From Chryseobacterium gleum (GTDB lineage Bacteria > Bacteroidota > Bacteroidia > UBA10329), in NCBI GenBank assembly GCA_945903645.1, contig CAMDOM010000036.1, positions 1 through 37,979 of the forward strand: a stretch of DNA of 37,979 nt, in the 5' to 3' direction. Both the position numbers and the translations under genes were made by a program. Below the pieces are notes generated by a model. The model ran no database searches. It worked only from the letters and a program-made list of their open reading frames with translations, and was not told where the DNA came from. The first letter of the stretch is position 1. The number at the start of each line of letters is the position of its first letter. Shown piece after piece: positions 1 to 37,979 of the stretch.

Positions 1-684
1 GCTACAATTTCTGCAACTGAGGGCACAGCACCTTTCGTTCCATCTGGCTATTCAGTACTCTATGTGCTTACAGAAGGTGCAGGTTTGGTAATCATTGATG
101 CTGCTGCAACACCGAGCTTCACTGTTAGCGCTGCTGGTGATTACACCATTCACACGCTTGTTTATGACCCGACTACGTTGGATGTAAGCACCGTTGTTTT
201 TGGAACAACTACTGGTTTTGATGTGAACGGCCTGCTTATCCAAGGTGGTGGAAGCATTTGCGGTGCTCTTGACGTTGCTGGTGCTCCAATCACTGTAGAA
301 GATGAGGTAACTTGCGATGCCACTGCTGGAACCTTAACAGCCGATGCTTCACCTGTATCATTGGTAGGTGGTTCTGCTACTATCTCTGCTACTCAGGGAA
401 CAGCACCATTCGTTCCTGCGGGTTACTCAGTGCTCTATGTGCTTACAGAAGGTGCAGGTTTGGTAATCATTGATGCTGCTGCAACACCGAGCTTCACTGT
501 TACCGCTGCTGGTGATTACACCATTCACACACTTGTTTACGACCCGACTACGTTGGACGTAAGCACCGTTGTGTTTGGAACAACTACTGGTTTTGATGTG
601 AACGGCCTGCTCATCCAAGGTGGTGGAACCATCTGCGGTGCGCTTGACGTTGCTGGTGCTCCAATCGTTGTAGAGGATATTACC
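1..684 (+). repeat. Two copies of a 375-bp intragenic repeat
   Basis: Copy A starts at base 1 (its true start may be upstream) and copy B at base 376, a period of exactly 375 bp or 125 codons. Identity is very high from the ATISAT segment to the DVAGAPI segment, with a few mostly synonymous changes, and is lost after about base 684. The near identity at DNA level suggests recent duplication or gene conversion and possible length variation between strains. Confidence 0.85.
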
Positions 685-948
685 GTTGGCATTTCTTCTG
701 CTTTGAATCGTAGCCTAAGCATCTATCCAAACCCAAGCAATGGTCAGTTCATTGTAGAATTGAACGGAGTAGATGGTAAAGCCACCATGAATATCTTGGA
801 TATGATGGGTCGTAGAGTGTATACGCAAGCAATGACACTCAACGGAACATTCCGCCAATCCATTAGCCTTGATGTGGCAAAAGGAACTTACGTGCTTCAA
901 GTGGTTACCAGCAATGGCATTGCCACACGTAAAGTTGAGCTTAACTAA
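1..948 (+). CDS. T9SS type A sorting domain protein with long tandem repeats (5' truncated)
   Basis: The reading frame is open from base 1, so the N-terminus lies outside the window and about 315 residues are seen. Two nearly identical copies of a 125-residue unit (starting at bases 1 and 376) contain threonine/valine/glycine-rich beta-type sequence such as YVLTEGAGLVIIDAAATPSF, each with one or two cysteines. The last ~75 residues are a type A T9SS sorting domain: IYPNPSNGQF, an MMGRRVY strand, and the final GTYVLQVVTSNG and RKVELN segments. By family knowledge such a tail directs export through the outer-membrane T9SS and cleavage or attachment at the surface. The repeat function is not recognised; an adhesin-like or structural surface role is inference. 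A strong hairpin terminator follows. Confidence 0.85.
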   Translation, partial: ATISATEGTAPFVPSGYSVLYVLTEGAGLVIIDAAATPSFTVSAAGDYTIHTLVYDPTTLDVSTVVFGTTTGFDVNGLLIQGGGSICGALDVAGAPITVEDEVTCDATAGTLTADASPVSLVGGSATISATQGTAPFVPAGYSVLYVLTEGAGLVIIDAAATPSFTVTAAGDYTIHTLVYDPTTLDVSTVVFGTTTGFDVNGLLIQGGGTICGALDVAGAPIVVEDITVGISSALNRSLSIYPNPSNGQFIVELNGVDGKATMNILDMMGRRVYTQAMTLNGTFRQSISLDVAKGTYVLQVVTSNGIATRKVELN

Positions 949-963
949 ATAGTCAGAATAAAA

Positions 964-1010
964 GAATCGAACCCCGTTCTGCCACAAGCAGGGCGGGGTT
1001 CTTCTTTTCT
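964..1010 (+). terminator. Rho-independent terminator
   Basis: GAACCCCGTTCTGC (969-982) pairs with GCAGGGCGGGGTTC (988-1001) apart from one internal mismatch, with loop CACAA. The hairpin is followed by TTCTTTTCT and flanked upstream by AAGAA, which can extend the stem. It closes the T9SS gene 20 bp after its stop. Confidence 0.85.
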
Positions 1011-1057
1011 ATCCGTTCAAACCATTTCAATGCAATGATTTCACCTTACGCTTTCTG

Positions 1058-1065
1058 TACCTTTG
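1058..1065 (+). promoter_or_regulatory. Bacteroidota -7 box (TACCTTTG)
   Basis: TACCTTTG fits the TAnnTTTG consensus exactly. It lies 20 nt before the start codon at 1086 and just after a terminator, so it is the likely promoter of the amidotransferase gene. No convincing -33 TTG was seen at the usual spacing. Confidence 0.55.
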
Positions 1066-1085
1066 TACCTAAGTGAATTGCCCCA

Positions 1086-2987
1086 ATGAGTGATGCCATA
1101 AAACATGAGTGCGGTATAGCCCTTATTCGACTGTTGAAGCCGCTTCAATTTTACAAAGACAAATACGGCACAAGCTTCTATGGACTGAATAAAATGTATC
1201 TCCTCATGGAGAAACAGCACAACCGCGGTCAGGATGGTGCTGGGTTGGCAAACATCAAGTTAGACATTGGCCCAGGCCATCGCTACATTAGTCGCAGACG
1301 GTCCAATTCGTCCACAGCAATCAAGGATATTTTTGGAGCAATTAACGAACGTTTTGAAGCCGAATTCAAGAACAATCCAGAGCATATCCAAGATCCTGAG
1401 TGGCTAAAATGGAATCTGCCATTTACAGGCGAATTGTTTCTAGGCCATCTGCGGTATGGAACTTTTGGCAGCAACAGTATCGAAAACTGCCATCCGTTTC
1501 TTCGTCAGAATAACTGGAAAACTCGTAATTTGGTGTTGGCTGGCAATTTCAACATGACCAATGTGGACGAGCTTTTTCAGCAGTTGGTAGATTTAGGTCA
1601 GCATCCAAAGGAGAAAACCGATACGGTCACTGTTCTTGAACGTATTGGCCATTTTTTGGATGAAGAAAACGACCGTATTTACTACAGCCACAGAAACGAA
1701 GTAGGCGGCAAGAAAGAAATGAGCCCCATTATTGAAGACAAGCTGGATGTGCCACGCATATTGCGCGAATCTGCTAAAAAGTGGGATGGTGGCTATGTAA
1801 TGGCTGGAATGATAGGTCATGGCGATGCCTTTGTGATGCGCGATCCTGCAGCCATCCGCCCTGGCTATTGGTATCAAGACGATGAGGTAGTGGTAGTGGC
1901 TAGCGAGCGTCCAGCAATTCAAACCGCTTTCAATGTGAAGTGGGATCAGGTGCAAGAGTTGAAACCCGCCCATGCACTCATCATCAAGAAAAACGGAACA
2001 GTTTCTGAAGAGAAGTTTATTGATGAACTGCCACGTAAATCTTGTTCTTTTGAGCGCATATATTTCTCGCGAGGAAGCGACAGAGATATTTACACCGAGC
2101 GCAAGGAATTAGGACGTGTGTTGGTGCCCCGCGTGCTCGAAGCAGTGAGCCACGACTTGGAGAATACAGTGTTCTCCTACATTCCCAACACTGCCGAAAC
2201 TGCTTTCTACGGCATGGTGAAAGGTTTGGAAGATTACGTCAATACCCTAAAAACCGACCTCATCCTAAATGGAAAGCGCTCGCTTGATGCCGCTCAGGTA
2301 ACCAAGATTTTGAACATGCGCGCTAGAGTTGAAAAGCTGGCCATTAAAGATGCCAAGTTGCGCACGTTTATCACTGACGATATTCACCGTGACGACCTCG
2401 TATCGCATGTCTATGATGTAACATACGGAGCCGTAAAACGTGGTACTGATAGCATTGTGCTTATTGACGACAGCATTGTGCGCGGCACCACATTGAAGCA
2501 AAGCATTCTTCGCATTATGGACCGCCTTGGTCCAAAGAAAATCGTAATTGTATCCAGCGCTCCGCAAATACGCTATCCCGATTGCTATGGGATAGACATG
2601 GCCAAGTTGGGCGATTTCATGGTGTTTCGCGCTGCGGTAGCCTTGCTTAAAGAAACCTTTCAGGAGAATTTGTTGGAAGAAGTGCTAGAAAAGGCCAAAG
2701 CCCAAATGGACATTCCGTTGGAAGATACCATCAATGTGGTGAAAGAAATCTATCGTCCGTTCACTGCTGAACAGCTCTCCGCCAAATCGGCTGAAATCGT
2801 AAGTCCTGACGGCATAAAAGCGGAGGTACAAATTATCTTTCAAGGAATTGAAGGGCTGCATGCGTCTTGTCCGAACCACTTAGGCGATTGGTATTTCACA
2901 GGCAACTATCCAACCCCAGGAGGCAATCGCGTGGTGAATCGCGCGTTTATCAACTACATGGAAGGCAAAAACGTTCGCGCCTATTAG
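1086..2987 (+). CDS. PurF-like amidophosphoribosyltransferase (633 aa)
   Basis: This is an N-terminal-nucleophile class II glutamine amidotransferase joined to a phosphoribosyltransferase. HECGIALI puts the nucleophile at Cys9, so removal of eight leading residues would be needed. QHNRGQDGAGL and GHLRYGTFGS are the usual glutamine-domain blocks. VLIDDSIVRGTT (residues 458-469) is the PRPP-binding loop. The C-terminal FTGNYPTPGG block recalls the end of PurF, but the paired cysteines of iron-sulfur PurF enzymes are not evident. The family reaction is PRPP plus glutamine to phosphoribosylamine, the first step of purine synthesis. At 633 residues it is longer than ordinary PurF (about 470-510), and Bacteroidota often carry such a long paralogue, so no symbol is given. 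Transcribed alone from a likely promoter at 1058. Confidence 0.85.
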   Translation: MSDAIKHECGIALIRLLKPLQFYKDKYGTSFYGLNKMYLLMEKQHNRGQDGAGLANIKLDIGPGHRYISRRRSNSSTAIKDIFGAINERFEAEFKNNPEHIQDPEWLKWNLPFTGELFLGHLRYGTFGSNSIENCHPFLRQNNWKTRNLVLAGNFNMTNVDELFQQLVDLGQHPKEKTDTVTVLERIGHFLDEENDRIYYSHRNEVGGKKEMSPIIEDKLDVPRILRESAKKWDGGYVMAGMIGHGDAFVMRDPAAIRPGYWYQDDEVVVVASERPAIQTAFNVKWDQVQELKPAHALIIKKNGTVSEEKFIDELPRKSCSFERIYFSRGSDRDIYTERKELGRVLVPRVLEAVSHDLENTVFSYIPNTAETAFYGMVKGLEDYVNTLKTDLILNGKRSLDAAQVTKILNMRARVEKLAIKDAKLRTFITDDIHRDDLVSHVYDVTYGAVKRGTDSIVLIDDSIVRGTTLKQSILRIMDRLGPKKIVIVSSAPQIRYPDCYGIDMAKLGDFMVFRAAVALLKETFQENLLEEVLEKAKAQMDIPLEDTINVVKEIYRPFTAEQLSAKSAEIVSPDGIKAEVQIIFQGIEGLHASCPNHLGDWYFTGNYPTPGGNRVVNRAFINYMEGKNVRAY

Positions 2988-3012
2988 TCATATTAGTGTG
3001 CTTCAAGCGTAA

Positions 3013-3036
3013 ATTAGCGAAATGCACATCGCTAAT
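3013..3036. other. Perfect 8-bp hairpin in the 2988-3139 gap
   Basis: ATTAGCGA (3013-3020) and TCGCTAAT (3029-3036) form a perfect stem with loop AATGCACA, 25 nt after the amidotransferase stop. There is no U-tract, so it may be a weak terminator or an mRNA 3' end stabiliser. No gene is visible in the rest of this gap. Confidence 0.4.
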
Positions 3037-3139
3037 AAATAGCGTTGATGTAACACACGCATACACATCAAATTACTTTACTATGCGCTATTTGCCAATG
3101 CGTTATTGATTAGCTTGGCTCTAGCTTCAAAACATTATT

Positions 3140-5296
3140 ATGGGAAGAAAACATCATCAAGGAAAGGGAAAAAAGGCAGCTTCTGTAGGCAAACAAGCTG
3201 GTCTGCGTGAAGCCGCATTTAGCGTTTTTACCAAAAGCCCCGACAAGCCGTTGAACTACAAACAAGTTGCAACGCGACTTGGAATGGAAGGCATACAGCA
3301 GCGGAATGAATTGCAAAAAGTCATTCATCAATTAAAAATGAGTGGCGATTTGCAGGAGGTGAGCGCAGGGCAATATCGCGCCAGACGGATGCCTTCGCCA
3401 CAACTTATTGGCAAGGTAGATTTGAATGCAGCTGGTGCCGCATTCGTTACAGTCGAAGGCATTGACCGCGATATTTATATCAGTCCACGCAAGGTGCGGC
3501 AAGCGTTGCAAGGCGACACGGTGAAAGTGCATGCCTACGCACGTCAAGGTGGAGGCCGCATCGAAGGCGAGATTGTAGAAATTATAGAACGCGCTAAAGA
3601 CACCTTTGTGGGCATCATAAAATCGAGCAAAGAATTCGCGTTTATGATTCCGGACGACCCAAAGGTTCGGGTCGATTTTTACGTGCCATTGCATGAATTG
3701 AAAGGCGCTAAAGATGGCGATAAGGTCATTGTGAAAATGACCGAGTGGCAAGAGCGCGCCCACAACCCCATGGGAAGCGTGATTATGGTGCTTGGCCGCC
3801 CGGGCGATATGGATGTGGAGATGAATTCCATCCTGGCCGAATTCGATTTCCCACTGTCATTTCCTGCCAATGTAGAAGAGGAAGCCAATCGCATTCCAGA
3901 GGTTATTTCGGCTGATGAAATTGCAAAGCGCAGAGATATGCGCACGGTGCCCACCTTGACCATCGACCCTGATGATGCCCAAGATTTTGACGATGCCATT
4001 TCCATCCAAAAACTGGAGAATGGCAATTGGGAAATAGGCATTCACATTGCCGATGTGTCGCACTATGTGCGGCCCGATACTGCCTTGGACAAAGAAGCCA
4101 TCAGTCGCGCCACCTCCATTTATTTGGTAGACCGGTGCATTCCCATGTTGCCCGAGAAGCTTTCGAATAAGGTATGTTCCTTGCGCCCCAACGAAGAGAA
4201 GCTGGTGTTTTCCGCCATTTTTGAAATGGACGAAAACGCCCATGTGATTAACGATTGGTTTGGCCGTTGCGTTATCAATTCTAACCAACGCTTCACCTAC
4301 GACCAAGCCCAAAGCATCATTGAGGGCAACGATGGCCCAATGAAAAGCGAAGTGCTTTCGCTCCACACCTTGGCGTTGGCTTTGCGCGCAGAACGATTTA
4401 AGAATGGCGCTATTGCCTTTGAGAAAGAAGAAGTGAAGTTTAGATTGGATCCAAAGGGCAATCCCATCGAGCTTTTCATCAAACAATACAAAGACAGCAA
4501 CAAGCTTATTGAAGAATTCATGTTGCTGGCCAACAAGCGTGTGGCTGAGTTTGTAGGCAAGCCACGGCAAGGCGCCATGCCCAAAACATTTGTGTATCGA
4601 ATACATGATAGCCCATCGCAAGAGCGCTTGGAAACATTAGTCACCATTGCGGCCCAATTGGACTATAAAGTTCAGCTTGGCCCGCGCAAAATCCTCACCG
4701 ATTCGCTCAATAAATTGCTTAGCGACATCAAAGGCAAGGGCGAAGAAAACATGCTGAGCACCCTCGCCATTCGCTGCATGGCCAAAGCCGAATATAGCAC
4801 GGCAAACATTGGTCATTTCGGGCTGGGATTTAGCCACTACACCCATTTCACCTCGCCAATACGCAGGTATCCCGATGTGATGGCCCATCGCCTATTGCAG
4901 CGCTATTTGGATGGCGGCACTTCGGCCAACGACAAAGACTACAAAGACTGGTGCATTCATAGTTCGGAGATGGAGAAAAAGGCTTCTGATGCCGAACGGG
5001 CCAGTGTAAAATACATGCAGGCCAAGTATATGAAAGACAAAATAGGCCAAGAGTTCGCAGGGCTAATTTCGGGTGTCACCGAATGGGGCATTTTTGTGGA
5101 GATAAAAGAAAACAAGTGTGAAGGCATGATTCGCCTGCGCGACCTATCGGACGATTTCTACAGCTTTGACGAGGACACGATGACCGTTACAGGTTCCTCC
5201 ACCGGCAACGAATACCGCCTTGGCGATGAAGTCCGCGTGCGGGTAAAAGACGTGTCCATAGAGAAACGGCAGATTGACTTGGTGATGTTGAGTTGA
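3140..5296 (+). CDS. rnr: Ribonuclease R (RNB-family 3'-5' exoribonuclease)
   Basis: A processive hydrolytic 3'-5' exoribonuclease for structured RNA. The order is a basic start (GRKHHQGKGKK), a winged-helix region (~25-80), cold-shock-type OB domains (~85-230), the RNB catalytic domain, and a C-terminal S1 domain (~634-716, GLISGVTEWGIFVEI). The RNB magnesium-binding aspartates are visible in IDPDDAQDFDDA as D276, D282, D284 and D285, with the same spacing as the catalytic set in E. coli RNase II. FTSPIRRYPDVMAHR is the other family signature. At 718 residues it matches the usual Bacteroidota length and lacks the long lysine-rich tail of E. coli RNase R. ATG at 3140 gives the basic N-terminus. 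No -7 consensus was found in the 152-bp gap upstream. Confidence 0.95.
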   Translation: MGRKHHQGKGKKAASVGKQAGLREAAFSVFTKSPDKPLNYKQVATRLGMEGIQQRNELQKVIHQLKMSGDLQEVSAGQYRARRMPSPQLIGKVDLNAAGAAFVTVEGIDRDIYISPRKVRQALQGDTVKVHAYARQGGGRIEGEIVEIIERAKDTFVGIIKSSKEFAFMIPDDPKVRVDFYVPLHELKGAKDGDKVIVKMTEWQERAHNPMGSVIMVLGRPGDMDVEMNSILAEFDFPLSFPANVEEEANRIPEVISADEIAKRRDMRTVPTLTIDPDDAQDFDDAISIQKLENGNWEIGIHIADVSHYVRPDTALDKEAISRATSIYLVDRCIPMLPEKLSNKVCSLRPNEEKLVFSAIFEMDENAHVINDWFGRCVINSNQRFTYDQAQSIIEGNDGPMKSEVLSLHTLALALRAERFKNGAIAFEKEEVKFRLDPKGNPIELFIKQYKDSNKLIEEFMLLANKRVAEFVGKPRQGAMPKTFVYRIHDSPSQERLETLVTIAAQLDYKVQLGPRKILTDSLNKLLSDIKGKGEENMLSTLAIRCMAKAEYSTANIGHFGLGFSHYTHFTSPIRRYPDVMAHRLLQRYLDGGTSANDKDYKDWCIHSSEMEKKASDAERASVKYMQAKYMKDKIGQEFAGLISGVTEWGIFVEIKENKCEGMIRLRDLSDDFYSFDEDTMTVTGSSTGNEYRLGDEVRVRVKDVSIEKRQIDLVMLS

Positions 5297-5338
5297 AAAA
5301 CCGCTGAACCTACTTTGTTACTTAATGTTCTTAATCCC

Positions 5339-6028
5339 ATGCCATTTTTCCTCCTCATCTTTTCCCTCTTCTTCATGACCGCCACCGCCCAACCCAAGGA
5401 TACCATTCTTTACGTGTATGACCCCATGTGCGGTTGGTGCTATGGCTTCGACCCTGTGATAGAGAAAATATCAGGAGAATGGGCCGATAAATTTCAATTT
5501 CACACCATAAGCGGTGGCATGATAACTGGCGAACGACAAGGCGTTATCGCTCCTCAAATGGCCACCTACATTTTGAATACGGTTTCACGATTGGAGCAAA
5601 TGACTGGTGTAAAATTTGGCGAATCGTTTCTCAAAGCACTGCGCGATGGCACCTATTATGCTTCGTCTGTGCGGCCATCGCGTGCCATGACCGTGTTCCG
5701 CTCCTTGCATGTCAGCAAGGCGGTTTCGTTTGCCAATGCCATGCAGCTCAAGTTGTTTTTGGAAGGAAAAAGCCTAAATGACGATGCAACCTATCGCGAG
5801 CTTTGCGCTGATTTCAATTTAGATTTCGATTCCTTCCTTAAGGAGCTAAACGCTCCACAATCGCTTGCCGCTGCCGAAGAGGATTTTGCGCTTTCGTCTC
5901 AATTGGGCGTTTCTGGATTTCCGGCCGTTATAGCCGTTCGCAATGGCAAAGCTCAAGTGCTGACAAGTGGATATTCGGATGCCGATACCTTGGTGAAGAA
6001 ACTGGAAGCGTTTCTCCGTAACAAGTAG
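5339..6028 (+). CDS. Exported DsbA-family thioredoxin-fold protein
   Basis: Starting at ATG 5339 gives 229 residues with a hydrophobic signal peptide (FFLLIFSLFFMTATA, cleavage near TAQ-PK). An upstream TTG at 5315 would add eight unhelpful residues, so it was rejected. DPMCGWC holds the CxxC redox pair at Cys31 and Cys34. GVSGFPAVIAV near the C-terminus supplies the cis-proline loop of thioredoxin folds. The helical insert between them (SGGMITGERQG, SVRPSRAM) resembles the DsbA/FrnE-like group. It probably acts on disulfides in the periplasm; whether it oxidises or isomerises cannot be decided. A near-match to the -7 box (TACTTTG, 5311-5317, one spacer base short) precedes it, 14 nt after rnr. 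Confidence 0.8.
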   Translation: MPFFLLIFSLFFMTATAQPKDTILYVYDPMCGWCYGFDPVIEKISGEWADKFQFHTISGGMITGERQGVIAPQMATYILNTVSRLEQMTGVKFGESFLKALRDGTYYASSVRPSRAMTVFRSLHVSKAVSFANAMQLKLFLEGKSLNDDATYRELCADFNLDFDSFLKELNAPQSLAAAEEDFALSSQLGVSGFPAVIAVRNGKAQVLTSGYSDADTLVKKLEAFLRNK

Positions 6029-6064
6029 GCGTTCCCTCTTATCCCAAACCAACGCGGGTTCCAT

Positions 6065-6072
6065 TACTTTTA
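6065..6072 (+). promoter_or_regulatory. Near-consensus -7 box (TACTTTTA) 4 nt before ATG
   Basis: TACTTTTA differs from TAnnTTTG only at the last base. It ends exactly 4 nt before the ATG at 6077, the same spacing as three perfect boxes elsewhere in the window. That would put the transcription start on the start codon. Confidence 0.35.
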
Positions 6073-6076
6073 TCGC

Positions 6077-7030
6077 ATGCAACCCACGCCTCGTTCGCTA
6101 GATAAACATCAGTTTCGTGTGGCCATCGTGGTGCCTTGTTTTAACGAAGAAGGCAACATACGTGAGCTTTACAATCAACTGAATGCTGCGCTAAAGGCCT
6201 ATTCCAACGTAGCATTTCTATTTGTGGACGATGGTAGCACCGACAAAACCTGGAGTGTGCTAGAACAATTGGCCACCCAAGATTCGCGCGTAAATCCAAT
6301 TGCGTTGAGCAGAAATTTTGGACATCAATTTGCGCTAAAAGCGGGATTGGACCACGCCACAGGCGATTGCATCATTAGCCTTGATGCCGATTTGCAACAT
6401 CCGCCAGAGCTTATTCCAACTTTAATCGATAAATGGCTGTTGGGCTACGAAGTGGTATACACCATTCGCAAAGAAGACCCCAATTTGCCGTGGCACAAAC
6501 GTCTGTTTTCCCAATTGTTTTATGCTTTGGCGAAGCGCTTGTCTTCGGTAGAAGTACATCCCGGAGCAGCAGATTTTCGGCTGTTGGACAGTTCGGTAGT
6601 AGAAGTGCTGCGCTCCTGTGGCGAAAACCATTTGTTCATTAGAGGAATGGTGAGCTGGGCGGGCTTCAACCAAACCGCAGTGGCCTACGAACCCAACGCC
6701 CGATTTGCCGGAAAAACCAATTATTCGTTCCGAAAAATGGTGTCGTTTGCCCTTAGTGGAATTACCTCGTTTAGCATACGCCCCTTGCAACTTTCCATTT
6801 TTCTTGGACTCCTTATTGCTGCTTTGGCAGGGCTGTATGGCTGTTACGTTATCTTCATTTTCGCATTCACCGATAGAGCAATTCAGGGTTGGGCCAGCAT
6901 CACGGCCAGTGTGCTTTTTATTGGTGGCATTCAGCTCATTATGCTTGGCATAATTGGCGAATACCTTGGCAAAACGTTTATCGAAAACAAGAAACGCCCC
7001 ACCTACATTATTCGCAAACCAAAGCGCTAA
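6077..7030 (+). CDS. Family 2 glycosyltransferase, DPM1/GtrB-like, with two C-terminal membrane helices
   Basis: A GT-A fold glycosyltransferase that probably moves a sugar from a nucleotide donor to a polyprenyl phosphate at the inner membrane. VVPCFNEEGNI begins the fold. VDDGSTDKT (Asp51, Asp52) and SLDADLQHPPE (DAD at 103-105) are the nucleotide and metal sites. Two hydrophobic segments (about 238-263 and 273-295) are the paired C-terminal helices of the GtrB/DPM1/ArnC group. Length 317 is normal. The 3' end overlaps the convergent YfhO-type gene by four bases. A polyprenyl-phosphate sugar made here could be a donor for that GT-C-like protein; this is inference from adjacency. Confidence 0.88.
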   Translation: MQPTPRSLDKHQFRVAIVVPCFNEEGNIRELYNQLNAALKAYSNVAFLFVDDGSTDKTWSVLEQLATQDSRVNPIALSRNFGHQFALKAGLDHATGDCIISLDADLQHPPELIPTLIDKWLLGYEVVYTIRKEDPNLPWHKRLFSQLFYALAKRLSSVEVHPGAADFRLLDSSVVEVLRSCGENHLFIRGMVSWAGFNQTAVAYEPNARFAGKTNYSFRKMVSFALSGITSFSIRPLQLSIFLGLLIAALAGLYGCYVIFIFAFTDRAIQGWASITASVLFIGGIQLIMLGIIGEYLGKTFIENKKRPTYIIRKPKR

Positions 7031-10020
7031 GGTTGGGCATATAAGCTCAGTTTCAGGTCGTCTAAGTAGAGCGGTTGTTCGCTGCCTCCCCAAACAAAAA
7101 CCTTGATTCGGTCGTCAGGAAGTGGCGGGAATGGTGGAGCAATTACCCACATACATTCCGACCAAATTTCTACTCCAAGATACTGATGGCGCACATCGGC
7201 AGTCCGCTCCCATATGGATTTTCCATTGCGTTCCACAATAAAATAAACCGCAGCACTGGCATCAATCGAGGTGGTGAACACCTGCATTTCTACAACGGCT
7301 TTTTGCATGCCAACAGCTTGCTTTTCGGATAGGCTAAAACTTATTCCCGGACTTCCGGGTAGTGCCGCATCAATCCTCCAACTGTGTGTTCCGCTTTTGT
7401 GATGTGTGGTGTCCGCCAAGGTGGTGTCGAAAGGCCAATCGCTAATGGACTGTTCCAAGTTATTTGAGATGGAAAACAATGCATCATGTGTCCCATTTCG
7501 ATGAAAAAGACTCAAATACGTGCGGCCTTCCATTACTTTTTCTTCTCGCGGAAAATAGCTTAGTACCATTTCGCGCACCACGGCATCCGTGCGAATTCCA
7601 TCACCTCCCACAGCCACATGATTTGTGCCTTTGTGATATGCGCTTTCCAAAGTTTTGCGCAAGGCATTGAGCTGTTTTGGCGTTGGATTTCTTAGGTAGT
7701 TTGGCTGTAGTTGCATGCCATTTGCTGCTCGTATGCTGTCAAATACGTGAGGCAAATCGAGGGTTAGCAGCAATGGATTAGCATCTTTTTCGGCTTTCAA
7801 GGCTTTGCTCAACGCGCTGTAACCGTTATGCCGTTGCTGCATGTCAGGCTCTTTTTCGCGCCACGAAATGAGAACAGTTCCTCCCATTGCAAGCACAAGC
7901 CCGATGGTTCCAAAAACGGAAACTCGCTTAGAAATGTGCATTTCATCGCGTAGTAAAAAGAAAACTACAGCTCCGCAAATGAGGGCAAACATCCCATAAG
8001 AAATTCCAAAACCCAGCATAACCAACGGATTGCTGAAGTGATACTCAATGCGGTGATTGCCTTTTGGAACGGAAAGCGTAGGGAAAATCCCAATAATAGT
8101 ATGTTGCGCTGGAGTTCCATCTATGTATGCTTGCCATCCCATAAAATCCGTTTGTTGCAGCACAACGGAACGCTCGGAACTTACATGAACGGTAAATGCT
8201 ACATGTCCGGGTTCAAAGCGTTGCATCACGATTGTGTCGGTACTTTCAATCGCAGAACTATCCGAAAAATAGACCACTGGCCGAGCCAACGCAGCGGCAA
8301 ACTGCTCAGCTGAATCTTCTCTAAAGTTCTCAAAGGCATCCAACCGAAAACTATTGAATCCATCGAATGAAGCGGTTTTGGTAAAAATATTGGTGTTGTG
8401 CCACAGCGGATTCAACGCCTGATTGTTGTCGGGAAAATCCCCAACAACTTTGCTCAATTCTGGAACAGGAAACCCAAAAGGTGTGGTGTCAAGCCCAGTT
8501 TGCAGTCGAGCAGGAGCATAGCCCGAACCAACCGTAATAGGGAAATTGAGTTTTACTGCTAGCGTCATTTCCACTAACAAAAACGCAAAAAGTAATGCGG
8601 TAAATGCTCTTTTGTTCGTTCGAAGAAACCATACTCCACACATAAAAAACAGCAAGAGCCCAGTTTGAATTACCCCATGAATGAGCACATGATAGGCGCG
8701 AGGAGAGGTGCCAAGACTATCGTGATAATTTTGAAGGAAAATAATGGGCTGAAATTTGGAAACATCATTTGCTGCATAAAAATAGATGCCTACGCCAAGA
8801 ATGCATGCCAGCAATGCGGCAGATGAGGCCAACACCCGTTTGTAATTGCGCTCTGGTGAAGAAATAATTTCACCTAACTCCGAACTTCCAACAAGAATAA
8901 ACGCCAGCATGGCGAAGTAGTTAAAGAATGCCGACATGCGAAACATATCCATTAGTGGCGCCCATTGAAACAAGAATTCGCGCACGGGAGTGCAGCTTCC
9001 AAAAGCCGCCAACAGACAAACCAACCCAAAGCCAAGGACCACATTGGCACGAACATTTCTTTTGCGAAAAAGAGACAATCCCAGCGCCATCAGTAGGAGC
9101 AAACCGATGTGTCCATTGTTCATAGAAAGGTCGGTGTCGTAGAAGTCTGTATCGGTAACCACAGCAAAAGGCATTAACCAAGAGATGGTGCTTTGCGGAG
9201 AAAACGGCATGAAATGGGCATCAGCAAGCGTGATACCCGCAAAGCGCTGTAGGTGGGGTGCAATTTGCCAAAAGGTAATTGCCAGCACCGTTAGCGATAG
9301 CGCCACAACGAGCGAAAGCAACGCATGCATTGCCAGTAGTTTGCGCAACTCTGCCCATCGATGGTGGATTACCTTAGATAAATGCTCACTCACAAATAGG
9401 AATACCAGCAGGTATAGCAGCATCATACTCAGCGCTTGATAACCGCCAGTAAGTTGCAGAAAGAGGAAAAAGGCCAGTTTCCAAAGATTCGACCATTGCG
9501 CACCTTGCTGCAATTTCAGGAAATAGTAGATAATCCAAGGAATCCAAGTGGCGGCTACAATGCCAAACAATTCTTGTCCATGCCCCACGAAAAAACCGCT
9601 TAGCATGTAGGCCAATCCAGCCAAAATTCGCGCGGGATGCGATTGCGTGAAATGACCAGCAATGAGATATAATCCAGTGCCTGCCATGCTTAGGTACGCT
9701 ATAAATAGCATGTTGAGCGTGGCAATGCTGTAGCCAGAGAAAAGCCCAATAAGTAGGCCTTCTGGGTAAAAAACTGAGCGTAAATCGCCAAAAATGGGAT
9801 AGCCAAAATGTTGGTACGGATTCCAAAGTGGGAAAATGCCGTGTTGCAAACTTTCACCCACCGCATAGCGCCAAGGGAAATAGCAATCCAAAGCATCCCA
9901 CTTCAAACTTTCGTGCATGAGTGCAATACCCGAATAGGCCACAATGCACACCAAAAGCATGATGCCGAAAACAGTTGCCAAACGGGCGGGTGATACTGAA
10001 ACGATTGAAGGGCAAGTCAT
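7027..10020 (-). CDS. YfhO-family polytopic membrane protein (997 aa)
   Basis: A large GT-C-like membrane protein. The first ~530 residues contain about 11-12 strongly hydrophobic segments, starting at residues ~14-36. The first loop has DALDCYFPWRY and GIFPLWNPYQHFGYP, a block typical of YfhO-type proteins near the proposed lipid-sugar site. A soluble stretch (~540-670) includes RPVVYFSD and VVLQQTDFMGWQAYIDG. Two further helices follow, and a C-terminal globular part (~720-997) ends in beta-rich sequence (QPLYLDDLKLSL). YfhO of Bacillus is linked to glycosylation of lipoteichoic acid; in Bacteroidota the substrate is unknown. Start ATG 10020 precedes a short polar stretch and the first helix. 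The stop overlaps the end of the convergent glycosyltransferase. Confidence 0.8.
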   Translation of the reverse strand: MTCPSIVSVSPARLATVFGIMLLVCIVAYSGIALMHESLKWDALDCYFPWRYAVGESLQHGIFPLWNPYQHFGYPIFGDLRSVFYPEGLLIGLFSGYSIATLNMLFIAYLSMAGTGLYLIAGHFTQSHPARILAGLAYMLSGFFVGHGQELFGIVAATWIPWIIYYFLKLQQGAQWSNLWKLAFFLFLQLTGGYQALSMMLLYLLVFLFVSEHLSKVIHHRWAELRKLLAMHALLSLVVALSLTVLAITFWQIAPHLQRFAGITLADAHFMPFSPQSTISWLMPFAVVTDTDFYDTDLSMNNGHIGLLLLMALGLSLFRKRNVRANVVLGFGLVCLLAAFGSCTPVREFLFQWAPLMDMFRMSAFFNYFAMLAFILVGSSELGEIISSPERNYKRVLASSAALLACILGVGIYFYAANDVSKFQPIIFLQNYHDSLGTSPRAYHVLIHGVIQTGLLLFFMCGVWFLRTNKRAFTALLFAFLLVEMTLAVKLNFPITVGSGYAPARLQTGLDTTPFGFPVPELSKVVGDFPDNNQALNPLWHNTNIFTKTASFDGFNSFRLDAFENFREDSAEQFAAALARPVVYFSDSSAIESTDTIVMQRFEPGHVAFTVHVSSERSVVLQQTDFMGWQAYIDGTPAQHTIIGIFPTLSVPKGNHRIEYHFSNPLVMLGFGISYGMFALICGAVVFFLLRDEMHISKRVSVFGTIGLVLAMGGTVLISWREKEPDMQQRHNGYSALSKALKAEKDANPLLLTLDLPHVFDSIRAANGMQLQPNYLRNPTPKQLNALRKTLESAYHKGTNHVAVGGDGIRTDAVVREMVLSYFPREEKVMEGRTYLSLFHRNGTHDALFSISNNLEQSISDWPFDTTLADTTHHKSGTHSWRIDAALPGSPGISFSLSEKQAVGMQKAVVEMQVFTTSIDASAAVYFIVERNGKSIWERTADVRHQYLGVEIWSECMWVIAPPFPPLPDDRIKVFVWGGSEQPLYLDDLKLSLYAQP

Positions 10021-10077
10021 GCAGGTCGTGAAAGTAGTATGCGTGCATCACACGACAATGTTGTTCTCCGCTATCCG

Positions 10078-10085
10078 TAGCTTTG
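10078..10085 (+). promoter_or_regulatory. -7 box (TAGCTTTG) 4 nt before the ctaA start
   Basis: A perfect TAnnTTTG box. Only four bases separate it from ATG 10090. If transcription starts about five bases after the box, as expected for this promoter class, the mRNA begins at the start codon. Confidence 0.6.
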
Positions 10086-10089
10086 CGCC

Positions 10090-11175
10090 ATGGCCTTGGC
10101 AATCACACTAAAGCGACAACGGACATTTCGCACCTTGCTTAAGGTATCGCTTGGGCTAACGTATTTGGTCATTTTGGCTGGTGGTGTGGTACGCACAACA
10201 GGTTCAGGAATGGGTTGTCCCGATTGGCCCAAGTGCTTTGGGAAATGGGTTCCACCCACCGATGGGCGCGCGCTACCATCTGATTATAAAGAGCATTACA
10301 TCGAATTACGAAGACAGAAAAACGAGAAGCTGTCTAAAATGATTGCACCTCTGGGATTTACCGATTTGGCCGTTAGCATTCGCGATGATGCCAGCATTTA
10401 TGAAGAAACCGATTTTGTGTGGCAGCGCACTTGGGTAGAATATATCAATCGTTTGGCAGGAGCCCTTCTAGGTTTGGCAGTTATCCTCACCTTCATCAGC
10501 TCATTAGGCTATTGGCAAAAAAGCAAACGAGTGGTGTTTACCATGCTCGGCATTATCCTTATCACTGGATTTCAAGGGTGGTTAGGGTCTATTGTAGTGA
10601 GCACCAATTTGCTGCCAGGCACCATCACGGTTCACATGTTGGTCGCGTTTGTAATTATCGCTGGGCTCATGCAAGTGTATGTAAAAACCTCTCCAGGCAG
10701 GCGTGCCATGTCAAGTTTTGCTATGGCGAACACTATGCGTTATGCCGTGTTAGCGCTTATGGTGTTGACCTTAGCACAAGTTTTTATGGGAACGCAAGTG
10801 CGCCAACAGATAGATATCATTTCTAAAAGCCTTGACCACGCGAATAGAGAATTGTGGATAGAGCGGCTTGGGACAGTCTTCTACATTCACCGCTCTTTCT
10901 CTTTGCTTTTATTGGCAGGACACGCGTGGATGTTCTACCAAGTGGTGCGGCATTTGCGGCATTATCACGCAGTTTATCGCGCGTGCTCTTGGCTCATGGT
11001 GTTTATTCTTATTGAAGTGGCTACAGGCGTAGGACTTGCCTATTTGAACGTGCCTCGCGCAGCACAGCCCCTTCATTTACTTTTCTCCAGTATGATGTTT
11101 GGTGCGCAGGCGTATCTGCTATTCGCGTTTTTTAGCAGCCGAAGAATTACGTCCGGACAGAATTACGCCAGCTAA
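10090..11175 (+). CDS. ctaA: Haem A synthase (COX15/CtaA family)
   Basis: An inner-membrane enzyme that converts haem O to haem A for aa3-type cytochrome oxidases. LVILAGGVVRTTGSGMGCPDWP at the first helix is the family hallmark, with a cysteine pair at Cys43 and Cys49. About eight hydrophobic helices follow over 361 residues. Candidate haem-ligand histidines are in TITVHMLVAF, FYIHRSF and QPLHLLF. The first conserved site, normally an E-x-x-H-R motif, reads E117-Y-I-N120-R, with Asn for His. No other in-frame ATG exists before the GMGCP block, so ATG 10090 is the start even though it lies 4 nt from the promoter box. The last 29 bases overlap the convergent gldE-gldD ORF. Confidence 0.9.
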   Translation: MALAITLKRQRTFRTLLKVSLGLTYLVILAGGVVRTTGSGMGCPDWPKCFGKWVPPTDGRALPSDYKEHYIELRRQKNEKLSKMIAPLGFTDLAVSIRDDASIYEETDFVWQRTWVEYINRLAGALLGLAVILTFISSLGYWQKSKRVVFTMLGIILITGFQGWLGSIVVSTNLLPGTITVHMLVAFVIIAGLMQVYVKTSPGRRAMSSFAMANTMRYAVLALMVLTLAQVFMGTQVRQQIDIISKSLDHANRELWIERLGTVFYIHRSFSLLLLAGHAWMFYQVVRHLRHYHAVYRACSWLMVFILIEVATGVGLAYLNVPRAAQPLHLLFSSMMFGAQAYLLFAFFSSRRITSGQNYAS

Positions 11176-13117
11176 ACGAAGCAATCATACGTTGCAAATC
11201 GGCCTCAATAAAGTCGATTACTGGGGCAAGCGAATCATTATTAGGTACCACATTAAAGTACAGTGCTCCACGTAGAAAATGAGTAGTGCTATCCGTTAAA
11301 TACAACTGAATTGGTGATGCGACTCCACTGCCTTCAATACGCCAATACATGCCATATACATTTACTTCAGGCCGCAAAACAAGCTGTTCGTTTATGCCAC
11401 TTGCTTTGCTAATGTGTTTGTTGGTCATGGTTCTCGAATTTTCGAGATACTCGCCCAGATTATTGTCTACTTTCAAGTAGCTAAAATGAACCTTGGCTTT
11501 GAATTGAGGAATATCTAAATCGAACCAACAAGGAGCGGAGCCTGCGCGCATATCTGGGACATATTTGGCGTAGGCCGGCACATCAAAAAGAAAAGGGCAA
11601 TCGCTTTCTGATAGACTGTATTCCTTCTCTGGAAGGTCAATGCGGATGTATCCCTTTGGTTTTGGAGTGTATTCTTCTCCGCAACTTGAAAACATGAACG
11701 AGCCTGCCAGCAACAATCCTATGCCCAATAAACCTGTGGTGTTATCTCTAGTTAAATCTAGATTTTCTGGTTGCTTTAAGGTAACCTTGACGCGTTTAAT
11801 TCTGCGTTTATCTACGCTCTCTACAGTAAACTCATAGCCATCAAACGGAATGCGTTGGTTTTTATTTGGCATTCTGCCCGACATCTCTAAAATGAATCCA
11901 GCAAGTGTATCGGCCTCACCCTTATGGTCTTCAAAAGTGTCGCCATCTATTTGCAGTATGCGATAAAACTGCTTTAGATTGGTTTTGCCCTCAAATACGT
12001 AGTTCTGTTCATCTAGCTTGGAGTAAACGGCCTCTTCCTCATCAAATTCATCAGAAATTTCCCCAACAATTTCCTCCATAATATCCTCAAGAGTAACTAT
12101 ACCTTCACACCCTCCAAACTCATCTATAACCACTGCCATGTGCACTTTTCGTTGACGAAACTCTTCCAACAAGTCGTCAATCATTTTGCTTTCGGGCACG
12201 AAAAAAGGGCTTCTAATCAAACTTTTCCAGTCGAAATCATCGCCTTCATACATGTGAGGCAACAAATCTTTTACATGCAAAATACCTACAATATTGTCTA
12301 AACTTTCCTTGTAAACGGGAATTCGAGAATAGCCAGATTCGAGAATTTCATCCATCATGGCTTGGAAAAGCATCGTATGGTCTACAGCGGCCACATCCGA
12401 ACGAGGGCACATAATCTGTTTCACATCGGTGTTGCCAAACTCCACAATACCCTCCAAAATCTTCCGGTCTTCCAATTCGCGCTTGGTAACGGGCTTAGTT
12501 AGGTCAAGTGCGTGAGATAACTCGTCCACCGATAATCTATCGTTGGCCGTATTGGCACCTTTGTCAATAATGTTGGTGAGCTTAATAAGTGGAACGCTTA
12601 AAAAACTGAATCCCAGAGAAAGATAATGAAGCGGATAAGCCGCAAATGTGGCTACCGAAACGGCATATTGACCAGCATAAATTTTGGGCATAACCTCACC
12701 AAAAAGCAAGACTGCAGCTGTAATTCCAAAAACTTCTATTATACGCGTTACAGGCAGAAATCCAAAAAGAGAAAGTTTCAGAATGTCTTGCGGAACGTGT
12801 GTCGAAACCAAGTAGGTCGAAATAATAACGATACCTACATTAACAAAATTATTGGCTATTAGAATAGTAGCTAATAAGCGCTTTGGACGTTGAATGAGTT
12901 GGGCAGCCAAGCGCCAATGTCCTTTTTCTGCACCTTCCAAATCCTCAATGTCCGATCTAGTAAGTGAGAAAAATGCTACTTCCGCTCCAGAAATAAGGCC
13001 TGAAGCGCACAACAATACAACTAGCACTGCTGGCACATACAATAAATCGTAAGATATATTTAAGAGCAGCATGTGCTGCATCAACAAAACCGGGGTTTCC
13101 GGAGGGGGGTCGTCCAA
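11147..13117 (-). CDS. gldE-gldD: GldE-GldD fusion: CNNM/CBS/CorC membrane protein joined to a gliding lipoprotein
   Basis: One uninterrupted 656-codon frame covers two proteins that are separate in Flavobacterium. Residues ~1-448 are GldE: a DUF21/CNNM membrane domain (ALISGAEVAFFSLTRSD-like opening, four helices), CBS repeats (PRSDVAAVDH, SRIPVYKESLDNIVGILHVKDLL) and a CorC/HlyC C-terminal domain ending VDKRRIKRVKVTL. Residues ~462-478 (GLLGIGLLLAGSFMFSS) form a hydrophobic helix ending in a lipobox-like FSSC at Cys479. Residues 479-656 are GldD (YTPKPKGYIRIDLPEKEY opening). No stop, and no ATG or GTG suited to a separate GldD, lies between them; one TTG at residue 464 would give a signal peptide without positive charge. 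Both proteins are needed for gliding in F. johnsoniae. The start is TTG 13117, because a stop lies seven codons upstream and MDDPP resembles known GldE starts. Confidence 0.85.
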   Translation of the reverse strand: MDDPPPETPVLLMQHMLLLNISYDLLYVPAVLVVLLCASGLISGAEVAFFSLTRSDIEDLEGAEKGHWRLAAQLIQRPKRLLATILIANNFVNVGIVIISTYLVSTHVPQDILKLSLFGFLPVTRIIEVFGITAAVLLFGEVMPKIYAGQYAVSVATFAAYPLHYLSLGFSFLSVPLIKLTNIIDKGANTANDRLSVDELSHALDLTKPVTKRELEDRKILEGIVEFGNTDVKQIMCPRSDVAAVDHTMLFQAMMDEILESGYSRIPVYKESLDNIVGILHVKDLLPHMYEGDDFDWKSLIRSPFFVPESKMIDDLLEEFRQRKVHMAVVIDEFGGCEGIVTLEDIMEEIVGEISDEFDEEEAVYSKLDEQNYVFEGKTNLKQFYRILQIDGDTFEDHKGEADTLAGFILEMSGRMPNKNQRIPFDGYEFTVESVDKRRIKRVKVTLKQPENLDLTRDNTTGLLGIGLLLAGSFMFSSCGEEYTPKPKGYIRIDLPEKEYSLSESDCPFLFDVPAYAKYVPDMRAGSAPCWFDLDIPQFKAKVHFSYLKVDNNLGEYLENSRTMTNKHISKASGINEQLVLRPEVNVYGMYWRIEGSGVASPIQLYLTDSTTHFLRGALYFNVVPNNDSLAPVIDFIEADLQRMIASFSWRNSVRT

Positions 13118-13153
13118 TGGAGGATAGATTCGTTAGAACTTAATTTATGATAA

Positions 13154-13585
13154 TCAGAATGGAAGATCATCATCAATATCGCCAATTGGTGGTTGCGAGG
13201 CTTCGCTTCCACGACTTGTGCTAGATTCAGATGAAGGAACATTCGATTGACCAGAGGCACCTCCAAGCAACGTCATTTCACTTGCAACTATATCGGTACT
13301 ATACCGGTCAGCACCAGTTTGATCAGTCCATTTGCGGGTTTTTATACGGCCTTCAATGTAAACTTGTCCGCCTTTCTTAAGATACTTTTCTGTAATATCA
13401 GCAAGTCCGCGCCACAGCACTACGTTGTGCCATTCGGTCACCTCCTTACGATTGCCATCTTTATCCTTGTAACGTTCGGTGGTTGCCAACCGAATGGTCG
13501 CCACTTTAGTTCCGCTATCAAGCGTTTTCACTTCAGGGTCTGCACCAAGATTTCCTAAAAGAATCACTTTGTTCACTCCAGACAT
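13154..13585 (-). CDS. ssb: Single-stranded DNA-binding protein
   Basis: An OB-fold protein that coats single-stranded DNA in replication and repair. MSGVNKVILLGNLGADPEVK and the EWHNVVLWRGLADITEKYLKKG and VYIEGRIKTRKW blocks are the classic SSB core (residues 1-105). A short flexible serine-rich linker leads to the acidic tip DIDDDLPF, the partner-docking tail. Length 143 is slightly short but typical for Bacteroidota. It sits between mutY (46 bp upstream) and gldE-gldD (36 bp downstream) on the minus strand, matching the gld locus of Flavobacterium, so the three are probably one transcript. Confidence 0.95.
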   Translation of the reverse strand: MSGVNKVILLGNLGADPEVKTLDSGTKVATIRLATTERYKDKDGNRKEVTEWHNVVLWRGLADITEKYLKKGGQVYIEGRIKTRKWTDQTGADRYSTDIVASEMTLLGGASGQSNVPSSESSTSRGSEASQPPIGDIDDDLPF

Positions 13586-13631
13586 AGCTTTTAGAATTTT
13601 AGGTTAATGATAAAATAGTTGAACAAATGTT

Positions 13632-14702
13632 CTAAACCTTTTTGGAATCTGCAAATTTTTTATCACCTAAATAACGATGAAGCAATTTGGGGAGGGCAAT
13701 CGTGTCCAAATTATTCCAACTAACCTTAATTCCTTCTTTTAAATGAATCTCAATACCCTTTACCTCAAGAAAACGTGCGAAGATGCGTTGATGAGATAGC
13801 AGGTGCTTGTATGGGCCATATTCACCTTGAATCAAAACTTCTGCTCCATCACCAAAATGTGCAATTACTTCGTTCGTCTCCAATGGTCTATCTGATTCTA
13901 CTAGTGGAAACTCATACAGTCCTTGCCAAATATCACCAGCTTCTCTTCGTTTTAGGAATGTATTTGTGCCATCAGAAAGCACCACGTAGTTGAAATATCG
14001 ATTTCTAATCTTAGTGCGTTTAGCCTTAATTGGAATGGAAGAAACCAATCCTTGCGCGAGTGCGGAGCAACTTTCGTTCAAAGGACAAATCTCACATTTA
14101 GCTAATTTCGGAAGACATACTGTCGCACCTAATTCCATCATAGCTTGGTTATGTTCGCCCGGATGTTCAGTCTGTAAAGCCTTTTGGGCAAGAATATCTA
14201 CCAATTTAATTACAGCAGATGCGTCTATTGGTTCCGAAATCCCATAGTATCGCGCTAACACGCGAGTAACATTCCCGTCCACACACGCACGTTTAACGTT
14301 AAAAGCTATGGAGCCTATTGCCGCTGCGGTATACGGACCAATGCCCTTCAATGATAAAAGTCCATTATAGGTGTTTGGAAACTGTCCCTCGTGTTCGAAG
14401 ACAACAATTTTGGCAGTTGCGTGTAAATTTCGCGCTCTAGAATAATAGCCCAAGCCTTCCCATAGTTTCAAAACTTGGTCTTCACTAGCATTGGCGAGGT
14501 GGGTTACGGTTGGAAATGCTTCCAAAAACCTATAGTAGTACGGAGTCCCTTGATCTACCCTAGTTTGTTGCAAAATAACTTCCGATATCCAAATAGCATA
14601 TGGATTCAAACTACCACGCCATGGAAGACTACGTTTTTCTCGTCCATACCATTCTAGCAATTGTTCCGTGGGAAAAGGACTGAAAAGCAATGAGTTATCC
14701 AT
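13632..14702 (-). CDS. mutY: A/G-specific adenine glycosylase
   Basis: Removes adenine mispaired with 8-oxoguanine. LPWRGSLNPYAIWISEVILQQT begins the HhH-GPD domain; the catalytic Glu is the one before VILQQTRV. LKGIGPYTAAAI is the helix-hairpin-helix and VDGNVTRVLAR carries the catalytic Asp. CLPKLAKCEICPLNESC gives the Cys-x6-Cys-x2-Cys-x5-Cys 4Fe-4S loop. A NUDIX-like C-terminal domain (~235-345) recognises 8-oxoG. 356 residues is normal. It is the first gene of the mutY-ssb-gldE-gldD unit and faces away from the HU gene. Its -7 box ends 4 nt before the ATG. Confidence 0.95.
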   Translation of the reverse strand: MDNSLLFSPFPTEQLLEWYGREKRSLPWRGSLNPYAIWISEVILQQTRVDQGTPYYYRFLEAFPTVTHLANASEDQVLKLWEGLGYYSRARNLHATAKIVVFEHEGQFPNTYNGLLSLKGIGPYTAAAIGSIAFNVKRACVDGNVTRVLARYYGISEPIDASAVIKLVDILAQKALQTEHPGEHNQAMMELGATVCLPKLAKCEICPLNESCSALAQGLVSSIPIKAKRTKIRNRYFNYVVLSDGTNTFLKRREAGDIWQGLYEFPLVESDRPLETNEVIAHFGDGAEVLIQGEYGPYKHLLSHQRIFARFLEVKGIEIHLKEGIKVSWNNLDTIALPKLLHRYLGDKKFADSKKV

Positions 14703-14706
14703 TCCG

Positions 14707-14714
14707 CAAAATTA
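14707..14714 (-). promoter_or_regulatory. -7 box (TAATTTTG) 4 nt before the mutY start
   Basis: On the minus strand TAATTTTG is followed by four bases and then the mutY ATG. Box sequence and spacing match those of the tatD gene at 30026-30033. This predicts a leaderless mRNA. Confidence 0.6.
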
Positions 14715-14748
14715 CATTGAGGACTATGCAATGATTCAATTTTTAGAT

Positions 14749-14756
14749 TACATTTG
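14749..14756 (+). promoter_or_regulatory. -7 box (TACATTTG) for the HU gene
   Basis: A perfect TAnnTTTG match 46 nt before ATG 14803. The predicted leader contains a small perfect hairpin, GAGCAG (14773-14778) with CTGCTC (14783-14788) around loop TAAT, which may affect translation of the DNA-binding protein. Confidence 0.5.
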
Positions 14757-14802
14757 CATCCCTCAAATTTCGGAGCAGTAATCTGCTCATAATCAATCAC
14801 TA

Positions 14803-15105
14803 ATGACAAAAGCAGATATAGTAAACGAGATTGCCGATAAGACAGGCCTGGAGCGTGTGGAAGTAATGCAAACGGTTGAAGCATTTATGATTTCGGTTAA
14901 GAATTCTTTAGCGAAAGGGGACAACGTATATCTCCGTGGATTTGGTAGTTTCATTGTGAAGAAACGTGCTCAGAAAACAGGACGTATCATTTCTAGAAAC
15001 ACAACCATTGTAATTCCTGAGCATTTGGTGCCTGCCTTCAAACCTGCCAAAACCTTTGTGAATAAGGTGAAAGACGGCAAGATGGCGAAGAAAGCTGTTA
15101 AGTAA
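14803..15105 (+). CDS. HU/IHF-family nucleoid DNA-binding protein
   Basis: A 100-residue histone-like protein. TKADIVNEIADKTGLERVEV is the N-terminal helical dimerisation part. VYLRGFGSFIVKKRAQKTGR is the conserved strand leading into the DNA-bending arm. IPEHLVPAFKPAKTFVNKV closes the fold, and a short lysine-rich tail (KDGKMAKKAVK) extends beyond the usual ~90 residues. The RNISRNTT-type arm (IISRNTTIVIPE) is shared by HU and IHF, so the subtype is left open. Equivalent genes sit by mutY in other Bacteroidota. The TPR gene begins six bases after the stop, so they are probably co-transcribed. Confidence 0.92.
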   Translation: MTKADIVNEIADKTGLERVEVMQTVEAFMISVKNSLAKGDNVYLRGFGSFIVKKRAQKTGRIISRNTTIVIPEHLVPAFKPAKTFVNKVKDGKMAKKAVK

Positions 15106-15111
15106 TTCGAA

Positions 15112-15951
15112 GTGAAAATAGGACAGATAGCATTGATTTTAGGCGCCTTGGTAGTTACCGTGGGTCTATATCTCATGCCGTTCTCACCCCTAGCCAGTAA
15201 GGAAACGGCCACAGCACAAACAGAAAAACCAACATCTACTTATTCCATTTTGGATGATGTAACGGCTGTGAACAATGAATTGGATAGCTCAACCTTGTCG
15301 GTAATTTCTCGCTACGAAACAGCACTCGAGCGTGAAGGAAAAATAGCATATCGCGATAGCTTAATTGGGTTATATGATATGCTTCGCAAACCAATACCAT
15401 CCTCTTTTCATGCTTTGAAAAAAGCAGAACAAACAAACGGAGTGGATGCGTGGACCGAAGCTGGTGAGCGCTTTCTGCTGAACGCCAAGTACATTGGAGA
15501 AGCCAATCAGAAAACCGCTTGGTTTAGTACTTCAAAAGATTGTTTTGAGAAAGCAGTTGCTCTAGCACCTACCGACCTTGATATTAAAGTTGATTTAGGG
15601 GTGTGTTTGGTAGAGGGTGCTAGTTTTTTAGGCACCGCTCCCATGCAAGGCATTGGAATGCTGCGCGAAGTGGAGCAAATTGATCCTACAAACATCAAAG
15701 CTTTAGTGAATTTGGGATATTTCGCAATTAAATCAGGTCAGTTTGATAAAGCTGAAGAGCGATTTAAAAAAGTGTTGGAAGTAGACCCAACATATATAGA
15801 CGCCTACCTCTACCTCGCGGATATGCACGAAAAGCAACAGAAGCCAGATTTGGCTATTGCCTCACTTAAGGAATACAAGAATAAAGTAGAAGACCCACAG
15901 CGGAAAACTGAGGTGGAGCAATACATACAGGAACTTTCAAACAAACATTAA
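15112..15951 (+). CDS. Membrane-anchored TPR protein
   Basis: A 279-residue protein with an N-terminal hydrophobic helix (IGQIALILGALVVTVGLYLM, ~3-22), probably an uncleaved anchor with the rest on the periplasmic side. A helical region follows. From about residue 140 there are tetratricopeptide-like units: FEKAVALAPTDLDIKVDLGV, PTNIKALVNLGYFAIKSGQF, and DKAEERFKKVLEVDPTYIDAYLYLA. These normally form a protein-binding superhelix; the partner is unknown. The start is GTG 15112, chosen because it is directly before the KIGQIALIL helix and six bases after the HU stop. Its place between HU and rng suggests a housekeeping cluster rather than a specific pathway. Confidence 0.8.
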   Translation: MKIGQIALILGALVVTVGLYLMPFSPLASKETATAQTEKPTSTYSILDDVTAVNNELDSSTLSVISRYETALEREGKIAYRDSLIGLYDMLRKPIPSSFHALKKAEQTNGVDAWTEAGERFLLNAKYIGEANQKTAWFSTSKDCFEKAVALAPTDLDIKVDLGVCLVEGASFLGTAPMQGIGMLREVEQIDPTNIKALVNLGYFAIKSGQFDKAEERFKKVLEVDPTYIDAYLYLADMHEKQQKPDLAIASLKEYKNKVEDPQRKTEVEQYIQELSNKH

Positions 15952-15972
15952 CTTATCTAAAACGTATCGGAC

Positions 15973-16065
15973 ATGCCTTGCGGAAAAAAACGTAAAAGAC
16001 ATAAGATGGCCACCCACAAACGCAAAAAGCGTTTGAGAAAGAATCGTCACAAGAAGAAGAAGTAA
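15973..16065 (+). CDS. 30-residue basic AURKAIP1/COX24-type protein (bS22/mS38-like)
   Basis: A very short gene beginning MPCGKKRKRHK and ending RKNRHKKKK, with about two thirds Lys, Arg or His. It fits the tiny AURKAIP1/COX24-domain proteins annotated in many Bacteroidota, usually next to the RNase G gene. The same domain is found in mitochondrial ribosomal protein mS38 and the mycobacterial small-subunit protein bS22, so a ribosomal role near the decoding region is likely but inferred. ATG 15973 lies 21 bp after the TPR gene stop, and TAA is at 16063. Very easy to miss because of its length. Confidence 0.8.
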   Translation: MPCGKKRKRHKMATHKRKKRLRKNRHKKKK

Positions 16066-16199
16066 TCCAGCCTTTGAGATAAGGTTCATAGTCCGCCTTG
16101 TCGCGGCCTTGCTTCCACTCGGTAATCGAGGGTTCATGTTGAACCCACTACTTGTTGTACGCTAGTGCGCGGAAAGGTGGGCATTAAATCCCGCTACCC
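16066..16199 (+). promoter_or_regulatory. Structured leader upstream of RNase G
   Basis: The 134 bases before rng contain several short stems. CCGC/GCGG lies at 16093-16106. A perfect GGGTTCA/TGAACCC hairpin with a three-base loop lies at 16130-16146. GGTGGG pairs with CCC...ACC at 16176-16198, right before the GTG start. RNase E of E. coli controls its own mRNA through a structured 5' leader, so a similar role is possible here. No -7 box was found, so transcription may run in from upstream. Confidence 0.35.
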
Positions 16200-17780
16200 G
16201 TGAATTACGACCTTGTAATCTCGTCTCAGCCATCAAAGGTTGACATAGCCCTATTGAGGGACAAGCAGCTAATTGAGCTGCATCAAGAAACAGGTAACTC
16301 TGGCTTTCAAGTCGGAGACCTGTATTATGGCCGCGTCCAAAAGGTGATGCCGGGACTCAATGCTGCGTTTATAAACGTAGGCTATGAGAAAGACGGCTTC
16401 CTTCATTACCTCGACCTTGGGCCGCAGGTAAAATCGCTTATGAAGTTTATCGATCTTATAAAAAGCGGTAAACAAAAATCTCCTATGCTTAACCATTTCC
16501 GTTTGGAAAGTGAGATAGACAAAGGCGGTAAAGTGGGTGATGTAGTAAAACAAGGGCGCGAAATTCTGGTTCAAGTAGCCAAAGAACCTATAAGTACCAA
16601 AGGCCCAAGGCTAACTACCGATTTATCGTTTGCGGGTCGCTACATGGTGTTGGTTCCTTTTGCAGAGAAAGTTTCTATTTCGCAGAAGATTACCGATAAT
16701 GACGAGAAACGAAGACTTAAAGAGCTTTTCAATAAAATAAAGCCAGGAAATTTTGGCCTAATTGTTCGCACGGCTGCCGAGGGAAAGAATGTGGAGGACT
16801 TAGAGTCTGACCTTAAAGAATTGGTGAAGCGTTGGGTGGATATGATTGAAGAAGTCAAGAAAGCATTCGCCCCAACCCGCGTGATGGGCGAATTGAGCAG
16901 AACGTCTTCAATTGTGAGGGATATGTTGAGTTCCGATTTCAACAATATTTACGTTGATACCCAAGAGATTTATCAGGAGATTTACGAATATCTATCATTG
17001 TCATCTCCCGAAAAACTTAAAATACTCAAGCTTTTCAAAGGCAAAGATCCTTTATTTGAAGCGTTGGGACTCAACAAGCAGATTAAAGCATCATTTGGAA
17101 AACACGTTACGTTTGGCAGTGGTTCTTATCTGGTTATTGAGCACACCGAGGCATTGCACGTAATAGACGTGAACTCTGGTCCGCGTACCAATTCCGATAA
17201 AGACCAAGAGGCCAATGCGCTAGAATGCAACTTGGGTGCAGCCAAAGAAATTGCGCGTCAGCTTCGCTTGCGCGATATGGGTGGCATCATTGTAATTGAC
17301 TTTATCGACCTCCACAAGCCCGAGAATCGCAAAGAACTTTACGGATTGCTGAAGGATGAGATGAGCACTGATAGGGCGAAACACAACATTTTACCGCCAT
17401 CTAAATTTGGGTTGGTTCAAGTTACCCGGCAGCGTGTGCGTCCAGAAATGGATATCAAAACCCGGGAAAAATGTCCGACCTGTTTGGGCACAGGCGAAAT
17501 AGAAGCAAGTATTCTTTTTGAGGAGGAATTGGAAAGTAGTGTCCGCTATGTCCTGAACCAGCAGAACGAAAAATCTATTGTGCTAAAAGTTCATCCTTAC
17601 ATCTGCAGCCATCTAACTAAAAGCGATTGGGGTAAGTTAGATAGCTTCGTAGGTAAATCTATCGCGCAGCAATGGAGCAAAAAGTATGGCAAGAAGATTA
17701 GTGTAGAAACTTCTTCGAACTATACCATGCTTGAATACCACATCTTCGATTCGAATGGCGAGGAAATTCGACTTAACTGA
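16200..17780 (+). CDS. rng: Ribonuclease E/G family endoribonuclease
   Basis: Single-strand-specific endonuclease for rRNA maturation and mRNA turnover. The S1 domain covers about residues 35-125 (GFQVGDLYYGRVQKVMPGLN, INVGYEKDGFLHY). The catalytic DNase I-like region has IDVNSG with Asp323 and VIDFIDLH with Asp367, the two metal-binding aspartates of RNase E/G. CPTC (Cys425, Cys428) is the zinc-link motif. At 526 residues it has no long C-terminal scaffold, so it is RNase G-sized. An insertion between S1 halves (KFIDLIKSGKQKSPMLNHFR) is common in Bacteroidota. The start is GTG 16200. The 3' end overlaps trmB by 26 bases. Confidence 0.93.
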   Translation: MNYDLVISSQPSKVDIALLRDKQLIELHQETGNSGFQVGDLYYGRVQKVMPGLNAAFINVGYEKDGFLHYLDLGPQVKSLMKFIDLIKSGKQKSPMLNHFRLESEIDKGGKVGDVVKQGREILVQVAKEPISTKGPRLTTDLSFAGRYMVLVPFAEKVSISQKITDNDEKRRLKELFNKIKPGNFGLIVRTAAEGKNVEDLESDLKELVKRWVDMIEEVKKAFAPTRVMGELSRTSSIVRDMLSSDFNNIYVDTQEIYQEIYEYLSLSSPEKLKILKLFKGKDPLFEALGLNKQIKASFGKHVTFGSGSYLVIEHTEALHVIDVNSGPRTNSDKDQEANALECNLGAAKEIARQLRLRDMGGIIVIDFIDLHKPENRKELYGLLKDEMSTDRAKHNILPPSKFGLVQVTRQRVRPEMDIKTREKCPTCLGTGEIEASILFEEELESSVRYVLNQQNEKSIVLKVHPYICSHLTKSDWGKLDSFVGKSIAQQWSKKYGKKISVETSSNYTMLEYHIFDSNGEEIRLN

Positions 17781-18468
17781 GCCTAATCTCAGCAAAAAAC
17801 TCTCTCGATTTGCGGAAGTAGGCGAATTAAAGAACTGCGTTGAGGTTGCCAATGGCCATGTGATTAAGGAGTTTTCGCTTCGCGGAAATTGGGCAGTAGG
17901 ACATTTTCAAAACGCGAATCCAATTACCCTTGAACTAGCCTGCGGCAAAGGAGAATATTCTTTGGGCCAAGCACGAATGTTCCCCAACAGGAATTTTATT
18001 GGTTTAGACATTAAAGGAAATCGCATTTGGCGCGGTGCCAAGGAAGCGCAAAGCGATGGACTTCACAATGTGGGTTATCTGCGCTCGCACATTGACCATA
18101 TTACAAAGCTTTTCGGTCCAGCAGAAATAGATGAAATCTGGATTATTTTCCCAGATCCGCAGTTGCAAAAGGAGCGTAAACGACTCACTTCACCGCTTTT
18201 TCTTGAACGCTATCGTCAAATTCTTAAGCCCGGTGCAGTTATAAATCTTAAAACGGATAACTTTCCTTTATGGGAATACACCATGGAGATTATTGCCAGT
18301 ATGGGATTAAAACCCATCGCGACTTCCACCGATTTATATTCAGATTTAGATAAGAAAATTAATCCTTACTTAAACGAACGGGAGGCTATTCTTCGCATCC
18401 AAACCTATTATGAAGGGTTGTGGCTTAAAGAAGGAAGGAAAATTAACTACGTAGCTTTCTCGTTGTAG
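17755..18468 (+). CDS. trmB: tRNA (guanine-N7-)-methyltransferase
   Basis: Makes m7G46 in the tRNA variable loop using SAM. LELACGKGEYSLGQARMFP is the SAM-binding motif I and FIGLDIKGNRIWRGAKEA motif II. IWIIFPDPQLQKERKRL is the substrate-side block, where most TrmB read FPDPWPKKRH. LKTDNFPLWEYT comes later. The start is ATG 17755 (MARKFDLTEPN, 237 residues) rather than the TTG eight codons upstream, since TrmB proteins commonly begin close to this charged segment. The gene overlaps rng by 26 bases, indicating co-transcription and perhaps coupled translation. Confidence 0.92.
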   Translation: MARKFDLTEPNLSKKLSRFAEVGELKNCVEVANGHVIKEFSLRGNWAVGHFQNANPITLELACGKGEYSLGQARMFPNRNFIGLDIKGNRIWRGAKEAQSDGLHNVGYLRSHIDHITKLFGPAEIDEIWIIFPDPQLQKERKRLTSPLFLERYRQILKPGAVINLKTDNFPLWEYTMEIIASMGLKPIATSTDLYSDLDKKINPYLNEREAILRIQTYYEGLWLKEGRKINYVAFSL

Positions 18469-18514
18469 CAATCCACTTCACGTAAACGGGTTAGTAGTGC
18501 TTGAATCAGAGAAA

Positions 18515-18850
18515 ATGCCTAACGACTATTTTCTTGACGTGTATGCCGTAGTTCGATTGATTCCCGCAGGACGGGTAACGAGTTATGGCGCCATTGCCAA
18601 ATATCTTGGCAGCCCCAGCGGAGCGCGCATGGTAGGTTGGGCCATGAACGCGAGTCATTCAGCAGTGCCATCAGTTCCAGCACATCGTGTGGTAAATAGA
18701 CTTGGAATGCTTTCTGGAAAGGCGCACTTCGAAGACCTTACCACAATGGAACAGCTCTTAGCTGCGGAAGGCATTCACATAATTGACAACCAAATTCAAG
18801 ATTTCGAACACCACTTTTGGAACCCCATGGTGGAGTTAGATTTGGGATAA
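18515..18850 (+). CDS. Alkyltransferase-like protein (MGMT family without the active cysteine)
   Basis: A 111-residue winged-helix DNA-binding domain of the Ogt/MGMT family. IPAGRVTSYGAIAKYLGSP and ARMVGWAMNAS are the helix-turn-helix and arginine-finger parts. In true alkyltransferases the reactive motif is PCHR; here it is P55-A56-H57-R58, so no alkyl group can be accepted. Proteins of this kind (ATLs) bind O6-alkylguanine and hand it to nucleotide excision repair, so that role is likely here. The start is ATG 18515, not the GTG six codons earlier, because MPNDYF aligns with the usual beginning. It is last in the rng-trmB run and followed by a terminator. Confidence 0.85.
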   Translation: MPNDYFLDVYAVVRLIPAGRVTSYGAIAKYLGSPSGARMVGWAMNASHSAVPSVPAHRVVNRLGMLSGKAHFEDLTTMEQLLAAEGIHIIDNQIQDFEHHFWNPMVELDLG

Positions 18851-18883
18851 ATCCATGTCTATGTGTTAGATTCACGCACAAAA

Positions 18884-18913
18884 AAAGCCTTCCCTGTTTC
18901 CAGAGAAGGCTTT
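18884..18913. terminator. Bidirectional terminator
   Basis: AAAGCCTTC (18884-18892) pairs perfectly with GAAGGCTTT (18905-18913), with A- and T-rich flanks on both sides. It sits between the convergent alkyltransferase-like gene and the T9SS hydrolase gene and can serve both. Confidence 0.8.
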
Positions 18914-18934
18914 AAAATTTGTTTCCGTTCGGAA

Positions 18935-20551
18935 TTAGTTTTTAGACAATTTACGTGTCACGATTCCTTTGTCAGTAGTAACTCGTAACAGATAAAGGCC
19001 AGGAGTTAGGCCAGCAACATTGATTTGACGGCTCATGGCGTTAATTCCAAACTCCGAAGAAACGAGTGCACCAGTCATGTTAAACACCTCTACAGAAGAG
19101 ATAGAGATGTTTTCACGTGTATTTACTACGAAGTAATCTTGTGCTGGATTTGGGAAAACCAAAGTGTTGGCTTCAACTACTTCTTGCACACTAGCAACAA
19201 CTGCAATACAGTTAGCAGGCTCCATAGCTGTGGCCATTGCAGAAACAAGGCGAGGAGACATATAGCCAACAATGCTATCAATGTAAAGCGCACCTTTTGC
19301 TGGTGACATATCAGGATTGTTGTTCAAACTTCCGGCAAGAATAACCGCAGCATCCAATTGGCTTGCAGGCGGCACCAAGTTATTGATTCCAGCAATAGTA
19401 CCTTCTACTTCAGCCGGAACCCAGAAATCCCAAGGGCTAGATTCCTCCCGTCCTGGAGCAATCGTAGGACGAACGAATGGGAAAAGACCCTGATAATCAG
19501 CTGGAACTAGGCCAAGTGCTGGATGGCTGCTAGCCAAAGCATTTGCAGCAGCTACAGAAATTGGGTCAGTGTATGGACCTGCGAAAACATCATTATTACC
19601 CAATTCATTCGCACGGCCTATAATGTATTTGCTTCCACTTACGGCTACGACATCTTCGTTTGTAGTTGGAACGATTACAGTGCCATATTCAAACGGAGCA
19701 AATGGATCATCTGGGCAATGGAAAGAAATCATTGGATTTTCTCCAGCTTCCATCCAAGTAGAGTCGCCCAATGCACCACCAGCATTCACGCAAGCCATTA
19801 CTTCATTGCAGTATCCCGCATGGTTGATAATGTTTAACGCAGGATTACCTCCAGAACCATCTATATTACCTACAGTGGTTACATCAACAAACAAATCACC
19901 GCCCGTGGTTACAAATTTCTCAATTTCCAACTCACTAACGCGGTCTAATGTGCCATAGTTAGAAGCTAAATAACCACCTGTTCCATATCCGAATAGTGTG
20001 ATTTTGTTCGGGTCAATTCCGTAAGGATTGCCATCCTCAGCAGCACTTTTCTTCATGTAACGAACTGATGTTTTTACGTCATGCAATCCACGGTATACCG
20101 CATTAAGTAGACCAGATCTGCGAACTTCTGCATCAGAATTCAAAGGATCCCATCCAAGACGGTAGCTAATCGCAACGGCTACGAAACCACGTTTAGCGAG
20201 CTTGTTGCAAAGTGTAACCACAGATTTGTCTTGACGAGACCCTGTGGTAGATTTATTGAAGTAACGCGGCAAGAAGTTACCAGTGTGCAAAACAATAACT
20301 ACGGCACGCGCTGTTTCAGTATCTCCGTCAGGCTGATACACGTCCATCTTTAGCCCACCTTCAATAGGGAATCCAGATAATACAAAGTCCTCAACATTAG
20401 ACGCAAACACATAAATGCCTTGACCATAAGTCAACCCGGGAGTTACGTTCACGTCAGTGAAAATTTCATCAAGATAGCGTTCTTGGGCAGTGGCGGAAAC
20501 CGACACTAATACTCCCAACGCCAAAGCGGAATTAAGTAGAATTTTTTTCAT
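18935..20551 (-). CDS. T9SS-secreted alpha/beta-hydrolase-like protein lacking the nucleophile serine
   Basis: Secreted 538-residue protein. ATG 20551 gives a clear signal peptide (MKKILLNSALALGVLVSVSATAQ). An alpha/beta-hydrolase domain follows: VVIVLHTGNFLP (oxyanion-hole strand), FVAVAISYRLGW, then ITLFGYGTGGYLA. In esterases the last is G-x-S-x-G, but here the serine position is Gly190 (GYGTG). A normal serine-esterase mechanism is therefore unlikely unless another residue substitutes. The C-terminus (VFPNPAQDYFVVN through GLYLLRVTTDKGIVTRKLSKN) is a type A T9SS sorting domain. The gene has its own promoter inside the 3' end of the TonB receptor gene 38 bp upstream. Substrate unknown; a binding role is possible. 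Confidence 0.85.
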   Translation of the reverse strand: MKKILLNSALALGVLVSVSATAQERYLDEIFTDVNVTPGLTYGQGIYVFASNVEDFVLSGFPIEGGLKMDVYQPDGDTETARAVVIVLHTGNFLPRYFNKSTTGSRQDKSVVTLCNKLAKRGFVAVAISYRLGWDPLNSDAEVRRSGLLNAVYRGLHDVKTSVRYMKKSAAEDGNPYGIDPNKITLFGYGTGGYLASNYGTLDRVSELEIEKFVTTGGDLFVDVTTVGNIDGSGGNPALNIINHAGYCNEVMACVNAGGALGDSTWMEAGENPMISFHCPDDPFAPFEYGTVIVPTTNEDVVAVSGSKYIIGRANELGNNDVFAGPYTDPISVAAANALASSHPALGLVPADYQGLFPFVRPTIAPGREESSPWDFWVPAEVEGTIAGINNLVPPASQLDAAVILAGSLNNNPDMSPAKGALYIDSIVGYMSPRLVSAMATAMEPANCIAVVASVQEVVEANTLVFPNPAQDYFVVNTRENISISSVEVFNMTGALVSSEFGINAMSRQINVAGLTPGLYLLRVTTDKGIVTRKLSKN

Positions 20552-20574
20552 GATTTTGTTGTTAGTTAATTGTC

Positions 20575-20604
20575 CAAATTTAGCAATAATCAGTTCCACT
20601 CAAA
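20575..20604 (-). promoter_or_regulatory. -33/-7 promoter of the T9SS hydrolase gene
   Basis: On the minus strand TTTTG (its TTG at 20601-20603) is followed after about 18 bases by TAAATTTG (20575-20582), a full match to the Bacteroidota promoter pattern. The box lies 23 nt before the start codon. The -33 element is inside the last codons of the upstream receptor gene. Confidence 0.65.
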
Positions 20605-23460
20605 AAGAATAGAAAAATATCCAAGTCTTCCAATGGCTGGCCCACCATAAACCTGAGAGTTGTTGTTGTTAAATGCGCGATCCATCCGCTCCGAAAAGGT
20701 ACCATCTTGAAACAATGGCTGTATGCCAAAGATGTTGCTGGCTCCCAATTTAAATGTCAGTTTCTTGTTTGGGATGGTGTAGCTAATCTGCGCGTCAAAC
20801 ATGTCATAGCTTGGAATTTGTCCCGTGAATTGTGGTGATCCTTCAAACAAGAATCCCTTTATCCATTTATAATTAAGCCCAAAACCAATCCATCCGTTTT
20901 TGGCGCTTATCACTTCTATATCACGCCCAGAAATGCCAATGTTAAATTTATGTTCTGGTGTGTTAAACGCGGGAATCACAGGGTCATTCTCCACAGCTAA
21001 GCGGTCCAATCTATTCCAAGAGTAGTTACCCGTTAAGCCATATTTGTTTTGAAAGAAATAGCTGAGTCCAACACTAAAGCCTTGGGTGATTACGCTGTTT
21101 TCGCTGTTGGTAGCTATACGATAAACCTGCGTGTTAATAGGAAACCCGACTAGGTCGAATCCGCTCTTAACGCCAAGTTTATACCCAATAAAATCAGTAT
21201 AGTAACTCACATAATAGGATGCATCTACGGACAGTTTTCCAAACAAGAAGCCGCGATAGCCAATTTCACCTGTTTGCACACGCTCTGGGGTTACGGGATC
21301 CATATCATAGCGCACCAAAACTGCCGTGTCTTGCCCTTCTTGCACATACTCCAAGAATGAATCGAGCGTTATCAAATCCTTATATCCTGTGGTGTTTCCA
21401 ATAAGGATAGCACGTCCCACATCGTAATACAAGAACTGATCAGCCAAAGTTGGATTGCGAATAGCGCTGGAAAACGATAAGCGCAATGTGTGTAGCTTAT
21501 TGGGCATATACACCACCGAAGCAGCTGGGGAAACCAGGAATGGGAAGTTCTGGTTCTTGTCCAAACGAATGGCAAAACTGGCTTTCAATTTTTCTTTGAA
21601 AAACTTTCTGTCCCATCCTGCATACACACCAAACTCCCAATTGGTAATTACCCGATTGGCAGTGTCGCTAAAAATAGTGCCTTTAGAATCAGGTGTATAC
21701 AATCGTCCGTTTGCACCAAAAGTGAATTCACCCAACTCAGTTTCTTTCACAGATGGCGTAATCTTGTATTCGCCATGCAGATGGTACAGCGCAGATTTGT
21801 CATAAAAACGGGTGCCTCCTCCAGCAATGCTAGTATCGGTGTAGATGCGAGAAGTGTACGAATTTTTGAGGTCTTCATACGTTTGTGTCCCGGGCTGTGC
21901 ATAGGGTTGACCTCCCGTGCTGCTATTCTCAGTTGCAAATGCCGCTTGCTGATGCCACACGGCTAACGAGTCGGCATACAAATCCAATACTTGGCTGATG
22001 GCCACCGTATCAAGTGGCTGTCCAAAAACGAATGGCGGATACCCGGGAAGCGCCTTTACTTTGGGCGTGATTTGGCTTGCCCAAAAGCTAGAATACCGGG
22101 TGTTAAATGACTCCAAGGTTCTATTACTGTTCAGCATTTTGAATGCAGTAAGCACAGCGTCATACGATTTGCCAGCATCTTCATTGGTGGCATACGCCCG
22201 CACAAACCACTTGCCTTCCTTCTTAAATTCAATGCGGTTTTGGAAAAACATAATGTCTTTCAAACTAAACCTATTCTCTCCTTGATATACTGTGGTTCCG
22301 TAGCTAAAGGACGATGATACAATGGCTTCCACATCCGATTTAATGCGGTAGTGTGCGGCCAAATTGGCTTTCAAATTCCGCGAGTTATAGTCCACCAAAT
22401 CGCTCTCGCGATAACCCTTTCTATAAAACATGCCCAACCCAGGATACAACCGCAATTGTGTATTGCTTCTGTAATCGTTTCCACCCGCCAAATCTTCATC
22501 GCCATAACGGTTCACCGCATCAAATCCTCCTGGATTGTTTGATGGTACAGGCGAGCCATCCACAGGATTCAAATTATCCGCCTCCCAATCGTAGGCTTGC
22601 ATGTAATAGAGGTTGAGTTTGTAGGCAAACTTCTCAACTCCCGCTTTATTCTTAAACACCTGCGCCCAACGTATGGCTGTTTCCGTAAGCGCCCGCTCGC
22701 CAATTTTAACTTGTGCAGTTAGTCCGGGCTTAATAAACGGACTGCGCGTGCGCATATCGATAACACCATTAAAGGCATTCGGACCAAAAAAGGCAGAACT
22801 CGCTCCTTGCACAATCTCCACTTTCATGATGTCCAATTCGGAAGCACCAAGGAAGTTTCCTAGCGAGAAGTTGAGCCCCGGGCTTTGGTTATCCACACCA
22901 TCAATAATTTGTAGCGAACGCACTGGTGATGTGCTGTTAAATCCGCGTGTATTTATCACCTTAAACCCGATACTGGCGGAGGTTAAATCCACGCCTTTCA
23001 AGTTGCCAAGTCCTTCGTAGAAGTTGGCAGCTGGGGTTTCTTTTATGGCAATAATGTCCATGCTTTCAACCGTCAAAGCCGATTCTTTCTGCTTTTCGCT
23101 GATACGTGTTTCTATAATCTCTACACCTTTCAGCATCACGCGGTCGGTTTCTAGCATCACCTTTAGCGGTGCGGCTAGCGAGGTCACCATCACTTCTTGC
23201 TTCTTATATCCTATATATGATATGATAACTTTGAAAGGAGGTTGCTTTCCTGCGTTGAATTTAAACTTGCCGTCAAAATCTGTGGTTGCACCAATGGCCG
23301 TGCCATCTATTACCACGCTAGCCCCAAAAAGCAGCTCTTTCGTTTCCGTATCTTGAATTGTTCCACTCAATTCTTGGGCATATGCACCGCCCGAAATCAG
23401 AATAAACAACAAACACGACACCCATACAGACGGGTTTTTTAGGTATAATTTAGATTGCAT
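20590..23460 (-). CDS. TonB-dependent outer-membrane receptor with N-terminal regulatory-like domain
   Basis: A 956-residue outer-membrane transporter. ATG 23460 gives the signal peptide (SVWVSCLLFILISGGAYAQ); a start 11 codons upstream would spoil it. Residues ~26-110 are a carboxypeptidase-regulatory-like beta domain (GTIQDTETKELLFGASVVID). The plug domain follows (~130-260: INTRGFNSTSPVRSLQIIDG, VEIVQGASSAFFGPNAFNGVI). The rest is a beta barrel rich in aromatic and Tyr/Asn strands, ending in FSILFEWN with a C-terminal aromatic-polar end as in barrel proteins. No SusD partner is adjacent, so it is not a polysaccharide-utilisation pair. The ligand is unknown. It uses energy from a TonB-ExbB-ExbD complex, components of which are encoded 4 kb away. 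Confidence 0.9.
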   Translation of the reverse strand: MQSKLYLKNPSVWVSCLLFILISGGAYAQELSGTIQDTETKELLFGASVVIDGTAIGATTDFDGKFKFNAGKQPPFKVIISYIGYKKQEVMVTSLAAPLKVMLETDRVMLKGVEIIETRISEKQKESALTVESMDIIAIKETPAANFYEGLGNLKGVDLTSASIGFKVINTRGFNSTSPVRSLQIIDGVDNQSPGLNFSLGNFLGASELDIMKVEIVQGASSAFFGPNAFNGVIDMRTRSPFIKPGLTAQVKIGERALTETAIRWAQVFKNKAGVEKFAYKLNLYYMQAYDWEADNLNPVDGSPVPSNNPGGFDAVNRYGDEDLAGGNDYRSNTQLRLYPGLGMFYRKGYRESDLVDYNSRNLKANLAAHYRIKSDVEAIVSSSFSYGTTVYQGENRFSLKDIMFFQNRIEFKKEGKWFVRAYATNEDAGKSYDAVLTAFKMLNSNRTLESFNTRYSSFWASQITPKVKALPGYPPFVFGQPLDTVAISQVLDLYADSLAVWHQQAAFATENSSTGGQPYAQPGTQTYEDLKNSYTSRIYTDTSIAGGGTRFYDKSALYHLHGEYKITPSVKETELGEFTFGANGRLYTPDSKGTIFSDTANRVITNWEFGVYAGWDRKFFKEKLKASFAIRLDKNQNFPFLVSPAASVVYMPNKLHTLRLSFSSAIRNPTLADQFLYYDVGRAILIGNTTGYKDLITLDSFLEYVQEGQDTAVLVRYDMDPVTPERVQTGEIGYRGFLFGKLSVDASYYVSYYTDFIGYKLGVKSGFDLVGFPINTQVYRIATNSENSVITQGFSVGLSYFFQNKYGLTGNYSWNRLDRLAVENDPVIPAFNTPEHKFNIGISGRDIEVISAKNGWIGFGLNYKWIKGFLFEGSPQFTGQIPSYDMFDAQISYTIPNKKLTFKLGASNIFGIQPLFQDGTFSERMDRAFNNNNSQVYGGPAIGRLGYFSILFEWN

Positions 23461-23480
23461 GCAGTTCAGTTGATTGGTAG

Positions 23481-23488
23481 CAAATATA
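23481..23488 (-). promoter_or_regulatory. -7 box (TATATTTG) of the TonB receptor gene
   Basis: A perfect TAnnTTTG on the minus strand, 20 nt before ATG 23460. It also supports the choice of the shorter start, since the longer reading frame begins upstream of the box. Confidence 0.55.
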
Positions 23489-23540
23489 CCCAAGTTCGGT
23501 TCGGTAGGTTATCTCCCCACAATTTTCAAATTGTACCTTT

Positions 23541-24539
23541 TCAAATTTCGACCAGTTGAGTCGAATTATAGTAGGCTCTTACTTCGTTCAAAATAGATTT
23601 CAGAACCTCGGGCGATTCCTCCGTCACCAATTGCATGCGGAAAGGTTTGAAGTTGTCGAATCCCTTAAAATAGGAAGCATAATGCCTGCGCATTTCTACT
23701 ACGCCAAGTCGCTCTCCCTTCCATTGCAGCGAAAACTCCAAATGCTTCATGCAGGTATCTACGCGTTGGTCCACCGTTGGTGGCGCAAGTTGCATTCCCG
23801 TTTTTAAGAAATGCTTTATCTCGTTAAATATCCACGGATATCCAATGCTAGCGCGGCCTATCATAATGCCGTCCACTCCAAATCTATCCCGCATTTCGGC
23901 AGCTTTTTGGGGGCTATCCACATCGCCATTGCCAAACACTGGAATCTTAATCCGTGGATTATCCTTTATTCTTCCAATCAACGTCCAATCGGCATCGCCT
24001 TTATACATCTGTACTCGTGTGCGACCGTGTATGCTTATGGCTTTGATGCCCACATCTTGCAACCGCTCTGCCACTTCCACCACATATTTCGAATCTTCAT
24101 CCCAGCCCAATCGGGTTTTCACCGTTACGGGCAAATGGGTGGCTTTCACAATTTCGCGGGTCATGGCCACCATTTTCGGAATATCCTGCAATATGGCAGC
24201 GCCACCTCCCTTGCAGGTCACCTTTTTCACCGGACAGCCATAATTGATGTCAATAATGTCAGGCTTAGCTGCTGTCGCAATCTCAGTCGATTCGCGCATC
24301 GAATCAATATCTCCTCCAAATATCTGAATGCCAATAGGCCGCTCGTATTCAAATATATCCAGCTTTTGTAGGCTTTTTGCCGCATCGCGAATCAATCCCT
24401 CTGACGAGATAAACTCCGTGTACATAATATCCGCCCCATTATCCTTACACACTGCGCGAAATGGCGGGTCGCTCACATCCTCCATAGGTGCGAGCAACAA
24501 CGGAAAATCGCCAACCTCTATATCTCCTATCTTTGCCAT
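23541..24539 (-). CDS. dusB: tRNA-dihydrouridine synthase
   Basis: FMN-dependent enzyme that reduces uridines in the tRNA D-loop. FPLLLAPMEDVSDPPFR opens the TIM barrel. DINYGCPVKKVTCKGGGAAIL contains the catalytic cysteine of the Dus family. VTVKTRLGWDE, ISIHGRTRVQMYKG and PVFGNGDVDSPQKA are FMN-contacting blocks, and GVDGIMIGRASIGYPWIF is the phosphate-binding end. A helical C-terminal domain finishes the 332 residues. It is divergent from the protease gene with only 36 bp between their starts. A partial -7 match (TAAATTCG, 24556-24563) precedes it. Confidence 0.93.
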   Translation of the reverse strand: MAKIGDIEVGDFPLLLAPMEDVSDPPFRAVCKDNGADIMYTEFISSEGLIRDAAKSLQKLDIFEYERPIGIQIFGGDIDSMRESTEIATAAKPDIIDINYGCPVKKVTCKGGGAAILQDIPKMVAMTREIVKATHLPVTVKTRLGWDEDSKYVVEVAERLQDVGIKAISIHGRTRVQMYKGDADWTLIGRIKDNPRIKIPVFGNGDVDSPQKAAEMRDRFGVDGIMIGRASIGYPWIFNEIKHFLKTGMQLAPPTVDQRVDTCMKHLEFSLQWKGERLGVVEMRRHYASYFKGFDNFKPFRMQLVTEESPEVLKSILNEVRAYYNSTQLVEI

Positions 24540-24575
24540 GGTCGTCCTTGCGGGGCGAATTTACTCATTCATAGG

Positions 24576-25499
24576 TTGATAGCCGTTCTTCGCGAATTTT
24601 CAAGTCGTTCCTCTGGGCATAGCATGTTGGTTTTGCTCATGCTCATGTTTGGCGGTGTATCGCTAGCCTCATTCTTTGGCTTCCTAATCGCCCAATTTAT
24701 TCTGGATGTTCCGCTGCTGACCAATCCCGCCTTGGCCGAAGACCTCTCGAACCCAAGCCTCCTTCCCGTTCTCCGCTTATTGCAAATACTGCAAGCCTTG
24801 GGCCTGTTAATCTTACCTTCCTTAGGCTTCCTCTATCTGTCCAGTTCTCAAAAGGGTCTTGGGGTGTTTACCAACCCCATCCGTCAACGCATTATGCTCA
24901 GCATAGTCCTGTTTATGGTGGCCATGCCGTTCATCAATTTCATTGCCGATTGGAATACCCACCTCACCCTTCCTGAACCATTTGGCACATGGGCTACCCA
25001 AAAAGAAACGCAAGCCGAAAAACTGATTGAGCGCTTTCTCCAAATGCCCCATTTAGGTTGGCTTGCCTTCAATCTGTTTATGATAGCCCTTTTGCCTGCC
25101 ATTGGCGAAGAATTGCTCTTTCGGGGTGTGGTGCAGCGTTTAGTTACGCAATGGAGCGGAAATGCCCACGTGGCGGTGTGGACAGCAGCCATTTTGTTTA
25201 GCGCCATCCACATGCAGTTTTTGGGCTTTGTGCCCCGCCTTTTTATGGGCGCAGCCTTGGGCTATCTATTTCTTTGGAGCGGAAACCTGTGGTATCCCAT
25301 GGTGGCCCACTTTGCAAACAATGCCATGGCCGTTGTTATCGTGTACATGCAGCAACACGGTTCTTCCCAAACCACATTAGACACTACAGGAATCCAAAAC
25401 CCCGCCATGGCCGCGTTTTCATTGGCTTTTTGCTTAATAATCATGTACCTTTTTCAGGCTGTGCAGGAAAAAAAAGACTCTTTAGCTGTAGGAGGATAG
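24576..25499 (+). CDS. CPBP/CAAX-type intramembrane metalloprotease family protein
   Basis: An integral membrane protein of about 307 residues with around eight hydrophobic segments. GEELLFRGVVQRLV holds the EE-x3-R motif, FSAIHMQFLGFVPRLF the second histidine motif, and PMVAHFANNAMAV the third; together they define the CPBP (CAAX protease and bacteriocin-processing) family. These proteins cleave or process membrane-associated peptides; its target here is unknown. The start is uncertain. TTG 24576 keeps a polar leader (VLREFSSRSSGHSM) common in Bacteroidota members, while ATG 24624 would start directly in the first helix. A terminator shared with the exbD operon follows. Confidence 0.82.
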   Translation: MIAVLREFSSRSSGHSMLVLLMLMFGGVSLASFFGFLIAQFILDVPLLTNPALAEDLSNPSLLPVLRLLQILQALGLLILPSLGFLYLSSSQKGLGVFTNPIRQRIMLSIVLFMVAMPFINFIADWNTHLTLPEPFGTWATQKETQAEKLIERFLQMPHLGWLAFNLFMIALLPAIGEELLFRGVVQRLVTQWSGNAHVAVWTAAILFSAIHMQFLGFVPRLFMGAALGYLFLWSGNLWYPMVAHFANNAMAVVIVYMQQHGSSQTTLDTTGIQNPAMAAFSLAFCLIIMYLFQAVQEKKDSLAVGG

Positions 25500-25602
25500 T
25501 GAACCATTCCTATTACAGAGTCAATTGGCTAGAGCGACATCCTGATTAGCCGCTCGATACCCATAACTGTTCTAGCTCTACCAATACTATTCAGCAATCA
25601 TA

Positions 25603-25640
25603 AATAAAAAAGCCGCTCCTCTTTCGAGAAACGGATTTTT
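25603..25640. terminator. Bidirectional terminator with GAAA loop
   Basis: On the minus strand CCGTTTCTC and GAGGAGCGG (plus 25613-25634) pair over nine positions, including two G-U pairs, around a GAAA tetraloop. They are followed by CTTTTTTATTT. The plus strand also ends in ATTTTTA. It lies between the convergent protease gene and the exbB-exbD operon and is the only structure seen in the 25500-25660 gap. Confidence 0.8.
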
Positions 25641-25660
25641 ACATTAAATAACCCGAAGGC

Positions 25661-26140
25661 TTAAATACCGCTCTTCTTTTGTTCCTTACGAATACAAGAG
25701 TAGTTTATCTTCAAAGCATTCGCCTTGCGCAATTCTTGCTTCACATCTGTAACGATTCCCATTTTGGCTTCGCTATCCACTTTTAGTGAATAAGTAAGCA
25801 TTGGAACTTCTTGCTCGTTGGTTTCAGATTTCACCTTCTCCACAAACGTAGGAATATCCTTTACACTTGCAAAAGCGTCATCCAACTGAACGCGCGGTTC
25901 TGTTCCATAAATGCTTTGCAACGCTTTTATTGGCGGACCAACATGGATATATGCCACAAGAGACTTTCGCTCCAACTTTGCAACGTCTTGTGCTTTCGGC
26001 AACACGTGAACCACTTTTAGTGATGTTTCGCGCATTACCGTGGTCACCATGAAGAAGAACAGCAACATGAACACAATATCTGGCAACGAAGCCGTTGACA
26101 TTGGCGGAACCGTTTTCTTCTTATCCTTTCTAATTTTCAT
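25661..26140 (-). CDS. exbD: ExbD/TolR-family biopolymer transport protein (second copy)
   Basis: A 159-residue inner-membrane protein with a short cytoplasmic basic start (KIRKDKKK), one transmembrane helix (~24-42) and a periplasmic domain. LPDIVFMLLFFFMVTT carries the essential aspartate of ExbD/TolR near the cytoplasmic end of the helix, through which protons are used. The periplasmic part (VEKVKSETNEQEVPMLTYSLKVDSEAKMGIVTDVKQELRKA) matches the usual alpha/beta fold. It is last in the operon, 42 bp after the first exbD, and followed by a terminator. With ExbB and TonB it energises outer-membrane receptors. Confidence 0.9.
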   Translation of the reverse strand: MKIRKDKKKTVPPMSTASLPDIVFMLLFFFMVTTVMRETSLKVVHVLPKAQDVAKLERKSLVAYIHVGPPIKALQSIYGTEPRVQLDDAFASVKDIPTFVEKVKSETNEQEVPMLTYSLKVDSEAKMGIVTDVKQELRKANALKINYSCIRKEQKKSGI

Positions 26141-26182
26141 TGCCTCAATCTTTTACTAGTGTCGTTAACGTCAGTGTAAGGA

Positions 26183-26836
26183 TTAATTGCTCCGTCCTGC
26201 GGCAATTCGTGCTTGATCAATATCCTTCGGTTCAGCTTCAGATATACGTTGAGGAATCAATGCCTTAATGGCTTGAGCCTTTTCTTTATCCTCTTCTTTG
26301 TCGCTTTTCGAAAGTTCAGTGTAACTCACACCAAATTTCTCCATCGACATTTCATCTCGCGCCTCACGATAAGCAATAGCCAATTGGTCCTGAATCTGAA
26401 CGTACAAGTCATACGAAGTGCCTCTATCATTCTGAAGTGAAATAATCTGCTTCGAAATCATCTGGTTTGCTCCAAAGTATTTTATCAAATCAGGGTCTTC
26501 TACCTTCTTGAAGTCAGGATATTTTTCATTGGCTAGGTCATTCGGTCTACCAATAATAAAATCCTTGGCAGCTTCTTTCAAGTCCTCAATCTGCATATAC
26601 TCATCTTCCACAAGCATATTGTCGTTGGCATTGGCCAAAACAACAAATACGTTGCGCGCATTTACTGGTGGTGGAGGCTCTTGTGTTTGCTCATCTATAT
26701 ATGGAGGAAGTACACGAGTTAGACCCGTGTCCGTATCCATTGTAGTAGTTACCAAGAAGAAAATGAGCAACAAGAAGGCAATATCGGCCATCGAGCCAGC
26801 ATTTATTTCCTGCGATTCTCTTGCGCGCCTTCCCAT
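26183..26836 (-). CDS. exbD: ExbD/TolR-family biopolymer transport protein (first copy, long form)
   Basis: 217 residues. SMADIAFLLLIFFLVTTTM has the membrane-embedded functional aspartate. The protein is about 60-75 residues longer than typical ExbD, with a charged periplasmic segment (YPDFKKVEDPDLIKYFGANQ, EMSMEKFGVSYTELSKSDKEEDKEK). The C-terminal QRISEAEPKDIDQARIAAG is not typical of E. coli ExbD but tandem short and long ExbD copies are usual in Bacteroidota. Its ATG overlaps the TAA of the preceding small membrane gene (TAATG), suggesting coupled translation. Confidence 0.88.
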   Translation of the reverse strand: MGRRARESQEINAGSMADIAFLLLIFFLVTTTMDTDTGLTRVLPPYIDEQTQEPPPPVNARNVFVVLANANDNMLVEDEYMQIEDLKEAAKDFIIGRPNDLANEKYPDFKKVEDPDLIKYFGANQMISKQIISLQNDRGTSYDLYVQIQDQLAIAYREARDEMSMEKFGVSYTELSKSDKEEDKEKAQAIKALIPQRISEAEPKDIDQARIAAGRSN

Positions 26837-27156
26837 TACTTAAATGCTTTAGTAATCTCAGAATAGATAGTGGCAGCCACGGCCAACAACGCTAAAATAT
26901 AGAACGAGTAAAGCCCTGTATCAACCAGCTTAGCTGTCATAGGCGATATTACAATTTTAGATAGGTTTATCTCGTCACTCAGGGCGAAGGAGATACCAAA
27001 TATCACCACCACTAGCCCTAATCCAATCATTGCGCCTTTGGCTTCTTTTGGATTTTTTATCAATGCAAGTACCGGAAACCCAATGGCACCAACAGTAGCT
27101 ATTGCTAGCAGCAGGTAGGATAACAGTATCCCATAATTTGTGAATATATCAGACAT
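26836..27156 (-). CDS. Small three-helix membrane protein of the exbB-exbD operon
   Basis: A 106-residue protein with three hydrophobic segments: ILLSYLLLAIATVGAIGFPVLALI (~9-32), GAMIGLGLVVVIFGISFAL (~41-59) and VDTGLYSFYILALLAVAATIY (~78-98). It has no signal peptide with cleavage site, and short charged loops. I do not recognise a named family, but its position between exbB and exbD and its TAATG overlap with exbD suggest that it is a component or assembly factor of the ExbB-ExbD motor. That is inference from context only. Confidence 0.75.
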   Translation of the reverse strand: MSDIFTNYGILLSYLLLAIATVGAIGFPVLALIKNPKEAKGAMIGLGLVVVIFGISFALSDEINLSKIVISPMTAKLVDTGLYSFYILALLAVAATIYSEITKAFK

Positions 27157-27187
27157 AGCGTTTTAGTTTATGGTGAGACCAATAAAA

Positions 27188-27985
27188 TTACTTGCTATTC
27201 TTGATAAGAATATCCATAAATGAAATAGATGAATCTTCCATGTCATTTACAATTCCGTCCACTTTTGCAAGGAAGTAGTTGTAAAACACTTGAAGAATCA
27301 TCGCTACGATAAGACCAAATACGGTAGTCAAAAGAGCCACTTTAATACCACCAGCAACCAACGATGGAGAGATATCACCGGCAGCTTCAATAGCATCAAA
27401 TGCCTCAATCATACCAACAACAGTTCCCAAGAAACCCAACATAGGGGCCATTGCAATACAAAGCGAAATCCATGAAAGACCTTTTTCTAATAGACCCATT
27501 TGCACTGAACCGTAGGATACAATTGACTTCTCTACCATGTCCAAACCTTCATCCTTACGAGAAAGACCTTGGAAGAAAATGCTGGCAATAGGGCCACGGG
27601 TGTTGCGACATACTTCTTTCGCACCTTCCACATTTCCTTTAGAAAGGTTATCTTCAATGGATTTAAGCAATTTTTCAGAATGGGTAGTAGCCATGCTTAA
27701 GTAGATAACGCGCTCAATACACAACGCCAATCCAAAAATCATAACCAAAAGGATTGGTGCCATCCAAATCACACCTCCTTCAATAAATTTGGTCTTCATC
27801 GTTTGATGAAACGTCAACTTTGGAACTTCTGCTTCTGTCAGCGCAGATGTTTCAGGTTCTACAGCAGCAGGTGCTTCTTGTGGTGCAGCAGCAGCGGCAG
27901 CAGAATCCGCCTGAGCGAATGCAGAAAACTGGTAGCCAAGGTTAAGAGCTACTCCAATTGTAATGATGGCAAACAACTTTTTCAT
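27188..27985 (-). CDS. exbB: ExbB/TolQ/MotA-type proton channel protein
   Basis: 265 residues. The N-terminus looks like a cleavable signal (KKLFAIITIGVALNLGYQFSAFA) followed by an Ala/Pro/Glu-rich linker, an arrangement often seen in Bacteroidota ExbB. Helix 1 is VIWMAPILLVMIFGLALCIERVI (~75-97). The cytoplasmic loop has RGPIASIFFQGLSR. Helices 2 and 3 have WISLCIAMAPMLGFLGTVVGMIEAFD and VALLTTVFGLIVAMILQVFYNYF, the conserved core of ExbB/TolQ. It opens the operon and uses proton flow to drive TonB. No clear -7 box was seen in the 80 bases before it; transcription may also read in through the upstream tRNA. Confidence 0.92.
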   Translation of the reverse strand: MKKLFAIITIGVALNLGYQFSAFAQADSAAAAAAPQEAPAAVEPETSALTEAEVPKLTFHQTMKTKFIEGGVIWMAPILLVMIFGLALCIERVIYLSMATTHSEKLLKSIEDNLSKGNVEGAKEVCRNTRGPIASIFFQGLSRKDEGLDMVEKSIVSYGSVQMGLLEKGLSWISLCIAMAPMLGFLGTVVGMIEAFDAIEAAGDISPSLVAGGIKVALLTTVFGLIVAMILQVFYNYFLAKVDGIVNDMEDSSISFMDILIKNSK

Positions 27986-28066
27986 GATTAGGTTTTAGTT
28001 AGTGTTCAACTGGTTTTTTTAAGGTTTACTCGTATTTATTTTCAATTCTGTTAACGTTCATTCATG

Positions 28067-28154
28067 CGGAGAGAGAGGGATTCGAACCCTCGAAACCCTT
28101 GTGAGGTTTACACACTTTCCAGGCGTGCGCCTTCGACCACTCGGCCATCTCTCC
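28067..28154 (-). tRNA. tRNA-Ser (anticodon GGA)
   Basis: On the minus strand GGAGAGA pairs with TCTCTCC to form a perfect 7-bp acceptor stem with discriminator G. CACGC/GTGTG closes an anticodon loop containing CT-GGA-AA, so it reads UCC and UCU serine codons. A long variable arm (AAACC...GGGTTT) is the class II mark of tRNA-Ser. The T-arm GAGGG-TTCGAAT-CCCTC is perfect. No CCA is encoded. A near -7 sequence (TAATTTG, one base short) lies about 25 nt upstream. Confidence 0.97.
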
Positions 28155-28224
28155 ATATTGGGCACACCCCCAAAAGTGGGGCGCAAATTACAAAAAATGT
28201 GATACGACAAAATATCTTGAAGCA

Positions 28225-29247
28225 TTATGTCATTTCTCCTTTTAAATCACATTCTAAGAGCCGTTTACGCTCGCCCAATTGGGTGGAAATGCCCAACACA
28301 TGCATCATTTTTACTAACGCTGCCTCTAAAGTAATGTCTTTTCCGCTCAGCACACCTGCTTCGGCCAAGGCTCTTCCTGTAGCATACTTCTCCATTTCAA
28401 CTCCACCACCCTGACATTGGGTGACGTTGAGCACCACAATTCCCGCTGCTGTCATTTTCCGCAAGCTTTCCAAAAACGTCTCGTCTGTCGAACCATTTCC
28501 CGAACCATACGTTTCCAAAATCAGCCCTTCCAATTTCTTAGCGATAAAAAATTCGGCATAGTCCGTCAATGCAATTCCGGGAAACAACCGCAACGTGGCA
28601 ATGTTCGTGTTTAACGCAGTTTGAGTGCGAAATGCCCCCGTGGGTTTGGCCAATAAATGCTCCGTATGCACCTTAATATGCACACCGGCATCGGCCAGCA
28701 CCGGATAATTTACCGAGAGGAATGCATCAAAATTCTCTGAATTGAACTTGTGGGTACGGTTTCCACGAAATAATCGGTCCTCAAAAAAGATGCACACCTC
28801 ATTCAGCAACGGAACACCATTCTCGTGCATAGCGGCAATAGAAAGTGTGGTTATCAAATTCTCGCGCGCATCCGTGCGCACCAATCCTATCGGCAACTGG
28901 CTTCCGGTAAGTATCACGGGCTTGCCCAATCCATCCAGCATAAAGCTCAGAGCAGATGCCGTATAAGCCATCGTGTCCGACCCATGAAGAATCACAAAAC
29001 CATCGTAGGCCGCATAGTTCGTTCCTATAATAGCAGCCAATTGCACCCATACTTCAGGCGTCACATTCGAGGAGTCAATCACTTCATCCAGCTCTGCCGA
29101 GTGCAGTTCAATCCCCAAATCGCGGATAGATGGAATTTTGCGCAGCATGGCATCTAGTGTAAACGGCACCAACGGGCCATCCACCACTTCTTGAATCATA
29201 CCAATGGTACCTCCTGTATATATGATAAGGATGCGCGGCTGTTTCAT
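28225..29247 (-). CDS. ansA: Type I (cytoplasmic) L-asparaginase
   Basis: Hydrolyses asparagine to aspartate and ammonia. ILIIYTGGTIGM carries the first catalytic Thr (Thr11) and ILHGSDTMAY the second site (Ser90, Asp91). E. coli has Thr in place of that Ser, a conservative change. PVILTGSQLPIG and DARENL complete the active-site region, and ETYGSGNGS lies at the domain linker. There is no signal peptide, so it is the cytoplasmic type I enzyme. 340 residues is the normal length. It begins three bases after the tatD stop, so the two are co-transcribed, with tRNA-Ser downstream. Confidence 0.93.
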   Translation of the reverse strand: MKQPRILIIYTGGTIGMIQEVVDGPLVPFTLDAMLRKIPSIRDLGIELHSAELDEVIDSSNVTPEVWVQLAAIIGTNYAAYDGFVILHGSDTMAYTASALSFMLDGLGKPVILTGSQLPIGLVRTDARENLITTLSIAAMHENGVPLLNEVCIFFEDRLFRGNRTHKFNSENFDAFLSVNYPVLADAGVHIKVHTEHLLAKPTGAFRTQTALNTNIATLRLFPGIALTDYAEFFIAKKLEGLILETYGSGNGSTDETFLESLRKMTAAGIVVLNVTQCQGGGVEMEKYATGRALAEAGVLSGKDITLEAALVKMMHVLGISTQLGERKRLLECDLKGEMT

Positions 29248-29250
29248 GGC

Positions 29251-30021
29251 TCAAAGATGAAATAATCGGGCGGCATTCAACGAGGTGATGCGGGTCACTT
29301 CTTCTTCCGAAATACCCTTAACCTCCGCCACCTTTTGCGCCACCAACTTCACATAGCTGGTCTCATTCCGTTTGCCGCGATGCGGATTAGGAGCCAAATA
29401 GGGCGCATCTGTTTCCAATACCAAATGTTCCATCGGCACGGCTTCTATAGCCTCAGCCAAGCCGCTATTTTTAAACGTAACCACCCCACCAATGCCCAAG
29501 TGCATGCCCAAGGCAATGCACCGCTGGGCCTGTTCTGCCGTACCCGTAAAGCAATGCAACACTCCTGTTAGCGTGCCATCTTGCTCGCGTTCGAGGGAGG
29601 TGAAAATTTCGTCAAAGGCATTTCTGCAATGAATAGCCACGGGCAATTCCAGCTTTTTGGCCCAGCGCATCTGTTGCTCAAACGCTTCAATTTGTTCGTT
29701 AAGGAAAGTCTTTTCCCAAAAGAGGTCGATGCCAATTTCGCCCACTGCTATGTAGCGACCCGTGGCCAATTCGGCTTCTACATGGGCCATTTCTTCTTGC
29801 CAATCTTCTTTCACATGGCACGGATGCACCCCCATCATGGGTCGGAATAGCGCAGGGTCTAGCGCAACGGTATTCCACATCGGTTGGGTGCTTGCCTTAT
29901 CTATGTTGGGGAGCAAAATGCAACCCACACCAGCATCGCGCGCCCGTTGCACCATGGCTTCGCGGTCGCTATCAAACTGTTTGGAGTAAAGATGCGCGTG
30001 GGTATCGGTCAAATAATGCAT
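29251..30021 (-). CDS. TatD-family metal-dependent hydrolase / DNase
   Basis: A 256-residue TIM-barrel nuclease. The metal ligands are THAHLY at the N-terminus, AVGEIGIDLFW (Glu and Asp), PVAIHCRNAF, GVLHCFTGTAEQ and LVLETDAPYLAP, all in the TatD order. Family members remove 3' nucleotides from DNA and act in repair or DNA degradation; YcfH-like and TatD-like subtypes cannot be separated here, so no symbol is given. ATG 30021 is directly preceded by a perfect -7 box 4 nt away. First gene of the tatD-ansA operon. Confidence 0.92.
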   Translation of the reverse strand: MHYLTDTHAHLYSKQFDSDREAMVQRARDAGVGCILLPNIDKASTQPMWNTVALDPALFRPMMGVHPCHVKEDWQEEMAHVEAELATGRYIAVGEIGIDLFWEKTFLNEQIEAFEQQMRWAKKLELPVAIHCRNAFDEIFTSLEREQDGTLTGVLHCFTGTAEQAQRCIALGMHLGIGGVVTFKNSGLAEAIEAVPMEHLVLETDAPYLAPNPHRGKRNETSYVKLVAQKVAEVKGISEEEVTRITSLNAARLFHL

Positions 30022-30025
30022 CGCG

Positions 30026-30033
30026 CAAAATTA
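30026..30033 (-). promoter_or_regulatory. -7 box (TAATTTTG) 4 nt before the tatD-type start
   Basis: A perfect TAnnTTTG, identical in sequence and in 4-nt spacing to the mutY box. It predicts a leaderless mRNA starting on the ATG. Confidence 0.6.
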
Positions 30034-30062
30034 GCGGGTGCGCAGCAACTCATGCACTCCCC

Positions 30063-30070
30063 TATATTTG
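30063..30070 (+). promoter_or_regulatory. -7 box (TATATTTG) that decides the glycosyltransferase start
   Basis: A perfect TAnnTTTG only six bases before GTG 30077. Because the mRNA should start after this box, the in-frame GTG at 30038 cannot be the translation start. The box is 29 bp from the divergent tatD box, giving a compact back-to-back promoter. Confidence 0.55.
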
Positions 30071-30076
30071 CTCATC

Positions 30077-31057
30077 GTGCAGCGCATTCTCATTATTCGG
30101 TTTAGTTCCATTGGCGATATTGTGCTCACTTCGCCTGTTATTCGGGTGTTGAGGAGCACGTTTCCTGAAGCTGACATTCGGTTTCTTACCAAAGGTGCCT
30201 ACCGAGAGCTTGTCGAACCCAATCCGCACCTCAATGGGGTGTTTGAGCTGCGCGATAGCCTCAAGGAGGTAATTGACGAGGTACGCACCTTTAATCCCGA
30301 TGTGATTATCGACTTACATCATAACCTGCGCACCGCCATTATAAAAGCCGCAGTGGGCGCGAAGTCTTTTTCGTTTCCGAAGCTGAATGTGGAGAAATGG
30401 ATGCATGTAAACTTTAAGGCCGATACGCTTCCGAACATCCATGTGGTGGAGCGTTACCTCAAAACAGTTGAACCCTTGGGCGTAAAAAACGATGGCAAAG
30501 GCATGGATTTCTTTATTCCCGAACATGTGGCGCTACCTGCCCTTCCCGAAGGTTTTGAAAATGGCTATGTGGCCGTTGTAGTGGGTGCCAAATTCGCTAC
30601 CAAGCAAATTCCTGAGGCTAAACTGGCCGAGTTTATTGCCAAAACCGCCTTTCCAATTGTCCTTTTGGGTGGGCCAAACGATGCAGCAATCGGTGCGCGA
30701 CTTGCCACCCGACCCAATGTTGTAAACACCTGTGGCAAATACGCCTTGCGGCAATCTGCGCGACTACTGCAACACGCCAAAGTGGTGCTAACGCCCGACA
30801 CAGGCCTTATGCACATTGCCGCTGCGTTCACTCCCACAATTATTTCCGTTTGGGGTAGCACCGTTCCTAAGTTTGGCATGACGCCCTACGTGCCCCAAGC
30901 GCCCGAAAGGAGTAGTATTGTAGAGCAAAACGACTTGAACTGCCGACCTTGCAGCAAAATTGGCTTCGATGCCTGCCCCAAGCAGCATTTTAAGTGCATG
31001 AATCTGCTGGATATTGACCAACTTTCCGCATTAACCACCAAAACCTTCGCCTCATGA
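30077..31057 (+). CDS. Family 9 glycosyltransferase (heptosyltransferase-like)
   Basis: A GT-B fold ADP-heptose-type transferase of 326 residues from GTG 30077. It begins QRILIIRFSSIGDIVLTSPV, the family's N-terminal signature. DVIIDLHHNLRT and YVAVVVGAKFATKQIPEAKL follow. The C-terminal nucleotide-sugar site is KVVLTPDTGLMHIAAAF and ISVWGSTVPKFGMTPY. A CRPCSKIGFDACPKQHFKCM tail with four cysteines is typical of this group. It probably adds a heptose or related sugar to lipopolysaccharide core on the cytoplasmic face. The stop overlaps the DoxX start (ATGA). Confidence 0.88.
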   Translation: MQRILIIRFSSIGDIVLTSPVIRVLRSTFPEADIRFLTKGAYRELVEPNPHLNGVFELRDSLKEVIDEVRTFNPDVIIDLHHNLRTAIIKAAVGAKSFSFPKLNVEKWMHVNFKADTLPNIHVVERYLKTVEPLGVKNDGKGMDFFIPEHVALPALPEGFENGYVAVVVGAKFATKQIPEAKLAEFIAKTAFPIVLLGGPNDAAIGARLATRPNVVNTCGKYALRQSARLLQHAKVVLTPDTGLMHIAAAFTPTIISVWGSTVPKFGMTPYVPQAPERSSIVEQNDLNCRPCSKIGFDACPKQHFKCMNLLDIDQLSALTTKTFAS

Positions 31058-31458
31058 AAAAGTATCTGTTTAATATCCGCCCTTTTCAACCCGACTTGGC
31101 CATGCTACTACTTCGCGTGGCAAGCGGTGGCCTCATGGCCTATTCGCATGGATGGGGCAAAGCGCAAAAGCTCCTTTCGGGCGATATGGCCTTTGGCGAT
31201 CCCATTGGCATTGGCGAAGGCCCATCGCTTGTGCTCACAGTGTTTGCCGAACTGGTGTGTGGCATTTTGCTTGCCTTGGGCTTGTTCACCCGTGCTGCCC
31301 TTATCCCGCTTATTGTGACCATGGCGGTGGCAGTTTTCATTGTCCATGGCCCAGATCCCTTGGCTGATAAGGAGTTTGCCATCCTTTATTTGGTGCCTTA
31401 CGTGGCCCTATTCTTCCATGGCCCAGGAAAATTCTCCTTGGATAGGTTTATGAAGTAA
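31054..31458 (+). CDS. DoxX-family membrane protein
   Basis: 134 residues with four hydrophobic segments: MLLLRVASGGLMAYSHG, SLVLTVFAELVCGILLALGLF, ALIPLIVTMAVAVFIV and FAILYLVPYVALFF. FAELVCGILLALGLFTR is the DoxX/SURF4-like signature. It sits in the inner membrane; members are linked to quinone or redox functions, but the reaction is not known. ATG 31054 overlaps the glycosyltransferase stop by four bases, so the two are translated together. Confidence 0.85.
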   Translation: MKKYLFNIRPFQPDLAMLLLRVASGGLMAYSHGWGKAQKLLSGDMAFGDPIGIGEGPSLVLTVFAELVCGILLALGLFTRAALIPLIVTMAVAVFIVHGPDPLADKEFAILYLVPYVALFFHGPGKFSLDRFMK

Positions 31459-31523
31459 CACCCTTTTTGGTAAGGTAGCTCTGACGTTTCGCGAAGGCGA
31501 GGCGATGGGCTAATGGCTGGCTT

Positions 31524-31775
31524 TGACGGCTTCCGCAAGGAATTTTACGGGTTTCGCAGGGAGTGGAACGCCCTCCGCAAGGAATTTTATTTGCTCCGCA
31601 ATTGGCGTGACTGCTTCCGCAAGGGGTGTGACGAGCTCCGCAGGTTGTGTTACTCTAGCCGCAAGGGGTTTTACTAGGCCCGCAGGGAATTTGATGGCTT
31701 CCGCAGGGGATGCCCCTAGTTGCGCAAGGGATTTGACTAGCTCCGCAGGGAATTTTACGGGTTACGCAGGGGGTT
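31524..31775. repeat. Degenerate 21-bp tandem repeat, 12 copies without indels
   Basis: Twelve head-to-tail 21-bp units start at 31524, 31545, 31566, 31587, 31608, 31629, 31650, 31671, 31692, 31713, 31734 and 31755. The shared pattern is T-K-A-C-N-R-G-Y-T followed by CCGCARGGRRTT. CGCA is invariant in all twelve while other bases drift. In the frame beginning at ATG 31513 the units read as heptads of the type Y-G-L-R-R-E-F, and the A/G change after CGC is always Lys/Arg (once Asn). In-frame TAG stops occur in copies 8, 10 and 11, so an intact long protein is not encoded. No gene is called here. This is the main content of the 31459-31899 gap. Confidence 0.85.
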
Positions 31776-31829
31776 TTGGGAGGATGGAAATGAGTGGGGG
31801 TGGGGATTGAGTACTAAACATGCCAAGCC

Positions 31830-31878
31830 CGCGCAAGCATCTTGCTTGTGCGTTCTATGCGTTGCCGCCCTCGGCAAC
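31830..31878. other. Two strong hairpins downstream of the restriction gene
   Basis: CGCGCAAGC (31830-31838) pairs with GCTTGTGCG (31844-31852), including one G-U pair. GTTGCCG (31861-31867) pairs perfectly with CGGCAAC (31872-31878). Both lie 20-70 nt beyond the stop of the minus-strand endonuclease gene. They could end its mRNA, though there is no long U-tract. Confidence 0.45.
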
Positions 31879-31899
31879 AAACATTCTGATATTCCTCAA

Positions 31900-33081
31900 C
31901 TACCTAATCAATGAGTAGGTCTGACTGGCTGGAAACAGCAACTCCAAGGACTTTGACTTGATTTTGAAATTGCACCCTTTATCTATAATAGTTCCATTGG
32001 GCATCCTTTTCATTGGATAATCCAGCGTTATTGCCCCTATATCAATCAGCAGCCCGAATTGTCCGACCAGCGGGTTCTTCGTATGGATTGCTTTCTTGTA
32101 ATGAAAGAATTCCTTATTATCCGTGGTTTTGCTTTCCGCATCTATCCAGAAGGTCTCTTTATGTTTGGATAGAAGAGACTGCTTCAATGTCTCCAATTGC
32201 CAGACCAGAAAGTCGCCTATGTCAGGCTTATCTGAGTTTTCAATCAAGTAATCCAGATCATAATCAGTTCTTAGAATCTGCCCCTGTTGATTTCTACCCG
32301 TAGCTCGTATGGTGTTGTAAAGTCTAAAAACGCCTTTTTCTTCACGCCCGAAAGCATCAAGAATCTGCGCTCTGGTTTTAAACTTGCTCAACTCCCAGTC
32401 TGGCGTCTTGGCGAACAACCCTTTTCGCGTCCCCTTATTTTCTCGTGCTGACTTCAATTCAATGCCCTTATAGTCAGGTGTTCTTGAAGAATTCATCGGA
32501 ATACCCAATAGATGTTCCAACGTTCTGCCAATAGATGTGTCCGCTTGTAATAGTGCAGGTACAAATCCACGAGAGGCGATTTCCATCAGTTTCATAAGCA
32601 GTTCATCAGCAATCGTATTTGCCTTGTGACCCATCTCCATTACAAGCTCTTTCAAAGGGCCTGATGGCATGGCATCAATAGAATCGTAGCTATTGAGCTG
32701 CGTGATGTTCAAAACGTAAAGTCGTCTCTCAAATGCAATGATTCCCAAAATGTCATTCGCATTGGCGAATCTGCCTAAGCCTGAAAACCAGATTCGTGGA
32801 TCTCCTTTCTTGGTGTTTGGTCGATATAAAGATGCAGTGGAAGGAATCTTTTGTGTGTGCGAAATCAAATAAGACTCTACTTGAACCTTATGCTCTTGCC
32901 CTTGTTCTTGTTCCTCAAAATCGTGAATGTTGCTGGCTCTTAGATATGCCCTTACTGAACCAGTAGCATCCATAATAGATTTTCCGAGTCCCGTCTCAGT
33001 GGGTTCTATAAACGACAACTCAACCGATTTCTCAGCTAAGAGTTTTACCTGATTAAGTTCAAGGTCTGTTAGCGCCCTCAT
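31900..33081 (-). CDS. MvaI/BcnI-like restriction endonuclease
   Basis: A 393-residue PD-(D/E)xK nuclease. TPDYKGIELKSAR holds Asp203-x4-Glu208-x-Lys210, the same D-x4-E-x-K spacing as the MvaI/BcnI active site. GIPMNSSRTPDYKG, LFAKTPDWELSKFKTRAQIL and FRLYNTIRATGRNQQG follow the pattern of that family. The C-terminal region (~200-393) is therefore the nuclease. The first ~200 residues form a long extension that MvaI (about 246 residues in total) lacks, perhaps a second DNA-binding domain. Family members cut CCWGG or CCSGG; the exact site here is not predictable. It begins three bases after the methyltransferase stop, so modification is translated first. Confidence 0.85.
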   Translation of the reverse strand: MRALTDLELNQVKLLAEKSVELSFIEPTETGLGKSIMDATGSVRAYLRASNIHDFEEQEQGQEHKVQVESYLISHTQKIPSTASLYRPNTKKGDPRIWFSGLGRFANANDILGIIAFERRLYVLNITQLNSYDSIDAMPSGPLKELVMEMGHKANTIADELLMKLMEIASRGFVPALLQADTSIGRTLEHLLGIPMNSSRTPDYKGIELKSARENKGTRKGLFAKTPDWELSKFKTRAQILDAFGREEKGVFRLYNTIRATGRNQQGQILRTDYDLDYLIENSDKPDIGDFLVWQLETLKQSLLSKHKETFWIDAESKTTDNKEFFHYKKAIHTKNPLVGQFGLLIDIGAITLDYPMKRMPNGTIIDKGCNFKIKSKSLELLFPASQTYSLIR

Positions 33082-33084
33082 GAA

Positions 33085-35295
33085 TTATTTTATCTTCCTC
33101 AAAATCTCCATCGCCACCGCCCTGGCCATCAATGGCGGCACTGCATTGCCAACCAAGGTGTATTGCGGGACTTCAAACTTACGGCCATTTCCTCCTGTGG
33201 AGCGTTTCCCCTGAAACACAAACGAATCATCAAACGATTGCAATCGTGCCATTTCTCTAACTGTAAGCGAGCGTGGTACGCGGTAATGGATGTAGTCGTC
33301 TGGAATAGTCATCACCGTTGGGCTTTGCTTCTCGGGATTGAGAACAGTATAGCTTCGCTTTTCTGATGATAAGCCCTCATCAATAAGTGCGGATTGCGCT
33401 AGCTTGTAGTCTCCCTCTTTTCTAATGATTTCCAACCGTTTCACAACATTTTCGCTCTGATTACTCGTCTGATGGTTCTGCAATGGCTCATGAATAAAAT
33501 GACCCTTTTTCAAATCATCAGCACTACGCACATAAATGGGCTTTCGCACTTCATAATCAGGTAACAATCGTCCTTGCCGACTCCATTGTGCGTAGCTTTT
33601 TTGTTTCTCACCGTTTGGCATTCCGTCAATTGCGCGCTCCTTTATAAGTGCTGCCATCCGTTCGGTAGAGCCATTATACCGTGCCTTTAAATTAATATCG
33701 AGATAATGCGAGGCTGACTCATTGTTTCCCAGAAAGTCCAAATCATAAAGCGCCTCAAATACCGAAACTTTTTCATGCTTAGCTACCGTAGCAGGTATAG
33801 CGCTAATCATCTTCTGGTCTTTCCTGCATCCAATAAATAGAACACGTTCTCTGTTCTGCGGCACACCATAGTCAGAAGAGTTCACCACCATAGGGGCATC
33901 TATTCGGTAGAGCTTAATTTCATCAAGCAAAGTATCAAGTTGCAACGCTTGCTCTAATGAGCACCACGAGCGAAGATTGACAATGCAATCATCAAATGAA
34001 TACGCATAAATGCGAAGCCCCTCTTTAACGCCTTCCACTTCTTGCTTATACTCTTTTGACACGGCTAACGCATCAAATGCAGTTTCAATTCGGTGAATAA
34101 TTGAGTCGGGTTCAAGTGCTTTGATAAAAGCATCAAAATCATGCACAAAGGCATCATTATCAAGGTAATTGAAATCTTTCTCTTTGATGGCTTCCTGCCT
34201 TAGACGAATAAGATTCGACCTCCTTTGCAGCATGTGCAACCCATGACGTATGGTGCTGATGCGGCCATCTGTCTTACTCATTTTATAATCTGCAATTTTC
34301 GGGGTCAGTTGTTTAAAGAACCCGTCAATAGCGCTGATGTATTCCTCTTGTGCCAGTTCTAGCTCACTGTCCTTTAGTCCTTCCTGCTTCAAGCGTCTCG
34401 CCATGCAGTCCAAAATAAATCTCTTGCGGTCATCACCAAGCTTTAAGTCGCGGGTAAACTTCACCAGCTTGGGGAGCCCTTCTAGGTCAATAATAGACTG
34501 CATCTCCTTGAGAATCTCCTGTGCAATTTTCCCTTGTTCCTTTGTAAGAATACCCTTCACATTTTCCATCACAAAATACTTCGGACGGAGCGCACGAATC
34601 ACTTCCAAATAATGCGAAAACAGGTCATCTTTCTTATCATACTTTCTACGCTTTCCTGCAAGGCTAAAACTCTGACAGGGTGGCCCTCCACAAACCACAT
34701 CAATCTTCCGTTTTCCAACCGCATTTAATAGATTGTCTAGAAAATCAGGTTCGGTAATGTCTTGTTTAATGAACTTCATATCCAAGCCCAATTGATGATT
34801 GTAACGCACCAAATGAGTCAACTCGCAATTTTCATTGATGTCGCTTGCAGCAATAAAATCAAACACCTTATTGTTGTATTCAGCTTGTAGCAGCCCTTCG
34901 CTAAATCCGCCTGCACCTGCAAACAAGTCGATAAAAGTCACAGGATTCCGATACATAGTGAGCTGTTCTTTCACCAAATGCACATTGCTGTAGGTGCTGT
35001 AAGAATTGACAATATCCGTCAATTTGGATTTTACTTCATCCACCGTCAACTTTCGCTTTTGCGGCTGGCAAAAGAGAGCCTCTGCCGATGTTTGGAGTTG
35101 TGTGAGATAGTGATTGATGACATCAGCCCTTTCACCAGTCGCTTTTACACGCTGCTTTTTCTTGTCAAAATCCTCTGATGCCACCTTTTGTTTCGTGGCC
35201 ACCTTCACTTGCTCACCATCACAATTGATTCGCAGGTGGATAGGTGATAAACCCTTCTTATCGGCCTTATCTAGGTAAAAATTATAAGTTGCCAT
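33085..35295 (-). CDS. C5-cytosine DNA methyltransferase with N-terminal integrase-arm-like domain
   Basis: A 736-residue modification enzyme protecting DNA from the adjacent nuclease. The motifs are: I, FIDLFAGAGGFSEG (121-134); IV, GGPPCQSF with catalytic Cys207; VI, ENVKG (244-248); VIII, QNRERVLFIG (480-489); IX, RSLTVREMARLQSF; X, YTLVGNAVPPLMA. About 220 residues separate motifs VI and VIII, where small enzymes such as HhaI have about 40, so there is a long helical insertion (~250-465). Residues ~1-75 (MATYNFYLDK, KGLSPIHLRI, then SEDFDKKKQRV and NHYLTQL) resemble the arm-type DNA-binding domain at the start of Bacteroidota tyrosine integrases, but no recombinase catalytic domain is present. 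The AT-rich leader with ACGGAC repeats suggests self-regulation. Confidence 0.9.
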   Translation of the reverse strand: MATYNFYLDKADKKGLSPIHLRINCDGEQVKVATKQKVASEDFDKKKQRVKATGERADVINHYLTQLQTSAEALFCQPQKRKLTVDEVKSKLTDIVNSYSTYSNVHLVKEQLTMYRNPVTFIDLFAGAGGFSEGLLQAEYNNKVFDFIAASDINENCELTHLVRYNHQLGLDMKFIKQDITEPDFLDNLLNAVGKRKIDVVCGGPPCQSFSLAGKRRKYDKKDDLFSHYLEVIRALRPKYFVMENVKGILTKEQGKIAQEILKEMQSIIDLEGLPKLVKFTRDLKLGDDRKRFILDCMARRLKQEGLKDSELELAQEEYISAIDGFFKQLTPKIADYKMSKTDGRISTIRHGLHMLQRRSNLIRLRQEAIKEKDFNYLDNDAFVHDFDAFIKALEPDSIIHRIETAFDALAVSKEYKQEVEGVKEGLRIYAYSFDDCIVNLRSWCSLEQALQLDTLLDEIKLYRIDAPMVVNSSDYGVPQNRERVLFIGCRKDQKMISAIPATVAKHEKVSVFEALYDLDFLGNNESASHYLDINLKARYNGSTERMAALIKERAIDGMPNGEKQKSYAQWSRQGRLLPDYEVRKPIYVRSADDLKKGHFIHEPLQNHQTSNQSENVVKRLEIIRKEGDYKLAQSALIDEGLSSEKRSYTVLNPEKQSPTVMTIPDDYIHYRVPRSLTVREMARLQSFDDSFVFQGKRSTGGNGRKFEVPQYTLVGNAVPPLMARAVAMEILRKIK

Positions 35296-35300
35296 TTTTT

Positions 35301-35336
35301 ACGGACGTTTTTACGGACACGGACAAATCTACGGAC
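35301..35336 (-). promoter_or_regulatory. ACGGAC direct repeats around the -7 box of the methyltransferase gene
   Basis: ACGGAC occurs at 35301, 35313, 35319 and 35331, spaced 12, 6 and 12 bases (GTCCGT on the transcribed strand). The minus-strand -7 box TAGATTTG occupies 35324-35331 and shares its end bases with the third and fourth repeats. The first repeat is five bases from the ATG. A protein bound to these repeats would cover the promoter and start, as in an autorepressed operator. A fifth ACGGAC lies at 35469-35474. Confidence 0.65.
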
Positions 35337-35539
35337 AGTTGTCAATTATCCTAATCGTTCCGCAAACCAACCACCCCAAACCATAACCTATTTACGGTCT
35401 TAAAATTATTTTCAACTTTTTTTTTCGAATCGCACAATATTCTGTTTTGTTCTCCGTTACTACATCAAACGGACATAAAAAGGGAAAGGACATGATGGAG
35501 TAGTACTTGATTTTTAATTAACCAAAAACCATAGAAATC

Positions 35540-36541
35540 ATGTGCGCTTTAACCCAAGGCCGCCCAAAGGCGGAGTACAATTGTGCCCAAAAGGACTTCT
35601 ACACCATTGTGAAGTCGGGATGGATGAGTTATTCGGAACATCTTCCGGATTTCATGAATTTTAAAACAAGTTATACGGCAGCCACGGCCACAGCGCAACT
35701 GGCGGCATTGACCGCGGCACGGGCTATGCCCGATGAAGGCAGCAGGACGGGGATGCACAAAGCGCTTCGGATTGAGCTGGTGCCGCTGGCCGAAACGTGC
35801 ATTGCAGCATGGAGCGATATGAGTAGCTATATCCGCGATGGATTTGCGGCTGACCTGTATGACACGAAGCGCGAAGCTGCTGGATATGCCTATTATAGAG
35901 GTGCTTTGGAGCAGGATTGGGATAGTGTGAGTGAATTGATAGTGCAGGGTGTGGATTTTGCGAATGCAAACACCGCGGCTCTGACCGCAGGGGGTATGCC
36001 GCCCTCCTTTATTGCCAGTATGACGGTGGCACGTGATGCGTTTGAGCTGAAGTATGGCGATTTTGTGGCTGCTGAGGAGCTGACGAAGCAAATGACGGAT
36101 GCGAAGACAGAGGCGAATAATGCATTACATGTTTCATTGACCGCCATGTTTGAGGATGGCAAGAAGGTGTTTCGAAACAATGCGGCAGTGCGCGAGGAGT
36201 TTACGTTTGAGCGCATTTTAAACATGATAAATGGTGGTGGTAATTCCACCCCAACGACCACCAAATTGGCCGGTGTGATTACAGATGCATTTACGCTACT
36301 GCCTATTGAAGGTGCGCTAATTGTGGCTGGGGATGCCAATGGTTCGGAGCAGACAACTTCGGGTGTAGGTGGGTTTTATTCGTTTTCGTTCGCAGGGCTT
36401 ACTGAGCCGATGAGTGGAACATTGACGGTTTCGCACCCAATGTATGTGACGGCTGCTAGGTCTATAACGTTGGAACCTGGGGTGAACCGCAACGAGGATT
36501 TTGGGTTGAGCCCAACCCCGCCACCACCCCCCATGCCCTAG
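35540..36541 (+). CDS. Unknown protein with helical N-domain and C-terminal regulatory-like beta domain
   Basis: 333 residues, not assigned to a named family. Residues ~1-230 are alanine-rich and look all-helical (TAATATAQLAALTAARAMP, ELVPLAETCIAAWSDMSSYI, AEELTKQMTDAKTEANNAL). A linker (GGGNSTPTTT) leads to ~240-325, a carboxypeptidase-regulatory-like beta sandwich (LAGVITDAFTLLPIEGALIV, GVGGFYSFSFAGL, LTVSHPMYVTA). A proline-rich end (PTPPPPPMP) follows. There is no signal peptide (MCALTQGRPKAEYN), which is unusual because this beta domain is mostly found on exported proteins. ATG 35540 is the only sensible start. The preceding 200 bases are AT-rich without a clear -7 box. A strong terminator follows. 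Confidence 0.75.
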   Translation: MCALTQGRPKAEYNCAQKDFYTIVKSGWMSYSEHLPDFMNFKTSYTAATATAQLAALTAARAMPDEGSRTGMHKALRIELVPLAETCIAAWSDMSSYIRDGFAADLYDTKREAAGYAYYRGALEQDWDSVSELIVQGVDFANANTAALTAGGMPPSFIASMTVARDAFELKYGDFVAAEELTKQMTDAKTEANNALHVSLTAMFEDGKKVFRNNAAVREEFTFERILNMINGGGNSTPTTTKLAGVITDAFTLLPIEGALIVAGDANGSEQTTSGVGGFYSFSFAGLTEPMSGTLTVSHPMYVTAARSITLEPGVNRNEDFGLSPTPPPPPMP

Positions 36542-36553
36542 TGGTGGAAAATG

Positions 36554-36588
36554 AAAGAGGCGAGCCTAGTGCTCGCCTCTTTTTTTTA
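36554..36588 (+). terminator. Strong Rho-independent terminator
   Basis: AGAGGCGAGC (36556-36565) pairs perfectly with GCTCGCCTCT (36571-36580) around loop CTAGT, followed by TTTTTTT. It begins 12 nt after the stop of the 333-residue gene. Confidence 0.92.
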
Positions 36589-36626
36589 TATGAAATTCGA
36601 AAAGAATCTATCTCAGTGCTCAACCC

Positions 36627-37019
36627 TTACAGGTCATCAAACGTGAAATCGCTCGAATATCCTTTGGGTTTTTCGGGCTCGCTTTCGGGCTGTGCCTGTT
36701 CGGGCTTGGCTTCATCCTGCCATTCTTCGTCATACACACGGCCTTCGATGCCATAGTCGTCTCCTTTGGCATTGCGCACATAATCAATGGCGTCTTGCAA
36801 CCCATTTGCAAAGGCATTGAAGTCTTCTTTGTAGAGAAACAACTTGTGACGAATGAGGCTAGAGTGCCCATTGCCGTCTACCTTTTTCATCACCTCGGCC
36901 ATGGTCAGGTAATACTCCCCGTTGCGGGTTTCTTTCACATCAAAATAGTAGGTGCGTTTGCCTGCCTTTACTTTTGACGAATAGATGTCGTCATTGTGAG
37001 TGTGGTCGTCCTTTGCCAT
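36627..37019 (-). CDS. DUF3276 / PUR-alpha-like nucleic-acid-binding protein
   Basis: 130 residues. SSKVKAGKRTYYFDVKETRN and YYLTMAEVMKKVDGNG form the beta-hairpin and helix of a PUR repeat, and RHKLFLYKEDFNAFANGLQD the second half. The C-terminus (~95-130) is acidic and disordered, rich in Glu and Pro, and ends DFTFDDL. Members in Bacteroidota and Borrelia (BpuR) bind single-stranded DNA and RNA and may regulate translation; its targets here are unknown. It has its own promoter (TAAGTTTG, 37054-37061) and runs convergent with the 333-residue gene. Confidence 0.88.
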   Translation of the reverse strand: MAKDDHTHNDDIYSSKVKAGKRTYYFDVKETRNGEYYLTMAEVMKKVDGNGHSSLIRHKLFLYKEDFNAFANGLQDAIDYVRNAKGDDYGIEGRVYDEEWQDEAKPEQAQPESEPEKPKGYSSDFTFDDL

Positions 37020-37053
37020 GACATTATATTGGGTTTGATGCGAATAACACCAC

Positions 37054-37085
37054 CAAACTTACACGAGTTTTGAATAGAAAATCAA
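37054..37085 (-). promoter_or_regulatory. -33/-7 promoter of the DUF3276 gene
   Basis: On the minus strand TTG (37083-37085) is followed after 21 bases by TAAGTTTG (37054-37061), a full Bacteroidota promoter match. The leader is about 30 nt. Confidence 0.65.
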
Positions 37086-37177
37086 CTCCCCTAAAAAAAA
37101 TCGAAATTCTTAAAATCTAAGGCCTTGTCCTTCAACATGCACACAGCACAATTTCGTTGAAAGACACACAAAACTCC

Positions 37178-37309
37178 TTTCACGCAAAGGCGCTAAGCCG
37201 CAAAAAATGAATGCGCATATAAAAGATACTACCGATAAGATGGTTGACGAGTCGTAGCATCCGGCAGCCACTTCTGTTCTACTAGTGCTTTGCGTCTCCG
37301 CGCCTCTGC
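37178..37309. repeat. Inverted CACGCAxAGGCGC elements
   Basis: CACGCAAAGGCGCTAAGC-CGCAAA (about 37181-37204) and the reverse complement of TTTGCGTCTCCG-CGCCTCTGCGTG (about 37289-37312) agree at 20 of 24 positions. They face each other across about 85 bases. Similar CGCAAAG-type intergenic elements are scattered in many bacterial genomes. The element occurs again in inverted orientation at about 37417-37440, inside the second copy of the direct repeat. No coding role is seen. Confidence 0.55.
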
Positions 37310-37526
37310 GTGCAACAATTCGAATGCGAGAATCAAAACTTAAAATCAGTTTTAATCCATTCAATCAGTAAAATCAGTGTGCTATCCTTCAAAAGCTTAC
37401 GCCCGTTTGCTAGTGCTTTGCGTCTCCGCGCCTCTGTATGCAACAATTCGAATGCGAGAATCAAAAATTAAAATCAGTTTCAATCCATTCAATCAGTAAA
37501 ATCAGTGTGCTATCCTTCAAAAGCTT
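37282..37526. repeat. 117-bp direct duplication in a non-coding region
   Basis: Copy 1 is 37282-37398 and copy 2 is 37410-37526, with the same offset of 128 bases at both ends and about five substitutions. Each starts CTAGTGCTTTGCGTCTCCG and ends CCTTCAAAAGCTT, and contains the short repeated words AAAATCAGT. An 11-base spacer separates them. This and the inverted elements fill most of the 573-bp gap 37020-37592, where no gene was found. Confidence 0.9.
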
Positions 37527-37592
37527 CCGTCCATGCGCCAGCATGCGCAGCGTTCAAGCGTTAAGGCCATACAATACCGTTAGTACATCACC

Positions 37593-37979
37593 CTATTCCT
37601 TGGTAGCGCGGCTATCGTCCAGCATTTGTTGCTGATAGAGCGAGTAGTAGGCACCCTCGGCAGCCAGAAGTGCCGCGTGCGTGCCTTTTTCTACAATGCG
37701 GCCCTCTTCCATCACCATAATTTGGTCGGCATGTTTCACGCTCGACACCCGATGGCTAATAATAATCGTGGTGCGCCCTTCCATCAACTCGCGCAAATGG
37801 CCCAAAATCTTCTCCTCGGTTTGCGTGTCGACTGCCGAAAGGCAATCGTCAAATATCAACACCCGCGGATGCCGAATTATAGCCCGCGCAATGGAAATAC
37901 GTTGTTTCTGCCCACCCGAAAGCGTTATGCCACGCTCGCCCACACGCGTATCGAAACCCTTCTCGAAATCCATAATGTT
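37593..37979 (-). CDS. ABC exporter ATP-binding domain (3' part, N-terminus outside the window)
   Basis: The frame is open to the right edge, so the protein continues beyond it; 128 residues are visible. GERGITLSGGQKQRISIARAI is the ABC signature. RVLIFDDCLSAVD is Walker B (its second Asp-Asp pair reads DDC where many have DEA). IIISHRVSSVKHADQIMVMEEG holds the switch histidine. The order is that of the C-terminal nucleotide-binding half of an MsbA/MdlB-type exporter. The end (YSLYQQQMLDDSRATKE) is the normal tail. Substrate unknown. Confidence 0.9.
   Translation of the reverse strand, partial: NIMDFEKGFDTRVGERGITLSGGQKQRISIARAIIRHPRVLIFDDCLSAVDTQTEEKILGHLRELMEGRTTIIISHRVSSVKHADQIMVMEEGRIVEKGTHAALLAAEGAYYSLYQQQMLDDSRATKE

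Follow-up and report, generated by a model that had tools for sequence, protein, structure and literature searches.

The window, that is the whole stretch of 37,979 nucleotides that was analysed, harbors a restriction-modification (R-M) locus on its minus strand. A C5-cytosine methyltransferase gene is followed on the same strand, 3 bp behind it, by the gene for a restriction endonuclease of the MvaI/BcnI type, a partner which hints at a recognition site related to CCNGG. The methyltransferase passes the curated cut-offs of both PF00145 (194.2 bits) and TIGR00675 (165 bits, cut-off 100.65). In a first-pass annotation, four repeats upstream of this gene and an arm-like domain at the N-terminus of its product had been taken together to predict autoregulation. 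The features of the locus are:

31900-33081, minus strand: restriction endonuclease gene, 393 aa (P0002), MvaI/BcnI type (PF15515 MvaI_BcnI, E=2.6e-69)
33085-35295, minus strand: C5-cytosine methyltransferase gene, 736 aa (P0001; PF00145, E=4.9e-57)
35083-35271, minus strand: Arm-DNA-bind_5 domain (PF17293), residues 9-71 of the methyltransferase, the proposed repeat reader
35301-35306, minus strand: putative operator site 4, GTCCGT
35313-35318, minus strand: putative operator site 3, GTCCGT, abutting site 2
35318-35319, minus strand: predicted transcription start at the junction of sites 2 and 3, placed from a -7 box at -12 to -5
35319-35324, minus strand: putative operator site 2, GTCCGT, its first G being the last base of the -7 box
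35324-35331, minus strand: predicted Bacteroidetes -7 box TAGATTTG, matching the consensus TAnnTTTG and sharing its end bases with sites 1 and 2
35331-35336, minus strand: putative operator site 1, GTCCGT, promoter-distal, its last T being the first base of the -7 box
35351-35354, minus strand: weak -33-like element TTAG, 19-20 bp upstream of the -7 box

Read directly from the minus strand, four direct repeats of GTCCGT lie between 35301 and 35336, their starts being separated by 12, 6 and 12 bp. All four are exact, and their plus-strand copies (ACGGAC) occupy 35301-35306, 35313-35318, 35319-35324 and 35331-35336, as the first-pass annotation had claimed for four ACGGAC repeats in 12-6-12 spacing. 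Ahead of the ATG the strand reads GTCCGT-AGATTT-GTCCGT-GTCCGT-AAAAAC-GTCCGT, followed by AAAAA. The end of site 4 is thus 5 bp away from the methyltransferase ATG (35295, minus strand), in agreement with the earlier statement that the repeats halt five bases short of the start codon; the start coordinate given there, 35296, is the base preceding the ATG. The described interlocking with the -7 box was also found, since TAGATTTG shares its first base with repeat 1 and its last base with repeat 2.

The array is not a chance occurrence, and its conservation in homologues is the decisive evidence for this. In none of 60 dinucleotide shuffles of the window did a non-trivial hexamer recur four times in a span of 36 bp, and the array is the sole occurrence of GTCCGT-N4-8-GTCCGT in the 3.2-Mb genome. 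Absence of the repeats from close homologues with the same N-terminal domain had been named beforehand as evidence against the autoregulation proposal. When the upstream regions were compared, the array was found in 62 of the 63 readable Bacteroidetes homologues carrying this domain. For this comparison the protein scan gave 62 Bacteroidetes loci, to which the window, L066 and L067 (whole-genome loci) and L136 were added; the 62 array-bearing regions are distinct upstream regions, and loci with a cut-off gene start were left out of the count. Mean pairwise identity was 87% for the 36-bp array versus 37% for the 36-bp upstream flank. The single homologue without the array is L049, where the region lies at a contig end; it holds an inverted GTTGAC...GTCAAC motif that may represent an inserted element (L049:1-130).

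Conservation is not even along the array. Sites 1 and 2 are each an exact GTCCGT in 58 of 60 aligned upstream regions, and their columns carry 1.7-2.0 bits, whereas the 34 positions preceding the array carry 0.1-0.9 bits. A large group of homologues has GTACGT at site 3, GTCCGC is frequent at site 4, and five homologues retain sites 1 and 2 only, site 3 being missing or strongly degraded. Since sites 1 and 2 are near-invariant and can stand by themselves while sites 3 and 4 vary, the pair over the -7 box forms the core, and the downstream pair the more tolerant part.

The Flavobacterium -7 consensus TAnnTTTG sits at -12 to -5 (PMC9723704). With the start accordingly predicted at about 35319, the array would reach from about -17 to about +19, with a leader of about 24 nt. 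TAnnTTTG is exact at the position of the -7 box in 54 of 60 homologues, and the -33-like element, although weak in the window itself, has T in 45 and G in 43 of 62 homologous regions in its aligned columns. In most homologues, between about 0 and 15 bp separate site 4 from the ATG. Because the register to TAnnTTTG is constant while this distance varies, the array is locked to the promoter and not to the start codon. Control at the RNA level was ruled out, as sites 1 and 2 lie upstream of the predicted start and as the spacing to the ATG changes while the register of array and -7 box stays.

The array is kept across Flavobacteriaceae, Cytophagales, Chitinophagales and Bacteroidales. The endonuclease gene usually adjoins the methyltransferase gene in these loci, but the array is equally kept where two genes lie between them or where, at eight loci, an unrelated convergent gene stands in for the endonuclease gene, and no other gene was conserved beside the methyltransferase when the neighbours of homologous loci were compared. 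Among 395 genomes of the phylum, the three-site pattern had two matches, both at the methyltransferase gene. In 12 carrier genomes the form of the array with AT spacers occurs at the methyltransferase gene only; five other two-site matches were found in them, all with unrelated spacers. The pattern GTCCGTAnnTTTGTCCG was present in none of the 26 next-nearest methyltransferase loci (L069-L094), which are arm-less, and in none of the arm-domain integrase loci examined, so that the array is carried by neither group. That the array follows the methyltransferase while hosts, neighbours and restriction partner change argues that its reader is encoded by the gene itself.

A separately encoded regulator, either a host factor or an unlinked C-like protein, might instead bind the repeats and control the methyltransferase, as many regulators use direct repeats. 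We regard this as unlikely: no such gene is conserved near the homologous loci, and the site is near-identical across host orders and families while its AT-spacer form is absent elsewhere in the carrier genomes. A host regulator would be unexpected, since it would also have to serve other genes. The earlier remark that no separate C-protein gene is visible nearby was borne out both in the window, where none lies beside the two R-M genes, and near the homologues, where none is conserved.

Mobile elements were also searched. The 33 array matches in IMG/VR were rejected, because the frames downstream of them had no match to the methyltransferase or the arm domain; they were mostly simple GTCCGT tandems or GC-rich coding stretches. 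No homologue was found in viral contigs. Among the matches listed for plasmid and phage collections, the best start at about residue 95 or later and hence lack the arm domain, and identity to the methyltransferase is at most 60%.

The arm-like domain noticed in the first-pass annotation was recovered as Pfam Arm-DNA-bind_5 (PF17293) with 32.8 bits, above the gathering cut-off of 22.6. It is predicted to fold as beta-beta-beta-alpha (mean pLDDT of the model 82.8). A Foldseek search of this model gave no significant PDB match; comparison with the arm-type integrase domains 3ju0 and 3jtz gave Z of 4.1 and 3.9, within background, and an AP2 domain scored about 4, likewise not distinguishable from background. 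No HTH was found at the N-terminus of the methyltransferase by Pfam profile search, and no recombinase domain was found in the protein. D9, H20, Q29, K31 and K37 are shared by 57-60 of 60 methyltransferase arms. The first four (57-59 of 60) are rare or absent in integrase arms (0-7%), and H20, Q29 and K31 fall on strands 2-3 of the predicted model. These three are proposed as reading residues, provisionally so because the L025 protein deviates (H20D, Q29R, K10S) yet its gene retains sites 1-3.

The N-terminal domain of the methyltransferase is of the same family as that of the Arm-DNA-bind_5 tyrosine recombinases of Bacteroidetes (PF17293), in which the catalytic part is a recombinase and the GTCCGT array is absent. 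Integrases from the same phylum as the methyltransferase homologues served as an independent test. Direct repeats with at least 9 of 10 bases matching at a lag of 11 or 12 bp were sought in the 200 bp upstream, and were detected for 19 of 40 arm-domain integrase genes versus 5 of 263 control genes. After removal of integrases more than 60% identical, 15 of 32 still had such repeats (Fisher p about 1e-12). None were seen at lags 7-9 and 13-17, and few at other lags from 7 to 45. This enrichment demonstrates that the arm domain family goes with direct repeats spaced by 11-12 bp, as expected of arm-type sites. The upstream repeats of the integrases are probably arm-type attachment or autoregulatory sites. 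Their sequences differ between integrases (GTGACCTA, GGTTACCA, TGTTGTACC and others) and often have an ACC core, e.g. GTGACC, GTTACC or TTGTACC; three TGTTGTTACCTA-like copies lie upstream at L177. What they share with the methyltransferase array, which has 12 bp within each pair, is the layout; the sequence of the array is its own. Loci with such repeats include L137, L140, L142, L143, L150, L157-L160, L163, L166, L169, L177, L188 and L190.

Taken together, these results make it likely that the array is an operator which the methyltransferase binds through its arm domain to repress its own promoter. Freshly synthesized methyltransferase would attach to the GTCCGT repeats by the integrase-type arm domain at its N-terminus. 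Sites 1 and 2, spaced by 12 bp, would be filled as one pair on the -7 box, and sites 3 and 4 as another immediately downstream of the transcription start. The bound protein would cover roughly -17 to +19 and exclude RNA polymerase from the methyltransferase promoter, so that free methyltransferase would limit its own synthesis. In the window the endonuclease is probably under the same control, as its gene lies directly behind in the same orientation; at loci with a convergent partner, the methyltransferase alone would be controlled by the array. We infer that the protein binds, that it does so in pairs or cooperatively, that the outcome is repression and not activation, and that the endonuclease is affected too. 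Occupancy by four arm domains at once is a steric assumption, since sites 2 and 3 follow each other directly, their starts 6 bp apart. With less assurance, we lean towards a broader picture, in which a recruited integrase arm domain brought along its habit of reading 11-12-bp-spaced repeats and made the enzyme a self-contained autorepressor. Its operator would consist of two pairs, of which 1-2 would be essential and 3-4 would serve for tuning, and it would travel between Bacteroidetes with exchangeable restriction modules.

The same binding could also activate the promoter, or activate and repress it depending on concentration through pair 1-2 versus pair 3-4. C proteins in other R-M systems give graded responses of this kind, and a two-pair architecture could provide them. 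The most conserved pair, however, lies over the -7 box and the predicted start, where a bound protein normally excludes RNA polymerase, and five homologues have pair 1-2 alone; we regard activation as about as unlikely as a separate regulator. Control by the catalytic domain or by promoter methylation, with the repeats serving something else, has a precedent in other R-M systems, in which a methylation site in the promoter gives methylation-state control. We consider it improbable here, as the conserved element is the array and not a palindrome, and as CCNGG, which may not be the true site of the enzyme, occurs in none of the 100-bp upstream regions of 60 homologues. Least probable of all is that the array has no regulatory role and is left over from, or a target for, recombination. 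The domain and the 12-bp direct-repeat layout are integrase-like, but a relic would be expected to decay, whereas the array keeps a fixed place with respect to the -7 box, and the protein has no recombinase domain.

Autorepression through an N-terminal extension has been described for the C5-methyltransferase M.SsoII. The 55 residues at its N-terminus bind AGGACAAATTGTCCT, a palindrome of 15 bp in the intergenic region between the methyltransferase and endonuclease genes; M.SsoII thereby represses its own gene and stimulates the endonuclease gene (PMC6100179). The methyltransferase described here resembles M.SsoII and Ecl18kI in being a C5-methyltransferase with a short N-terminal DNA-binding extension, and in having at the promoter of its own gene a site that is specific to this gene; in the present case, binding and self-repression are predictions. 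It differs in having an integrase-type arm domain where M.SsoII has an N-terminal HTH domain like that of C proteins, in direct repeats instead of a palindromic operator, and in a tandem of methyltransferase and endonuclease genes (or other restriction modules) where the M.SsoII site is intergenic. The M.SsoII site is essentially limited to SsoII-like R-M systems (PMC6100179). The present system would work like M.SsoII-type autorepression yet appears to stand outside the SsoII-like group, as it has neither the HTH domain nor the palindromic operator and its genes are in tandem. The "new form of autoregulation" put forward in the first-pass annotation thus holds for the domain and the operator, but not for the principle, which is known from M.SsoII (PMC6100179). 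With R-M systems controlled by C proteins the locus shares an operator for expression control at the R-M promoter, whereas the array is not a C-box palindrome and the loci carry no C gene. A search of the literature, whose coverage was incomplete, found no description of a methyltransferase with an arm DNA-binding domain.

If the proposed reading is true, the enzyme would be an R-M autorepressor whose DNA reader is an integrase-type arm domain and not a helix-turn-helix. It would explain how Bacteroidetes systems without C protein could control methyltransferase dose, and would give a compact, portable operator of known sequence. The reading further predicts that paired direct repeats of 11-12 bp are recognized by the arm-type domains of a very large family of integrases, and it offers specificity residues that can be tested.

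Several observations concern the gene neighbourhoods. At L009 (7207-8151, minus strand), L015, L025, L038, L042, L045, L053 and L062, a convergent gene of about 315 aa replaces the MvaI-type endonuclease; the L009 copy had no significant Pfam match, and the gene is a candidate for an undescribed endonuclease family. At L004 (7210-9432), L006, L021, L039, L048, L050 and L055, two conserved genes (about 385 and 357 aa) come after the methyltransferase, and in five of these seven loci they precede a same-strand MvaI-type endonuclease. L029, L036 and L060 have an insert directly after the methyltransferase, with a gene of about 200 aa and a DUF262-like gene of about 510 aa, a label that comes from reading the sequence and not from a profile search; the insert has stretches similar to the endonuclease. 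Finally, at 37280-37530 of the window a segment of about 120 bp (ctagtgctttgcgtctccgcgcctctg...) occurs twice in direct orientation between genes.
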